A stretch of DNA of 64,000 nt from the NCBI RefSeq assembly GCF_020532705.1, contig NZ_JAJAVD010000001.1, forward strand, positions 496,001 through 560,000, in the 5' to 3' direction. The DNA comes from Methylobacillus caricis (lineage in GTDB: Bacteria > Pseudomonadota > Gammaproteobacteria > Burkholderiales > Methylophilaceae). Positions 1 through 64,000 of this stretch are shown here, piece after piece. The stretch's first letter is position 1; each line of letters begins with the position of its first letter. The translations under genes and the position numbers were made by a program. The notes beneath the pieces are model-generated. The model made no database searches. It was not told the origin of the DNA and saw only the letters and a program-made list of their open reading frames with translations.

Positions 1-879
1 TTGGTGAAGCCTCAAGTAATGCTCAAGCAGGAGGTGCATAACTTCCTGTTGCTGGCGGACGTATCCCAGAGCATGAATGCCCAGGACCTGAAACTGAAAA
101 ACAAGACGGTCAGCCGCATGGAGTATACCCAGCACCTGATGAAACGCATCGTGGAAACATCCTCGTGCGGTACTTATATCAGCCTGGGGGCGTATTCCGC
201 TGAAAATGTGGCCTTGCTGTTCATGCCGCTGGAGGTCTGTGCCAATTATGACGAGATCATGGACTCTATTTCCCAGCTGGAGTGGAGAATGGCGTGGAGC
301 GGGAACAGCCGCATTACCTTCGGCGTCAAGGCGGCAGAAGAAGTATTGGACTATCTGGACACCCCCGCCAAGATGCTGTTTTTTACCGATGGGGACGAGG
401 CGCCGAAAGCCAATGGCATCAACAAGCTTGATTTGAGTGATGTGCGCATTGGAAAGCGCGTAATGTTTGTCGGCATTGGCGGTAAAGAAGCTGTGCCCAT
501 TCCTCGCTACAACGCCAACAACAAGTGGGTAGGTTATTGGGGGATAGACTCCAAGGAGGAAGGCGGCGGCGGTGGCAACTATGCAGATGCCAGCAAGGAT
601 GACCCGGACCCCGTTGTCGCTTCTGCTGAATATGACCGTTATTTGTCCAGCCTGGATGCTGAGCATTTGCAGGAAGTTGCCAGGGAAATTGACGGCCAGT
701 ATATCGAAGGCAGTGACAGCGACGAGTTCCTGGCGTTTGTACAGAAGCAGAAACCTGCGGCCAGGATACTGTCCATTTATTCACTGACCTGGATTTATTA
801 CGGCCTGGCATTCCTGTGCATACTCGGGATATACCTGCCCAATTTTTGGCGCACAGGGGGTCGGCTCAAAATCAGTTGA
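1..879 (+). CDS. von Willebrand factor A domain protein, MxaL-like (5' end outside window)
   Basis: The frame is open from base 1, so the gene probably starts upstream. The vWA fold is clear: a MIDAS-type motif DVSQS lies at residues 20-24 and a second metal-ligand strand LFFTDGDE near residue 128. One hydrophobic helix (about residues 264-280) precedes a short basic tail, so the protein is probably membrane-anchored with the vWA domain outside the cytoplasm. A Gly run around residues 188-193 sits in a loop. The stretch around 'WRMAWSGNSRI' resembles MxaL, one of the vWA proteins of the methanol dehydrogenase maturation cluster. That is from memory of the family, and the rest of a mxa cluster would have to lie upstream. 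A generic BatA/BatB-type vWA protein is the alternative. It is followed by an intrinsic terminator at 951-983. Confidence 0.7.
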   Translation: MVKPQVMLKQEVHNFLLLADVSQSMNAQDLKLKNKTVSRMEYTQHLMKRIVETSSCGTYISLGAYSAENVALLFMPLEVCANYDEIMDSISQLEWRMAWSGNSRITFGVKAAEEVLDYLDTPAKMLFFTDGDEAPKANGINKLDLSDVRIGKRVMFVGIGGKEAVPIPRYNANNKWVGYWGIDSKEEGGGGGNYADASKDDPDPVVASAEYDRYLSSLDAEHLQEVAREIDGQYIEGSDSDEFLAFVQKQKPAARILSIYSLTWIYYGLAFLCILGIYLPNFWRTGGRLKIS

Positions 880-950
880 GCGATAATAACAGCGGCGCAC
901 CATGCCGCTTGAGTGCTTGATGTGCTGACAGCCAACATGCACTATCTTGA

Positions 951-983
951 GCAAACCTCAGTGAAACGGGGTTTGCTTTTTTT
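951..983 (+). terminator. Rho-independent terminator after the vWA gene
   Basis: The arm GCAAACC (951-957) pairs with GGTTTGC (970-976) and is followed directly by seven T residues. It lies about 70 bases past the stop codon of the vWA gene and separates that gene from the efflux operon. Confidence 0.8.
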
Positions 984-1278
984 ATGCGGTTTTCCAGAAA
1001 TACGGCTGGGGAAGATTAGCGACGCCTGAATTATCATCTTGCCAGAATTGCAATGTAAGGCTTTGTAAGGCAAGAAAGGTTGTTTCTTACCATGTTTCTG
1101 CAAAACAAGGCTGATATGATGGCATTTTTGTTTTATAACCAATTAATTTTGAATATATTTCATTCAGGCGGTTAAAAGGTTCGGATTTTTTTCACAGCCT
1201 TAAATTGCGACCATTCAATGTGAGCAAAACCAGACAGATGTAGGGTTGTGTAAATTAGTTTGCCGCAGTTTGTGTGTG

Positions 1279-1329
1279 CCAATTAATATTGGTCGCATCA
1301 AGAGTCGGATCCAGTTGGCAATGTGCCAA
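1279..1329 (+). promoter_or_regulatory. Two inverted repeats upstream of the mdt operon, possible operators
   Basis: CCAAT-TAAT-ATTGG lies at 1279-1292 and the perfect dyad TTGGCA-ATG-TGCCAA at 1315-1329, 50-100 bases before the mdtA start. Both carry a TTGG/CCAA half-site. They could be binding sites for a dimeric regulator; no regulator gene is adjacent and no sigma-70 promoter could be assigned with confidence. The rest of 984-1378 is AT-rich and shows no gene. Confidence 0.35.
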
Positions 1330-1378
1330 TGCGGTACCGCAATTTTCATGTTCCAGTTTATGCATTGACCCTATCATT

Positions 1379-2743
1379 ATGCCTAGCCCAATTTTAAAAA
1401 CACTACGTCCTTGGCTGATCCTGCTACTTATCCTGGGTGCCGTGGGATATTCATTATGGAAGTTCCTGCCTGATTCCTCCAGCCAGGGGCGCCAGGGCCC
1501 TCCCGGGATGGCTGGCCCTCCTGGTGCGGGAGGACCAGGCGCTGGCAGGGGCGGCGGTCCAGGTGCTGGCTTTCCCGGGGGAGGCCGCCGCGGCATGTTT
1601 GGCGATAGCATGCTGGTGAGTGTCGACACCGTGAAAAAAGCACCGCTCTCAGTGCAGCTGGAAGCAGTAGGCACAGTGACGTCCCTCAATACCGTAAATG
1701 TTAACGCGCGCGTGGACGGCCAATTGAGCAAGATCCTGTTTGTTGAAGGCCAGGAAGTGAAACAGGGTGATGTGCTGGCCGAGATAGATCCCCGGCCTTA
1801 CCTGGCAGCACTGAAGCAGGCGGAAGGCATAGTCAGCCAATACACGGCGCAACTGAGAAATGCCGAGATCGACCTGGCACGCTACCAGGAACTGCGGGAA
1901 GAGGACTCGATTGCAATCCAGACCATTGATACCCAGAACGCACTGGTGCGCCAATATAGGGGCAACCTGGAAAATGCCGAAGGCCAGCTGGAGGCCGCCA
2001 GGCTCAACCTGGATTTCACTAAGGTGCGTGCGCCGATCAGCGGCCGCATAGGTTTGCGCCAGATCGATGTCGGCAACCAGGTGACGGCCAATGCAACCAC
2101 ACCGATCACGGTACTGACGCAGACTCGGCCGATCAGCGTGGTGTTCAGCCTGCCCGAGCAGCAGCTCAATACCGTGCGCCAGCAGTTCAAGCGCAATCCT
2201 GACAAACTGATAGTCGATGCGCTTGACCGCCAACGGGCAAGCCGTATTGCCCGCGGCAAGGTCATCAGCCTGGACAACCAGATCGATACGACGACAGGCA
2301 CCTTCAAGTTGCGCGCCAGCTTTGCCAATGCCGACGATAGCCTGTATCCCAACCAGTTTGTGAATGTGCGCCTGAATGCTTCTGAAGTGGAAAATGCCTT
2401 GATGATTCCAAGCGGGGCATTGCAGCGGGATGATGAAGGCACCTATGTTTACGGTATAGATGCTGAGAAGAAGGTGTCAAAGCTGCGCGTAGTGGTGGGT
2501 GTGAGCCAGGCTGAGCAGGTGGAGGTACGCCAGGGCCTGGTCGAAGGCCAGCGCATTGTCACCGAGGGCGTGGACAGGCTGGCTGAGGGTATGACCGTGA
2601 GAGTGGCTGGAGATCCGGAGGATAGCCGCCCACGCCGCACGCCGGGTGCGGGAGAGGGGCGGCACGGGCAATGGCGCCAGCAGGGCGAGGGCCAACCAGC
2701 CACAGGCAAGCAACCAGCGCAAGGCAGAGGCCAGGGTTCATGA
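1379..2743 (+). CDS. mdtA: RND efflux periplasmic adaptor (membrane fusion protein), MdtA type
   Basis: This is the periplasmic adaptor linking an inner-membrane RND pump to an outer-membrane channel. The start at 1379 puts the N-terminal anchor (residues 10-30) directly after Met; an in-frame ATG at 1274 would add 35 residues without membrane-anchor character. Residues 39-72 form a Gly/Pro-rich linker with collagen-like GPPG and GPPGAGGPG repeats before the barrel domain. The lipoyl-like halves flank a coiled-coil hairpin (roughly residues 150-220), and the '[10 protein letters not shown]' segment is typical of the HlyD/AcrA family. The C-terminus is rich in Arg, Gly and Gln. Its stop overlaps the next start by four bases (ATGA), indicating translational coupling in an mdtABC-channel operon. 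The substrate cannot be read from the sequence. Confidence 0.9.
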
Positions 2744-5700
2744 ATCCTTCAAGGATATTCATCGAGCGGCCAGTTGCCACTACGTTACTGATGCTGGCGC
2801 TGCTGATTTCTGGCATTCTGGCCTACCGCATCTTGCCGGTGGCTTCATTGCCGGAAGTCGAGTATCCCACCATCCAGGTTAAAACCCTGTATCCGGGCGC
2901 TAGTCCCGAGGTGATCAACTCGATGATCACGGCCCCGCTTGAAAGCCAGCTGGGCAAGATTGCCGGCCTGGATGAAATGTCTTCCAGCAGTGCGGGCGGC
3001 GCTTCCGTCATTACGCTGCGTTTCAATCTTGCGTCGGATTTGGGAATTGCGGAGCAAGGCGTGCAGGCGGCCATCAACACCGCTTCAAACTTGCTGCCTT
3101 CGGACCTGCCGAGCCAGCCGGTATATAGCAAGGTGAATCCTGCCGATGTCGCGATTCTCACGCTGGCGGTGACGTCCGATGGCCTGGCCTTGCCCAAGGT
3201 GCAGGACCTGGTGGATACGCGCCTGGCGCAGAAAATAGCGCAGATTTCCGGGGTGGGCCTGGTCAGCATCAGCGGCGGGCAAAAGCCGGCGGTGCGTATC
3301 AGCGCCAATTCAACGGCATTGGCGTCTTATGGGCTGAGCCTGGAAAGCGTGCGCACCGCCATTGCCTCCAACAACCTGAATGGTTCCAAGGGCAGTTTCA
3401 ACGGGTCGACACGTTCTACCACTATTGATGCCAATGACCAAATGCGCAGTGCGGACGAGTACCGCGACCTGATACTGAGTTACCGCAATGGCGCGCCGGT
3501 GCGCTTGCGTGATGTGGCACAAGCCTATGATGGCGCAGAAAACGAATACCTGGCGGCATGGGCCAATGACAAGCCTGCCGTGATCATGAACATCCAGCGC
3601 CAGCCAGGAGCCAACGTGATTGAGGTGGTCAAGCGCATACGCGAAATGCTGCCAGACCTCGAGGAAAGCCTGCCGGAAAACGTTGAAGTCGCAGTCCTCA
3701 GCGATCGCAGTAACACGATCCAGGCGTCGGTCAAGGATACCCAGTTCGAGCTTATGCTGGCGGTTGGCCTGGTGGTGCTGGTGACCTTCCTGTTTCTGCA
3801 GGATGGGCGTGCAACATTGATTCCTTCCGTAGCCGTGCCACTGTCGCTCATAGGCACGTTCGGTGTCATGTACATCGCCGGTTTCTCCATTAACAACCTG
3901 ACCTTGATGGCGTTGACGATTGCTACCGGATTCGTGATCGACGATGCAATCGTCATGCTGGAGAACATAGAGCGCTACATAGAGCAGGGCGACTCCCCAT
4001 TGCAGGCGGCGCTTAAAGGCTCCAAGCAGATCAGCTTCACCATTATTTCCCTGACTATTTCGCTCATCGCCGTGCTGATCCCGTTGTTGTTCATGAGCGA
4101 TATTGCCGGACGCCTGTTCCGTGAGTTTGCGCTGACGTTGGCGATTGCCATCCTCGTATCCATGTTTATTTCCCTCACCTTGACGCCGATGCTGTGCGCG
4201 CTGTGGCTGCATCATGTGCCAGAATCCAAGAAAAGCCGTTTTGCCCGGCGGGGGGCCAGCATCATGCAAGGCCTGATAGGTCATTATGGCAAGGCGCTGA
4301 AGTGGGTGCTGGCGCATCAGGGCCTGACATTGATGACTGCCTTGCTGACCCTGTTGGTGACGGCAATGCTTTATATCTATCTGCCCAAAGGGTTTTTCCC
4401 GACGCAGGATACCGGCCTGATACAAGGCATCAGTGAAGCGCCGCAGTCTGTCTCGTTTGCTGCCATGGCGAAGAAACAGGAGGAATTGGCCCGCATCATC
4501 AAGCGGGACCCGGCGGTGGATGGATTGTCTTCCTATATCGGCGTTGATGGCACCAATGAGGCATTGAATACCGGGCGTATGCTCATCAACCTCAAGCCCC
4601 ATGCCGAACGGAGTGACTCTGCCACCGATGTGATCAAGCGCCTGAAACAGGCAACTGCGAATATCGGCGATATCAAGCTTTACCTGCAGCCGGTGCAGGA
4701 CTTGACCATCGAAGACAAATCCAGCCGTACGCAATACCGCTTCCTGCTGACAGACCCGGATATCCATGTCTTGCAGTCGGTCATGCCCAAGGTCATGGAA
4801 AAGCTGCGGCAGCTGCCTCAACTGTCGGATGTTGCCAGCGACCTGCAGGACCAGGGCCTGCAGGCGTATCTGGTAATCGACCGGGACAATGCGGCTAGAT
4901 TGGGCGTAACGGTGAGCAGCATCAATGCGGCGCTTTACAATGCGTTTGGCCAGCGCCTGGTTTCGACCATCTATACCCAGGCCAGTCAGTATCGCGTGGT
5001 GCTTGATGTGCCACCCAATTACCGTAGCGGGCTGGAGTCGCTATCCAATCTCTATGTGCCCGGCAGCATCACGGACAGCAGCGGTGCGGTAGTGAGCACC
5101 CAGGTGCCGCTCAACTCGCTGGTGCGGGTGGATCAGCGCAATACGCTACTGACGATCAATCATATCGGTCAATTCCCGGCGGCGACGGTTTCCTTTAATC
5201 TCGCCAACGGTATTGCTCTGGGCGACGCCGTCAGTGCCATCCGCCAGGCGGTGGAGGAACTACAGTTGCCAAGCAGCATCCAGACACGGTTCCAGGGAGC
5301 GGCCATGGCATTTGAGGCCTCATTATCCAATACCTTGCTGTTGATACTGGCAGCCTTGTTTTGCATGTATATCGTATTGGGGATTCTCTACGAAAGCTTT
5401 ATCCATCCGGTGACCATTCTTTCCACGCTGCCTTCCGCGGCAGTGGGCGCCTTGCTGGCGCTATGGATATATGGCCAGGAGATAGGCATGGTTGCCATTA
5501 TCGGCATTATTCTGCTGATCGGTATCGTGAAGAAAAATGCCATCATGATGATAGATTTTGCCTTGGCGGCTGAGCGCGAGCAGGGGATGACTCCGGTGGA
5601 AGCCATTTACCAGGCTTGCCTGCTGCGTTTCCGGCCTATCCTCATGACGACCATGGCAGCCTTGTTTGGCGCCTTGCCCCTGATGTTTGCCACTGGTGCC

Positions 5701-5874
5701 GGTGCGGAGTTGCGTCAGCCACTGGGCATCACCATGGTAGGCGGCCTATTGTTGTCGCAGTTGCTCACCATCTTCACAACCCCGGTGATCTACCTCATGT
5801 TCGACCGCTTGGCACGCCGCCGGCATAAAACAGTACACGCCTCCATTACAGATGCCGATGAGGAGTTGGCTTGA
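2740..5874 (+). CDS. mdtB: RND multidrug efflux permease, MdtB type
   Basis: A 1044-residue proton-driven inner-membrane pump of the HAE1/MdtBC class. The start ATG at 2740 overlaps the mdtA stop; an in-frame ATG at 2671 would lie deep in mdtA and add residues that are not RND-like. The N-terminus '[16 protein letters not shown]' is the usual first RND helix. The proton-relay pair in transmembrane helix 4 is present as Asp401-Asp402 in '[14 protein letters not shown]', and the second-half motif '[15 protein letters not shown]' is intact. Two large periplasmic loops separate twelve predicted helices. Two different RND subunits in tandem (this and the next gene) are characteristic of MdtB/MdtC heterotrimers. 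Confidence 0.92.
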
Positions 5875-5890
5875 TGAAACGGATGGGTAA

Positions 5891-8800
5891 ATGGTAAAGC
5901 GCGTACTGGCCCAGGCTGAGCTGAAATCAACCGAGCGTAGCCCGGCTGCACTTTTCATCCTGCGTCCGGTGATGACGTTGCTGGTTTCGCTCGGTTTGTT
6001 ACTGGCTGGCTGGCTGGCCTTTGGGTTCCTGCCCGTGGCGCCGTTGCCGCAGGTGGATTTCCCCACTATTTCGGTGACAGCTTCGCTGGCCGGGGCCAGC
6101 CCGGAAACCATGGCATCTTCCGTGGCAACGCCGCTGGAGCGCAGTCTGGGGCGGATTTCCGGCATCACGGAAATGACCTCGTCCAGTTCACAAGGCAGCA
6201 CTTCCGTCACGTTGCAGTTTGCGTTGGATAAGGATATCAATGTTGCCGCACGCGAGGTACAGGCGGCAATCAATGCCGCAGCTAGCATGCTGCCGAGTGG
6301 AATGCCCACGCGCCCCAGTTATCGCAAGATGAATCCGGCTGATATGCCCAGCATGGTGCTGACCATGACATCCAAGACCAGGAGCATGGGGGAGCTTTAT
6401 GATCTTGCAACCAATATGGTTGGCCGCAAGATATCCCAGGTGCAAGGGGTCAGCCAAGTCAATGTGGCGGGCAGCTCACTGCCTGCCGTGCGCGTGGATA
6501 TCAACCCGGATGCGCTGAGCCAGCAAGGATTGGCACTGGATGATGTGCGTACGGTCATTAATGCAGCCAATGGCAGCGGTCCGAAGGGGTTTTTGCAGGG
6601 GGCTGAATATAGCTGGCAAATTGATGCCAATGACCGGTTGTTGAGTGCCAAGGATTATCGCAATCTCATCATTGCAAACCGCAATGGGGCGGTTACCCGC
6701 CTGAGTGACGTCGCCAGTGTCTACGACTCAGTCGAGGATATCCGCAATGTTGGTTTCCATAACAACCAGCGTGCCATCCTGCTGATGGTGAGCCGTGAAT
6801 CCGGCGCCAATATCATTGAGATGATAGACGAGATACGTACTCAGCTGCCCAGCATACAAGGCAGCCTGGGCGACGATATCAAGTTGACCGTGGTGGAGGA
6901 TAGGAGTCCCAATATCCGTGGCTCTCTGCATGAGGCTGAATTTACCCTCATGATTTCTGTGGCCCTGGTGATCCTGGTCGTATACCTATTCCTCAAGAAT
7001 GGCAGGGCAACACTCATTCCGGCACTGGCCGTGCCGGTATCGCTGATTGCCACATTTGCCGCCATGTATCTATGCGGTTTCTCGCTGAACAACTTATCGT
7101 TGATGGCGTTGATTATTTCCACTGGTTTTGTGGTGGATGATGCGATTGTCGTAGTCGAGCATATTAGCAAGCGCATAGAGCATGGGGAGCCGCCACTGCG
7201 CGCCTCGTTACGGGGCGCACGCGAGGTGGGTTTTACCGTGGTGGCCATGAGCGTGTCATTGGTGGCCGTGTTTATCCCCTTGCTATTCATGGGTGAGATT
7301 ACCGGCCGCCTGTTTCGCGAGTTTGCCATTACCTTGTCGGTGGCAATCCTGATTTCCCTTTTCGTTTCCCTCACACTCACCCCCATGCTCTGCGCCTACC
7401 TATTGCGGCGCAAGGATGCCAAGGCAATTGAGCCAGACACTGCACCAGATCAGCAACGCCAAGGCTTCTTCCAGCGGCTTTTGAATGGCTATCGCAAGAG
7501 CTTGTCCTGGACGCTGGATCATTCCGCCATGACGCTGGTAATCCTGTTGTTCACCATAGCGGTGAATGTCTATCTCTATGTCGTGATTCCCAAAGGCATG
7601 TTCCCCGATCAGGATAACGGCCGCATGTTCGGCAATGCGAGGGCTGACCAGGGCGTTTCCTTCAATGAACTGCAACGCAAGCTGGAAGCTTTTCGCAATA
7701 TTCTGCTGGCTGACCCTGCCATTGACCAGGTAATGGGCATGTCGGGCAGTGGCCGTGGCCCCGGCGCATCCACCAACTCTGGCAACTTCATCATCATCCT
7801 GAAAAATATCAAGGAGCGTGAGCCGGTAGAGTCGATTATCGCGAGACTGAGGCCTAAGCTGGGCGAAGTGCCGGGGGCATCCATTTTTCTGGTGAACATG
7901 CAGGATCTGCGCATAGGCGGACGCTCCAGCGATTCGTCCTATCAAATGACCCTGAAAAGCGATGACATCAAGGCCTTGAGGACCTGGGAACCCAAGGTGC
8001 TGGAAGCCATGCAGTCAGTGCCGGAAATTACAGATGTCAGTGGCGGTGGGCGCAGCAAGAGCGTGCAGGTCTACCTGCATATAGACCGTGCCGCAGCCCA
8101 GCGCCTGGGGGTAGATGTGCAGATGATCATTACCCTGCTCAATAACTCCTACGCCCAGCGCCAGATTTCCACTATCTACCAGGAACAGAATCAGTACCGA
8201 GTGGTGATGGGCGTGGCAGACAAATACATGCAGAGCCCTGACATCCTGTCCAGCCTTTATGTCGTGACCAGCAGTGGTGCACGTGTCCCGTTATCCAATC
8301 TGGTGACGTTGGGATACAACACATCTCCATCCTCGGTACAGCACGAAGGGCAGTTTGCCTCGGTCACTTTTTCTTTCAACCTGCCTGAAGGCGGTAACCT
8401 AGACCATGCCAAGCAACAGATACGCAGTGCATTGAGCGACCTCAAGATGCCCTTGAATGTGCAGGCAACTTTTTCCGGCACGGCTGGTGCCATGGAAAAA
8501 GTGCTGGCACAGATGCCGTGGCTGATCCTGGCTGCGCTAATCTCAGTCTATATCGTGTTGGGCATGCTTTATGAAAGTTATATCCATCCCCTGACCATTC
8601 TCTCCACATTGCCGTCTGCCGGGGTAGGAGCCTTGTTGGCATTGATCCTGTTTGATACTCCGCTGACGCTGATTGCCTTGATCGGCATCATTCTGCTGAT
8701 CGGCATCGTGAAGAAGAATGCCATCCTAATGATCGACTTTGCCCTGGTAGCTGAGAGAGAGCAAGGCATGGCGCCACGCGAGGCGATCCTGGAGGCATGC

Positions 8801-9052
8801 ATGCAAAGGCTGCGCCCCATCCTGATGACCACCATGGCGGCATTGCTTGGAGCCTTGCCGCTGATATTCGGCACTGATGGGGATGCGCCGTTGCGCAGGC
8901 CTCTGGGCGTGGCGATTGTGGGTGGTTTGCTGGTCAGCCAATTGTTGACCCTATACACCACACCAGTCATCTATCTTTATCTGGATCGTTTGCGGCACTG
9001 GGCTATGCGCAAGCGTGGTACGCAAAGTCGCGCAATGTTGGAGAATAAGTAA
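5891..9052 (+). CDS. mdtC: RND multidrug efflux permease, MdtC type
   Basis: The second RND subunit, 1053 residues, 16 bases downstream of mdtB. It has the same architecture as its neighbour: first helix around residues 28-46, relay aspartates Asp416-Asp417 in 'FVVDDAIVVVEHIS', and '[15 protein letters not shown]' in the C-terminal half. Both subunits keep the aspartates, so sequence alone does not show which one transports protons. The N-terminus has about 20 residues more than MdtB before the first helix; the ATG at 5891 is the first in-frame start. An out-of-frame seven-codon ORF starting at 5874 fills the gap and overlaps this start; it may only reflect close spacing. The stop codon shares one base with the next start (TAATG). 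Confidence 0.92.
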   Translation: MVKRVLAQAELKSTERSPAALFILRPVMTLLVSLGLLLAGWLAFGFLPVAPLPQVDFPTISVTASLAGASPETMASSVATPLERSLGRISGITEMTSSSSQGSTSVTLQFALDKDINVAAREVQAAINAAASMLPSGMPTRPSYRKMNPADMPSMVLTMTSKTRSMGELYDLATNMVGRKISQVQGVSQVNVAGSSLPAVRVDINPDALSQQGLALDDVRTVINAANGSGPKGFLQGAEYSWQIDANDRLLSAKDYRNLIIANRNGAVTRLSDVASVYDSVEDIRNVGFHNNQRAILLMVSRESGANIIEMIDEIRTQLPSIQGSLGDDIKLTVVEDRSPNIRGSLHEAEFTLMISVALVILVVYLFLKNGRATLIPALAVPVSLIATFAAMYLCGFSLNNLSLMALIISTGFVVDDAIVVVEHISKRIEHGEPPLRASLRGAREVGFTVVAMSVSLVAVFIPLLFMGEITGRLFREFAITLSVAILISLFVSLTLTPMLCAYLLRRKDAKAIEPDTAPDQQRQGFFQRLLNGYRKSLSWTLDHSAMTLVILLFTIAVNVYLYVVIPKGMFPDQDNGRMFGNARADQGVSFNELQRKLEAFRNILLADPAIDQVMGMSGSGRGPGASTNSGNFIIILKNIKEREPVESIIARLRPKLGEVPGASIFLVNMQDLRIGGRSSDSSYQMTLKSDDIKALRTWEPKVLEAMQSVPEITDVSGGGRSKSVQVYLHIDRAAAQRLGVDVQMIITLLNNSYAQRQISTIYQEQNQYRVVMGVADKYMQSPDILSSLYVVTSSGARVPLSNLVTLGYNTSPSSVQHEGQFASVTFSFNLPEGGNLDHAKQQIRSALSDLKMPLNVQATFSGTAGAMEKVLAQMPWLILAALISVYIVLGMLYESYIHPLTILSTLPSAGVGALLALILFDTPLTLIALIGIILLIGIVKKNAILMIDFALVAEREQGMAPREAILEACMQRLRPILMTTMAALLGALPLIFGTDGDAPLRRPLGVAIVGGLLVSQLLTLYTTPVIYLYLDRLRHWAMRKRGTQSRAMLENK

Positions 9053-10473
9053 TGAGCAGATTTGCCAAGGCCAGTATTGTCGGCCTGTCGGTTTTCTTGT
9101 CGGCGTGCATGGTAGGCCCGGATTATCACCGGCCGGATACCGTGGTGCCCGCACAATTCAAGCATGTGGAAGGCTGGAGCCAAGCCGCTCCGGCGGATGA
9201 AGCTCCCAAGGGAGAATGGTGGAAACGGTATGGCGATGAAGAACTGAACCAACTGATTGAGCGGCTCAACAACAGCAACCAGACCGTGGCCCAATATGAG
9301 GCGCAGTATCGCCAGGCGTTTGCCCTGGCGCAGAGTGCGCGTGGTGCCTTGTGGCCGCAACTCAACCTCACTGCAGGCAAGACTCGCGCAGGTCAGGGAA
9401 CAGGCAGCTCCACCTCAAGCCAGACAGTACAGGTCACTGGGATACGCACCACCTACAACGCCGCCCTCAATGCCAGTTGGGAGGTCGACATCTGGGGGCG
9501 CTTGCGCCGAACGCTGGAGGCCAATACCGCGAACGCCGATGCCAGCCTGGCAACCTTGGCTGCCATGCGTCTCAGCATGCAATCGGAGCTGGTACAGAAT
9601 TACCTGCAATTACGTGTGATGGATCAGCAGAAACGCCTGCTGACTGAGACGGTGGATACCTATAAGCGCGTAATGCAGATGACGGAAAGCCAGCACAAAC
9701 GCGGCATTGTCTCCGGCGCTGATGTGGCTGCTGCACAGACACAGCTCAAAAGTGCCGAGGCCGACTTGGTAGACCTGGTATGGCAGCGAGCACAGCTGGA
9801 AAATGCCATTGCTGTGCTGATTGGCGAAGTTCCTGCCAATTTTTCCCTGGCAGATAGCGGCAAGGTGCCGTTGTTGCCCGGCATCCCAGCCAGTGTGCCT
9901 AGCCAGTTGCTGGAGCGCAGGCCTGATGTGGCCGCAGCGGAACGCTCTGTGATTTCGGCCAACGCCAGCATAGGCGTAGCCAAATCTGCCTATTACCCCA
10001 GCCTGACATTATCTGCCACGGGTGGTTACAGAAGCAGCACCTTTTCCGATTGGCTGACATTGCCTAACCGCTACTGGTCCATCGGGCCACAGTTTGCAAT
10101 GAACTTGTTCAATGCCGGCCAGAACAAATATGCCGTGGTTCAGGCTGAAGCGAGTTATGACGCGTCTGTAGCTGGTTATCGCCAGATTGTTCTGGATGCG
10201 TTCCGCGAGGTGGAGGATTACCTAGTGACTCTGCATACCTTAGGTGAAGAGTCGGTATTGCGGGAGCAGGCGACACAGGCTGCCCGGCAGTCTCTCAAGC
10301 AGTACACCAACCAGTATCGCGTGGGCTTGATCAGCTTCCTCGAGATGGTGACAGCACAGACAACGGCCCTAAACAATGAACGTACCTTGCTGACTTTGCA
10401 GCAAAGCCGTTTGATCAGTAGCGTACAGTTGATCTCTGCACTGGGGGGCGGATGGGAAGGCTTGCCCCAGTAG
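9052..10473 (+). CDS. Outer-membrane efflux lipoprotein (OprM/NodT/CusC family)
   Basis: The outer-membrane channel of the tripartite pump, 473 residues. The signal peptide ends in a lipobox (LSAC, Cys at residue 20), so the mature protein is lipid-anchored, followed by 'MVGPDYHRP', which is characteristic of the NodT family. The two repeated coiled-coil halves (OEP domains) are visible, with 'NASWEVDIWGRLRR' near residue 140 and 'LLERRPDVAAAE' near residue 285. It is translationally coupled to mdtC (one-base overlap). A nested palindrome at 10559-10596 lies downstream. Confidence 0.92.
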   Translation: MSRFAKASIVGLSVFLSACMVGPDYHRPDTVVPAQFKHVEGWSQAAPADEAPKGEWWKRYGDEELNQLIERLNNSNQTVAQYEAQYRQAFALAQSARGALWPQLNLTAGKTRAGQGTGSSTSSQTVQVTGIRTTYNAALNASWEVDIWGRLRRTLEANTANADASLATLAAMRLSMQSELVQNYLQLRVMDQQKRLLTETVDTYKRVMQMTESQHKRGIVSGADVAAAQTQLKSAEADLVDLVWQRAQLENAIAVLIGEVPANFSLADSGKVPLLPGIPASVPSQLLERRPDVAAAERSVISANASIGVAKSAYYPSLTLSATGGYRSSTFSDWLTLPNRYWSIGPQFAMNLFNAGQNKYAVVQAEASYDASVAGYRQIVLDAFREVEDYLVTLHTLGEESVLREQATQAARQSLKQYTNQYRVGLISFLEMVTAQTTALNNERTLLTLQQSRLISSVQLISALGGGWEGLPQ

Positions 10474-10558
10474 GAGTCCGTGCATAGAAGATAAGGCAAA
10501 CATTCCTACAAGGCTATCAGGGAAGTGCTGACATACTTTTCAGGAATGCTGGTACAGA

Positions 10559-10596
10559 ATTGGACATCCAGCCAGCGCTAGCTGGATCAATCCAAT
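10559..10596 (+). repeat. Nested inverted repeat between the efflux operon and the esterase gene
   Basis: An outer pair ATTGGA/TCCAAT (10559-10564 and 10591-10596) encloses an inner pair ATCCAGC/GCTGGAT (10566-10572 and 10581-10587). The structure is strong, but no T-run follows, so a classical terminator is not supported. It lies 22 bases before the esterase start and could be an operator or an mRNA leader hairpin. Confidence 0.45.
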
Positions 10597-10617
10597 CAGC
10601 CAAGCCGGAGGACACTC

Positions 10618-11619
10618 ATGAATATTCTCAGCCCCATCCTGAATACATTTTCTCAGCCTATCGATCAATATAGCGGAGTTGAGCCGACAACTCGTGCCTT
10701 CCTGGAAAAGCTGGCTGAGGAGGATAGTAAGCCAATTGAAGAGCTTGCTCCGGAAGAAGCCCGGAAGGTCCTGGTTGATCTGCAAAAAAGCGTGGATGTA
10801 GATGTAGGGTATTTGGAAGTCGAGCAACGCGAAGTACAGGCCGAGAACCACTTCATCAGTCTTACCATTGTCCGTCCTCCCGACATTGCCGTGCATCCAC
10901 CCGTCATCATGTTTTTCCATGGCGGAGGCTGGGTATTGGGTGATTTTCAAACACACCAGCGCTTGGTGCATGATCTGTGTGTCGCTTCCAACTGTGCTGT
11001 GGTTTTTGTCGATTACACACGTTCTCCAGAGGCAGCTTACCCTACCGCGGTTATTGAATGCTATCTTGCGACCAAGTGGGTGACTGAAAATGGTGACCAG
11101 ATAGGGGTCGATGGTTCTCGCCTGACGGTGGCGGGCAACAGCGCGGGCGGCAATATTGCCACGGTCGTCTGCATGATGGCCAAGGAAAAGAATACGCCGC
11201 TGATCCGCCATCAGACCCTGTTCTGGCCAGTGACTGATGCACGATCCAATACGGAGTCCTACCAGCATTTTGAAACCGGATATTTCCTGACGCGCAACAT
11301 GATGAAGTGGTTTTGGGACAGTTACCTTGAAAATGAGGAAAGTCGACGCGATATCTACGCTTCTCCCATCAATGCAAGCATAGAGCAGTTATCCGATCTC
11401 CCGCCGGCGCTGATCCAGACTGCTGAGTTTGATGTATTGCGCGATGAAGGTGAAGCCTATGCCCACTTGCTCATTGACGCGGGAGTCGAGGTCACCAGTA
11501 CGCGGTATCTGGGGGCGATTCATGATTTCGGCTTGCTGAACCCTCTGGCAAGTACCCCCCAGGCAAAGGCCGCCATCTTGCAGGCGGCAAACGAAATCAG
11601 GAAGTATGTAAGCTTATAA
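10618..11619 (+). CDS. Alpha/beta hydrolase, hormone-sensitive-lipase family esterase
   Basis: A 333-residue cytoplasmic carboxylesterase-type hydrolase without signal peptide. The oxyanion-hole motif HGGGW starts at His101, and the nucleophile elbow G-N-S-A-G carries Ser175; the catalytic Asp lies in 'FDVLRDEGEAY' (about residue 265) and the His in 'AIHDFGLL' (about residue 301). The set is complete, so it should be active; the natural ester is unknown. The start is supported by a strong ribosome site (GGAGG) eight bases upstream. It stands alone between the efflux operon and the leu leader. Confidence 0.88.
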   Translation: MNILSPILNTFSQPIDQYSGVEPTTRAFLEKLAEEDSKPIEELAPEEARKVLVDLQKSVDVDVGYLEVEQREVQAENHFISLTIVRPPDIAVHPPVIMFFHGGGWVLGDFQTHQRLVHDLCVASNCAVVFVDYTRSPEAAYPTAVIECYLATKWVTENGDQIGVDGSRLTVAGNSAGGNIATVVCMMAKEKNTPLIRHQTLFWPVTDARSNTESYQHFETGYFLTRNMMKWFWDSYLENEESRRDIYASPINASIEQLSDLPPALIQTAEFDVLRDEGEAYAHLLIDAGVEVTSTRYLGAIHDFGLLNPLASTPQAKAAILQAANEIRKYVSL

Positions 11620-11636
11620 CTTCCACTTTTCTCCTC

Positions 11637-11679
11637 ATCTACAGCACCGCTCCGACCAGACCGCTGCTGTGCTGTAGAT
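11637..11679 (+). repeat. 11-bp perfect inverted repeat abutting the leu promoter
   Basis: ATCTACAGCAC (11637-11647) is the exact reverse complement of GTGCTGTAGAT (11669-11679), with a 21-base loop. It begins 18 bases after the esterase stop and its last base is the first base of the TTGACA -35 box. Without a T-run it is a poor intrinsic terminator for the esterase; a position next to -35 also fits an operator. Confidence 0.5.
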
Positions 11680-11708
11680 TGACATGGGTATGGTCTTCTG
11701 TTTATGAT
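11679..11708 (+). promoter_or_regulatory. Sigma-70 promoter of the leu leader
   Basis: A perfect -35 box TTGACA (11679-11684) is followed after 18 bases by TATGAT (11703-11708). The expected transcription start is about 11714-11717, which is at the ATG of the leader peptide. Confidence 0.65.
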
Positions 11709-11716
11709 TGCCATTC

Positions 11717-11800
11717 ATGAATATCCAGCAGACATTTATTGTTTCCACCATTCAGGCCCTGCTCGGCCTAGGTCTGCTGCTGCGCCTGGCGCGCATCTAA
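11717..11800 (+). CDS. leuL: leuA leader peptide (attenuation leader, 27 residues)
   Basis: A short ORF of 27 codons from ATG 11717 to TAA 11798-11800, too short for routine ORF calls. Its C-terminal half reads LLGLGLLLRLAR, with seven leucines in twelve residues. Such a run of the end-product amino acid just upstream of leuA is the hallmark of transcription attenuation by ribosome stalling on scarce leucyl-tRNA. The promoter at 11679-11708 would place the mRNA 5' end at or within a few bases of this ATG, and no Shine-Dalgarno sequence precedes it, so translation may be leaderless. The downstream 200 bases contain the palindrome at 11827-11852. The function is inferred; the peptide and its position are seen directly. 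Confidence 0.75.
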   Translation: MNIQQTFIVSTIQALLGLGLLLRLARI

Positions 11801-11826
11801 TCCCATCTTCCTCCTGCTAGTTTTTC

Positions 11827-11852
11827 TGTGCCCTTGAAGCTTCAAGGACACA
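11827..11852 (+). promoter_or_regulatory. Hairpin in the leuA leader, candidate attenuator element
   Basis: The perfect 16-base palindrome CCTTGAAGCTTCAAGG (11832-11847) is extended by TGTG/CACA (11827-11830 and 11849-11852) across one mismatch. It lies 26 bases past the leader-peptide stop. CACAC after the hairpin can alternatively pair with GTGTG at 11872-11876, as expected for mutually exclusive structures. No clear stem followed by a T-run was found before leuA, so the terminator half of the switch is not located with certainty. Confidence 0.45.
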
Positions 11853-12002
11853 CTCCCCTGTATGTAGTTTTGTGTGCGAGTATCAAATGATGAATGCCTT
11901 TTTTAGCCAGTTTCGACTGCGTTGCGGTTGCCAGGCCTTGCGTGTGCGGTAGCCTGCCAGCCTAACCTTGCCGTCATCCTGTCCTTAAACTGAGAGAGCC
12001 CA

Positions 12003-13685
12003 ATGTTAAAACAACCCCACAATAAATACCGCTCGTTTACCCCGATAAACTTGCCTGAACGTGCCTGGCCAGCCAGGATCATAGACAAGGCCCCGATCTG
12101 GATGAGCACCGATCTGCGAGATGGCAACCAGGCCTTGTTTGAGCCCATGAATGCAGAGCGCAAGATGCGCATGTTCAAGATGTTGGTTGAAATCGGTTTC
12201 AAGGAAATCGAAGTGGCATTTCCGTCGGCTTCGCAGACCGATTTTGATTTTGTGCGCAACCTGATAGAAAACGGCCACATTCCGGAAGATGTAACCATCG
12301 AAGTGTTGACCCAGGCGCGAGAAGACCTGATACGTCGTACTTTTGAAGCCTTGAAGGGCGCCCGCCGTGCCATTGTCCATGTTTACAATGCCACAGCGCC
12401 GGAGTTCCGCAAGATTGTGTTCAAGACCGACCAGGCCGGGGTCAAGAGGATTGCAACCGATAGTGCACGCCTCATCAAGCAGCTGACGGATGAGCGCCCC
12501 GAAACTGAATGGGTATTCCAGTACAGCCCGGAAACCTTTACGGCGACTGAGTTGAATTTTGCCAAGGATATCTGTGATGCCGTGACGGACATATGGCAAG
12601 CCACGCCCGACCGCAAGATTATTCTCAACCTGCCCGCCACCGTTGAAATCGGTACGCCCAACTACTATGCCGACCAGATCGAATGGATGCACACCAACCT
12701 CGCGCGTCGCGACAGCATTATCCTGAGTGTACACCCCCATAATGACAGGGGAACTGCCGTGGCTGCCGCCGAGCTTGCAGTGATGGCGGGCGCAGACCGC
12801 ATAGAGGGTTGTTTGTTCGGCCACGGCGAGCGTACCGGGAACGTTGATCTGGTGAGCCTTGCGCTCAATCTTTATACCCAGGGCGTGGATCCTGGACTGG
12901 ATTTCTCCAATATCAATGCGATTGCCCGAACTGTGGAAGACTGTACACAACTGCCTGTACATCCGCGTCATCCCTATGCTGGCGACCTTGTATTCACCGC
13001 CTTCTCCGGTTCACACCAGGACGCCATCAAGAAGGGTTTTGCCGTGCAGGATCCGAACGGCCTGTGGGAAGTGCCTTATTTGCCAATAGATCCGCATGAT
13101 GTGGGCCGTACCTACGACTCCATCATCCGGGTCAACAGCCAGTCCGGCAAAGGCGGTATTGCCTATCTGCTGGAAACCGGCTACGGACTTGCGATGCCCA
13201 GGCGTATGCAGGTGGAGTTCAGTGGAGCTGTGCAGCGCCTGACCGATACCACGGGCCAGGAGGTGTCTGCCGATGGCATCTGGGGCCTGTTCAACCGGGA
13301 ATACATAGACGCGGTTGAGCCGCTACACTACGTGGATCATGAGCTGGATGAACAGGGCGAGCAACAGCATATCAAGCTCAGTGCGAGGATTCATGGCATT
13401 GAAAAGACGCTGGAAGGTTATGGCAACGGCCCGATAGACGCGTTGGTGAATGCCTTTGGCAGCAAGATATCCATTCATGATTATGAAGAGCGTGCCATGG
13501 GCGCGGGGGCTAATGCGAAAGCGGTAGCATTTGCCGAGCTGGGCTATGAGGGAGAGCCGGGAACGGTCTATGGAGCAGGGATTGACCCTAACCTGGTGAC
13601 AGCTTCATTATTGGCCGTGATCAGCGGCATCAATCGTGTGTATGCTCGATTGGATAACGAGCAACAAAGGACATTCTTCAAATAA
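12003..13685 (+). CDS. leuA: 2-isopropylmalate synthase
   Basis: Catalyses acetyl-CoA plus 2-oxoisovalerate to 2-isopropylmalate, the committed step of leucine synthesis. The 560-residue length and the N-terminal region fit the long LeuA type (as in Corynebacterium). The TIM-barrel motif 'DLRDGNQAL' is near residue 38; metal-binding His244 and His246 lie in 'HPHNDRGTA'; '[15 protein letters not shown]' follows. Residues from about 430 form the C-terminal regulatory domain that binds leucine. Expression is probably controlled by the leader at 11717-11852. The gene stands alone; leuB, leuC and leuD are not in the window. A bidirectional terminator follows. Confidence 0.95.
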
Positions 13686-13699
13686 CTGCAGGATGTATT

Positions 13700-13733
13700 A
13701 AAAAAGCCCATGGCGATAGTCATGGGCTTTTTG
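13700..13733. terminator. Bidirectional terminator between leuA and the Bcr/CflA gene
   Basis: A stem GCCCATG/CATGGGC (13706-13712 and 13721-13727) is flanked by A-run on the left and T-run on the right, so it works on either strand. It serves leuA directly and may also end the converging exporter transcript. Confidence 0.85.
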
Positions 13734-13849
13734 TTGTGAGGTGAGCGCAACAAAGCCTCAGAATTTTGGTTTGTGTGCCCCGGCCCAGTTGGGGGAGTTT
13801 GGGACGAGATATTGCTATGCCCGCTCCTTTGACGTGTTTGGAAGTGGTA

Positions 13850-15076
13850 TTAACTCTTGGATGTTGCAATCTTCTTCACAATCAGCCATCTGTGCATTCC
13901 CCATGCTCCTATACCACATCCAGCCATTACCATGGCCATGGGAAAGGTGGTGCCATCATGCAGCAGGTTGACCATAAAGCCTGCGATAGTTGCGAGGCAG
14001 AATTGCAATGAGCCCATCAAGGCAGAGGCGGTGCCTGCATTTTGTCCATGAGTGGCCAGGGTGGCTGCACTGGAGTTGGGGCCGATGTATCCTATGCTGG
14101 CTACAAAGCAGAAGATGCCCACTAGTAGCAAGGGCAGGGTAATGTGGCCTGTGAGCGAGGATATCAATAACAACACGCCTATGGCGGCGGGCAGCCATAA
14201 GGCACGTGAAAGTAGCACGGTGACATCATGGTTTTTCAGGCGCCATGCATTGATCTGGCTGAACAGGATAAGCCCGGCGGCGTTGCTGCCGAAGATCCAG
14301 CCGTAGTGCTGGGCTGGAATCTGGTAGTACTCGATAAAGACAAATGGCGAACCGGCGATATAGGCAAACATGCCAGCGCGGGCAAGGCCTCCACTCAAGG
14401 TGTAGCCGATGAATTTCCGGTCCACCAGCAGCCTGCCATAGTTCAGCAATACCTGGGAGAACACCAGCGGTGGCTCTTTGCTTGTGTCATGCGTTTCTTC
14501 CAGCCGGAAATAAACGGCAAGCAGGCCTAGCGTCCCGGCGACCGCCAGGGTGATAAACAGGGCGCGCCAATCCAAAGTGGTCACGATCCAGCCGCCGACC
14601 AGCGGCGCAAGGATAGGCGCTATTCCCATAATCAGTATCAGCATGGATAGTGCCCGCGCTGCATCGTTGGCACTACATCGGTCACGGATGATCGCCATGG
14701 TGACGACCATGCCCGCACATCCGCCAAGTGCCTGCAGAAAGCGCCAGAAGATAAGTTCGGGGATGCTTCCCGCGAAAGCACAGCCAACCGAAGCGGCAAT
14801 ATAAATCACCAGGCCCACCATCAATGGCCTGCGGCGCCCGAACCGGTCGCTGAACGGACCATAGAATAACTGGCCCAATGCCAAGCCAATAAAGTAGCTG
14901 GCCAGTGTCAGTTCTGCACTTCCTGCGCGTGCAAGCAGACTCTTTTCTATGGCAGGAAAGCCTGGCAGGTACATGTCGATGGACAGCGGCGCCAGCCCGG
15001 TCAGGGCGCCTAGCAGTAATAGCCAGCCGCTCAAGAGTGAGATGCTGGAGGAGGAGTGCTGGTTGTTATTTGACAT
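13850..15076 (-). CDS. Bcr/CflA family drug-resistance exporter (MFS)
   Basis: A 408-residue twelve-helix major facilitator transporter. The 'SIDMYLPGFP' motif in helix 1 is diagnostic for the drug:proton antiporter-1 (Bcr/CflA) group, and the MFS loop 2-3 signature appears as 'GPFSDRFGRRRPL'. It probably exports toxic compounds such as bicyclomycin-like drugs or amino-acid metabolites; the substrate is not predictable. It converges with leuA and is preceded by a long gap (15077-15684). Confidence 0.9.
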   Translation of the reverse strand: MSNNNQHSSSSISLLSGWLLLLGALTGLAPLSIDMYLPGFPAIEKSLLARAGSAELTLASYFIGLALGQLFYGPFSDRFGRRRPLMVGLVIYIAASVGCAFAGSIPELIFWRFLQALGGCAGMVVTMAIIRDRCSANDAARALSMLILIMGIAPILAPLVGGWIVTTLDWRALFITLAVAGTLGLLAVYFRLEETHDTSKEPPLVFSQVLLNYGRLLVDRKFIGYTLSGGLARAGMFAYIAGSPFVFIEYYQIPAQHYGWIFGSNAAGLILFSQINAWRLKNHDVTVLLSRALWLPAAIGVLLLISSLTGHITLPLLLVGIFCFVASIGYIGPNSSAATLATHGQNAGTASALMGSLQFCLATIAGFMVNLLHDGTTFPMAMVMAGCGIGAWGMHRWLIVKKIATSKS

Positions 15077-15684
15077 GGAAAATGGAGAAGCTGTTAAGGT
15101 TTCATACTACAGCGTGGGCTTGAGGTTGCACAGGATAGGAAGATAAATAAAGTTGATGCGGCGGAAATCTTTGGAATGCTTGATTTAGGGAATTTATGAT
15201 AATCCATCCTAGGAGTGGGGCACAGTGATGCCAAGTTCGGGTTTGATTTTCCCTCTTAATAGGATCGAGCTTTGTCACGGGGAAAGTCTTAGCATACCTG
15301 AGCGAGTAAGGCGATTAGGCCCTGCCGCATATTGTGGGTGAGGGCTGGGTAGATTACGCTTCGACTTGCCCGACGCGTGCTGTTCAGAAACCGGAGCGGT
15401 GGAGCGGTAAATAGGGAGGCCGTGTGCTGCGAAACTTGCAATCAAGGGCAATAGTCACCGGCAGTGACGTGATACACCCGAGCAACGCGATGCGCACATG
15501 CTGTTGATCGCCATATCGACCACTATAGTAAACAGCACATTGATCATAATAGTGTCACCTGTAATAAATCTGCATCCGTACCTGATACCATAGCGTGCCC
15601 GGCCAGATTGAATCTGAGCCCACCCAGTTAACCATGCAGTAGCTGTCAACAGCTGCCGTCATACAATTTCGGAAAAAACAGCAC
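15077..15684. other. 608-bp gap with no recognisable gene
   Basis: Six-frame reading shows only short ORFs without family resemblance. A small palindrome CAGATT-G-AATCTG is at 15604-15616, and a short GCTG/CAGC hairpin lies near 15640. The region must hold the promoters of the exporter (minus strand) and the cupin-kinase pair (plus strand). I see no tRNA or known small RNA, but cannot exclude a novel one. Confidence 0.5.
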
Positions 15685-16011
15685 ATGAGCAAGATTATTG
15701 TTGAACATAAACCCTCCACTTCCAACCTGGAAGCACTTGGCGTTAGCAAATGGCCTACTTGGCGCAAGGAAGTTTCCGTGTTTCCGTGGACCTTTCACGA
15801 GCAGGAAATTGCCTACATCCTGGAGGGTGAATGTGTCATCACGCCTGAAGGCGGCAGCCCGGTTAAGTTCGGCAAGGGCGACCTGGTTACATTTCCCAGT
15901 GGCATCAAGGCCAGCTGGGAAGTCAAGCAGCCACTGCACAAGCACTATAAGCTGGAAGGCTCCGCCTTTGGCCAGATGCTGCGCAGGGCCAAGGCCTTTT
16001 TAAAGCTGTAA
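15685..16011 (+). CDS. Cupin domain protein (DUF861/Cupin_3 type)
   Basis: A 108-residue single-domain cupin. The core 'HEQEIAYILEGECVI' (from about residue 39) and 'FGKGDLVTFPSGIKASWEV' (about residues 67-85) match the two conserved cupin motifs of the EutQ-like DUF861 group. Only some of the usual metal-binding His/Glu residues are evident, so metal binding is uncertain. It ends three bases before the RIO-kinase start and is almost certainly co-transcribed with it. Function unknown. Confidence 0.8.
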   Translation: MSKIIVEHKPSTSNLEALGVSKWPTWRKEVSVFPWTFHEQEIAYILEGECVITPEGGSPVKFGKGDLVTFPSGIKASWEVKQPLHKHYKLEGSAFGQMLRRAKAFLKL

Positions 16012-16014
16012 GCC

Positions 16015-16887
16015 ATGAAAATCCCGAAACGGCTAGCGCCGCTGGTTGAAGATGGACTGGTCGACGAGGTCATCCGCCAGTTGATGAGCGGCAAGGAAGC
16101 CGTGGTGTTCGTGGTGCGCTGCGGCGACGACGTGCGTTGTGCCAAAGTGTACAAAGAGGCTGAACAGCGCAGCTTCCAGAACAATGCCCTGTACCAGGAA
16201 GGTCGTCGCACCAAGAATAGCCGCCAGGCACGTGCCATGGCCAAAGGCAGCAAGTATGGGCGCCAGCAGCAGGAGCAGGCCTGGCAAAGCCATGAAGTGG
16301 ATACCTTGCACAAGCTGGCCGCTGTCGGCGTGCGTGTGCCGCAACCCTACAATTTTTACGAAGGCGTGCTGCTGATGGAGCTGGTGACCGGCAGCGATGG
16401 CAACGCTGCACCGCGCCTGAATGATGTCGAGCTCTCCGAGGCACAGGCGCTGGAATATCATGCTCAGCTGATTGCAGAAGTGGTGAAGATGCTGTGCGCA
16501 GGCGTGATACACGGTGACCTTTCCGAGTTTAATATCCTGTTGAGCGAGCAAGGCCCGGTCATTATCGACCTGCCGCAGGCAGTGGATGCTGCGGCCAATA
16601 ATAATGCCAAAGCCATGCTGGGGCGGGATGTGACCAACCTGGCAACTTATTTTGGTCGGTTCGCACCGCAATTGTTACAAAGCCAGTATGGTGATGAGAT
16701 CTGGGATTTATACGAACACGGCTCGCTCACCCCGGAATCCAACTTAAGTGGCAAATTCCGCGCTGCACGGCAAAGTGCCGACGTGGGCTCGGTGGTGCGC
16801 GAAATACGTGCCGCGCAGGCAGCGGAAGACAGGAAGCGTCAGACACAGGCTAATGTCGTGGCCGAGAGCAAACAAAAGGCACACTGA
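16015..16887 (+). CDS. RIO-type protein kinase (RIO1 family)
   Basis: A 290-residue atypical serine kinase. The nucleotide loop is 'GKEAVVFVV' (from about residue 27), the likely ATP-contacting Lys is in 'RCAKVYKEAE', the catalytic loop is His166-Gly-Asp168 through Asn173 ('HGDLSEFNIL'), and the metal-binding Asp185 lies in 'IIDLPQAV', the RIO replacement for DFG. All key residues are kept. The C-terminal tail (about residue 260 onward) is charged and helical. In archaea and eukaryotes RIO kinases act in ribosome maturation; the bacterial role is poorly defined. It pairs with the upstream cupin at three bases spacing. Confidence 0.9.
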   Translation: MKIPKRLAPLVEDGLVDEVIRQLMSGKEAVVFVVRCGDDVRCAKVYKEAEQRSFQNNALYQEGRRTKNSRQARAMAKGSKYGRQQQEQAWQSHEVDTLHKLAAVGVRVPQPYNFYEGVLLMELVTGSDGNAAPRLNDVELSEAQALEYHAQLIAEVVKMLCAGVIHGDLSEFNILLSEQGPVIIDLPQAVDAAANNNAKAMLGRDVTNLATYFGRFAPQLLQSQYGDEIWDLYEHGSLTPESNLSGKFRAARQSADVGSVVREIRAAQAAEDRKRQTQANVVAESKQKAH

Positions 16888-17222
16888 GGCTAAATCTGCA
16901 AACAAACAAGATCTACAAACACTAGCTCTACTGCTTCAGCTTTTAGGAAAATCTCTGTCGAGCTCTGAGCTTTGCCCTAGGCTCATTTAAAAAGTTCAGA
17001 TCTCGCGAGGTCAGAATTGAGGTTGAAGGGTGTTGGCTGCCAAGTGAGTTGTTGGCGTAAGAGTGTGAGCTAACCTTGTTTCGACTGTGATCTTGCCCGT
17101 AAAAAGTAGACTCTCGATTAAGCTGCCGTTTCCATGCTTATGCGACGGATGATAGCGGAATGCAAGCGTAAGGGCGGCGCAATAGCCAACTGGAATTTCA
17201 TCGTATCTCTGACGAATAAAAC
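16888..17222. other. Intergenic region between the RIO kinase and dnaJ
   Basis: No coding sequence with family resemblance or ribosome site was found. The 81-residue minus-strand ORF here runs through the terminator stem and is not convincing. Short CTCTGAGC-type repeats near 16960 are weak. Confidence 0.4.
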
Positions 17223-17253
17223 AAAAAGGCACGGCGAAAACCGTGCCTTTTTT
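17223..17253. terminator. Bidirectional terminator downstream of dnaJ
   Basis: AAAAAGGCACGG (17223-17234) pairs with CCGTGCCTTTTTT (17241-17253) around a CGAAAA loop. It lies 17 bases past the dnaJ stop on the minus strand, and also faces the RIO-kinase transcript. Confidence 0.9.
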
Positions 17254-17270
17254 CATGCAAGCCTCAGGAT

Positions 17271-18398
17271 TTACTGAAAGAAATCCTTGACCTTGGTCAT
17301 CCAGGATTTTGCCCGTGGACTATGCTTGCCGGAGTCCAGCTGGTTGATGTCCTCCATTTCTCGCAGCAGTTCCTTTTGGCGGTCAGTCAGCTTGACCGGG
17401 GTCTCCACCACCACATGGCACATCAGGTCGCCTACATCGCTGCTGCGCAGGGGCTTGATGCCTTTGCCTCGCAGGCGGAATACTGCGCCGGTCTGGGTTT
17501 CCGCCGGGATTTTCATCTTGGCATGGCCATCCAGTGTGGGAATCTCGATCTCGCCGCCCAGTGCCGCCACCGTAAAGCTGATCGGCATCTCGCAGTGGAG
17601 GTTTGCCCCATCGCGCTGGAAAATGTCGTGCTGCTTAAGGTGCACGACGACATACAAGTCGCCTGAGGGTCCGCCATTGACTCCAGCTTCTCCCTCGCCG
17701 GACAGGCGGATGCGATCGCCTTCATCCACGCCTGCGGGAATCTTGACCGAAAGCGTCTTGTGCTGCTTGACGCGGCCGCCGCCGTGGCAGGTGGGGCAGG
17801 GGTCCTTGACCATCTTGCCTGAGCCGTGGCATTTGGGGCAGGTCTGCTGTACAGAGAAGAATCCCTGCTGCATGCGGACTTGGCCATGGCCGCCACAGGT
17901 AGTGCAGGTGACAGGCTGCGTGCCTGGACGTGCTCCAGAGCCGTGGCAGGTTTCACATTCATCCATGACCGGGATGCGGATCTTGGTCTCAGTGCCGCGT
18001 GCCGCATCTTCCAGCGATATTTCCATGTTGTAGCGCAGGTCTGCACCACGGTAAACGTTGGATCGGCGACCACCGCCGCCACCTCCACCGCCGAAAATGT
18101 CGCCGAAAATGTCGCCAAACGCATCGGCGAAATTGCCAAAACCAGCGCCTCCGGGGCCAGCACCGGCACTGGGGTCAACACCGGCATGGCCGTATTGGTC
18201 GTATGCGCCGCGCTTCTGGTCGTCAGAAAGGATCTCGTAAGCCTCTTTGGCCTCCTTGAAGCTTTCCTCTGCCTTGGGGTTGTCCGGGTTGCGGTCAGGG
18301 TGATACTTCATTGCCAGCTTGCGGTAAGCCTTCTTGATATCATCATCCGAAGCATCACGGTTGACGCCAAGTATCTCGTAATAATCTCTTTTTGCCAT
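17271..18398 (-). CDS. dnaJ: Chaperone protein DnaJ (Hsp40)
   Basis: The co-chaperone that stimulates the DnaK ATPase and delivers unfolded substrates, 375 residues as usual. The J domain has the HPD motif at residues 33-35; a Gly/Phe-rich segment follows (about 75-115). The zinc domain has four complete CxxCxGxG repeats ([32 protein letters not shown]). It is last in the grpE-dnaK-dnaJ cluster, 74 bases after dnaK, with a strong hairpin in the gap. Confidence 0.98.
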
Positions 18399-18416
18399 AG
18401 TCTTCTGCTAAAAGTG

Positions 18417-18452
18417 CATGAGGCACAGCAGGGATCCCCTGTGCGCCTCATG
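18417..18452 (-). repeat. Hairpin in the dnaK-dnaJ gap
   Basis: CATGAGGCACAG pairs with CTGTGCGCCTCATG (two-base bulge) around a short loop that itself contains GGGATCCC. There is no T-run. It could set the dnaK:dnaJ ratio by partial termination, mRNA processing or 3'-end protection; the sequence does not tell which. Confidence 0.55.
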
Positions 18453-18472
18453 TTGGTTACATGGAGAAGGCC

Positions 18473-20398
18473 TTATTTCTTGTCGCTTTTGACTTCTTCA
18501 AACTCGGCGTCCACCACTTCGGCGTCCACGGTTTTTTCCTGTGGCTGGTCCGGGTTGGTTTCAACGCTGTTTTCAGCCTGGCTTGCAGCATAGACCTTCT
18601 CGCCCAGTTTCTGCGAGGCTTCAATCAAGGCGTTGGTCTTGCTTTCAATGGCTTCCTTGTCGTCGCCCTTGATCACGTCCTCCAGCTCCTTGACAGCGTT
18701 TTCTATGCTTTCCTTCTCGCCTGCATCCAGCTTGTCGCCATGTTCAGAGAGGGATTTCTTCACGCTGTGGATGGCGCCATCGGCACTGTTGCGGGCTTCA
18801 ACCAGTTCGCGTACTTTCTTGTCTTCATCCGCATACTTGGCTGCATCTTCTTCCATGCGCTGGATTTCTTCATCCGACAAGCCGGAGTTGGCCTTGATCG
18901 TGATCTTGTTTTCCTTGTTGGTGGCCTTGTCCTTGGCAGACACGTGCAGGATACCGTTGGCATCGATGTCGAAAGTCACTTCAATCTGCGGCAGGCCGCG
19001 TGCTGCTGGCGGAATGTCGGACAGGTTGAACTGGCCCAGGCTCTTGTTGCCACTGGCTACTTCACGCTCGCCTTGCAGGACATGGATGGTCACGGCAGAC
19101 TGGTTATCTTCAGCGGTTGAGAACACTTGCGATGCCTTGGTAGGGATCGTGGTGTTTTTCTTGATCAGCTTGGTCATCACGCCGCCCAGGGTTTCAATGC
19201 CCAGGGACAACGGAGTCACGTCCAGCAACAGCACGTCCTTGACGTCGCCCTTCAGCACGCCGCCCTGGATGGAAGCGCCAACAGCAACTGCCTCATCAGG
19301 ATTGACGTCCTTGCGCGGCTCACGGCCAAAGATTTCCTTCACTTTTTCCTGCACCTTGGGCATACGGCTCTGGCCGCCTACCAAGATGACATCGCTGATG
19401 TCGGAAGCCTTCACGCCAGCATCTTTTAATGCGGTAGAGCAAGGTGTGATTGTGCGTTCAATCAGGTCATCTACCAGGCTCTCCAGCTTGGCACGGGTAA
19501 TCTTTACCACCAGGTGCTTAGGGCCGCTGGCATCTGCCGTGATGTAAGGCAGGTTGACTTCAGTCTGCTGGCTGGAGGACAACTCGATCTTGGCTTTTTC
19601 TGCCGCTTCCTTCAGGCGCTGCTTGGCCAGCAGGTCGTTGCGCAGGTCCAGGCCGTTTTCCTTCTTGAACTCGTCAGCCAGGAAGTCGATCAAGCGGTTG
19701 TCGAAGTCCTCGCCACCGAGGAAGGTGTCACCATTGGTGGACAGCACTTCAAACTGGTGTTCGCCGTCTATTTCGGAAATCTCGATGATGGAGATATCGA
19801 AAGTGCCGCCGCCCAAGTCGTAGACTGCAATCTTGCGATCGCCTTCCTGCTTGTCCAGCCCGAAAGCCAGGGCCGCAGCAGTTGGTTCGTTGATGATGCG
19901 CTTCACTTCCAGGCCTGCAATACGGCCTGCATCCTTTGTGGCTTGGCGCTGGCTGTCGTTGAAGTAGGCGGGCACGGTGATGACGGCTTCGGTGACTTCC
20001 TCACCCAGGTAGTCTTCGGCAGTCTTCTTCATCTTGCGCAGCACTTCTGCGGAGATTTGCGGCGGCGCCAGTTTTTCATTGCGCACTTCCACCCATGCAT
20101 CGCCATTCTCAGCCTTGGTGATGGTGTAAGGCATCAGCGCAATGTCCTTCTGCACTTCTTTTTCTTCAAAGCGGCGGCCGATCAGGCGCTTCACCGCGTA
20201 TAGCGTATTCTTGGGGTTGGTCACAGCCTGGCGCTTGGCTGGCGCACCCACCAGTATCTCGCCATCTTCCTGATAAGCGATGATGGATGGCGTGGTACGT
20301 GTGCCTTCAGCATTTTCAATCACGCGTGGCTTGCCACCTTCCATCACTGCTACGCAGGAGTTGGTGGTGCCCAAGTCGATACCAATAATTTTTCCCAT
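18473..20398 (-). CDS. dnaK: Chaperone protein DnaK (Hsp70)
   Basis: The ATP-dependent chaperone, 641 residues, full length. The nucleotide-binding domain starts '[13 protein letters not shown]' and contains '[13 protein letters not shown]'; the substrate domain follows the hydrophobic linker '[13 protein letters not shown]', and the C-terminal lid ends in the acidic '[10 protein letters not shown]'. It has its own RpoH-type promoter (20450-20475) in addition to read-through from grpE. Confidence 0.99.
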
Positions 20399-20449
20399 GT
20401 TTGTATTCCTTATGTTCTTTAACTGTAAGTAATTACCGATGTTCCAAAA

Positions 20450-20475
20450 GTGGGGATAGGCTGTCCAATTTCAAG
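20450..20475 (-). promoter_or_regulatory. Sigma-32 (RpoH) promoter of dnaK
   Basis: On the minus strand, -35 CTTGAA (20475-20470) is separated by 14 bases from CCCCAC (20455-20450), followed by TTTT. This fits the heat-shock consensus (CTTGAA, spacer 13-15, CCCCAT) with a single mismatch, and lies about 50 bases before the dnaK ATG. Confidence 0.8.
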
Positions 20476-20501
20476 CCTGTACCCACTAAAAATTGATGGT
20501 T

Positions 20502-21029
20502 TTATTTGGCAACCATGACCAGTGCAGGCCGCAGCACGCGCTCGTTCAGCGTGTAGCCTTTCTGCAATACCGTGATAACGGTGTTGGCTTCGGCATCGCT
20601 CTCGACAGCGCCAATCGCCTGGTGCTTGTTGGGGTCGAATTTTTCATTGACCGGGTTGATTTCAACAATGCTGAATTTCTCGAACACTGAAGTCAGCTGC
20701 TTGGCTGTCAATTCCACGCCATCACGGTAGCTTTCCAGAGTGGCCGAGCCTACGCTCAACGCAGCATCCAGGCTGTCCTTGACTGACAGCAGTTCGTTGG
20801 AGAATTTTTCCAGCGCGAATTTGCGGGCCTTGTCGATATCATCTGCAGCGCGGCGGCGGATGTTTTCGCCCTCGGCCTTGGCATAGAGTACAGCTGCCTG
20901 TTGTTCGGCAAGCTGGGCTTCCAGTTCGGCAATCCTGTCATCAATCGAGCCTGCCGCGCCATTGTCCTGCAGATTTGCCTGCTCGGTTTCGGGCAAGCCG
21001 GTTTCTGTAGTCTTGTCTTCTTGCTGCAT
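20502..21029 (-). CDS. grpE: Nucleotide exchange factor GrpE
   Basis: Releases ADP from DnaK; 175 residues. An acidic, Gln-rich N-terminus leads into the long dimerisation helix (about residues 30-80), then the four-helix region and the beta wing with '[20 protein letters not shown]'. It is first in the heat-shock cluster, with an RpoH promoter at 21067-21092. Confidence 0.97.
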
Positions 21030-21066
21030 GATAATCCCTGTTGTTAATAATGTAACAACGAAGCAA

Positions 21067-21092
21067 ATGGGGGTATATGGAGAAATTACAAG
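21067..21092 (-). promoter_or_regulatory. Sigma-32 (RpoH) promoter of grpE
   Basis: On the minus strand, CTTGTA (21092-21087), 14 bases, then CCCCAT (21072-21067) followed by TTG. The -10 half is a perfect match to the heat-shock consensus and the -35 half has one mismatch. The distance to the grpE ATG is about 37 bases. Confidence 0.8.
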
Positions 21093-21162
21093 AGGGGACG
21101 GTTAAACTTTAAGTGATGTATTGATGCGAATATCAGTATATGGCTGATTGTTTTAATGATTG

Positions 21163-22131
21163 CTAGGCGATTGCCACCTGTTCCAGCGCCTGCAATACGG
21201 ATTCCGGCGCCGGGTTCTGTCCTTTGCCGCCGAGGTTGACCACTTTGCGGCTGTTGTGTGCCAATACTCCGGTAAGTAACGGGTCGGTATCGGTATAGAT
21301 CGCGACGGTCGGTTTATCCAGTGCCGCTGCCAAGTGTACCAGCCCGGTATCCACGCCGATAGCGGCAATCGCATGTCCCAGGATGGCAGACAGTTCCGCC
21401 AGGCCTAGCCTGGGCAAGACCATGGCGTCGCCTAGTGCCGCCGCAATCCGCTGGGCCCTCGCATGTTCGCCGGCATTGCCCCAAGGCAGCACCAGGGCAA
21501 TATCTTGTTTTTGCAAATGGCGTCCTAGTGTGACCCATTGCGATTCCGGCCACAGCTTGGAGTCACGGCTGGTGGCATGCAGCCCGGCAATGTAGCGGGC
21601 TGGCAGTGTCAATGTGTCGGGTGGCCGGTCGGCACGTATCCCGTAGTCTGGCGGGTCCGACGGCTTGGGATAGCCCAATGCCAACGCTGCCAGTTCGCGG
21701 TTGCGCGTCACCGCGTGCTGATCGCGTGCGACAGGGTATTGGTGCTGGTAAAAGCAGGCGGCGAGCGGCTCGCGCGCTGACGCCCGGTCCTGTCCATGAT
21801 AGCGGCCGCTGGCCAGGCGGCCGATCAGGGCGCTCTTGAACAGGCCCTGGGTGTCTATGATATGGTCGTACCTATGTCCTGCCAGCTGGCGGCGCAAATG
21901 CCGGATTTCCTGCCATGTGCTTGCCTGCAGCAAATGCTTGCGCCAGCGGCGAATGGCAACCGGGATTACCTGCTGGACGCCTGGATGCAGCCTGGGTATG
22001 TCGGCAAAACTTTCCTCCACTACCCAGTCTACGACAGTGTCAGGAAAGTGCGCATGGATGTCGGTAATGACAGGGAGATTATGGATCACATCGCCTAGCG
22101 ATGTCGTTTTGATCATGAGCAAACGAGGCAT
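21163..22131 (-). CDS. waaC: ADP-heptose:LPS heptosyltransferase I
   Basis: A GT9 glycosyltransferase that transfers the first L-glycero-D-manno-heptose to Kdo2-lipid A on the cytoplasmic face. The N-terminus 'MIKTTSLGDVIHNLP' is the family signature and 'GVDTGLVHLAAALDKPT' near the C-terminus is the donor-binding motif. The start ATG at 22131 is preferred because the signature follows directly; an in-frame start at 22170 would overlap the divergent waaG. About 322 residues with this start. It diverges from the core operon. Confidence 0.93.
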   Translation of the reverse strand: MPRLLMIKTTSLGDVIHNLPVITDIHAHFPDTVVDWVVEESFADIPRLHPGVQQVIPVAIRRWRKHLLQASTWQEIRHLRRQLAGHRYDHIIDTQGLFKSALIGRLASGRYHGQDRASAREPLAACFYQHQYPVARDQHAVTRNRELAALALGYPKPSDPPDYGIRADRPPDTLTLPARYIAGLHATSRDSKLWPESQWVTLGRHLQKQDIALVLPWGNAGEHARAQRIAAALGDAMVLPRLGLAELSAILGHAIAAIGVDTGLVHLAAALDKPTVAIYTDTDPLLTGVLAHNSRKVVNLGGKGQNPAPESVLQALEQVAIA

Positions 22132-22169
22132 GGCCGTCATTTTCGCATACAATTCAGCTTCTTTTCTCA

Positions 22170-23345
22170 ATGAGAGCGGTCGATTTGAAGTTTGCTTTCC
22201 TGATATTCAAGTATTTTCCTTATGGCGGCATGCAGCGCGATATGTTGCGTACGGCAACACGCCTGGCAGCCATGGGACATACGGTGGATATTTTTACCAT
22301 ATCCTGGGATGGCGAGCCGCCAGTGGCCAATATTCGTGTGCATATCGTCCCTGCTTCCGGATGGTTTAACTACCAGAAATACCAGAATTTCATTGAGCGT
22401 GCCTACAGCATGATCAGGATTGATTTCGATTTCGACCTGATCGTGGGCTATAACCGCATGAGCGGGCTGGACGTCTATTTTGCCGCTGATCCTTGTTTCA
22501 TCGAGCGCGCACATCAACAGCGCAGTTGGCTCTACCGCCTGACGCCGCGCTACCGGTGGTTCCAGAAAACCGAAGAAATCATTTTCTCGCCGGCGGCCAG
22601 GACGGAAATGCTGATGGTGGACATGGCAGAAAAAGACGTTTTCCAGCGCTGGTACCAGACGCAGGAAGCACGCTTCCATTTCATTCCGCCTTTCCTCTCC
22701 AGCGAGCGCCTGCAATTGTACGATCGCAATGAGATGAGGACATATCTGCGTGAGGCATTTGACCTGCCGCAGGATGCTATTGTGATGTTGCTGGTGGGTT
22801 CGGGCTTTTACATGAAGGGCTTGGACAGGGCCGTTGCTGCGATTGCCACCTTGCCGGCAGGCATGCTTGACCGGCTCAAGATGGTGGCGATCGGACAGGA
22901 CAAGCCCGAACCGTTTATCAAATTGGCGCGCAAGCTGGGCATTTCCAACAATCTGGTGATTTCGAGGGGTAGGCCGGATATCCCGCAATTGATGCAGGGG
23001 GCGGACCTCTACTTACACCCTGCCTACCGTGAAAATACTGGCCTGGTCATATTGGAGGCGCTCGCCAGCGGCTTGCCCGTGATGGCAACGGCAAGTTGTG
23101 GCTATGCCTATCATGTACAGCAGGCAGATGCTGGCAGGGTAGTGCCTGTTCCCTTTGCGCAGGATCGCCTGAATCAAATGCTGCATGATACTCTGGCGCT
23201 GATTTTTGCTGCCGATCCTCAGGTGGAGGCCTGGCGTGAAAATGGACTGCAATATGCCCAGGGAGTGATGGCCGCCAATGATGGCAGCGCCGAGGCTAAG
23301 ATATTGTTACGCCTGGCGGAAGCCAGGCAGGAAGAACTGGAATGA
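22170..23345 (+). CDS. waaG: LPS core glycosyltransferase, WaaG-like (GT4)
   Basis: A 391-residue GT-B glycosyltransferase that would add a hexose to the second heptose of the core. The N-terminus 'FAFLIFKYFPYGGMQRDM' and the acidic EX7E motif in 'ENTGLVILEALASGLPV' (about residue 290) match WaaG. It is first in the plus-strand core operon, diverging from waaC over 38 bases, and overlaps the next gene by four bases. The exact acceptor sugar is inferred from family and position. Confidence 0.9.
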   Translation: MRAVDLKFAFLIFKYFPYGGMQRDMLRTATRLAAMGHTVDIFTISWDGEPPVANIRVHIVPASGWFNYQKYQNFIERAYSMIRIDFDFDLIVGYNRMSGLDVYFAADPCFIERAHQQRSWLYRLTPRYRWFQKTEEIIFSPAARTEMLMVDMAEKDVFQRWYQTQEARFHFIPPFLSSERLQLYDRNEMRTYLREAFDLPQDAIVMLLVGSGFYMKGLDRAVAAIATLPAGMLDRLKMVAIGQDKPEPFIKLARKLGISNNLVISRGRPDIPQLMQGADLYLHPAYRENTGLVILEALASGLPVMATASCGYAYHVQQADAGRVVPVPFAQDRLNQMLHDTLALIFAADPQVEAWRENGLQYAQGVMAANDGSAEAKILLRLAEARQEELE

Positions 23346-24190
23346 GTGCTTGCAATGAGCTGATGCTGCCTGCTGAGATGCAGGCGAAATTGGGGCATGA
23401 GAGGGTGTTTGAACAGGTGATGGCGTTGGAGGGAGAGGTGTTCAGGGATGTACCTGGCCGCAAGACAGTCAGGGTCATCATTGATGGGCGGCCTTACTTC
23501 ATCAAGCAGCATTTTGGCGTGGGCTGGGGCGAGATATTCAAGAACCTGCTGGCATTCAAGCTTCCGATTGTCAGTGCCAATACGGAAAAGCTCGCCATTG
23601 AGAGGCTGGGCGAGATTGGTATTCCAACTACTCCATTGGCGGGGTTTGGCAGCCGGGGCTGTAACCCTGCCAGCAGGCAGTCGTTTCTCATGACGCGTGA
23701 TCTGGGCGATATTGTTTCGCTGGAGACACTGGCTGACGAATGGGCAGCCAGTCCGCCTGCAGCAAGATTCAAGCGGCAGTTGCTGGTGGCCGTGGCCACG
23801 CTGGCATCCACCTTGCACGATAGCGGGCTTAACCACAGGGATTTTTATATCTGCCATATTTGCCTGGATAAACCGGCGCTGATGCATGGGGAAATACGAT
23901 TGTATTTGATAGACCTCCATAGAGTAGGAATCCGTGAGACAATCCGCCCCCAGGATCGTATGAAGGACATGGCAGCCCTGTATTTTTCCGCCATGAATGC
24001 CGGCCTGACGACGCGTGATTATTTGCGCTTCCTGCGCAGGTACAGGCAGAAGCCGCTGAAACAGATTTTTCAGGAAGAGTCCCGATTCTGGCAGCAGGTT
24101 CAGCAGCGCGCTATACGGCTTTATATCAAATTGCACCAAGTGGAGCCGACGCCTGCCCAGATGGGCGGCAAGTTGACAGCTGCACGTTAA
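23342..24190 (+). CDS. waaP: LPS core heptose(I) kinase, WaaP-like
   Basis: A 282-residue kinase-fold enzyme that phosphorylates heptose I of the inner core, stabilising the outer membrane. The nucleotide-binding Lys is in 'YFIKQHFGVGWGEIFKNLL', the catalytic loop is His165-Arg-Asp167 in 'NHRDFYICHI', and the metal Asp is in 'LYLIDLHRVG'. The key residues are intact. The ATGA overlap with waaG and the following kinase-like genes parallel the Pseudomonas core locus, where WaaP is essential. Confidence 0.92.
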   Translation: MSACNELMLPAEMQAKLGHERVFEQVMALEGEVFRDVPGRKTVRVIIDGRPYFIKQHFGVGWGEIFKNLLAFKLPIVSANTEKLAIERLGEIGIPTTPLAGFGSRGCNPASRQSFLMTRDLGDIVSLETLADEWAASPPAARFKRQLLVAVATLASTLHDSGLNHRDFYICHICLDKPALMHGEIRLYLIDLHRVGIRETIRPQDRMKDMAALYFSAMNAGLTTRDYLRFLRRYRQKPLKQIFQEESRFWQQVQQRAIRLYIKLHQVEPTPAQMGGKLTAAR

Positions 24191-24221
24191 GCGTTGGATT
24201 GAAAATCAAGATTAAGAATAT

Positions 24222-25925
24222 ATGGGATTATTGACTAATGCCGCTTCCAGGTGGAAGCGCACGGACTGGGGAGCGTTATTTAACCTCTATCTGTTCTTTT
24301 TCTATTTCTCCGGTGTTACCCACATCCTCCTGCAGTTCAGCGGTGCGACGATTTTTGTAGGCTTCCGGCAAGCGGTTTTCATGAGCCTGTTATGGCTTAT
24401 TCCTGTCATGCTCTTCCCCCGCAGGACGCGCACGATTGCGGGTGTGATTGGTATTGTCCTGTGGGCATTTTCCCTGGTTAGCCTGGGCTATTTCTGCATT
24501 TATGGCCAGGAATTCTCCCAGAGCGTGATGTTCATCATTTTTGAGTCCAATCATGCAGAGTCAAGTGAATTCATTGCCCATTATTTTGTATGGTGGATGA
24601 TTCCGGTCATGCTGGCACATACGGCTGTTGCCATCTGGTTCTGGAAGCGCATCCGTCCTTTGCATATTACCTTCCGTGCAGCATGTGCAAGCACGCTGGC
24701 CATCCTGGTGTTTCTGTTTGCTTACCCCATGTTCAAGCAACTGGTGCTTAAAAAGGCCACCATGGAATTGGCACTTGAGAAGCTGGAGCTTAGTATGGAG
24801 CCGGCTGTGCCCTGGCAGATGGCTATCGGCTATATTCACTATCGTAAACAGCTGGCAAACATGGAAGCGTTGCTGGAGCAGAACAGCAAGCTGCCACCAC
24901 TGCAAAACCTGCATGACGCCAACGCCGGCCTTCCGGCTACCATGGTATTGGTGATTGGAGAGTCTACCAACCGCCAGCGCATGAGTCTCTATGGTTATGA
25001 GCGCAAGACGACGCCTGCACTGGATGCAATGCAGAATGAACTGTTTGTATTCCGCAATGTGGTCACGCCGCGTCCTTATACCATCGAGGCCTTGCAGCAA
25101 GTATTGACGTTTGCAGACCAGGAGGATCCCGATCTGTATCTGACCAAACCCTCTCTCATGAACATGATGCGTCAGGCCGGGTACAAGTCTTTCTGGATCA
25201 CTAACCACCAGACCATTACCAAGCGCAATACCATGCTGACCAATTTTTCCAAGCAGACTGATCAACAGTTTTACATGAATAACAGCCGCGCCCAGAATTC
25301 ACGCGAATATGACGGTAACGTCCTTAATCCATTCCAGGAAGTGCTGGCCGACCCTGCACCACGCAAGTTCATCGTGATTCACTTGCTTGGGACGCATATG
25401 AAATATGAGTTTCGCTATCCGCGCGAGTATGATCAATTCCGTGATCGCACGGGAGTTCCGGCTGTCCTCACTGATCAGCAGGCCAAGGTCTACAATAGTT
25501 ATGATAATGCAGTGCTGTATAACGACTTTGTCATCTCCAGCCTGATTAAAATATTGAACCAGAAACAGATGAATAGTTTCCTGGTGTACTTGTCTGATCA
25601 TGGCGAAGACGTCTATGATCCACCAAGCTATAGCATTCTGGGCCGTAATGAAGGCAAACCTACCTTGCCGATGTACACCATTCCCTTTATTGTCTGGGCT
25701 TCAGAACAGTGGAAATCCGGGCATGAAACCGACTTTGAATTTGCGCTTGACAGACCCTATAGCAGCGCGCATTTCATTCATACCTGGGCAGGCTTTGCGG
25801 GTTTGAGCTTTGATGGGTTTGATCCCGGTAAGAGTTTGGTGAGTACGGAGTTTAAGAGGTATCCCTTGCTGGTGGGAGATCCGGCTAACCCGGCCTCGCT
25901 CAGGGAATTGCAGCTTGAGCAATGA
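24222..25925 (+). CDS. Phosphoethanolamine transferase (EptA/EptC/CptA family)
   Basis: A 567-residue inner-membrane enzyme with five N-terminal transmembrane helices (about residues 15-180) and a periplasmic alkaline-phosphatase-fold domain. The nucleophile Thr249 lies in 'VIGESTNRQRMSLYGY', and the metal motif 'YLSDHGEDVYD' is near residue 460. It transfers phosphoethanolamine from phosphatidylethanolamine. Its place among core kinases suggests a core heptose or its phosphate as acceptor (CptA-like) rather than lipid A, but that is inference. This modification often lowers binding of cationic peptides. Confidence 0.88.
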   Translation: MGLLTNAASRWKRTDWGALFNLYLFFFYFSGVTHILLQFSGATIFVGFRQAVFMSLLWLIPVMLFPRRTRTIAGVIGIVLWAFSLVSLGYFCIYGQEFSQSVMFIIFESNHAESSEFIAHYFVWWMIPVMLAHTAVAIWFWKRIRPLHITFRAACASTLAILVFLFAYPMFKQLVLKKATMELALEKLELSMEPAVPWQMAIGYIHYRKQLANMEALLEQNSKLPPLQNLHDANAGLPATMVLVIGESTNRQRMSLYGYERKTTPALDAMQNELFVFRNVVTPRPYTIEALQQVLTFADQEDPDLYLTKPSLMNMMRQAGYKSFWITNHQTITKRNTMLTNFSKQTDQQFYMNNSRAQNSREYDGNVLNPFQEVLADPAPRKFIVIHLLGTHMKYEFRYPREYDQFRDRTGVPAVLTDQQAKVYNSYDNAVLYNDFVISSLIKILNQKQMNSFLVYLSDHGEDVYDPPSYSILGRNEGKPTLPMYTIPFIVWASEQWKSGHETDFEFALDRPYSSAHFIHTWAGFAGLSFDGFDPGKSLVSTEFKRYPLLVGDPANPASLRELQLEQ

Positions 25926-25962
25926 TTTAGCATACTGGAGAGCCTAACAAAGGGGACGCCGC

Positions 25963-26745
25963 GTGCAATTTATTTCGCCAGAGCATGAGCAGATATTGCG
26001 ACATAACAAGTTGAACAGTTTCGAGCAGTTCTGGAATTTCCAGGGAGAGTGGTTTGAGGAGCCCAATCATGCCCGACAGGGCTGGAGCGGTGTAAACCGC
26101 GTGATGCTTGATGTGGATGGGCAAGCAGGGCTGGGAGCCTTTCTCAAGCGCCAGCATAACTATATCCGGCGTACCTGGCGGCACCCATTCTCCGGGGTCA
26201 CCACTTTTTTCTGCGAGTTCACCACCTTATGCTACCTCATTAAGCGCGGCGTTCCGGTGCCCACGCCCTTGTTTTTCGATGAGCAGGTTATCGAGGATGG
26301 ACGTGATGCTGTACTAGTGACAGCCGAACTGGCGGGCTACCGCCCGCTGGATGTTGTTGTGCCGCATATTTTTGGCAGGCCGTCTTCCTTGCGCCAGCAG
26401 CGTGCGCTGATTCGCAGCCTGGCCGCCGCGGTTGCCAAGATGCATGCAGCGCGTATGCAGCACAGGGCGCTCTATCCCAAGCATTTATTTGTGCGCCAGC
26501 ATGAATCCGGCAATTTTGATACTGTGATCATTGACCTGGAAAAAGCCAGGATCAAGATATTCCCCATCCTGCGCACCCTGCATGACTTGGCGACACTTAA
26601 CCGAGAGTTGTCTTGGCTCAGCAGGAGCAGCCGCCTATATTTTCTCAAGCAGTATTATGCCAGTGCCAAACTTGGGTGGCTGGAAAAACGCATAGCGCTC
26701 CGCATAGATTCCCGCTCGGAAAAGCGAAGAAAAGGCCGGTATTGA
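25963..26745 (+). CDS. Kinase-fold LPS protein, InaA/WapQ-like
   Basis: A 260-residue protein of the WaaP/InaA superfamily. The start is GTG 25963, preceded by AAAGGGG. The Lys-bearing segment is 'GAFLKRQHNYIRRTW', and the C-terminal metal site 'VIIDLEKARIKIF' is intact. The catalytic loop, however, reads His167-Arg-Ala169 in 'QHRALYPKHLFV', so the general-base Asp is missing; related InaA proteins share this type of loop. It may be a pseudokinase or use another mechanism. It sits between the phosphoethanolamine transferase and the double kinase, three bases before the latter. Confidence 0.8.
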   Translation: MQFISPEHEQILRHNKLNSFEQFWNFQGEWFEEPNHARQGWSGVNRVMLDVDGQAGLGAFLKRQHNYIRRTWRHPFSGVTTFFCEFTTLCYLIKRGVPVPTPLFFDEQVIEDGRDAVLVTAELAGYRPLDVVVPHIFGRPSSLRQQRALIRSLAAAVAKMHAARMQHRALYPKHLFVRQHESGNFDTVIIDLEKARIKIFPILRTLHDLATLNRELSWLSRSSRLYFLKQYYASAKLGWLEKRIALRIDSRSEKRRKGRY

Positions 26746-26748
26746 TCC

Positions 26749-28251
26749 ATGCATGAGAGGATTGTTGTGCCCGATATTGCGGACTACAGCAAGCATGCGT
26801 TGGACGCCGCATTTGCCATCGAACTGGATGACGGCAGCAGGCTTGATGTGCTGATGCCCGTGCGCAGGGTGCCAGGCAAGAGATTGGTGTGCCGCGGGGA
26901 GCTGCATGGCCGTGAAGTCTACGCTAAATTTTTTATCGGAAAGTCCGCAGAAAAATATGCTGCCCGCGATTGCCGGGGCTCACAATGGCTGTCTGATGCC
27001 GGCATTGCCACTCCACCTCTGCTCTTGCAATCCAGGGTTGAGGCCCAGTCCTGTCATGTTCTGGTCTATGCAGCAATTGATGGGCGGAATGCTGAAGAGG
27101 TATGGCAATCACTCGCCGGTCAAGAGCAGGCCCGATTTGTACTGGCAGCCAAGCTGGTCGAAGAAGTGGGACGGCATCATGCCGCAGGGATATGGCAGAG
27201 CGACCTCTACCTGAAGAATTTCCTGGTACAGGGAGCACGCGTACATACCTTGGATGGCGATGGCATACGCCGCTTGAGGCCGCTGTTCCGGCGCAGGCAG
27301 GCTTGGGATAACCTGGCGCTGCTGCTTTCCAAGTTTGACGTCTATTCTCTGGCTGATTGGCTGCCGTTGCTGTTAGATCGGTATGGGCAAGTATTTGGCG
27401 GGAACGAGCTGCCTGGGTTGGAGCCCATGCAGAGGCTTATTGCAAGACACCGTGCTGAGGAAATGCGCCGGTACGCCGATAAGGTATTGCGCACTTGTAC
27501 CGATGTGGTCGTTGAGCAGGATTCGTCATTTTTCCTGGCTATCAACCGTCCTTACGACAACGCCAGCCTGCGCGCTGCGCTGCAGATTGTTGACACCTTG
27601 CTGGATGCGCCTGACGCCATACGGTTGAAGAGCGGTAATACCTGTACGGTGGCCGAGATTGAAATTGATCAGCGCAAAATGGTCATCAAACGTTACAATA
27701 TTAAGAGTTTCTGGCATGGCCTGGGGCGGGCATTACGGCCATCACGTGCTGTTGTTTCCTGGTCAAATGCCTATCGCCTGGGAATTTGTGGCCTGGCTAC
27801 GCCAGTAGCAATTGCTGTGCTGGAACGCAGGCGTTGGCTGCTGCGCAAGCAGGCTTATCTGGTGACGGAATTTGTTTCTGCACCAGATTCACTAACGTTT
27901 TTTGACGATCAGGCAATAGAGGGAGCACAGAAGCAGCAAGCGGCGCAAGGGATAGCCCGCCTGTTTTATAGCCTGTTCCTGCTTAACGTCGAACATGGGG
28001 ATTTCAAGGCCAGCAACGTATTGGTGCAAGGCGTGACACCCTTGTTGATTGATCTGGACAGCATGCGGCAATATCGCTGTAGTGTAAGATTCAGGCCGCG
28101 CCATATACGCGACATACGCCGGTTTATGAAGAATTGGCAGTCAGATGCCGAAGTCCGGCATCTTTTAATTGAGGCCTTCAGGGCAGTTTATCGAGATACC
28201 GATCTGCTGGATCAGGCAGGTCTAGTCATCAAGCAAAGCGAAAGACAATGA
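26749..28251 (+). CDS. Double-domain kinase-fold LPS core protein (PA5006-like)
   Basis: 500 residues with two kinase-like units. Unit 1 (about 1-230) has Lys in 'VYAKFFIGKSAEKY', Asp152 and Asn157 in 'WQSDLYLKNFLV', and 'HTLDGDGIRR'. Unit 2 (about 260-490) has 'MVIKRYNIKSF', His416-Gly-Asp418 to Asn423 in 'HGDFKASNVLVQ', and 'LLIDLDSM'. Both units appear to keep catalytic residues, so each may phosphorylate a core sugar. A similar long protein lies at the same relative place in the Pseudomonas aeruginosa core locus; the activity there is not well defined. The stop overlaps the carbamoyltransferase start by four bases. Confidence 0.82.
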   Translation: MHERIVVPDIADYSKHALDAAFAIELDDGSRLDVLMPVRRVPGKRLVCRGELHGREVYAKFFIGKSAEKYAARDCRGSQWLSDAGIATPPLLLQSRVEAQSCHVLVYAAIDGRNAEEVWQSLAGQEQARFVLAAKLVEEVGRHHAAGIWQSDLYLKNFLVQGARVHTLDGDGIRRLRPLFRRRQAWDNLALLLSKFDVYSLADWLPLLLDRYGQVFGGNELPGLEPMQRLIARHRAEEMRRYADKVLRTCTDVVVEQDSSFFLAINRPYDNASLRAALQIVDTLLDAPDAIRLKSGNTCTVAEIEIDQRKMVIKRYNIKSFWHGLGRALRPSRAVVSWSNAYRLGICGLATPVAIAVLERRRWLLRKQAYLVTEFVSAPDSLTFFDDQAIEGAQKQQAAQGIARLFYSLFLLNVEHGDFKASNVLVQGVTPLLIDLDSMRQYRCSVRFRPRHIRDIRRFMKNWQSDAEVRHLLIEAFRAVYRDTDLLDQAGLVIKQSERQ

Positions 28252-29966
28252 TTATTTTAGGTTTATCCGGCGCCTTGGGCCATGATGCTTCGGCGGCTAT
28301 TCTGGTTGATGGGAAGATTGTGGCAGCGGTGGAGGAGGAGCGCTTCCTGCGCGACAAGCATGCCAAGAACAAATTCCCCCTGGAGGCTGCGCGCTACTGT
28401 ATGCGTGAAGCCGGAGTGCGCCCTGACCAGGTGGATGTGGTAGCGTTCCCGTATGCCGAAATCCCACTGAGCAGCAATGCGCGTTGGCATTATGCCAAGC
28501 GCCATTGGTACGCTCCGGATCGTGCGCTGGATGCGATATTCAACGGCAACCGCCGTTTCCGCCGCAATCGCGACAAATCCCTGGACCTGATGACGCAGCT
28601 TGGCATTACCAACGCCAGGTTCATGCCTGTTGAGCACCACCTTGCGCATGCCAGCAGTGCCTACCACCTGAGCGGTTTCAAGGAAAAGACCGCCATTGTC
28701 GGCATTGATGGCAAAGGAGAATACGCCACGACATTCTTTGGTTATGGCGAAAACGGCAAGATCCACAAGATCAAGGAATTTTACGATCCAGACTCACTTG
28801 GCGGCATGTATGGCGCCATTACCGAATACCTTGGGTTTGAGATGCTGGATGGTGAATTCAAAGTGATGGGCATGGCCCCTTATGGCGATCCCAACCTCTA
28901 TGATCTATCACGCCTGGTCGAATTTGATGGCGAAGAGCTGCGCGTCAATACCAAGTTGGTGAATGTTGTCGGCCTGCGTCGCTACAAGGAAAAAGGCAAG
29001 GGCTATTACTTCACGCCAGAGCTGGTGGAATGGCTAGGCCCCAAACGTGCCGGGGATGAGATTGACAATCCTTATATTCATTATGCAGCTGCCGTACAGC
29101 AACTGCTGGAAGATGTTGCCTTGAAAATGATAGACCACTATCTTGGCGATATCATCCGGGAAACCGGCCGCATTGCGATGGCAGGCGGGGTTGCGCTCAA
29201 TGTCAAGCTCAACCAGCGCATTATTGCCCTGCCTCATGTAAAAGAGCTGTTCGTGCAGCCTGCCTCCGGCGATAACGGTACCTCTCTGGGTGCAGCAAGC
29301 TATGCGGCAAATGAGCTTGGTGAAAAAGTGGAGTCTATGAAACATGCCTACCTGGGCCCATCGTTCACCACTGAAGAATGTCTTGCAGCCTGTGAGGCCC
29401 ATCCGGCCAAACCCAAATTCAAGCGCATAGACAATGCACCGCTCAAGGGCGCGCAAATACTGGCTGAAGGCAATCCGTTGGCGTGGTTCCAGGGGCGCAT
29501 GGAGTTTGGTCCCCGTGCACTGGGCTGCCGCAGTATTCTGGGCGACCCCAGCCATCCTGGCGTTGCTGACCGCATCAATGCCCAGATCAAGTATCGTGAG
29601 CGCTGGCGTCCTTTCTGTCCCAGCATGCTGGATAGAGTGGCTGCGGATATTTTGCAAACTGACCATCCTGCGCCATATATGACCTTTACCTTTGACGTGG
29701 CCGAGCACTGGAAGCCGCGTATTCCGGAAGTGGTGCATGAGGATGGCACGGCGCGTGCGCAGATTGTCACACATGACACCAATCCGCGTTATTATGCCCT
29801 GATTGAGGAGCTGGAGCGCTTGCGCAATGTGCCAGTAGTCTTGAACACCTCGCTGAACCGACGGGGTGAGCCCATGATTTGCAGTCCGACTGATGCGCTC
29901 AACATGTTCTTCGGCTGTGACCTGGAATATCTGATCATGGAAGATGTCCTGGTCACCAAAGTCTAG
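28248..29966 (+). CDS. Carbamoyltransferase, NodU/CmcH family (LPS core O-carbamoylation)
   Basis: 572 residues. The N-terminal Kae1-like domain has the metal/nucleotide motif 'EHHLAHASSAY' (His130, His131, His134) and 'GIDGKGEYATTFF'; the C-terminal domain has 'FGPRALGCRSILGDP'. Members transfer carbamoyl from carbamoyl phosphate through a carbamoyl-AMP intermediate. In Pseudomonas a homologue at the end of the same gene run carbamoylates heptose II of the core, so this function is inferred here. It is last in the waaG operon and is followed by a terminator. carAB, elsewhere in the window, would supply carbamoyl phosphate. Confidence 0.88.
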   Translation: MIILGLSGALGHDASAAILVDGKIVAAVEEERFLRDKHAKNKFPLEAARYCMREAGVRPDQVDVVAFPYAEIPLSSNARWHYAKRHWYAPDRALDAIFNGNRRFRRNRDKSLDLMTQLGITNARFMPVEHHLAHASSAYHLSGFKEKTAIVGIDGKGEYATTFFGYGENGKIHKIKEFYDPDSLGGMYGAITEYLGFEMLDGEFKVMGMAPYGDPNLYDLSRLVEFDGEELRVNTKLVNVVGLRRYKEKGKGYYFTPELVEWLGPKRAGDEIDNPYIHYAAAVQQLLEDVALKMIDHYLGDIIRETGRIAMAGGVALNVKLNQRIIALPHVKELFVQPASGDNGTSLGAASYAANELGEKVESMKHAYLGPSFTTEECLAACEAHPAKPKFKRIDNAPLKGAQILAEGNPLAWFQGRMEFGPRALGCRSILGDPSHPGVADRINAQIKYRERWRPFCPSMLDRVAADILQTDHPAPYMTFTFDVAEHWKPRIPEVVHEDGTARAQIVTHDTNPRYYALIEELERLRNVPVVLNTSLNRRGEPMICSPTDALNMFFGCDLEYLIMEDVLVTKV

Positions 29967-29974
29967 TCGCGATA

Positions 29975-30018
29975 CGGCTGCAGTGCTATCACATTTGGCT
30001 GCAGTCCGCGTTGTTTTT
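29975..30018 (+). terminator. Terminator of the waaG-carbamoyltransferase operon
   Basis: CGGCTGCAG (29975-29983) pairs with CTGCAG-T-CCG (29999-30008, one-base bulge) around a 15-base loop, then CGTTG and seven T residues. The two arms also appear as a direct repeat GGCTGCAGT with 21-base spacing because CTGCAG is its own complement. Confidence 0.65.
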
Positions 30019-30043
30019 TTACCTTACCCTAGTCGTGGTTAAT

Positions 30044-30073
30044 TTGACGTTGGAAGACGCTTTCAGCGATAAT
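30044..30073 (+). promoter_or_regulatory. Promoter of edd
   Basis: TTGACG (30044-30049) and GATAAT (30068-30073) are 18 bases apart. The expected start of transcription is about 30080, giving a leader of roughly 30 bases before the edd ATG at 30109. Confidence 0.6.
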
Positions 30074-30108
30074 TGCACGTTAAATTCAATTCTTTAGCAG
30101 CGCTATTA

Positions 30109-31923
30109 ATGACACAAACTCTTATTGAAGTGACCGAACGCATTCGCGAACGCAGTGCGCCCACCCGCAAAGCCTATCTGCAGCGTATTGACCAAATCAT
30201 CAATCGCGAGCGGGGGGCTGACCGTATGGGCTGTGCGAACGTGGCTCATGCGTTTGCTGCCATGCCGACTAATGACAAGTTCCGCGTTGTGGCCGAAAAA
30301 GCTCCGAACATCGGTGTGATCACTGCTTATAACGACATGCTGTCCGCGCATCAGCCTTATGAAGTCTATCCGAATGTCATCCGCGACGAGGCGCGCAAAC
30401 ATGGCGCGACCGTACAGGTGGCGGGCGGGGTGCCTGCCATGTGTGACGGCATTACCCAGGGTGAACCGGGGATGGAATTGAGCCTGTTCTCGCGCGATAC
30501 CATTGCTATGGCGACCGCTGTCGGTTTGTCCCATGACGTGTTTGATGCAGCTTTGCTGCTGGGCGTCTGTGATAAGATTGTGCCTGGTTTGTTGATCGGG
30601 GCATTGCATTTCGGTCATTTGCCCTGTGTATTTGTTCCTGCGGGCCCAATGTCTACCGGCATAGACAACACCACCAAGTCCAAGGTACGTGAAAAATATG
30701 CCCAGGGCCTGGTAGGGCGCGAAGAGCTGCTGGCTTCAGAGTCTGCCGCTTATCACGGGGCTGGCACCTGTACCTTCTATGGCACCGCCAACAGCAACCA
30801 GATGCTGATTGAGGCGATGGGCCTGCATGTGCCTGGTTCAGCTTTTGTGCACCCGCACGATGATATGCGCGAGTTGCTGGTTCGCGAGTCAGTGAAGACG
30901 GTGCTCTCCATTACCAAGAACCAGCGTTTTACGCCGATTGGCCGCCTGGTGGACGAGCGCGTGATCGTCAATGCGATTGTGGCGCTGCTGGCGACTGGCG
31001 GTAGTACCAATCACCTGATTCACTGGGTGGCTGTGGCGCGGGCTGCCGGCATCATTATTGATTGGTCTGATTTCTCCAAGCTGTCCCAGAACACTCCCTT
31101 GCTTGCGCGCGTGTACCCCAACGGTACTGCTGATGTTAATCAGTTCCAGGAAGCAGGCGGCCCTAGTTTTGTCATTCGTGAGCTTGTGGATGCCGGCTAC
31201 ATGCATGCAGACGTCAGCTCTGTTGTGATTGGCGGCCTGCGCGATTTTGGCAAGAAACCCCAGAAGTCCGGCGATGGCCTGATCTGGGTGGATTTGCCCA
31301 AGCAAAGCCCGGATGAAAGCATTGTCCGTAATACCTCCAAGCCCTTCAGTGAGTCTGGCGGTTTGCGTTTGTTGACAGGCAATCTCGGGCGTTCGGTGAT
31401 CAAGAGCTCCGCTGTGCCGGAAGATCGCCAGATTATTGAGGCTCCTGCCATTGTATTCAATGGGCAGGAGGAGCTGCTGGCCGCATTTGAACGTGGCGAG
31501 CTGGAAAAAGACTTCATCGCAGTGGTGCGCTTCCAGGGGCCGCGTGCCAATGGCATGCCTGAGCTGCATAAGTTGACGCCTCCCCTGTCGGTGCTTCAAG
31601 GCAAGGGTTTCCGTGTGGCGATTGTGACTGATGGCCGCATGAGCGGTGCTTCCGGCAAGGTGCCAGCGGCCATTCACCTGAGTCCGGAGGGGCTGGCAGG
31701 TGGAGCGATCTGTAAAATCCGTACTGGCGACATGATCCGGCTCAATGCGATTGTTGGCACCCTGAATGCGCTGGTGGACGATGAAGAATGGCAAGCCCGT
31801 TCTATAGCAACCATGACCGAGGCGCAACGCAACAACAATGGCCATGGCATTGGACGCGAATTATTTGGCGGCATGCGCAGGAATGTGCATTCGGCCGAAG
31901 AGGGTGCCGTCACCTGGTTGTAG
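30109..31923 (+). CDS. edd: 6-phosphogluconate dehydratase
   Basis: Converts 6-phosphogluconate to 2-keto-3-deoxy-6-phosphogluconate, the first Entner-Doudoroff step. The 604-residue protein belongs to the IlvD/Edd iron-sulfur dehydratases, with cluster-binding cysteines visible in 'MGCANVAHAF', 'VPAMCDGITQGEPGMELS' and 'GAGTCTFYGTANSN'. The start ATG 30109 is preferred over a TTG at 30073, which lies in the promoter -10 box. It is followed by eda, as expected, with a palindromic element between them. In methylotrophs this pair closes the KDPG variant of the ribulose monophosphate cycle; that role is inferred from the presumed host. Confidence 0.96.
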   Translation: MTQTLIEVTERIRERSAPTRKAYLQRIDQIINRERGADRMGCANVAHAFAAMPTNDKFRVVAEKAPNIGVITAYNDMLSAHQPYEVYPNVIRDEARKHGATVQVAGGVPAMCDGITQGEPGMELSLFSRDTIAMATAVGLSHDVFDAALLLGVCDKIVPGLLIGALHFGHLPCVFVPAGPMSTGIDNTTKSKVREKYAQGLVGREELLASESAAYHGAGTCTFYGTANSNQMLIEAMGLHVPGSAFVHPHDDMRELLVRESVKTVLSITKNQRFTPIGRLVDERVIVNAIVALLATGGSTNHLIHWVAVARAAGIIIDWSDFSKLSQNTPLLARVYPNGTADVNQFQEAGGPSFVIRELVDAGYMHADVSSVVIGGLRDFGKKPQKSGDGLIWVDLPKQSPDESIVRNTSKPFSESGGLRLLTGNLGRSVIKSSAVPEDRQIIEAPAIVFNGQEELLAAFERGELEKDFIAVVRFQGPRANGMPELHKLTPPLSVLQGKGFRVAIVTDGRMSGASGKVPAAIHLSPEGLAGGAICKIRTGDMIRLNAIVGTLNALVDDEEWQARSIATMTEAQRNNNGHGIGRELFGGMRRNVHSAEEGAVTWL

Positions 31924-32023
31924 TCATTTGAAAATACGCGCCGGGCGTTGTTGTTTTCGCTTGCCGTACTAGTAGAGTACTGTCTGCCCTCAAACGCCTA
32001 GCCCGACGCGATTTTGAAATGAC
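31923..32023. repeat. 101-bp palindromic element between edd and eda
   Basis: The ends are imperfect inverted repeats: GTCATTTGAAAATACGCG at 31923-31940 against CGCGATTTTGAAATGAC at 32007-32023, continuing inward (CGGGC / GCCCG), with a central hairpin GTACT-AGTAG-AGTAC at 31966-31980. The whole element can fold into one long, interrupted stem. It starts inside the edd stop codon. The size and structure suggest a MITE- or BIME-like dispersed repeat. I recognised no second copy in this window. Confidence 0.6.
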
Positions 32024-32056
32024 ATGTCGCTTTAACCCTATGAAAATGGAAACCAA

Positions 32057-32683
32057 ATGAGCACATTAGATTTAGCTAACCATGGCCCAGTAATCCCGGT
32101 CATTGTCATCAACAAGGTGGAAGATGCCGTGCCGATGGCCGAAGCATTGCTTGAAGGCGGTATCAAGGTGCTGGAAGTGACCTTGCGTACGCCAGTGGCA
32201 TTGCAGGCAATGGAAGCAATTGCCAAGGCTGTGCCTGATGCGATTGTCGGGGCGGGTACCGTGCGCAGCATCAAGGATGCGCAGGCTGTGAAAGATGTCG
32301 GCTGCAAGTTCGCCGTTAGTCCAGGTTATACAAGTGAGATCGGCCGTGCGGCGCGTGAAATTGGTCTGCCATTGCTGCCGGGTGTTTCCACCGGCAGTGA
32401 GATCATGCAAGCGAATGCCGATGACTACTACTTCCTGAAGCTATTCCCGGCCGTGGCTGTGGGCGGCATCAACCTGCTCAAGGGGTTTGCCGGGCCATTT
32501 GGGGATGTCAAGTTCTGCCCCACCGGCGGTGTAACGGTTGAGTCTGCACCTCAGTTCCTGGCATTGCCTAACGTTGTCGTGTGCGGTGGCACCTGGTTGA
32601 CGCCTGCTGATGCTGTAGCACGCAAGGACTGGGCACATATCACTAAGCTGGCGCGCGAAGCCAGCGCTATCAAGGCCGCTTAA
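32057..32683 (+). CDS. eda: 2-keto-3-deoxy-6-phosphogluconate aldolase
   Basis: Splits KDPG into pyruvate and glyceraldehyde 3-phosphate; 208 residues, class I aldolase. The conserved Glu is in 'LEVTLRTPVALQAM', and the Schiff-base Lys is in 'YYFLKLFPAVAVGG' near residue 134. 'FCPTGGV' follows. It is the partner of edd, 133 bases upstream; because of the palindrome in the gap, part of the transcript may end or be processed there. Confidence 0.97.
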   Translation: MSTLDLANHGPVIPVIVINKVEDAVPMAEALLEGGIKVLEVTLRTPVALQAMEAIAKAVPDAIVGAGTVRSIKDAQAVKDVGCKFAVSPGYTSEIGRAAREIGLPLLPGVSTGSEIMQANADDYYFLKLFPAVAVGGINLLKGFAGPFGDVKFCPTGGVTVESAPQFLALPNVVVCGGTWLTPADAVARKDWAHITKLAREASAIKAA

Positions 32684-32762
32684 AAGCTTTTGGCTGGTAC
32701 GGTTCCGTGCCAGCCTTGCAAACCTGGATTTGATGCAATATGCGGCTGGTCAGGTTTATTTC

Positions 32763-33428
32763 ATGCTGAAAAATTTAAATCAATATCGCACCCTGGTGTT
32801 TGATTGTGACGGGGTCATACTGAACTCCAACCATCTCAAGATCGAGGCCTATTTTGCCACTGCCAAGAATTTCGGGGCTAGTGACAAGGATGCCCAGGCG
32901 CTGGTGGATTACCATATCAAGCTTGGAGGCATCTCTCGTTTCGTCAAGTTCGACTATTTTCTCAAGGAAATCCTGCAAAAACCTTCATCCCACAGCGAAG
33001 TCGAGTTCCTGCTCAAGGACTTTGGTCGCGAAGTGCGACAGCGCTTGGCAACATGCGAGATTGCGCCGGGACTGGACAAACTGCGAGAACAAACGCCTGA
33101 TGCGAACTGGTTGGTGATCTCCGGCGGTGATCAGCAGGAATTGCATGGGATTTTTGCTCAGCGTCGCTTGGAACATCTGTTCGACGGCGGCATATTTGGT
33201 AGCCCGGACAATAAGGATGAGATCCTTGCCCGGGAACTCGCCAATGGCAATATCCGCAAACCCGCACTGTTCATAGGCGATAGTCGCTATGATCATGAAT
33301 CCTCTACCCGTGCCGGGCTTGATTTTGTTTTTCTGCAGGACTGGACAGATTTTCCCGAGTGGCAGAGCTACTGCGAGCAACACCACATTTCAGTACGCGG
33401 CAACATAGACGCATTGGTGAGCGCATGA
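32763..33428 (+). CDS. HAD-superfamily hydrolase
   Basis: A 221-residue phosphatase-like protein. Motif I is 'FDCDGVILNS' (Asp14, Asp16), motif II 'LVISGGDQQE', and the C-terminal motif 'FIGDSRYDHESSTRAG', so the HAD catalytic set looks complete. The start ATG 32763 places motif I at the usual distance; an upstream ATG at 32730 adds 11 unconserved residues. It overlaps the next kinase-like gene by four bases (ATGA), implying a joint function, perhaps in surface sugar phosphate metabolism. The substrate is unknown. Confidence 0.82.
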   Translation: MLKNLNQYRTLVFDCDGVILNSNHLKIEAYFATAKNFGASDKDAQALVDYHIKLGGISRFVKFDYFLKEILQKPSSHSEVEFLLKDFGREVRQRLATCEIAPGLDKLREQTPDANWLVISGGDQQELHGIFAQRRLEHLFDGGIFGSPDNKDEILARELANGNIRKPALFIGDSRYDHESSTRAGLDFVFLQDWTDFPEWQSYCEQHHISVRGNIDALVSA

Positions 33429-34114
33429 AGCTGGTTCCGCGCTGGAAAATCCGCAACAGCCAGTTACTCATCAGGGAAGATTTTGAGCAAATGCTCAAGA
33501 ATGCCAAGGTATTGGAACAGGATGGCCGTGGCATCAAGGTGCTGCAATTGGAAAGCGGCAACATCTTCAAGATTTTCCGTTTGCGCCATACTATCAGTCT
33601 TGCCCAGATTTACTCCTATGCGCGTCACTTCTGCCGCAATGCCGATCGGTTGCAGGCACTGAATATTCCCACTGTTGAGGTGGTTCAGCTTTTTCATTTT
33701 GAGGAGTCCACCGACACGGCTGTGCTCTATAGGCCGCTGCCGGGCAGAACCTTGAGGCAACTCGGCCTAAGTGGTTTGCTCGATGAGTCCTTGATGCGAG
33801 AGTTTGGCAAGTTTGTCGCAAGGCTGCATGAGCATGGGATATATTTCCGCTCACTGCATTTTGGCAATGTGGTACTTACCCCTGAGGGAAAGTTAGGCCT
33901 GATAGATATTGCCGATTTGAAAGTGCGTAGCCTTAGCCTTACTGCCTGGCACAGGGCGCGTAACTTCCGTCATTTGCAAAGGGTGCCGGCAGACTGGGCT
34001 ACTTTGTCGTTGGCAAGCCGCCAGGCATTTGCAGATAGCTACTTTTCGTATGCAAAGTTGTCAGTCAAGACCAAAGCGCTACTGTTGCCGAAACTCAAGT
34101 TTCTTTCCAGTTAG
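33425..34114 (+). CDS. Kinase-fold protein next to the ligase, WaaP/InaA superfamily
   Basis: 229 residues. The N-terminal lobe has 'GIKVLQLESGNIFKIFRL'. The catalytic loop reads Tyr140-Phe-Arg-Ser143 to Asn148 in 'YFRSLHFGNVVL', so the usual catalytic Asp is Ser143, while the Asn and the metal Asp in 'LGLIDIADLKV' remain. It is thus an atypical kinase or pseudokinase; similar proteins are annotated 'toluene tolerance' and lie before waaL in the Pseudomonas core locus. The ATGA overlap with the HAD gene suggests coupling. The gene precedes a broken glycosyltransferase. Confidence 0.78.
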   Translation: MKLVPRWKIRNSQLLIREDFEQMLKNAKVLEQDGRGIKVLQLESGNIFKIFRLRHTISLAQIYSYARHFCRNADRLQALNIPTVEVVQLFHFEESTDTAVLYRPLPGRTLRQLGLSGLLDESLMREFGKFVARLHEHGIYFRSLHFGNVVLTPEGKLGLIDIADLKVRSLSLTAWHRARNFRHLQRVPADWATLSLASRQAFADSYFSYAKLSVKTKALLLPKLKFLSS

Positions 34115-34133
34115 ATTATCCCAGGGGCTCCGC

Positions 34134-34232
34134 GTGGAAGTTTTACAAATCTGTCACAGTTACTATCCACCATTCCTGGATTGTGCCCGCCAGTATGCCG
34201 CATTGTTTGCGAATAGCCTCTGCATATTTTGA
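34134..34232 (+). pseudogene. N-terminal remnant of a GT4-type glycosyltransferase
   Basis: From GTG 34134 the frame encodes 32 residues before a stop. 'VLQICHSYYPPFLDCARQYA' is the typical start of a GT-B sugar transferase (first beta strand plus the loop that binds the acceptor), and nothing of the remaining 350 or so residues is found downstream. The gene was therefore truncated, probably when the AT-rich ligase segment was inserted or exchanged. It lies 20 bases after the kinase-like gene, as the next gene of the operon would. Confidence 0.65.
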
Positions 34233-34424
34233 AGTTTTAAAAACACGGTAATTATTAAGCTAGGCGATTGGAAAATCGCTAGTTTCTTCGGGTAGTAGAA
34301 TGCTGCGCAGACAATTGGATCAAAAGTTTTTGCGTAAATGGTAGGCAGGTGTCACGATGTGGGAAAGTGCTTGCAGCTGAAATATTAGGGTTAGCGCATA
34401 GGATTACTCGAATCAAGAAAAGCT
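34233..34424. other. AT-rich junction between the truncated glycosyltransferase and the ligase gene
   Basis: Holds a hairpin GCGATT-GGAA-AATCGC (34264-34279), extended by CTA/TAG across a bulge and followed by TTTCTTC, a likely weak terminator of the upstream operon. No gene or recognisable insertion-sequence end was seen. Base composition drops noticeably from here. Confidence 0.45.
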
Positions 34425-35621
34425 ATGTTGAATAAAATAAAATCATCCCTTCCATTGGCTCACTTTTATGTAATTATGCTGTGTCTTTTTTTTCAGGCAC
34501 TTACATTTAGCGAGGGATATAGGATATTTGCCTATATCAATCTGATATTGGTATTAATCGCTGGTGTATTTTGTCGTCGACAAACTATTCTTCCGATAAA
34601 TACCGGAATCGTTCCGGGAGTATTGCTGCTTTTAGTTTTTATTGGGGCAGAGTGGTTGGCAAGTGCGAATTTTTCTCTCACTGTAAAGCCTATACGACAT
34701 TTGTTGCTGGCAATTGGTCTGATGGTCGGTATCGCGTTACTTTCTGTTCATCATACGAAAATAAAATCTAGACTGATGCCTGCCTTAACCGGATTGGTAT
34801 ATGCCTATACCATTTTTCAATGTATCGCCGTATACATATTGGAGCGTCCGTATGGCACGACGAAAAACCCGCATTATCTGGCGATTTATAGTGCCATCTT
34901 TCTCGTTATCAGCATCTATCTGCTTTTAAAGCATACAGAGTTGATACAGCGAGTTCTGCTGATATTTTCGTCATTTTTGCTGGGAACTCTCTTTCTCTAT
35001 ACTTCATCAAGGCCCATGTGGATTGCGCTGTTATTGGCAGTGTTCATGACGGCCTTTTGTCTGCGCCGTCCTACTGCACTGATATTACTCCTGGGTAGTA
35101 GCGTGATATTTGTCGGACTGGCTATGACCAATATTGGCAATTTCAAATCGCGCTGGGAAGATCTGATCCTGCATGCCAACACCGAAGAGCGCGTCATAAT
35201 CTGGCAAGATGCCTGGCAAATGCAACAACATAACAGTAGCCATTTGCAGTGGACGTTCGGGCATGGCGTTGAAAGTTTTGCAAAGGATTTTCCCGGATAC
35301 TCGCGCTACCATATGCACGAGCATATTGATTTCAATAGCCCGCACAATATCTTACTTGAACTGTTATATCAGTTTGGCATTGTTGGTCTGATGCTGGTAT
35401 TACTTGGCGTGGTGCTTTTGTACTTCCAGATTATTTCTGCTTATTTGCAGCGCCGAAATATCGAGCAGCACGCCTGGGTATATCTATTGCTCCTGATGGT
35501 GCTGACTATAGACTTTTTCAGCGTCAGCATTACCTTGCCTTTCTTTGTCAGCATTAATCTCAATATACTGGCACTGGTCACCGGCGTGACCGTCTATCTG
35601 AGCAATATTGGAAAACGTTGA
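34425..35621 (+). CDS. O-antigen ligase / polymerase-like membrane protein (WaaL family)
   Basis: 398 residues with about ten to twelve predicted transmembrane helices and one large periplasmic loop (about residues 215-310) containing the WaaL/Wzy-C type segment 'EERVIIWQDAWQM' and 'HEHIDFNSPHNILLELLYQFG', where the His is typical of the ligase active site. It probably transfers undecaprenyl-linked glycan or a single unit to the completed lipid A core. It is AT-rich, unlike the flanking heptose genes, which suggests horizontal replacement, common for ligases. A polymerase of the Wzy type cannot be excluded. Confidence 0.8.
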   Translation: MLNKIKSSLPLAHFYVIMLCLFFQALTFSEGYRIFAYINLILVLIAGVFCRRQTILPINTGIVPGVLLLLVFIGAEWLASANFSLTVKPIRHLLLAIGLMVGIALLSVHHTKIKSRLMPALTGLVYAYTIFQCIAVYILERPYGTTKNPHYLAIYSAIFLVISIYLLLKHTELIQRVLLIFSSFLLGTLFLYTSSRPMWIALLLAVFMTAFCLRRPTALILLLGSSVIFVGLAMTNIGNFKSRWEDLILHANTEERVIIWQDAWQMQQHNSSHLQWTFGHGVESFAKDFPGYSRYHMHEHIDFNSPHNILLELLYQFGIVGLMLVLLGVVLLYFQIISAYLQRRNIEQHAWVYLLLLMVLTIDFFSVSITLPFFVSINLNILALVTGVTVYLSNIGKR

Positions 35622-35622
35622 T

Positions 35623-36573
35623 ATGCAGCCACCTGTCACTATCGTCATCCCCAATTTTAATGGTGCCGAACTGCTTCGGAAGAATTTACCTTCTGTTCTG
35701 TCAGCGATGCAGGCTTACCCGGGACCATCTAATTTAATTGTGGTCGATGATGGGTCCGCTGATCACAGTCTTGAGGTTCTCAAACAGGAGTTTCCGCAAG
35801 CACATGTCGTGATTCATCCGCACAATAAAGGGTTTGCCGAGGCTATCCATAGCGGTGTCCATGCCGCTAATACCGAGTTGCTGTTTTTGCTCAATTCCGA
35901 TGTGGCTGTCGCACCGGATATTTTTGCACCTTTAGTGGCTTATTTCGATGACCCACATGCCTTTTCGGTGAACCCGTTAATTTACGATGAGCAAGGTGAG
36001 GTCAAGCGCCATGCATGGAATTTGCGAAAGTTTAAAGCCGGTACGCTCAAGCTGATTAGTTGGCAGCTAGATAATGCCTTGCAACGCCGTTTGGCCGGTG
36101 ACAAGCTGGCAACGGCATATGCACATGGCGGCTCGTTCATGGTACGAAAATCCATGTTTCTGGCGCTGGGTGGATTCCACCCGATTTTCAAACCGTTTTA
36201 CAGCGAAGATTATGATTTGGGCTTGCGCGCATGGCGTCGTGGATGGGCCAGTTATTTCGAGCCTGGTGTGCATATTGTGCACCAGAGCAAAGGCGCTATC
36301 CGTTCCAATGTGAAATTCAAATATGTGAAATCCATACGCCGCCGTAATCGCTATATTCTGGAGTGGGCCCATCTGGGTCTGTCAGACTTACTGTTCAAAG
36401 CGCTACCGGCGTCTATCTTGCAATTACTCGGGGAGTTACTGACGTTGGATTATACCAATCTGCGTGGTTTCAGCTTTGCCGTGATGAAATTGAATGAGGT
36501 CATTGCATTTAGACGAGAACTGCGCAAAACCTCTGCGTTTACCCTGCAAGATGTTCTTAAAAATATTTATTAA
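35623..36573 (+). CDS. Glycosyltransferase family 2
   Basis: 316 residues, GT-A fold. 'VTIVIPNFNGAELL' opens the domain, 'VVDDGSADHS' carries a nucleotide-binding Asp, and 'LLNSDVAVAPD' is the DxD-like metal site. The later 'FKPFYSEDYDLGLRAWRRGW' is the ED-type acceptor motif seen in rhamnosyltransferase-like members (WapR/WbbL group). The start ATG 35623 follows the ligase stop by one base; a TTG at 35608 would overlap it. It likely adds a core or linkage sugar together with the ligase. Confidence 0.85.
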   Translation: MQPPVTIVIPNFNGAELLRKNLPSVLSAMQAYPGPSNLIVVDDGSADHSLEVLKQEFPQAHVVIHPHNKGFAEAIHSGVHAANTELLFLLNSDVAVAPDIFAPLVAYFDDPHAFSVNPLIYDEQGEVKRHAWNLRKFKAGTLKLISWQLDNALQRRLAGDKLATAYAHGGSFMVRKSMFLALGGFHPIFKPFYSEDYDLGLRAWRRGWASYFEPGVHIVHQSKGAIRSNVKFKYVKSIRRRNRYILEWAHLGLSDLLFKALPASILQLLGELLTLDYTNLRGFSFAVMKLNEVIAFRRELRKTSAFTLQDVLKNIY

Positions 36574-36586
36574 TCAATCATATAGG

Positions 36587-37624
36587 TCACAACATCGTGG
36601 CGGCCGGCATCAGTTTGCCAATGGTTGTCTTCAAATCATGCAGCTCCATCTGTGCAGAATAAGTGCTGCTTACAGCGTCGATTGTAAAGCCAATATCGGC
36701 AGATGCATCGTGTGACGAATTGTCACATTGCTGTATACGCCGCAGAATTTCGCTGCAAAAATGCTTGATGTCGCCCATCGAAATCTCGCTGAACGCTGGC
36801 AAATGAAAATATTCTCTGGCGCCTTCACCAGTATAGCCGACCACGTAATTACCACAGAGTGCAGCCTCGGCAGGCGGCAACGGGCAACCCTCAAACTCGG
36901 AAAAAGACAAAAATATTTTTGATGCAGCCAACAGTGCCGCAGTGTCTGCTTCTGATTTGTTTTGAATGGGCACCAGTTGCCAATGCGACGGCAGGCTGTT
37001 TTTAAGAAAATCCTCTACCAATTTGGCATGCTTGGCCAGTTTTCTTGGCATATACGTAATGGTATTGGTTTTCGACTGGCCCGGTTTAAATTGCTGCGTA
37101 TCAATTGAATAGTGAATACGGCTAATCTTGTGCGCATCCAGGTTGGGAAAAATGGCTTTAATACAGTTTACCGCATCCTCTGAAATTGCCATGATCAGTG
37201 TTGCATGGGCATAATATGTATTCAGTTCCGCGAGGTTGCCGTTTGAAATTAAATAGCCGTTTTGCACATAAATACAATAACGGATGCCCAGACGATGCAA
37301 CACGGGCGCATGTTTGCTAACCATGGTTTCTGGAATAATCACGATATCGTGAGGTGACATTGCGGCATTGTGCTTGATCGGTGCCTTATGTTTAAACCAT
37401 GTACATTTAAATGCCAGGTTTTTCGGGTGCATGATTTTTGCACTGATTGAATCATGGCTTAACAGTTGATGGAGTAGCTCAGTCTGTCGATAAAGCACCT
37501 TGACCCCGCCGCATGGCCTGGCTCTGGCGGGACATAATACAATCAGCTCTGCCGGTTTGGAGGGATCAATAAAATACGGAAGCTGTTTTTTCAAACGTTG
37601 AATGATTGCTTGAAACAAACTCAT
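36587..37624 (-). CDS. GT-B fold glycosyltransferase (family 4-like)
   Basis: 345 residues. A Gly-rich donor loop 'ARARPCGGVKVLYRQTELL' lies near residue 35, and 'FSEFEGCPLPPAEAALCGNYVVGY' near residue 245 is the EX7E-type donor site (in the form E...E). Low GC and a Lys/Ile-rich composition set it apart from waaF, to which it is fused by a four-base overlap. It converges with the family 2 gene with only 13 bases between. The sugar and linkage are unknown. Confidence 0.78.
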   Translation of the reverse strand: MSLFQAIIQRLKKQLPYFIDPSKPAELIVLCPARARPCGGVKVLYRQTELLHQLLSHDSISAKIMHPKNLAFKCTWFKHKAPIKHNAAMSPHDIVIIPETMVSKHAPVLHRLGIRYCIYVQNGYLISNGNLAELNTYYAHATLIMAISEDAVNCIKAIFPNLDAHKISRIHYSIDTQQFKPGQSKTNTITYMPRKLAKHAKLVEDFLKNSLPSHWQLVPIQNKSEADTAALLAASKIFLSFSEFEGCPLPPAEAALCGNYVVGYTGEGAREYFHLPAFSEISMGDIKHFCSEILRRIQQCDNSSHDASADIGFTIDAVSSTYSAQMELHDLKTTIGKLMPAATML

Positions 37625-38643
37625 ATTGGCAGTAACTCGCGAATAATTTTGCCCGGCTTTATATTATTCAGGCAATTCAAATGCCCGAGCGGGCATACCC
37701 GTTGGAAACAAGGACTGCATTCCAGTGCCAGATATTCCACCACAGCCTGTGGGCTCATTGGCGGGGTGTGGTGCGGGTCGGATGATCCATAAATGGCGAT
37801 CAGTTTTTTGTCCAGCGCGGCTGCTACATGCATCAAGCCGGAGTCATTGCTGACGACGGCGGTACAGAGAGACATGATGTCGATGGCTTCGCCCAGTTTG
37901 GTCTTGCCGCCCAGGTCCATGCATTGCATATGGGTGAGCTGGTTGATCTGGCTGGTGACAGGAATGTCCTTTTCAGAGCCGAACAGCCATACTTGCCAGC
38001 CTTTTTCCAGGGCGGCCCTGGCAACTTCTGCATAGTACTCGGCTGGCCAACGTTTGGCTTCACCATACTCAGCACCCGGGCAAAGGCCTAATACGGGTTG
38101 TTGTGGCAGTTGCTGTCCCAGTTTCTGTAGCGCCAATACAGCGTTTTCAGCATTTGCCTGCAGGCTGGGGTTGGGGATGTCGTTGGGCAATGGAGCATCA
38201 TCAGGCAGGCCCAGGGCAACAAAGCGATCTACAGTCCGTGGCAGCCGTTGCTTATCGAGTGGTCGGATGTCATTGAGCAGGCCATATCGATATTCGCCCA
38301 GAAAGCCGGTGCGCCTGCCTATGCCCGAGGCTGCCGGCAGTACGGCAGATTTCAGGGAGTTGGTCAGCATGATGGACTGGGTGTAATGGTGCGACTTCAG
38401 GCTTTTGCCAAAGAGTATGCGCTCACCCAGCGCCAGTTGGCCGTGCTTGAAAGGGAGGGCGATGCCATGGCTGACTTCAGGCATGCGTTCAAGCAATGGC
38501 AGGGTCCAGGCCGGGGCTGCCACGTCAATTTCACAATCAGGGTTACGGATTTTCAGGGTCTTGAACAAGCTTTGCGCCAACACCATGTCGCCCACCCAGG
38601 AAGGGCCCATGACGAGGATTTTTTCAGCCGGATTCAGTGCCAT
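37621..38643 (-). CDS. waaF: ADP-heptose:LPS heptosyltransferase II
   Basis: Adds the second heptose to heptose I of the inner core; 340 residues, GT9. 'ILVMGPSWVGDMVLAQSLF' opens the protein, and 'SNDSGLMHVAAALDKKLIAI' forms the donor site. 'LGLCPGAEYGEAKRWP' is the usual mid-protein motif. It follows hldE by three bases and is part of the hldD-gmhA-hldE-waaF transcript. Confidence 0.96.
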   Translation of the reverse strand: MALNPAEKILVMGPSWVGDMVLAQSLFKTLKIRNPDCEIDVAAPAWTLPLLERMPEVSHGIALPFKHGQLALGERILFGKSLKSHHYTQSIMLTNSLKSAVLPAASGIGRRTGFLGEYRYGLLNDIRPLDKQRLPRTVDRFVALGLPDDAPLPNDIPNPSLQANAENAVLALQKLGQQLPQQPVLGLCPGAEYGEAKRWPAEYYAEVARAALEKGWQVWLFGSEKDIPVTSQINQLTHMQCMDLGGKTKLGEAIDIMSLCTAVVSNDSGLMHVAAALDKKLIAIYGSSDPHHTPPMSPQAVVEYLALECSPCFQRVCPLGHLNCLNNIKPGKIIRELLPI

Positions 38644-38646
38644 GTC

Positions 38647-40113
38647 TCAGGAGGCTAGTTTCTGGATGATGTTGCTGGTACTGCGGCCTGGCACCACATC
38701 GATCAGCGCAACCTTGCCGCCCCAGGATTTCACCTCCGCGCCGCCTACCACCTGGTCTTCGGTGTAATCGCTGCCCTTGACGATGACATCAGGGCGAACT
38801 GCATTGATCAGTTGTAACGGCGTGTCCTCATCGAACAGGATTACGGCATCCACGGATTCCAGCGCAGCCAGCACCCTGGCACGGTCGGCTTCATGAATCA
38901 CTGGGCGGGAAGGGCCCTTGAGCGCGCTTACCGATCTATCGGTATTCAAGCCCAGCACTAGTCTGTCGCCGGTCTTGCGGGCGGCCTCCAGGTAGGTTAC
39001 ATGGCCGGCATGCAGCAGGTCGAAGCAACCGTTGGTGAACACAATGCGGTTCCCATTGTTGCGCCAGGATTGGACCCGAGCCAGCAAGGCTTCCTTGTCG
39101 CATACCTTGTCTGACTGGGCAGCCGATTGCTGAGACAGCAGCTCATTGAGCAGGTCTGCCCGGGTGATGGGGACAGTGCCTACCTTACCAACGACGATGC
39201 CGGCTGCGATGTTTGCCAGCTCCAGCGAGTCGTGCAAGCTCAGGCCATGAGCTAGCCCGGCGGTCAGTGTGGAGATGACGGTATCACCTGCACCTGAGAC
39301 ATCATAGACTTGACGGGCAGTGGCAGAGAAATGAGCGGTGCCATGATCGTCAATGACGCTGATGCCTTCTTCGCCTCGTGTGACTGCGAGGAAATCAAGT
39401 CCCAGGGTACTGCGCAAGAGAGCTGCGGCACCAAGCAGAGTAGGGTTGTCATTGATATCGGTTGCGCAGGCCTCGGCGGTTTCACGCTTGTTCGGGGTAA
39501 GCCCGGTTGCACCTTGGTATTTGCTGTAATCCTTGCCTTTAGGGTCAACCAGCACTGGAATGCCAGATGCTTGTGCCTGACTGATGATGGACTGGCAGAG
39601 CTCTGTGCTGAGTACGCCTTTGGCGTAGTCGGACAGAATGATGGCAGCAGGCTTTTCTTGCAGGGCTTGTGTCACCAGGGATTGCAAGCCTGTATTTTCT
39701 TCTGCCTTGAATGCACCAGCATCTTCCTGGTCCAGTCGCATCATCTGCTGATGACCGCCCAGAATACGGGTTTTGGTAATGGTGGGGCGTAGCTTGCTTT
39801 GGTAGATATGGTCGGTATTGATCCCGACCTTGCCCATCAATGACAGCAGGTTTTTCGCTTCAGTATCCTGGCCTATGCAGCCGGCAATACAGGTTTGGAT
39901 GCCAAGCAGCGCAAGGTTGGCAGCAACATTGGCTGCTCCGCCGGCACGTTCATCCTGGTGTTTGAGCAGGACGATAGGGACTGGCGCCTCTGGTGAAATG
40001 CGCTGCACATCCCCAAACAAGTAACGATCCAGCATCAGATCGCCCACGACCAGTATCCATCGCTGGTCCTGGCCAAAACGATTACGTACGGTATCAAGCA
40101 ATTGTTCGCGCAT
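38647..40113 (-). CDS. hldE: Bifunctional heptose 7-phosphate kinase / heptose 1-phosphate adenylyltransferase
   Basis: Makes ADP-D-glycero-beta-D-manno-heptose for the core. The N-terminal PfkB/ribokinase domain (about 1-330) has 'GGAANVAANLALLG' and the catalytic 'VSGAGDTVISTL'; the C-terminal nucleotidyltransferase domain (about 345-488) has 'FTNGCFDLLHAGHVTYL'. The start ATG 40113 leaves five bases to gmhA, whereas the in-frame upstream start at 40143 would overlap it. The length, 488 residues, is normal for the fused enzyme. Confidence 0.97.
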   Translation of the reverse strand: MREQLLDTVRNRFGQDQRWILVVGDLMLDRYLFGDVQRISPEAPVPIVLLKHQDERAGGAANVAANLALLGIQTCIAGCIGQDTEAKNLLSLMGKVGINTDHIYQSKLRPTITKTRILGGHQQMMRLDQEDAGAFKAEENTGLQSLVTQALQEKPAAIILSDYAKGVLSTELCQSIISQAQASGIPVLVDPKGKDYSKYQGATGLTPNKRETAEACATDINDNPTLLGAAALLRSTLGLDFLAVTRGEEGISVIDDHGTAHFSATARQVYDVSGAGDTVISTLTAGLAHGLSLHDSLELANIAAGIVVGKVGTVPITRADLLNELLSQQSAAQSDKVCDKEALLARVQSWRNNGNRIVFTNGCFDLLHAGHVTYLEAARKTGDRLVLGLNTDRSVSALKGPSRPVIHEADRARVLAALESVDAVILFDEDTPLQLINAVRPDVIVKGSDYTEDQVVGGAEVKSWGGKVALIDVVPGRSTSNIIQKLAS

Positions 40114-40118
40114 GGTAT

Positions 40119-40682
40119 TTAGTCTGCTTCGACCAGGTCGCACAGGCTGTGACCGATCAGGATATGCGCTTCTTGTATGCGTGGTGTATCACTGGAAGGC
40201 ATGACCAGGTTGAATTTGCAGAGTTCTGCCAGCTTGCCGCCAGTGCCGCCAGTCATGCTGACGGTCACAGCGCCTATCTCAAGGGCAGTTTCTATGGCAC
40301 GCACGACATTCTTGCTGTTGCCTGAGGTGGAGAAGCCGATGACCAGGTCAGCAGGAGTACAGAGAGCTTCTACCTGACGCGAGAAGATAAAGTCAAAACC
40401 ATAATCGTTGCCTACAGAAGTGAGAATCGAGGTATCGGTAGTCAGTGCAATGGCAGGCAGGCCTCGGCGCTCTTTCTTGTAGCGGCCGACGATTTCAGCG
40501 GCAATGTGCTGGCTATCAGCTGCGCTACCGCCATTGCCCATGAGCAGGATCTTGCCGCCACGGGCCAGGCAGGTGCGCATTTCCTGGGCTACCTGGGCAA
40601 TGGTGGGCAGCAAAGGCTCCAGTGCCGAAATTACCGCCTGGTGCTCGGAAAATGCTTGTCTCAATGTGTCGACAGGGTTCAT
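40119..40682 (-). CDS. gmhA: Sedoheptulose 7-phosphate isomerase
   Basis: First step of ADP-heptose synthesis; 187 residues, SIS domain. '[22 protein letters not shown]' in part, with the Ser-rich phosphate loop and His/Glu catalytic residues, is near residue 50, and '[16 protein letters not shown]' near 115. '[12 protein letters not shown]' follows. Cytoplasmic; between hldD and hldE in the same operon. Confidence 0.96.
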
Positions 40683-40704
40683 GTCGATTCCTTATTTAAT
40701 CATT

Positions 40705-41685
40705 TCAGCAATAGGGGTCGACTTGCATCAGGTAATTCTGCACGTAGTCACGCACCCCTTCTTCCAGGCTATGGAATGGCTGGGTATAGCCAGTGTTTCG
40801 CAGCTTTTGCATGCTGGCTTCGGTGAAGTACTGATACTTGCCCAGCAAGTCCTGCGGCATATCAATGTAATCAATCGAGGGGTCCTTGCCCATGCTGGTC
40901 ATGACCGCTGTAGCCAGATCCTTGAAAGCACGTGCCTGTCCAGTTCCTATGTTGAATATGCCTGAGTGCTGTGATTGCTCCAGGAAATGGGCGATGACGG
41001 CTGCTGCATCTTTGACGTAGACAAAATCGCGCAGCTGCATGCCATCCTCAAAGCCTGCTTTATGGCTCTTGAACAGCTTGACCGTGCCATTGTCACGGAA
41101 CTGGTTGAATGTGTGGAAGGCAACGCTCGCCATGCGTTCTTTATGGTACTCATTGGGGCCGTATACGTTGAAAAACTTGAATCCGCACCACTGGGGCGGG
41201 GTTGGGTTTCCTTCTACTGCCTGACGCAAGGCCCACTGGTCAAAGAATTGTTTGGAATAGCCATAGCCATTGAGGGGACGCAATTGGTCCACAGCAGACT
41301 CATCATCTTCATAGCCAAGTTCGCCACCGCCATAAGTCGCGGCAGAGCTGGCGTACAAGAATGGTATCTGACGCTCCGCGCACCAGCTCCATAGCATCTG
41401 GCTGTAGCGAATATTGTCCTGTACCAGTTTGTTGAAGTCCCGTTCGGTGGTGGCGCTGATGGCGCCCATATGGATGATGGCATCGATCTTGCCAGTCTTG
41501 GGTAGCCAGTCGAACAGCTCATCCTTGTCCAGATAGTTTGCATAGCGCCTGTGACAGAGGTTCTGCCATTGATCGGGATGAGCCAGGCGGTCAACTATCA
41601 CGATGTCGTCGCGTTGCTGCACGGTATTGAGATGCCAGGCAATCATGCTGCCTATCATGCCTGCGCCACCGGTAATAACTATCAT
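40705..41685 (-). CDS. hldD: ADP-L-glycero-D-manno-heptose 6-epimerase
   Basis: The last step of ADP-heptose synthesis; 326 residues, extended SDR. The NADP-binding 'GGAGMIGSMIAWHLN' is at the N-terminus and the catalytic Tyr-x3-Lys appears in 'GYGYSKQFFDQWAL'. 'FFNVYGPNEYHKERMASV' is conserved in the family. It is first in the minus-strand heptose operon, with an extended -10 promoter at 41715-41723. Confidence 0.97.
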   Translation of the reverse strand: MIVITGGAGMIGSMIAWHLNTVQQRDDIVIVDRLAHPDQWQNLCHRRYANYLDKDELFDWLPKTGKIDAIIHMGAISATTERDFNKLVQDNIRYSQMLWSWCAERQIPFLYASSAATYGGGELGYEDDESAVDQLRPLNGYGYSKQFFDQWALRQAVEGNPTPPQWCGFKFFNVYGPNEYHKERMASVAFHTFNQFRDNGTVKLFKSHKAGFEDGMQLRDFVYVKDAAAVIAHFLEQSQHSGIFNIGTGQARAFKDLATAVMTSMGKDPSIDYIDMPQDLLGKYQYFTEASMQKLRNTGYTQPFHSLEEGVRDYVQNYLMQVDPYC

Positions 41686-41714
41686 GTTTGAAATCCGTTT
41701 CTAGCTAATCCAGA

Positions 41715-41723
41715 ATTATAACA
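41715..41723 (-). promoter_or_regulatory. Extended -10 promoter of the hldD operon
   Basis: On the minus strand the sequence reads TGTTATAAT, a perfect TATAAT with the upstream TGn motif. No good -35 box is present. It lies about 30 bases before the hldD start. Confidence 0.55.
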
Positions 41724-41750
41724 AAAGCCAGGCTTTTCCGGCCCGGGCTT
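41723..41750 (-). terminator. Hairpin terminator after hemH
   Basis: On the minus strand AAGCC (41750-41746) pairs with GGCTTTT (41729-41723), with further partial pairing inside, ending in four T residues. It lies just past the hemH stop and overlaps the upstream edge of the hldD promoter. Confidence 0.5.
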
Positions 41751-41758
41751 CTTTATCT

Positions 41759-42793
41759 TTACCTGGTGGTTACCCAGCCCTGAAGATTTTCCAGCGCAAT
41801 CTCGCACATGGCCTTGATCCAGGTATCACGTTCATTGAGTGCAGGAATATAGTGATATTCACCACCTCCGGCTTCAAGGAAAAGGGTTTTTCCTTCCATG
41901 GCGATCTCCTCCAGCGTTTCCAGGCAGTCGCTGGAAAACCCCGGACACACTACATCCACACGTCTTGTTTTTTGCTTGCCCAGTTCCTCAACCGTAGGCG
42001 CGAAGTAGGGTTGTAACCATTCGGCAGCGCCAAAGCGGGATTGGAAGCAGATCAGGTATTGCTCTTCTGTTAATTGCAGCGCCTCGGCCAGTAATTTGCC
42101 AGTGGTTTTGCATTGGTAGTAATAAGGATCGCCCAAATCGCGTGTACGACGTGGCACGCCATGGAAGCTCATCAGCAATTTATCCGGCTTTCCATATTCA
42201 ACCCAATGCAAGCGTATGCTTTCAGCAAGGGCTGCTATGTAGGCGGGATGGGTATGGTAGTCACGTATGGTACGGATTTCTGGCATGTTTCGCGTGCGGA
42301 TCAGGGTGCGCATAGCCTCATCCAGGGCAGAAGCACTGCTGCTGGCTGCATATTGCGGATAAAGCGGAAACAGGAGAATCCGGTTACAGTTCTTGGCCTT
42401 GAGCGCCGCAATGGCAGATGCTGTCGAGGGGTTGCCGTATCTCATGCCAAGCTCTACTGCATAGGGCGACGCGATATGTTCGGTCAGGTAGCCTTCCAGC
42501 AGCTTAGCCTGCCTTTTGCTGTGCGCCATCAGTGGTGAGCCTTCGTTGTCCCATATCTGTGCGTACTTGTGCGCAGACTGCCTTGGACGGAGTATCAGGA
42601 TCACGCAATTCAATATGAACCACCAGATCAGGCGCGGAATCTCAATTACCCGACGGTCACTGAGGAATTGCTTCAGATAGGGGCGTAAGCCCCTGGCAGT
42701 GGGCTCGTCAGGGGTTCCGAGATTCATGACCAAAATACCCGTGCGCTCAGGCTCCTGTTGCGGAATTGTGGGTTCTTTCAGGTAAAAGGACAT
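41759..42793 (-). CDS. hemH: Ferrochelatase
   Basis: Inserts ferrous iron into protoporphyrin IX, the last haem step; 344 residues. 'GILVMNLGTPDEPTARGLRPYL' in part opens the protein, the catalytic His is in 'LMSFHGVPRRTRDLGDPYY', and 'FQSRFGAAEWLQPY' plus the Glu-rich 'VVCPGFSSDCLETLEEI' are conserved. It follows hrcA on the same strand by about 50 bases, a common arrangement in this class. Confidence 0.97.
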   Translation of the reverse strand: MSFYLKEPTIPQQEPERTGILVMNLGTPDEPTARGLRPYLKQFLSDRRVIEIPRLIWWFILNCVILILRPRQSAHKYAQIWDNEGSPLMAHSKRQAKLLEGYLTEHIASPYAVELGMRYGNPSTASAIAALKAKNCNRILLFPLYPQYAASSSASALDEAMRTLIRTRNMPEIRTIRDYHTHPAYIAALAESIRLHWVEYGKPDKLLMSFHGVPRRTRDLGDPYYYQCKTTGKLLAEALQLTEEQYLICFQSRFGAAEWLQPYFAPTVEELGKQKTRRVDVVCPGFSSDCLETLEEIAMEGKTLFLEAGGGEYHYIPALNERDTWIKAMCEIALENLQGWVTTR

Positions 42794-42844
42794 CGGTTCT
42801 CCGGTATGGTGACGATAGCAGCATTAGCCTGGCGAATGGCTAGG

Positions 42845-43864
42845 CTAGCTATTGGACAATGCATTGGAAAGAAGTTTTGCCGTGATATCGACAATCGGGA
42901 TCACCCGTTCATATGCCATCCGGGTGGGGCCGATGACGCCAAGTGTGCCCACAGTCTGGCCATTGGCTTCATACGGTGCCGTAATCATGCTGCACTCGTC
43001 CAAGGGCAGGTAGCCTGACTCGCCCCCTATGAATATCTGTACACCTTCGGCACGCTGGCTGTTGTCGAGCAGTTGCATGAGTGATGTGCGGCGCTCGAAA
43101 ATTTCAAATAGTTTGCGCAGGGAGCTGACATTGGTAGATAGGTCGTGCACGTCCAGCAAGTTGCGCTCCCCTGCAATCACCATGCCCTCCTTGCTATTGT
43201 TGGCTGTTTTGCTACTGGCTTCCAGTGCTGCCGCCATCAGGCGTGTCATGTCGGACTGCATTTCTTGCAGTTCTTCATGCAGTTTTTGCTTTACCTGCTC
43301 AAAAGTGCTGCCGGCATAGTTCTGGTTGAAGAAGTTGCTGGCTTGTGTGAGCTCGGAGGAGGTATAAGGTTTTTCAGCCATGATGATACGGTTTTGTACC
43401 GTACCGTCGGCAGTGACGATAATCACCAGGATGCGTTTTTCCGATAGAGGTAAAAACTCCAGATGGCGGAAGGCAATGCTTTGGCGTTTGGGAATCATCA
43501 CCAAGCCGGCAAACCTAGTAAGGTTTGACAATAGTTCAGCGGCAGCGTTGATCAACTCCTGGGGGTCGGGTGAGGACAGCTCATTCTGGAGACGCCGGAT
43601 TTCCTGGGACTGCAGAGGCTGCACAGTGAGTAATGAGTCGACAAACAAGCGATAGCCACGCTGGGTGGGGATGCGTCCTGCGGAAGTGTGCGGGCTGGCG
43701 ATAAAGCCGTGATCCTCAAGCTCTGACATGATGTTGCGTATGGTTGCAGGGCTGAGGTCCAGGCCTGATGCCAGGGAAAGCGTGCGTGAGCCTACGGGCT
43801 GACCATCACTGATATAGTGGTCAATCAGGGTTTTCAGCAATACCTGTGCGCGTTTGTCTAGCAT
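42845..43864 (-). CDS. hrcA: Heat-inducible transcription repressor HrcA
   Basis: The repressor that binds CIRCE operators, usually at groESL. About 339 residues: an N-terminal winged-helix domain ('LDKRAQVLLKTLIDHYISDG', 'VGSRTLSLASGLDLSPATIR') and a GAF-like C-terminal domain ending in 'LGVIGPTRMAYERVIPIVD'. The start ATG 43864 is at the conserved N-terminus; an in-frame TTG at 43900 is possible. No CIRCE-like dyad was seen in the window, and grpE and dnaK carry RpoH promoters, so its target is probably elsewhere. Confidence 0.95.
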   Translation of the reverse strand: MLDKRAQVLLKTLIDHYISDGQPVGSRTLSLASGLDLSPATIRNIMSELEDHGFIASPHTSAGRIPTQRGYRLFVDSLLTVQPLQSQEIRRLQNELSSPDPQELINAAAELLSNLTRFAGLVMIPKRQSIAFRHLEFLPLSEKRILVIIVTADGTVQNRIIMAEKPYTSSELTQASNFFNQNYAGSTFEQVKQKLHEELQEMQSDMTRLMAAALEASSKTANNSKEGMVIAGERNLLDVHDLSTNVSSLRKLFEIFERRTSLMQLLDNSQRAEGVQIFIGGESGYLPLDECSMITAPYEANGQTVGTLGVIGPTRMAYERVIPIVDITAKLLSNALSNS

Positions 43865-44077
43865 GTTGTAATGATATTGGGGTTGGGCGCTCGAATTCAA
43901 TGATTGTGACCGATATCGCCAGCGATTGATGCTGGGCCGGAAAAATTATGCGATAGCCGCTAAATGCACGCAATCAAAATATATATGGAAGGATTTATTC
44001 CTTCAAATATGGTGGCATGCCATATGAGTCTCGTTTGAGGGTTTTATGTGCCAGCCTTCTATGATTTAATGCCAGCC
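43865..44077. other. Divergent hrcA-nadK spacer
   Basis: Contains the hairpin GAAGGA-TTTAT-TCCTTC at 43988-44004, upstream of nadK. Promoters for both strands must lie here, but none stands out. Confidence 0.35.
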
Positions 44078-44941
44078 ATGAAAAGCGTATTCCAGACTGT
44101 CGCCCTCATAGGCAAATACATGAACCCGGAAACCCGGGAGCAGATATTGACTCTGGCAAGATTCCTTGCCGAACGGCAGGTCGGTATTTTCATAGAGGAA
44201 AAAACGGCAGAGCATTCGGAAATCAAGGGATACACGACCCTTAAGCTGAGCGCGATAGGGGCTTATGCCGACCTTGCCATTGTGCTGGGCGGCGACGGTA
44301 CCATGTTGACGGTGGCCAGGGCGCTGGTGGATTATCAAATTCCCCTGGTCGGCGTCAATCGTGGCCGTTTTGGTTTTCTCACAGACATTAATTCGGACCA
44401 TATGCTGGAGAGCGTGGCGCAGATTCTTGGAGGTGAGTTCCAGACAGAGCAGCGCATTTTGCTGGAGGCTTCCATTTTGCGCGATGGCAAGATGACAGGT
44501 CAGGGATATGCGCTGAATGATGTGGTGGTCAATAAGAATGGCTTAGCCCGCCTCATTGAGCTTGAGATTTACATAGACAAACATTTTGTCCAGAAGCAGC
44601 GCTCGGATGGCCTGATTGTGGCAACCCCTACTGGCACGACAGCCTATTCCCTGTCTGCAGGGGGGCCAATATTGCATCCGACACTGGATGCGATTGCGCT
44701 AGTGCCAATTTGTCCACATACGCTGAGCAACCGGCCTATTGCGATCAATAGTGCGAGCGAGGTGGAGATTCATGTCGTGCATGCTGAAGATGCCAGCGTG
44801 CATCTCGATGGCCAGATGAAGATGGCCTTGCAGCCTGGAGATAAGGTTCATGTGCGGCGTGCAAACAACACTATTACCCTATTGCATCCACCAGGGCACA
44901 ATCATTACGACGTATTACGCGAAAAGCTGCATTGGGGCTGA
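44078..44941 (+). CDS. nadK: NAD kinase
   Basis: Phosphorylates NAD to NADP; 287 residues. The ATP-binding 'LGGDGTMLTVAR' is near residue 70, 'NRGRFGFLTDI' follows, and 'GTTAYSLSAGGPILHP' is the conserved C-terminal motif. The start ATG 44078 is the family-typical one; a GTG at 44048 would add ten residues. It is followed by recN six bases on. Confidence 0.96.
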   Translation: MKSVFQTVALIGKYMNPETREQILTLARFLAERQVGIFIEEKTAEHSEIKGYTTLKLSAIGAYADLAIVLGGDGTMLTVARALVDYQIPLVGVNRGRFGFLTDINSDHMLESVAQILGGEFQTEQRILLEASILRDGKMTGQGYALNDVVVNKNGLARLIELEIYIDKHFVQKQRSDGLIVATPTGTTAYSLSAGGPILHPTLDAIALVPICPHTLSNRPIAINSASEVEIHVVHAEDASVHLDGQMKMALQPGDKVHVRRANNTITLLHPPGHNHYDVLREKLHWG

Positions 44942-44947
44942 TGATTT

Positions 44948-46609
44948 ATGCTGCAAACTCTTTCTATACGTGACTTTGTTATTGTCGATTCGCTGGAGCT
45001 GGACTTTAAGCCGGGATTCACTGTGCTTACTGGAGAAACCGGGGCTGGTAAATCCATATTGATTGATGCTCTGTCGCTGGTGCTTGGTGCTCGTGGAGAA
45101 GGGGGTATTACTCGTGCCGGCACTGAAAAGGCTGAAATTAATGCGGTGTTTGATATTGCAGCGTTGCCGGGCTTGCAGGCATGGCTGAACGATAATGAAA
45201 TTAGCCTGGATGAATCGCAATTGTTGTTGCGGCGGGTGATTTATGCGGATGGCCGCTCACGTGCGTTTGTAAATGGATCTGCTGCAACCGTTCAGCAGTT
45301 GCGGGAAATAGGCGAGTTTCTGGTAGATATCTATAGTCAGCATGCCCACCACTCCTTGCTGAGGGCGGCTTACCAGCGCCAGGTGCTGGATTCATATGCG
45401 GGCTTGGGTGGCCTTGCGTTGGATGTGGCGAAGGCCTATCAGGATTGGCAAATCCTTTATCGCAAACGCGTGGATGCTGAGCGGAATGCAGAGGCCTATG
45501 CTAACGAATTGGCCGAATTGCGTGACCAGGTACGGGAGCTGGCCGAATTGGCACCATCCGCGGAGGAGTGGGAGCCCTTGCAGCAGGAGCATCTGAGGCT
45601 GTCCCATGGCGCCAGCATACTGGCGGGTGGGGAAGAGTGCCGGGAATTGTTGAGTGAAGGCGAGCTGGCTGCAGTCAGGCAATTGAGCCGGGTGCACCAT
45701 AAGCTACAGGAGCTGAAGGAATATGATGGTGGCTTGCAGGAAGCATTGGATACGCTTGATAGCGCCCTGATCCAGCTTGAAGAGACGGATCGTTTCCTGA
45801 ATCGATATCTTCAGCGGGCTGACCTTGATCCTGAGCGCCTGGCTGAAGTAGAGGCACGCATCCATGCATTGCATGCGATTGCCCGAAAATATCGCGTGCG
45901 TCCTGAAGAGCTTTCAGGGTTATTGGCTGGCTGGCAAGCCCGCATGGATGAGCTGGGTGGAGCCACTGATAACGGGCAGCTTGTGCAGGAAGAAGCAAGC
46001 GCCAGAAAACACTACGATGACTTGGCTGCGCAATTGAGCGCAGGCCGCAAAAGGGCTGCTGCTCAACTGGGAGTCGGCATCACGCATGAAATGCAACGTC
46101 TCTCGCTGGGTGGTGGCAGGTTTGAAGTGGCATTGCTTGAACAGTCTCCCTCTGCCTATGGTAATGAGCAGGTTGAATTTCTGGTGGCAGGCCATGCAGG
46201 TGTTGCTTCCCGGTCTTTATCCAAGGTGGCATCTGGTGGGGAGTTGTCGCGGATCAGCCTGGCCATTCGAGTAGTCACTGCCCAGCAAGGGGATATCCCG
46301 ACCATGATCTTTGATGAGGTGGATGTGGGTATCGGTGGCGGCGTGGCCGAGGTGGTTGGCCAATTATTGAAGGCGCTGGGAGTGCAGCGCCAAGTGTTGG
46401 TGATTACGCACCTGCCACAAGTGGCCGCACAAGGCAGGCAGCACTTGCGGGTAAGCAAGGGTATGGTTGAGGGTCAGACGCTGAGCCATATTACAGTGCT
46501 GGGTGATGCAGAGCGGATCGAGGAAGTCTCGCGTATGCTGGGAGGCGTTGAAATCACTGAAACCACCCGTCAACATGCCAGCGAAATGCTGGCCGCTGGT
46601 GCGGCATAA
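44948..46609 (+). CDS. recN: DNA repair protein RecN
   Basis: An SMC-like ATPase in double-strand break repair; 553 residues. Walker A is 'TGETGAGKSILIDAL' (about residue 30), the long coiled coil spans about 160-370, and the C-terminal half has the ABC signature 'LSKVASGGELSRISLAIR' and Walker B 'MIFDEVDVGIGGGVAE'. It is downstream of nadK, forming the usual nadK-recN pair. In most betaproteobacteria the next gene on the opposite strand is fur; here that gene is decayed. Confidence 0.97.
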   Translation: MLQTLSIRDFVIVDSLELDFKPGFTVLTGETGAGKSILIDALSLVLGARGEGGITRAGTEKAEINAVFDIAALPGLQAWLNDNEISLDESQLLLRRVIYADGRSRAFVNGSAATVQQLREIGEFLVDIYSQHAHHSLLRAAYQRQVLDSYAGLGGLALDVAKAYQDWQILYRKRVDAERNAEAYANELAELRDQVRELAELAPSAEEWEPLQQEHLRLSHGASILAGGEECRELLSEGELAAVRQLSRVHHKLQELKEYDGGLQEALDTLDSALIQLEETDRFLNRYLQRADLDPERLAEVEARIHALHAIARKYRVRPEELSGLLAGWQARMDELGGATDNGQLVQEEASARKHYDDLAAQLSAGRKRAAAQLGVGITHEMQRLSLGGGRFEVALLEQSPSAYGNEQVEFLVAGHAGVASRSLSKVASGGELSRISLAIRVVTAQQGDIPTMIFDEVDVGIGGGVAEVVGQLLKALGVQRQVLVITHLPQVAAQGRQHLRVSKGMVEGQTLSHITVLGDAERIEEVSRMLGGVEITETTRQHASEMLAAGAA

Positions 46610-46685
46610 TTGGCATACTAGCGGTTGTTGCACAAATGTTTGCCATTGGCTTTGATAGGACAGGCAGATTTAAGTATCTATGAGT

Positions 46686-47033
46686 CTAGTCCTTAAGGGC
46701 GCAGGGCGGATTTTGTAAACATCGTATTATGTATGCGAATGGTTTTGCACCTCGAACCGCGTTCGGTCGGGTTTTCTTCTGGCGTTTCCGATTCTCCTGG
46801 TTGAGCCCAAACACGGTCTTGCCGCTTTTAAAGTGATGGCGAATCAGCAAGTCTGTTTGTTCAAACGGTGTAAACGCAGTAGCCGGGTCTACATTCTTGC
46901 CAGTTCTCAGCAGTAGCTTATAGACCCTTAACTGAAAGAGCCTGTCCTTGCTTGCCCCAGGCAGGCCCAGCACCTTGATATGTTTCAAGATTGCTTTCAG
47001 GCCGGCATTTTTCAATTCTTCTGGATCACACAT
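46686..47033 (-). pseudogene. Degenerate, truncated Fur-family regulator
   Basis: A 115-residue ORF in the position where fur is normally found (between recN and bamE, minus strand). Its first 80 residues resemble the Fur DNA-binding domain: 'EELKNAGLKA' matches the first helix, 'YKLLLRTGKNV' the next, and 'LLIRHHFKSGKTVFGLNQ' the wing. Against E. coli Fur a few residues of the recognition-helix segment are missing (ATxYRVL becomes ATAFT), and the H-H-D-H metal motif and the whole dimerisation domain are absent, replaced by a Lys/Arg-rich, unrelated tail. It is most likely a relic of fur. A short expressed DNA-binding protein is less likely. It diverges from bamE. Confidence 0.6.
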
Positions 47034-47121
47034 ATTTTATTTGCTATGTGACGGGGAGTTGTTCAGTGGCTGGTGAGTGTCATGGTATATTAACGCCATT
47101 TCTTGCCAAAGCTATGGTGTG

Positions 47122-47868
47122 ATGCGTCATATAATCCTTTTAGCCGTGCTGTTATGCACGGCCTGCAGTTCAGCCCTGCCTTCTTTTAAACCTTACAGAA
47201 TGGACATCCAGCAAGGCAATGTCGTGACATCGAAAATGATGTTGCAATTGCGTCCTGGCATGACCAAGTCCCAAGTCAGGTTTATTATGGGCACGCCATT
47301 GATACAGGATAGTTTCCATAAGAATCGCTGGGATTATTTTTACCAGATGCGTAAAGGCGGGAAGATCATTGAGCAACGCCGCGTCATCCTGGAATTTGAT
47401 AACGATGCACTGAAGAGTGTGCGTGGCGACGTGATTCCTGCTGCACCTGGCGAAACTTCCGTTGAGGCTCCCCCAGCAGCACCTATTATTGTTGAGCCTA
47501 AGGCGCCTGAGAAAAAGGGTGGCTTGCTTGATGCTCTGATGTTCTGGAAGAGTGACGAGAAAAAGGCAGAAGAGGCGGCTGAAAAGCCAGCACCAGCACC
47601 GGAGAAACCGACAACAGTCCTGAGTAAGGATAACGCGAAGGAGCCGACCAAGGTGGTGCCGGAATTGATCTCCCCTGAGGCAAGTCCAAGTCCTGCTGTT
47701 CCGGCAGCCAAGCCTGCTGGCCGTAGCAATCCGGCACCTGTTGATCCTGCCGCGTCTGGTGCAAGTCCTACCAAACCTGCTCCGGCCGAAGAGGTGGATG
47801 AAGATGACTTGCCGCCTGAAGATGAGCCTGGCTATTTCGAGCGCATGCTGGAAAAAATAGGTTTTTAA
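47122..47868 (+). CDS. bamE: Outer-membrane assembly lipoprotein BamE with long C-terminal extension
   Basis: A component of the BAM complex that inserts beta-barrel proteins. The lipobox LCTAC puts the lipidated Cys at residue 15, and the SmpA/OmlA domain follows ('[19 protein letters not shown]', '[13 protein letters not shown]'). Beyond about residue 105, 144 residues rich in Pro, Ala, Glu and Lys form an extension, which roughly doubles the protein (248 residues; typical BamE is about 110-180). The start ATG 47122 is chosen for the signal peptide; the in-frame 47077 start is unlikely. Confidence 0.93.
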
Positions 47869-47935
47869 TGTTTATTTTTGGGGGCTAAGCCAGGATCGGC
47901 TTGGTTCGATATTGATAACCCATTGAAGAATATAG

Positions 47936-48751
<816 letters not shown>

Positions 48752-48821
48752 TTTTCTGCCTGATATCGGGTGTTTGGCGTAGTGTAATTCGATCTGGCCG
48801 CCAAAAATTCTTGGGTGCGCG

Positions 48822-48850
48822 TTGAAGCCGGGTGCGCTTTAGGCTATAAT
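48822..48850 (+). promoter_or_regulatory. carAB promoter
   Basis: TTGAAG (48822-48827), 17 bases, TATAAT (48845-48850). The predicted mRNA start near 48857 leaves a leader of about 100 bases before carA. Confidence 0.7.
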
Positions 48851-48867
48851 TTCACAAATACATTCAG

Positions 48868-48930
48868 GCGGGATGAGCGGTTGCTCGTCCCGCTTTGCAC
48901 ATCCGCTTTCCGTGCTTGTAGTGGCACGGA
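48868..48930 (+). promoter_or_regulatory. Two hairpins in the carA 5' leader
   Basis: Hairpin 1: GCGGGATGAGC-GGTT-GCTCGTCCCGC (48868-48893, one G-U pair) begins about 11 bases past the expected transcription start and is followed by TTTGC. Hairpin 2: TCCGTGC-N8-GCACGGA (48909-48930). carAB is often controlled by pyrimidines or arginine, so a leader-RNA switch or attenuator is possible; alternatively hairpin 1 is an mRNA-stabilising 5' structure. Confidence 0.5.
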
Positions 48931-48957
48931 ATATCAAACAGTTACAAGGAGTTAGAA

Positions 48958-50088
48958 TTGCCACAAACCCCAGCCGTACTTGTGCTTGCAGACGGGACAG
49001 TGTTCAGGGGCATTTCAATTGGTGCCTTGGGCCAGACAGTAGGCGAGGTAGTATTCAATACCTCAATTACCGGCTATCAGGAAATTCTGACCGACCCTTC
49101 ATATACCAAACAAATCGTCACCCTGACCTATCCGCATGTCGGCAATGTAGGTGTGAATGTGGAGGATATCGAGTCTGATCGTGTGTATGCCAGTGGTCTG
49201 GTGATTCGCGATCTGCCGCTGGTTGACAGCAACTGGCGTAGTGAAAAAAGCCTGGCGGAGTATCTCACTGAGAACAATGTAGTTGCCATTGCCGATATTG
49301 ATACACGCAAGTTGACGCGTATCCTGCGTGAAAAAGGAGCGCAGGCGGGCTGTATTGTCGCTGGTGATGTGGACGAGGTTCGTGCGCTCGAGCTTGCGCG
49401 TGGCTTCCCCGGCCTGGCTGGCATGGATCTGGCAAAGGTGGTCAGCCGCAAGGAGGCTGGCAGTTTCGAGTCCGGAGAGTGGAAGCTGGGCTCTGGTTAT
49501 GAGCAGTCTGGTTCATCGGCATTCAATGTGGTGGCGTTTGATTATGGTGTCAAGCACAACATACTGCGTATGTTGGTAGAACGGGGCTGCAAGGTCACTA
49601 TTCTCCCGGCAGAAGCGACTGCTGCACAGGCATTGGCCTTGAAACCCGATGGTATTTTCCTCTCCAATGGTCCCGGTGATCCTGAACCATGTGATTACGC
49701 GATCAGCGCGATCAATACCTTGGTGGAAACAGGCATTCCCGTGTTTGGCATCTGTCTTGGCCACCAGTTGCTGGCGCTTGCCAGTGGTGCCAAGACTGTG
49801 AAAATGAAGTTCGGCCATCATGGCGCCAACCACCCAGTGCAGGATGTGGATGATAAGCGAGTGTTCATTACCAGCCAGAATCATGGCTTTGCGGTAGATC
49901 CTGATAGCTTGCCTGGCAACCTCAAAACTACTCACGTTTCACTGTTTGACGGCAGCCTGCAAGGGATTGCCCGTACCGACAAACCTGCCTTCAGCTTCCA
50001 GGGCCATCCTGAAGCCAGCCCCGGCCCGAATGAGATGAGCTATCTATTTGACCGCTTCATCAACTTGATGGAACAGCAAAAGCAATAA
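48958..50088 (+). CDS. carA: Carbamoyl-phosphate synthase small subunit
   Basis: The glutaminase half of the enzyme making carbamoyl phosphate for arginine and pyrimidines; 376 residues. The class I amidotransferase Cys266 is in '[15 protein letters not shown]', with His and Glu in '[13 protein letters not shown]'. The start is TTG at 48958, supported by AAGGAG eight to ten bases upstream; no ATG fits the conserved N-terminus '[14 protein letters not shown]'. It is followed by carB after three bases. Confidence 0.97.
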
Positions 50089-50091
50089 ATT

Positions 50092-53000
50092 ATGGCAAAA
50101 CGTACAGACATCAAATCCATCCTCATCATCGGTGCCGGTCCTATCGTGATCGGCCAAGCCTGTGAGTTCGACTATTCCGGTGCGCAGGCCTGTAAGGCAT
50201 TACGCGAAGAAGGGTATCGCGTCATTCTGGTCAATTCCAATCCGGCCACTATCATGACCGACCCGGAAATGGCCGATGCCACTTATATTGAGCCCGTGAC
50301 CTGGCAGATTGTCGAAAAAATTATCGACATTGAGCGGCCTGATGCCCTATTGCCTACCATGGGCGGGCAGACTGCATTGAATTGTGCGCTGGATCTCGCC
50401 AAGCATGGTGTACTGGACAAATACAATGTTGAGTTGATTGGCGCTTCCAAGGAAGCGATCGACAAGGCCGAGGATCGCGAGAAGTTCAAGACTGCCATGA
50501 CCAAGATAGGTCTGGGGTCGGCACGCTCAGCGGTTGCCCACAGTATGGAAGAGGCGCTGCAAGTGCAGGCTTCTATCGGATACCCTGCGATTATTCGCCC
50601 TTCCTTTACCATGGGCGGCAGTGGCGGTGGTATTGCCTACAATCGTGAAGAATTCATCACCATCTGTGAGCGTGGCCTGGAGGCCTCCCCTACCAGCGAG
50701 TTGCTGATTGAGGAATCGTTGCTGGGGTGGAAAGAATATGAAATGGAAGTTGTCCGTGACAGCAAGGACAACTGCATCATTATTTGCTCAATCGAGAACC
50801 TTGATCCAATGGGCGTGCATACCGGTGACTCAATCACCGTGGCTCCGGCCCAGACACTGACGGACAAGGAATACCAGATCATGCGCAATGCCTCATTGGC
50901 AGTGCTGCGCGAGATCGGCGTGGATACCGGCGGTTCCAACGTACAGTTTGCCATCAACCCTGACGATGGGCGCATGATCGTGATCGAGATGAATCCTAGG
51001 GTATCGCGTTCATCTGCGCTGGCTTCCAAGGCAACGGGTTTCCCGATTGCCAAGGTGGCGGCCAAGTTGGCTGTTGGTTTTACGCTGGACGAGTTGCGTA
51101 ATGAAATCACTGGCGGGGCCACTCCTGCGTCGTTTGAGCCGACCATTGATTATGTCGTGACCAAGGTGCCACGTTTTGCTTTCGAGAAATTTCCGCAAGC
51201 TGACTCACGTCTGACTACGCAGATGAAGTCTGTGGGTGAGGTCATGGCGATTGGCCGTACCTTCCAGGAGTCATTCCAGAAGGCCTTGCGTGGGCTTGAG
51301 GTGGGCGTGGATGGCCTAGATGAGAAAACAGATGATCTGGATGAAATCCAGAAGGAGCTTAGTGAGCCTGGTCCTGAGCGTATCTGGTATGTAGGGGATG
51401 CCTTCCGCGCCGGGTTAACCGTCAATCAGGTGTTTGACCTGTCTAAGATCGATCGCTGGTTCCTGGTCCAGATTGAAGACATCATCAAACGCGAACAGGC
51501 ACTGAAGGGCCGCCATCTAGCAGACCTTGATAGGGATGCCCTTTGGCAGCTAAAGCGTCGCGGGTTTTCTGACAAGCGCCTGGCCAAGTTGCTTGGTACT
51601 GACCAACATGCAGTCCGTGCCTATCGCCAGGCACTCAATGTGCGCCCGGTCTATAAGCGCGTTGATACCTGTGCTGCTGAGTTCTCTACAGATACTGCCT
51701 ATATGTATTCTACTTATGAGGAAGAGTGCGAGGCGCAACCTACCGACAAGAAAAAGATCATGGTGTTGGGCGGTGGGCCTAACCGTATCGGCCAGGGGAT
51801 AGAGTTTGATTACTGCTGTGTGCATGCAGCGTTTGCCATGCGCGAAGATGGTTATGAAACCATCATGGTTAACTGTAATCCGGAAACAGTATCTACTGAC
51901 TACGATACTTCCGATCGTCTCTATTTTGAGCCGCTGACGCTGGAGGATGTGCTGGAGATTGTTGCTCTGGAAAAACCTGTGGGCGTCATTGTGCAGTACG
52001 GCGGGCAAACACCGCTCAAGCTGGCTCGCGACCTGGAAAAAGCCGGTGTGCCCATTATTGGTACCAGCCCTGATGCGATTGACCGTGCTGAAGACCGTGA
52101 GCGCTTCCAGCAGATGCTGCAGCAGGAAAACCTCAAGCAACCGCCTAACCGCACGGCACGTACGCCAGAAGAAGCTATCCGCCTAGCGCTTGAAATCGGC
52201 TATCCGCTGGTGGTTCGCCCATCTTATGTGCTCGGTGGCCGTGCCATGGAAATTGTGCATGAGCAGTCCCAGCTGGAACGTTATATGCGTGAGGCGGTCA
52301 AGGTGTCCAATGAGTCACCTGTATTACTTGACCGTTTCCTGAATGATGCGCTTGAAGTGGATGTGGATGCATTGTCTGATGGTGAAGATGTCATCATAGG
52401 CGGCATCATGGAACACGTTGAACAAGCTGGTGTGCATTCTGGAGACTCAGCTTGCTCCCTGCCTCCATACAGCCTTTCCGCCGCAATGCAAGACGAGTTG
52501 AGGGCGCAGACCGTGAAAATGGCCAAGGCGCTGGGCGTGGTGGGCCTGATGAATGTACAGTTTGCCATTCAGGGCGACACCGTCTACGTGCTTGAAGTCA
52601 ATCCGCGTGCCTCGCGTACCGTGCCATTTGTATCCAAGGCATGCGGCCTGCAGCTTGCCAAGATTGCAGCCCGCTGCATGACTGGTCGCAAACTCAGGGA
52701 CCAGGGTGTCACTCACGAGGTGGTGCCGCCTTATTACTCAGTGAAGGAAGCGGTATTCCCCTTCATCAAGTTCCCTGGCGTGGATACCATCCTTGGACCT
52801 GAAATGAAGTCCACAGGGGAAGTGATGGGAGTAGGCAAGACTTTTGCCGAGGCTTTCGTGAAGTCCCAGTTAGGCTCAGGTACCAAATTGCCCAAGAGTG
52901 GCAGGGCCTTCATCAGTGTACGCCGCGAGGATCGCGAGCGCGTGGTGGAAATTGCCCAGGCCTTGGCGGACCTTGGCTTCCAGTTGGTGGCTACTCGTGG

Positions 53001-53298
53001 CACCGCAAGTGCCCTGGTTGATGCTGGCTTGAAGGTCACGCCAGTCAACAAGGTGGCTGAAGGCCGTCCGCATATTGTGGATATGATCAAGAACGGTGAA
53101 ATCAGTTTTATCGTTAATGTGACTGAAGACAAGCGCGCCGTGGCCGACTCCTATGAGATCCGGCGTAGTGCCTTGCAGCAGAAAGTGACTTACTATACGA
53201 CCCTGGCAGGAGCCAAGGCTGCCTGCATAGGCATGGCTCATATGCAGGAGCTTGAAGTTCAATCACTGCAAAGCTTGCACAAGCAACTGCCTAAGTAA
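50092..53298 (+). CDS. carB: Carbamoyl-phosphate synthase large subunit
   Basis: 1068 residues, the synthetase subunit with two homologous ATP-grasp halves ('[16 protein letters not shown]'-type loop near residue 170 and '[15 protein letters not shown]' near 715), an oligomerisation domain and a C-terminal allosteric MGS-like domain (from about residue 935, '[12 protein letters not shown]'). Length and motifs are normal. It also provides carbamoyl phosphate that a NodU-type enzyme could use. Confidence 0.98.
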
Positions 53299-53317
53299 TA
53301 AGATAATGCTTACTGGA

Positions 53318-53348
53318 ACCACGCCTGGACCGCAGGTGTGGTTTTTTG
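53318..53348 (+). terminator. Terminator after carB
   Basis: CCACGCCTG (53319-53327) pairs with CAGGTGTGG (53333-53341, one G-U) around GACCG, followed by six T residues. It separates carB from greA. Confidence 0.85.
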
Positions 53349-53382
53349 TTTTATTAAGTTTCGGAAATTCAGGGAATAAAAA

Positions 53383-53859
53383 ATGAATCAAATTCCAATT
53401 ACCGTCAAAGGTGCCGAATTACTCAAGGCAGAATTACAGCGCCTGCGTAGTGTGGACCGTCCCAATATTATTCAGGCTATCTCCGAGGCACGTGCACAAG
53501 GCGACCTTTCCGAAAATGCAGAATATGATGCTGCCAAAGAGCGTCAGAGCTTTATTGAAGGCCGGATTGCCGAAATCGAAGCCAAGCTTTCCAATGCGAT
53601 GGTGATTGATCCAAAGACATTGAATGCTGAAGGTCGTTGCGTATTCGGTGCAACGGTTGAGCTGGAAGATATGGATAGCGGTGATGTCTCGACTTACCAA
53701 ATCGTGGGCGACGACGAGGCAGATATCAAGGGTGGCAAGATATCCATAGGTTCGCCGATTGCGCGTGCCCTTATCGGCAAGGTTGAAGGCGATGTAGCCG
53801 AAGTCATGGCACCCGGCGGCTTGCGTTCCTATGAAGTATTGAATGTACAGTACATCTAG
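53383..53859 (+). CDS. greA: Transcription elongation factor GreA
   Basis: Rescues backtracked RNA polymerase by stimulating transcript cleavage; 158 residues. The N-terminal coiled coil (about 1-75) carries the tip acidic residues in '[19 protein letters not shown]', and the C-terminal FKBP-like domain includes '[20 protein letters not shown]'. All expected regions are present. A strong terminator precedes it. Confidence 0.98.
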
Positions 53860-53868
53860 GTTGCCGAC

Positions 53869-54321
53869 ATGAACCACTGGTCTGACAAGCTGACATTGAT
53901 TGTGATCACGCTATGGGTGGGCGCCCTATGGACGGTAGGCTATCTGGTTGCTCCTGCTCTGTTCCATCAGTTGCCTAACCGGCAGCTTGCCGGCACTATT
54001 GCAGGCAGGCTGTTTGAAATTGTGGCTTATGTCGGCTTTGCCAGTGCATTTTATTTATTGCTGCACAGGCTGGCGCGCTTCGGCACGGCAGCGCTCAAGC
54101 AGGGCTTCTTCTGGGCAGTATTTGTCATGTTGTTGCTGACATTGGCCGGTCATTTCGGCATACAGCCCTTGATGGCTGCCCTCAAGGCTCAGGCCATGCC
54201 TGCAGATGTCATGAATAGCGTATTTGCCAGCCGATTTAAAACCTGGCACGGCGTGTCTAGCGTGGCTTACCTGATTGAAAGCCTGTTGGGGCTGGTGTTG
54301 GTATTAAAGGCGAGGCAATAA
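53869..54321 (+). CDS. DUF4149-type membrane protein
   Basis: 150 residues with four predicted transmembrane helices (about 10-30, 45-65, 75-95, 125-145). 'LWVGALWTVGYLVAPALF' near the N-terminus is typical of DUF4149 proteins often found next to greA in betaproteobacteria. Function unknown. Nine bases after greA, so co-transcribed with it. Confidence 0.82.
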   Translation: MNHWSDKLTLIVITLWVGALWTVGYLVAPALFHQLPNRQLAGTIAGRLFEIVAYVGFASAFYLLLHRLARFGTAALKQGFFWAVFVMLLLTLAGHFGIQPLMAALKAQAMPADVMNSVFASRFKTWHGVSSVAYLIESLLGLVLVLKARQ

Positions 54322-54326
54322 TAAGC

Positions 54327-54360
54327 AAAGCCGCTAACGATCATGCTTGTTAGCGGCTTC
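54327..54360. terminator. Hairpin between convergent DUF4149 and yhbY genes
   Basis: AAGCCGCTAAC (54328-54338) pairs perfectly with GTTAGCGGCTT (54349-54359). The T-run is short, so it is a moderate terminator for both strands. Confidence 0.65.
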
Positions 54361-54384
54361 AAGAGCAGGTGGGATGGTACAGAA

Positions 54385-54675
54385 TTACTTTTTGGGGATA
54401 ACAATTTTGGGCTCTTCCGCCTGGCGATAAATCACCAGTTGCTTCCCGATGTGATGGATAGCCGCAGCACCGGTTTTTTCACAGATTTCTTCCAGTATTT
54501 GAACTCGTGCAGCACGGTCGTCACCAAATACTTTGATCTTGATCAGCTCGTGGGACTTGAGGCTGACTTCAATTTCTTTCAAGACCTGTTCCGTCAGGCC
54601 GTTATTACCAATCACCACCACAGGATGCAGATTGTGACCAAGGCCACGCAGAAAGCTAATTTGTTTGGAATTCAA
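54385..54675 (-). CDS. yhbY: RNA-binding protein YhbY (CRM domain)
   Basis: A 96-residue single CRM-domain protein that binds pre-50S ribosomal particles. 'GHNLHPVVVIGNNGLTEQVL' with the GxxG-type loop and 'LIKIKVFGDD' are characteristic. It diverges from rlmE over 43 bases, a pairing that fits a role in ribosome assembly for both. Confidence 0.92.
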   Translation of the reverse strand: MNSKQISFLRGLGHNLHPVVVIGNNGLTEQVLKEIEVSLKSHELIKIKVFGDDRAARVQILEEICEKTGAAAIHHIGKQLVIYRQAEEPKIVIPKK

Positions 54676-54718
54676 TTTTAAGTATCTTGTTGATTCGAAA
54701 AGGCTCGCAGTTTAGCAG

Positions 54719-55342
54719 ATGAAACGCAGACCTACCAGCAAAGCATGGTTGCAGGAGCATGTGAATGACGAGTACGTCAAGCGCGCGCAACGTGATGGCT
54801 ATCGCGCGCGCGCGGCCTATAAACTCCTGGAAATCGACGAAAAGGACCAGTTGATCAAGCAGGGCATGACTGTGGTGGATCTCGGTTCTGCCCCCGGCAG
54901 CTGGTCCCAGGTAGCAAGACACAAGCTGCAGGACCATGGGCGTGTGATTGCGCTGGATATCCTGGATATGCCGCCTATTCCCGGTGTGGAGTTCATTCAG
55001 GGGGATTTCCGCGAAGAGACGATACTGGCTGAGTTGGAAAAAACTTTGGGCGGCAAGCAGGTAGACCTTGTAATTGCCGATATGGCCCCCAATATCTCAG
55101 GTATCAATGTAGTAGATCAGGCCAATGCGGCTTATCTCACGGAATTGGCACTTGAATTCAGTCGTGAATGGTTGAAACCGGGTGGTAATTTTCTGGTCAA
55201 AGTTTTCATTGGTTCCGGTTTTGATGAGATTGTGCGTGAGATGCGCGATAGCTTTGAAAAGGTGGTCACGCGCAAGCCAAAAGCCTCACGGGGCCGCAGT
55301 AGTGAAGTATATCTTCTGGGACTTAAACGTAAGCCTGCCTAG
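54719..55342 (+). CDS. rlmE: 23S rRNA 2'-O-ribose U2552 methyltransferase
   Basis: A SAM-dependent methyltransferase acting on the 50S subunit; 207 residues. The SAM motif is '[15 protein letters not shown]', '[14 protein letters not shown]' contains a catalytic Asp, and the K-D-K-E tetrad (Lys near residue 40, Lys in 'NFLVKVF', Glu in 'SSEVYLLG') is complete. It precedes ftsH, the common rlmE-ftsH order; in E. coli this pair is heat-shock regulated. No clear RpoH site is seen here. Confidence 0.96.
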
Positions 55343-55421
55343 TGTTTCAAGAGTCAGGCATTGCGGGCAAAATAGGTTTAGAATAAGGCAGTGAATTCCC
55401 TCATGAATAAGGAACGGGACT

Positions 55422-57314
55422 TTGAATAACATCGTAAAGAATATTGCTATCTGGCTGATCGTGGCGCTGGTACTGATGACAGTTTTCAACCAGTTCGGCC
55501 CCAAGAGCATTTCCGAAAGCCAGGTGGTTTACTCCCAATTCATCAATGAGGTGAAAGAGGGGCGTATAGCCAAGGTGACTATCGATGGACGGGTATTGCG
55601 CGGCGTGACCAATGAAGGCCGCAAGTTCAATACCTATGCGCCTTCAGATCCATGGCTGGTATCTGACCTGCTCAAGAATAACGTGACTGTCGAAGCGAAG
55701 CCTGACGAAGAGCCTTCACTGCTCATGAATATTTTCGTGTCCTGGTTCCCAATGCTGTTGCTGATTGGTGTCTGGGTCTTCTTTATGCGCCAGATGCAAG
55801 GTGGGGGTAAAGGCGGGGCGTTCTCTTTCGGCAAGAGCAAGGCGCGCCAGCTGGATGAAAACTCCAACCACACTACCTTCGCTGACGTGGCTGGTTGTGA
55901 TGAAGCCAAGGAAGAAGTCTCTGAGCTGGTCGAATTCCTGCGTGATCCTACCAGGTTCCAGAAGCTGGGAGGGCGTATTCCTCGCGGTGTCTTGATGGTT
56001 GGGCCTCCAGGGACTGGTAAGACTTTGTTGGCCAAGGCGATTGCTGGCGAAGCCAAAGTCCCATTCTTCACTATTTCCGGTTCCGACTTTGTTGAAATGT
56101 TTGTCGGTGTGGGCGCTGCCCGTGTCCGTGATATGTTTGAGCAAGCCAAGAAAAGTGCACCTTGCATTATCTTTATTGATGAAATTGATGCCGTGGGGCG
56201 TCATCGTGGTGCAGGTACCGGCGGCGGCAATGATGAGCGTGAACAGACATTGAATCAGATGCTGGTGGAGATGGATGGCTTTGAAGCCAACTCAGGCGTG
56301 ATCGTGATTGCTGCAACCAACCGTGCGGATGTACTCGATAAAGCCTTGTTGCGCCCAGGCCGTTTTGACCGGCAGGTGATGGTTGGCTTGCCGGACATCC
56401 GTGGCCGCGAGCAAATTCTCAAGGTGCATATGCGCAAGGTGCCTATTGATACAGACGTGCAGGCAGATATCCTGGCACGTGGTACCCCTGGTTTTTCAGG
56501 CGCGGACCTCGCCAACCTGGTGAATGAGGCAGCATTGTTCGCGGCACGCCGCAACAAGCGCACTGTAGATATGCAGGATTTTGAGGATGCCAAGGACAAG
56601 ATATTCATGGGTCCTGAGCGCAAGTCCATGATTATGCGTGAAGAAGAACGCCGTAACACAGCCTACCATGAATCCGGCCATGCTGTTGTTGCTGCCTTGT
56701 TGCCGCATGCTGATCCTGTGCACAAGGTCACCATCATGCCTCGTGGTTGGGCACTCGGCCTGACATGGCAGTTGCCTGAGCATGATCGTATCAGCAACTA
56801 CAAGGACAAGATGCTGGAGGAAATCTCCATTCTGTTCGGTGGGCGGATTGCTGAGGAAATCTTCATGCACCAGATGTCTACCGGGGCGTCCAATGATTTT
56901 GAGCGTGCTACCAAGATAGCACGTGACATGGTGACCAAGTACGGTATGTCGGATGTGTTGGGTACCATGGTCTATGCTGGTAACGAACAGGATTCCATGT
57001 TTGGCAGCATGTCCGCCAAGACCGTGTCGGAAGCGACCCAGCAGAAGGTGGATGCGGAAATCCGCCGGATTCTTGACGAGCAGTATGCGGTAGCCCGCAA
57101 ATTGTTGGAGGAGAACCGCGACAAGGTTGAAGCCATGACGGCGGCACTGCTAGAGTGGGAAACCATAGATGCCGAGCAGATCCGCGACATCATGGATGGC
57201 AAGCCTCCTCGTCCGCCCAAGGTTCCGGTAGTCAGCAATAAGCCTGCTGTCGATAATGACCATGGTGGTGGTACCACTACTGAGCCTACTCCCCAGCCAG
57301 CAGCAAAAACCTGA
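55422..57314 (+). CDS. ftsH: ATP-dependent zinc metalloprotease FtsH
   Basis: A membrane AAA protease that degrades RpoH, LpxC and misassembled membrane proteins; 630 residues. Two N-terminal helices (about 4-22 and 103-122) flank a periplasmic domain. Walker A is at residues 194-201 (GPPGTGKT), Walker B in '[16 protein letters not shown]', and the zinc motif HESGH at 416-420. The start is TTG at 55422 with AGGA upstream. The Pro-rich C-terminal tail is shorter in detail but normal. FtsH control of LpxC links it to the LPS genes in this window. Confidence 0.97.
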
Positions 57315-57333
57315 TTTATTAACTTTCTAAGAG

Positions 57334-57377
57334 GCCACAAGACACTCGACAGCAACTATTCGAGACTTGTGGCTTTT
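57334..57377 (+). terminator. Two-tier hairpin with T-run after ftsH
   Basis: GCCACAAG (57334-57341) pairs with CTTGTGGC (57366-57373), enclosing an inner CTCGA/TCGAG pair, followed by four T residues. It is only eight bases before the folP ATG (57385), so it may terminate ftsH transcripts or lower folP expression. Confidence 0.65.
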
Positions 57378-57384
57378 CATCGTC

Positions 57385-58224
57385 ATGATCAACACCGTTA
57401 ATTTTATCTGTGGCCGCTATCAGCTGGACCTGAGCCATGCCCATGTCATGGGTATCGTCAATGTCACTCCAGACTCTTTTTCCGATGGTGGGCGCTATGC
57501 ATCCACAGGGCTTGCGGTTGCCCATGCACGGCAACTGGTGGCTGAAGGGGCAAGCATCCTGGATATCGGCGGTGAGTCCACTCGGCCCAACGCGATACCT
57601 GTCAGCCTTGATGAAGAGTTAAGCCGCGTCATTCCGGTGATCGAGCAGTTGGCATCCGAAGTCGATGTGCCGATTTCGATTGATACCTATAAACCGACAG
57701 TGATGCGCGAGGCAGTGAATGCCGGGGCCGCTATTATCAATGATATTCGTGGCTTGCAGGAACCTGGCGCCCTGGAGGCTGCAGCAGCAGGCAATGCTGG
57801 CATATGCCTCATGCATATGCAGGGATCACCGCAGACCATGCAGATAGAGCCTTATTATGATGATGTTGCACAAGAGGTGAAAAACTTTTTACTGGAGCGC
57901 CTGCAGGCAGTGCAGGAGGCTGGAATTGTTCCGGAGCGTATTGTTTTGGATCCCGGTTTTGGATTTGGCAAACGTACAGTGCACAATATTGCCTTGTTGC
58001 AGGCATTGCCTGAGATACTGACCCTGGGACGACCCTTGTTGGTGGGACTTTCACGTAAGTCGATACTGGGCCAGATAGTTGGGAGCGATGTAGACCAGCG
58101 GCTGCATGCGAGTCTTGCTGCTTCGGTGATTTCTGCCATGAAGGGAGCAAGCATCATTCGTGTGCATGATGTCAAGGCGACAGTGGACGCCTTGAAGGTG
58201 GTCAATGCTGTCCTGGCAGCATGA
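57385..58224 (+). CDS. folP: Dihydropteroate synthase
   Basis: The folate-pathway target of sulfonamides; 279 residues from ATG 57385. 'MGIVNVTPDSFSDGG' is the signature, 'DIGGESTRP' the pterin loop, and 'PISIDTYKPTVMREA' follows; 'GFGFGKRTVHN' and 'GLSRKSILG' complete the set. The TTG at 57367 lies in the hairpin stem and is unlikely to be the start. It follows ftsH, as in many proteobacteria. Confidence 0.96.
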   Translation: MINTVNFICGRYQLDLSHAHVMGIVNVTPDSFSDGGRYASTGLAVAHARQLVAEGASILDIGGESTRPNAIPVSLDEELSRVIPVIEQLASEVDVPISIDTYKPTVMREAVNAGAAIINDIRGLQEPGALEAAAAGNAGICLMHMQGSPQTMQIEPYYDDVAQEVKNFLLERLQAVQEAGIVPERIVLDPGFGFGKRTVHNIALLQALPEILTLGRPLLVGLSRKSILGQIVGSDVDQRLHASLAASVISAMKGASIIRVHDVKATVDALKVVNAVLAA

Positions 58225-58285
58225 CTGAGCCTCAGTCCGGACCATCGATCAAGCAAATCAATAGAATTTTAAGACAGATAACATA

Positions 58286-59644
58286 ATGAGCAGAAAATAT
58301 TTTGGTACCGATGGTATACGTGGCCGTGTGGGCGAGTTTCCTATTACCCCGGATTTTGTCATGCGTTTGGGATATGCGGCCGGCCGCGTGTTGACGCGTA
58401 TGGATCATCATCTGGTGCCTGGCACCAAGCCTACCGTCATCATTGGCAAGGACACGCGGATTTCAGGCTATATGTTCGAATCTGCACTACAGGCAGGCCT
58501 TTGTGCTGCCGGGGTAAATGTCCGCTTGACCGGTCCTTTGCCCACTCCGGCAATAGCACATATCACCCGTGCTCAGCGAGCCCAGGCTGGCATCGTGATC
58601 TCTGCGTCACATAACCCGTTTGAGGACAATGGCATCAAGTTCTTTTCTGCCCAGGGGGCAAAGTTACCCGATGAAGTGGAGCTCGAGATTGAAGAAGAGC
58701 TGGACAAGCCGATGGAGCTGGTGCTTTCCGAGCAACTGGGGCGCGTGAAGCGTATTGATGATGCTGCAGGCCGTTATATCGAGTTCTGCAAGAGCACTTT
58801 TCCCAATGCACTGGATCTGCGCGGCCTGAAAATCGTGTTGGATTGTGCCCATGGGGCCACCTATCATGTGGCACCGCCGGTGTTTCATGAGCTGGGCGCT
58901 ATGGTGACCAGCATTGGCAACCAGCCCAATGGCCTCAATATCAACCTAAATGCAGGATCCACTCATCCTGAGGCATTGTGCAAAGCAGTCGTGGCGGAGC
59001 AAGCGGACCTGGGTATCGCCTTTGACGGTGATGGCGATCGTGTGGTCATGGTCGATAGTCATGGCAACCTGCTAGATGGCGACCAGTTGCTCTACATCAT
59101 CGCCATGCATAGAAAACAGCGCGATAGGCTGGGGGGCGGGGTAGTGGGCACATTGATGACCAACCTGGCTTTGGAGCACGCCCTGGCCAAGGCAGAGATT
59201 CCGTTCCAGCGCGCCAAGGTGGGTGACCGGTATGTGCTTGAACTGCTGAATGCCAATGGTTGGCAGGTTGGAGGAGAGAATTCCGGGCATATCCTCTGTC
59301 TGGACAAGCATAGTAGTGGAGATGGCATTATCGCTGCGTTGCAAGTGCTGTTTGCCCTCCATGCCTCCAATCAAACTCTTGCACAACTGCGTGCCAGTCT
59401 GCCACTTTATCCGCAGGTATTGATCAACGTCAAAGTGGCGCAGCGGCTTAACCTGGATGATAATGCCGAGGTGCAGGCGGTTGTAAAGGCAGCAGAGCAA
59501 ACGCTGAATGGCAGCGGACGCGTGTTGTTGCGTGCTTCCGGTACCGAACCCAAAATCCGCGTCATGGTGGAAGGCCAGGACCGGGCATTGGTACAGGAGC
59601 TGGCAGAACAGATCGCTGCTGTCGTCAAGCGAGTGACGAGCTGA
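58286..59644 (+). CDS. glmM: Phosphoglucosamine mutase
   Basis: Interconverts glucosamine 6- and 1-phosphate for UDP-GlcNAc, which feeds peptidoglycan and lipid A; 452 residues. The phosphoserine Ser108 is in '[16 protein letters not shown]', the metal loop is '[13 protein letters not shown]', and '[16 protein letters not shown]' is the C-terminal phosphate loop. It lies downstream of folP, the standard ftsH-folP-glmM order. Confidence 0.97.
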
Positions 59645-59668
59645 CGCATACCTGAGATTAAGTTTGCA

Positions 59669-59695
59669 CTGGTAACCGCCGCATGCGGTTACCAG
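59669..59695 (+). terminator. Strong hairpin downstream of glmM
   Basis: CTGGTAACCGC (59669-59679) pairs perfectly with GCGGTTACCAG (59685-59695). It lacks a T-run, so it may stabilise the 3' end or act with Rho rather than terminate by itself. Confidence 0.5.
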
Positions 59696-59761
59696 TCCGC
59701 TGTCATGATAATTTCAGCTAACTGCCACAGGTTTGTCACAGCTTCATGTGATTCTGCATGC

Positions 59762-60301
59762 ATGCAAAACCGCCTGCTTACTGATTATCTTGATCGCATC
59801 AGTGCCCTCGACAGTGCGCTGTGCATCAAAGTCAACCGAACCAGTCACTATCGAATGGTCAGGTGGATGTTTCGCCTGGTCAGCCGGTTGGGTGATGGAG
59901 TATTCTGGTACGCTGTTATGTTCGGGATATTGCTGGCTCATGGCGAAAAGGGTCTCTTGCCTACTTTGCATATGATAGCCGTTGGCCTGTTTGGAACCCT
60001 GCTTTACAAATGGCTGAAAGGGAAAACCCTGAGGCCGAGGCCATATGAGGTGCACCAGGATATCTGGTTGGTTGGCAAGCCTCTGGACAGGTTCAGTTTT
60101 CCTTCTGGACATACCTTGCATGCAGTGGCTTTCAGCTTCGTTGCCCTTTCTTACTATCCTGAGCTTGGCTTGCTCCTGATACCATTTGCTACCCTGGTGG
60201 CAATGTCGCGGGTGATCCTTGGCCTGCACTATCCCAGCGATGTACTCGCCGGGGGGGCGATAGGGGCGCTGGTAGCCTCTTTATCTTTCCTGCTGCTGTA
60301 G
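59762..60301 (+). CDS. PAP2-superfamily phosphatase, membrane-bound
   Basis: About 179 residues with several hydrophobic helices. The three-part acid phosphatase signature is complete: 'KGKTLRPRPYE', 'FPSGHTLHAVAF' (His117) and 'SRVILGLHYPSDVLAGG'. Candidates are undecaprenyl-diphosphate phosphatase, phosphatidylglycerophosphate phosphatase or lipid A 1-phosphatase; the sequence does not decide. The start is uncertain: ATG 59762 is chosen, and an in-frame upstream ATG at 59705 would add 19 residues. Confidence 0.82.
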   Translation: MQNRLLTDYLDRISALDSALCIKVNRTSHYRMVRWMFRLVSRLGDGVFWYAVMFGILLAHGEKGLLPTLHMIAVGLFGTLLYKWLKGKTLRPRPYEVHQDIWLVGKPLDRFSFPSGHTLHAVAFSFVALSYYPELGLLLIPFATLVAMSRVILGLHYPSDVLAGGAIGALVASLSFLLL

Positions 60302-60318
60302 GATCTACACTAGGCGCG

Positions 60319-61074
60319 CTATGCATCCCGCAATAAATGGGAAGCCCAGGATGGAATTTCGCGCCAATACGCATGAAATCCACTAGAGAAGCTGCCAAAT
60401 TTAAAGCCTTCTCTTTCACCCAGCAATACCAGGCTCCGTTTCGAGAACAGGCTGATATGGCCATTTCTTGGTGCTGCGTACCACCAGCCAAGGCGTTGTC
60501 CAGGGATGATGCTCTCGTCTGAAGTCAGGGTGCTGAAGAGAATGATTCCATGCCGTGCCAACAGCTTGGAAAGCCGGGTGACCAGTGGCCTGACATCGGG
60601 TACATGCTCAAATACTTCATAAGCAGTAATCAGGTCGAACTTGCCCAGACTGGTGGGATCAGTGTCATGATTGACAAAAGGATCATAAGAGCTTGAGTCC
60701 CAACCGTCGTGCTTCAGCAGCTGACTCATGAGCCCGCTGCCTCCTCCATAATCCAGGTGCCGGAATTGATCTTTTTGCGCTCCCAGCATGCTGACCATTC
60801 CTTTCGCGTTCGCCTGAGGACGTACGTCTACGTACTCAGGATCAACCAGGATATAGTCTTCGTTATAGATATGGTTGCCGTAGTCTTCAGCTGTCCATGA
60901 AGAAAATTCCGGTGCGAAACAGAAATTGCAAGCAGTGCAACGATAATAATAGATAGGCACACAGGCTAACGGCAAAAACTTTCCCCGCATTTCCTCGCAT
61001 GACTTATTGAAATCAACTACATCAAAGGCTGAGGATGCGCTATCGCATACGGGGCAGGGTATAGGCTGGGACAT
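60319..61074 (-). CDS. Class I SAM-dependent methyltransferase with N-terminal zinc-ribbon
   Basis: 251 residues. A Cys pair at residues 7 and 10 ('CPVCDSAS') and another in 'RCTACNFCF' suggest a zinc ribbon. The SAM site is 'HLDYGGGSGLMSQLL' near residue 100, and 'FDLITAYEVFEHVPD' follows. It resembles methyltransferases that modify sugars in surface polysaccharide pathways, but the substrate is unknown. It converges with the PAP2 gene over 17 bases. Confidence 0.8.
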   Translation of the reverse strand: MSQPIPCPVCDSASSAFDVVDFNKSCEEMRGKFLPLACVPIYYYRCTACNFCFAPEFSSWTAEDYGNHIYNEDYILVDPEYVDVRPQANAKGMVSMLGAQKDQFRHLDYGGGSGLMSQLLKHDGWDSSSYDPFVNHDTDPTSLGKFDLITAYEVFEHVPDVRPLVTRLSKLLARHGIILFSTLTSDESIIPGQRLGWWYAAPRNGHISLFSKRSLVLLGEREGFKFGSFSSGFHAYWREIPSWASHLLRDA

Positions 61075-61121
61075 AGTGATGGTTTTGAGTTTAGATTAGA
61101 ACCCCTTCACTATAGCCCTTC

Positions 61122-61955
61122 CTAAGAGAAATAATCAATTGGGCTGGCGTGACGCCTTTTAAGGCTGAGGAGGCAATGTTTGCGCCATTGCTGCATTTGT
61201 TCTTTCGTGATGTGGTTGAGTTCAGGTTCCCACAGCGGTCGTTCACCCTGCAGCATGGCCCCGATATGATTCAGGGCTGTCTGGGTCCTGGCAATATAGA
61301 AGGCAAAATTCCTGAACAGCCGTTTATCCAGCAGGCGCATGCCATGGTAAATCATGCCCGGCAAGCGTGAAAGGCGGAGCAGGCGGTCGGCATCAGCAAG
61401 CGTGCTCATGGCTTTGCTGACCTGTAGCGGCGTACAGTTGAACTGCGGCGCGATAAAGCGGCTGATAGAGCTCCGGTGCTTGCGTAATAAATAACCAGGA
61501 GAACAGTCAGTGAGGGGCGCCAGATAGGCATCCATTGCCCATTCTGAACCTATATGCGTCAGCATGCTGTTTTCTAGCCACATGGCTTCATGGGCCGGGA
61601 CAAAGTGGTTATGGGCGATGACATCTATATATAGATGGCTGGCGTAGCCGATGGCGATGGCTGTTTCTTCATCGCTGCGCGAGCTGGCCAGTAGTTGGTG
61701 CGCATTTTCCCAATAGTGGGTATGGCTGAAGCGCCGCGAGATAATGGCCAGGTCTGGCAGACAGGCACCTGCCATGACGAGTTCCGGAAATTTCCTAATG
61801 GCTGCCTGCAGTCTGGGATCAAGCAATGGCATGGCCCATAATAGGGATTGTGCAAAATAGACGTGGGTGACCAATCCCCAGGCTTGGGCATCCGCACTGA
61901 AGCTGGCGAAAGGTGCCAGCCAGAATATTTTCTGTAACAGCTTGCTGGATCTCAT
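61122..61955 (-). CDS. Exported zinc-dependent phospholipase C family protein
   Basis: 277 residues with a signal peptide (residues 1-25) ending in 'ADAQA', so the mature protein would begin Trp26-Gly. In this family the N-terminal Trp and several His/Asp residues bind zinc; here 'WGLVTH', 'GACLPDLAIISRRFSHTHYW' and 'GYASHLYIDVIAHNHFVP' provide such ligands. It probably hydrolyses phospholipids or phosphate esters in the periplasm; the substrate is not known. Its upstream promoter region is shared with the divergent dgkA. Confidence 0.75.
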   Translation of the reverse strand: MRSSKLLQKIFWLAPFASFSADAQAWGLVTHVYFAQSLLWAMPLLDPRLQAAIRKFPELVMAGACLPDLAIISRRFSHTHYWENAHQLLASSRSDEETAIAIGYASHLYIDVIAHNHFVPAHEAMWLENSMLTHIGSEWAMDAYLAPLTDCSPGYLLRKHRSSISRFIAPQFNCTPLQVSKAMSTLADADRLLRLSRLPGMIYHGMRLLDKRLFRNFAFYIARTQTALNHIGAMLQGERPLWEPELNHITKEQMQQWRKHCLLSLKRRHASPIDYFS

Positions 61956-62086
61956 GCGGCATAATGTGCGCTTTGGTCGTGAACGGTTTATGGCAGGGAC
62001 ATGACTTTATTGTGACAATGGCGGCATGCTGGCGCTATTTGCTATACTGCGGCGCTTGTTAGCCATCGCATCATTTTGAGGAATTC

Positions 62087-62455
62087 ATGGAAAGTCCGTA
62101 CAAGGGTAAGACAGGCTTGCGCCGATTGATCAATGCTTTCAGCTATTCCATGGATGGAATCAAGGCAGCCTATCGTAACGAGGATGCTTTCCGCCAGGAG
62201 GTGACGCTCGCGGTGATATTGATTCCGCTAGCGCTTTATCTTGGCCAGGATGCTATGGCCCGGGCGTTGATGATAGGCAGTGTGTTCCTGGTGATCATTG
62301 TTGAGTTGCTCAATTCTGCGATCGAGGCAACCGTGGATCGTATTTCTCTGGAAAATCACCAACTGGCCAAGCGTGCCAAGGATATTGGCAGTGCTGCTGT
62401 ATTGTTGACCTTGGTGAACCTGGTAGTCGTCTGGGGTTTGCTTGTTTTTGGCTAG
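62087..62455 (+). CDS. dgkA: Diacylglycerol kinase
   Basis: 122 residues with three transmembrane helices, the normal DgkA size. 'AYRNEDAFRQEV' carries the surface helix residues and 'ELLNSAIEATVDRISLENHQLAKRAKD' in part contains the catalytic Glu/Asn/Asp residues. It recycles diacylglycerol released by phosphoethanolamine transfer and osmoregulated glucan synthesis, which fits the phosphoethanolamine transferase in this window. Confidence 0.95.
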   Translation: MESPYKGKTGLRRLINAFSYSMDGIKAAYRNEDAFRQEVTLAVILIPLALYLGQDAMARALMIGSVFLVIIVELLNSAIEATVDRISLENHQLAKRAKDIGSAAVLLTLVNLVVVWGLLVFG

Positions 62456-62468
62456 CCATTCACAGGCC

Positions 62469-63188
62469 TTACCACAGGGGTGCTGAAAGCAGGCGCAAGC
62501 CTATGCTGAACCAGCGCTCCTCGGTCTGGGTGCCAAGGCGGTTGCCATACGTGGTGTCGACCTGCACCCGGTCCGGGATGATCCAGTATCTCAATCCGGC
62601 CTGGTAATATGGCCGTGACCTATGGTCGCCAAATGTCTCGGCGATCAATTCAAGGTGATGGGGCAGCGGAATTTCTGAGCCTATGCCCCACGTCATGTTG
62701 GTGCGGCTGAGTTCCTTGTCATGCAGTGCTCCCAAATTGGTATGCAGGATCAGCTTGTCGCTGAAGAATGAGGCGCTGATGGGCATGTAGGCATAAGCAT
62801 TGCCGATCATGCTGGAATTGTTGTCCAAACGGGGATGCCGGGCGTAGCCGACTACCAATCCATAACCATAGCCATTGGTTTCCAGCGGCTTGAATAGCGT
62901 TTTGGCCTGCATGGCAATATCCGTATTCTCCGAGGCCCGCTCTTCCCGGGTGATGGCACCACCAAATGAGAGCTCTAGTCTTTCGCCCACATTGCAGCCT
63001 GGCAATGCCCAGTATTCCATGCTGCCGCGGTTTCTTTTCACCCAGGACTCCAACTGGCAGCTTTTGGGATCCACCACGCGAGCATCATCCGTGACCATGG
63101 GGCGTGCCGCAAAGACGGCGGGCGAGCACAATACCAAGGGGATGCAAAGACTGTAGCCGGCAAGTAAATTGCTAATGCGAAAAGTCAT
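62469..63188 (-). CDS. Secreted beta-barrel-like protein of unknown function
   Basis: 239 residues with a signal peptide (cleavage after 'VFA', about residue 27). The remainder has alternating hydrophobic residues and ends in an aromatic (Trp) residue, typical of outer-membrane strands. Two conserved-looking cysteines (in 'PKSCQLESW' and 'LPGCNVGERL') may form a disulfide. Similar proteins occur in other betaproteobacteria. Function not recognised. Confidence 0.6.
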   Translation of the reverse strand: MTFRISNLLAGYSLCIPLVLCSPAVFAARPMVTDDARVVDPKSCQLESWVKRNRGSMEYWALPGCNVGERLELSFGGAITREERASENTDIAMQAKTLFKPLETNGYGYGLVVGYARHPRLDNNSSMIGNAYAYMPISASFFSDKLILHTNLGALHDKELSRTNMTWGIGSEIPLPHHLELIAETFGDHRSRPYYQAGLRYWIIPDRVQVDTTYGNRLGTQTEERWFSIGLRLLSAPLW

Positions 63189-63298
63189 GGCGTCACTCTA
63201 AAGAAAAAATATGACGGATGTATGGCAGTTCATCGAAGCGTCATAATCCATGCGTATCTTCTTCATATGCATTTCTAGTTCCTTTGGAGAGGGATCGC

Positions 63299-64000
63299 GT
63301 GAAGATTCTATTTATTTCCGATGTATATTTTCCCCGTGTGAATGGAGTTTCAACTTCTATCCGCACATTTGTCCACCAGATGCGGGACATGGGGCATGAG
63401 GTACACCTGATTGCACCGGACTACGGTATTGTGACTGAGGATGAGGCCTGGATCAAACGCGTACCAGCCCGTCAGATCTATTTTGATCCTGAAGATCGTC
63501 TCATGCGGTATGGTGCAGCCCTCAAGATGCTGCCCGAGTTGCGTAATGAGAATTACGATGTCATTCATATCCATACGCCATTTGTTGCCCATTATCTGGG
63601 GCATAGGCTGGCGCATTTGCTGGATATTCCGTGCCTGGAAACCTATCACACCTTTTTTGAGGATTACCTGCATCATTATCTGCCGTGGATTCCTCAAAAG
63701 ATGGCGCGCAATCTCGCCATTACTATTTCCAGGCGCCAATGCAATGCCGTCAATGCCGTGGTAGCGCCTTCCCAACCCATGCTGAATGCATTGAGGAGCT
63801 ATGGAGTGAAGGCCAGTGCGGAAGTGATACCCACTGGTTTGCAAGCCAGGAGTTTTGAGGCGGCAGACGGGGAAGGCTTCCGGGATCGATATGGCATTGC
63901 TCGTCATCGTCCGGTGGCCTTGTTTGTCGGACGGGTCGCGTTTGAAAAAAACATAGACTTCCTATTGCGTATGTCCAGCGAGCTGAGACGCCAGCAACCA
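63299..64000 (+). CDS. GT4 glycosyltransferase (3' end outside window)
   Basis: The frame is open to base 64000. From GTG 63299, with GGAGAGGGA upstream, 234 residues are visible: 'ILFISDVYFPRVNGVSTSI' is the typical start of a GT4 GT-B enzyme, 'DVIHIHTPFVAHYLGHRLA' and 'ETYHTFFEDYLHHYLP' the acceptor-domain loops, and 'FVGRVAFEKNIDFLL' the beginning of the donor domain. The EX7E motif would lie outside. It resembles mannosyltransferase-like (PimB/MgtA) and glycolipid glycosyltransferases; acceptor unknown. It is not in standard ORF lists because the stop is missing. Confidence 0.88.
   Translation, partial: MKILFISDVYFPRVNGVSTSIRTFVHQMRDMGHEVHLIAPDYGIVTEDEAWIKRVPARQIYFDPEDRLMRYGAALKMLPELRNENYDVIHIHTPFVAHYLGHRLAHLLDIPCLETYHTFFEDYLHHYLPWIPQKMARNLAITISRRQCNAVNAVVAPSQPMLNALRSYGVKASAEVIPTGLQARSFEAADGEGFRDRYGIARHRPVALFVGRVAFEKNIDFLLRMSSELRRQQP

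Follow-up and report, generated by a model that had tools for sequence, protein, structure and literature searches.

Methylobacillus caricis carries a 115-codon ORF in the gap between recN and bamE, which is the canonical site of fur in other genera of the Methylophilaceae. The window analysed here is a 64,000-nucleotide stretch of contig NZ_JAJAVD010000001.1 that contains this locus. A reading made from the sequence alone had proposed that the fur gene at this site appears to be defective and that, should no other copy exist, the strain has lost control of iron or handed it to another regulator. This locus raises the question of whether the ORF is a remnant of fur, and, if so, what governs iron uptake in its place. 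The positions of the ORF, of its neighbours and of its lesions are summarized in Table 1.

The NCBIfam fur model PRK09462 matches the ORF with a score of 35.9 bits (E 5.1e-9) over residues 5-82. This score is far below the 146-bit cut-off of the model, and the match is only partial. Comparison of the ORF with P. aeruginosa Fur (1MZB) by phmmer gives an E value of 5e-9. Pfam FUR alone does not match the ORF significantly (E 0.17), and the recognition of Fur by eye has therefore outdone one profile search. When the canonical fur genes of the family are aligned with the ORF at the DNA level, the score is 178, as compared to a maximum of 12.7 for 200 shuffled sequences. The frameshift-tolerant alignment of the ORF to the Fur protein scores 221 (200 before), as compared to a maximum of 70 for 60 shuffled sequences. 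According to this alignment, with which the DNA alignment agrees, the homology to fur reaches the last codons of the ORF, partly in other frames. In other Methylophilaceae genera, the gene order is recN-fur-bamE with fur divergent from bamE, and the ORF is oriented likewise. In the tree, it branches within the Methylophilaceae Furs with a branch length of 2.84, the median being 0.12. The ORF is a decayed orthologue of the canonical Fur of the Methylophilaceae and other Betaproteobacteria, with which it shares both locus and orientation, but it lacks the metal ligands and key DNA contacts of this Fur and is not a working Fur.

Table 1. Features of the recN-bamE region and lesions of the fur remnant (window positions)
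Feature	Position	Strand	Evidence
fur pseudogene, 115-codon open remnant of canonical Methylophilaceae fur	46686..47033	(-)	profile, pairwise and DNA-level alignments
Out-of-frame segment flanked by a 1-nt and a 2-nt loss that compensate each other; HLSAED in intact Fur; codon of metal ligand H32 hit	46926..46939	(-)	frameshift-tolerant and DNA alignments
9-nt deletion in recognition helix (ATVYRVLTQ -> ATAFTP); Y55 changed, R56-L58 gone	46866..46880	(-)	alignments
Junction of deletion of about 21 codons; HHDH, CxxC and E100 removed	46790..46800	(-)	alignments
Decayed C-terminal (dimerisation) part, frames broken, visible at DNA level	46688..46796	(-)	frameshift-tolerant and DNA alignments
recN, flanking the canonical fur locus	44948..46609	(+)	
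bamE (smpA/omlA), other flank of the canonical fur locus	47122..47868	(+)	
dapB, conserved gene after bamE	47942..48751	(+)	

Forty of the 59 residues that are invariant in 30 Furs of the family are changed or missing in the ORF, and every metal ligand is among them. At the regulatory metal-binding site S2, H32 is lost (the alignment lacks a codon in this region), E80 is replaced by G, and H87, H89 and E100 are deleted. None of the DNA-contact residues R18, Y55 and R56 is retained; Tyr-Arg of the recognition helix is lost by replacement of Y55 with F and removal of R56 together with the residues up to L58. Judged by its homology and synteny with fur and by these disabling lesions, the ORF is a real fur remnant, namely a pseudogene, the frame of which is kept open by compensating frameshifts. 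Thus, the sequence-only reading correctly placed a broken fur at its usual chromosomal site, correctly derived the ORF from the DNA-binding part of Fur, and correctly noted a small deletion in the recognition helix. All metal ligands are gone, but the dimerisation part, which it took to be absent, is not entirely missing, because the sequence outside the deletion of about 21 codons is still recognizable in the DNA. The open frame of 115 codons, together with the match of residues 5-82 to the DNA-binding domain of Fur, might suggest that the ORF still produces a small protein, such as a trimmed DNA-binding competitor of Fur. This is extremely unlikely, because none of R18, H32, Y55 and R56 is intact, the frame is held open by frameshifts that compensate each other, and the closest sister species has deleted the ORF.

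The genus is represented by six genomes, that of M. caricis (G000) and those of M. arboreus (G001), M. glycogenes (G003), M. gramineus (G004), M. rhizosphaerae (G005) and a further genus-mate (G002), which we take to be M. flagellatus KT. Four of the five sister species have an empty recN-bamE gap of 101-159 nt, and that of M. glycogenes contains 812 nt of unrelated sequence. A fur remnant is not seen in the gap of any of these five species. These gaps indicate that canonical fur has been lost genus-wide, and that its remnant is kept only in M. caricis. The remnant is gone even from M. gramineus, the nearest relative in the Fur tree, so the old gene must have been deleted repeatedly, or late. 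The 812-nt sequence of M. glycogenes (L045) may be gene debris.

A FUR-family search of the whole M. caricis genome detects two intact proteins, which are encoded at C3:85715 (122.5 bits) and C1:1465782 (51.4 bits). The concern that the ORF might be the only fur copy is therefore removed. The gene at C3:85715 encodes a protein of 148 amino acid residues and is flanked by an EVE-domain gene and ilvA in each of the six Methylobacillus genomes; its product is hereafter called the ilvA-linked Fur. This protein belongs to the Fur family, because its score of 122.5 bits against PF01475, over positions 2-121 of 121, greatly exceeds the gathering threshold of 23.1. However, the NCBI equivalog model would not call it a Fur, because its score against PRK09462 (126 bits) is below the cut-off of 146 bits. 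The protein at C1:1465782 (L002) is a more distant FUR-family member, the Fur, PerR and Zur matches of which are below the NCBIfam equivalog cut-offs. Exactly this pair is present in 6/6 Methylobacillus genomes, and the FUR-family search detects a canonical-type Fur in none of them. Outside Methylobacillus, almost all genomes of the wider family sample carry a Fur of 145-160 bits. Between species, the ilvA-linked Fur shows a pN of 0.004-0.034 and a pS of 0.58-0.78, corresponding to a dN/dS of about 0.003-0.02 with dS near saturation. It is under very strong purifying selection. In a genome of another genus (G015, locus L118), the EVE and ilvA genes are neighbours and no fur is detected between them. 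A TonB-dependent receptor-like gene accompanied by cobalamin-synthesis-like genes is recognized by eye at L152:3620-5509, a few kb from the gene for the ilvA-linked Fur.

The ilvA-linked Fur is about 50% identical to the Methylophilaceae Furs, and its best match outside the genus among 274 genomes of the class is about 53% identical. In contrast, it is 73% identical to an accessory Fur, annotated as 'transcriptional repressor', that is encoded beside hemP on a replicon of Variovorax paradoxus VAI-C (CP063167). Three more members of this accessory clade are detected by a profile search, one each in 3 of the 400 genomes from a single Burkholderiales family; a canonical-type Fur is additionally present in two of these three genomes. 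A scan of named genomes with patterns finds the ilvA-linked Fur only in Methylobacillus, but these patterns are very specific, and the broader searches do find rare relatives outside. In the tree, the Methylobacillus protein nests in the accessory Burkholderiales clade with support of 100/100, although the branches near it are long and joins of such branches need caution. The AU test rejects its grouping with the Methylophilaceae Furs (log-likelihood 66.6 worse, p-AU 0.00025). The signature HHGH and a Tyr in place of the S3 His are common to the ilvA-linked Fur and the Burkholderiales members. The V. paradoxus protein shares these substitutions but keeps one cysteine (position 92), and the Methylobacillus type, unlike it, stands alone as the only Fur. 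These results suggest that the ilvA-linked Fur is a xenolog, apparently acquired from distant relatives, and the direction of transfer is probably into Methylobacillus, because the accessory clade lies among the Furs of another Burkholderiales family. If the ilvA-linked Fur were instead the native gene, relocated and fast-evolving, the identity of about 50% to the family Furs could reflect rapid change after the move. This is very unlikely, however, because the AU test rejects a Methylophilaceae clade, the identity to the Variovorax protein is much higher than that to the Furs of its own family, the substitutions described above are shared with the Burkholderiales members, and the native remnant is still present at the old place. 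On the V. paradoxus VAI-C replicon (L093:7473-7491 and 7656-8390), a Fur-box-like site with four mismatches lies upstream of hemP, next to which the accessory Fur is encoded.

The DNA-contact residues K13, R18, Y55 and R56 (family numbering) are kept in the ilvA-linked Fur. Alignment with Furs of solved structure indicates that its S2 ligands H43, E91, H99, H101 and E112 are invariant in the aligned group. The S2 regulatory ligands of FtFur are His33, Glu81, His88, His90 and Glu101, and S2 is the essential activating site in known Fur structures (PMC6123631). The roles of the metal sites are not wholly agreed, because the introduction of PMC11910503 assigns them differently for E. coli Fur. 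The Cys4 zinc site S1, which is not universal in Fur, is absent from the ilvA-linked Fur, with no cysteine at C92, C95, C132 and C137. Site S3 (His/Asp/Glu/His), likewise not universal, is incomplete, because two of its four ligands are lost by the D88 -> G and H124 -> Y substitutions. By alignment, S2 is the sole complete site of the usual three metal-binding sites. The best match of the ilvA-linked Fur among solved structures is P. aeruginosa Fur (1MZB, E 9.6e-37), in which the S2 ligands and the DNA contacts are conserved. Both proteins lack the CxxC pair and the cysteine site S1, but the ilvA-linked Fur additionally lacks the two S3 ligands. Francisella tularensis Fur (5NBC/5NHK) lacks S3 and works with S2 (PMC6123631), which is kept in the ilvA-linked Fur, but it has the Cys4 zinc site S1 that the ilvA-linked Fur lacks. 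A characterized Fur with neither S1 nor a complete S3 is not found in the literature surveyed, and searches for Methylobacillus Fur and for fur pseudogenes give nothing on point.

The symmetric Fur box AATGATAATCATTATCATT was searched for on both strands with up to three mismatches, and the reversed sequence was used as a control. This genome gives 7 + 9 strand-hits (16), most sites being palindromic and therefore counted on both strands, as compared to 0 + 0 for the control. The count equals that in relatives with a canonical Fur. Fur-box-like sites are located upstream of TonB-dependent receptors, siderophore receptors among them (L145, L146 and L148), of tonB (L149), and of a fecI-like sigma factor gene followed by fecR (L151), and one is located close to a haemin-type receptor (L147). 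One of the boxes precedes the TonB receptor at C1:1675239. The Fur regulon appears to be kept in this genome. The ilvA-linked Fur most likely recognizes the same boxes, because it has the same DNA-contacting residues. Its autoregulation is not supported, because its own gene is not preceded by a Fur box with fewer than eight mismatches. The loss of Fur-based iron control, as proposed first, is hardly credible for this strain: the canonical gene is dead and no canonical-type Fur is left in the genome, but the genome retains an intact Fur that is strongly conserved and has every S2 ligand and DNA contact, and its iron-uptake genes are still preceded by Fur-box-like sites. Control of iron has probably been maintained, because this Fur is encoded elsewhere in the genome. 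It is also unlikely that the ilvA-linked Fur senses haem or another metal, and that iron uptake is run otherwise, for example by FecI/FecR or IscR. The presence of IscR and FecI/FecR, the absence of S1 and of two S3 ligands, and the position of the Variovorax homologue next to hemP would agree with such a role, but activation is ascribed essentially to S2 by itself (PMC6123631), Fur-box-like sites precede siderophore receptor genes in this genome, and hemP is not seen adjoining the gene for the ilvA-linked Fur in Methylobacillus.

We consider it likely, with a probability of roughly 0.8, that an accessory xenologous Fur has displaced the native Fur genus-wide, and that the native gene is now a non-functional remnant. 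The suggestion that control was handed to another regulator is thus borne out in the form of a xenologous Fur throughout the genus, but not in the form of RirA, IscR or Irr. The remnant, the intact Fur with its phylogeny, conservation and ligands, and the Fur-box-like sites are observed here, and from them we infer the order of events, the sensing of Fe(II) and the repression as follows. The ancestor of the known Methylobacillus species would have gained an accessory-type Fur, inserted between the EVE-domain gene and ilvA. This protein, most likely an Fe(II)-activated repressor acting through the regulatory site S2 alone, would have taken over the iron-dependent repression of the TonB receptors, tonB and the fecI-like gene. 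The native fur would then have become redundant and been deleted in the five other species, so that its ruin is visible only in M. caricis, where the ORF is the decaying, non-functional leftover of the family's native fur. The chances are about even that Methylobacillus as a whole has exchanged the native Fur for a foreign accessory one functioning with S2 only, without S1 and with an incomplete S3. If so, this protein would represent a natural minimal Fur, and its history would be a clear case in which a xenolog displaced a global regulator while the regulon was kept. Such displacement is seldom observed at a stage where the ruin of the old gene can still be recognized. If this S2-only protein functions as an iron repressor and the cell has no other Fur, S1 and S3 would be dispensable together. 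The roles of the three metal sites of Fur are disputed, and the ilvA-linked Fur is a natural case on which to test them.

The genome encodes only two Rrf2 proteins, an IscR equivalog (214 bits, cut-off 207.55) beside iscS and an NsrR-like protein by a flavohaemoglobin gene. RirA is rejected as the replacement, because neither of them reaches the RirA cut-off. Irr is rejected as well, because it would be a FUR-domain protein, and only the ilvA-linked Fur and the protein at C1:1465782 exist. PEP-CTERM secreted proteins are encoded near Fur-box-like sites, the haemin-type TonB receptor or fecI/fecR (L147:1668-2318, 5192-5851 and 5933-end; L150:1676-2422; L151:1977-2678). Those of L147 look paralogous by eye, and the proteins of all three loci are possibly iron- or haem-linked surface proteins.
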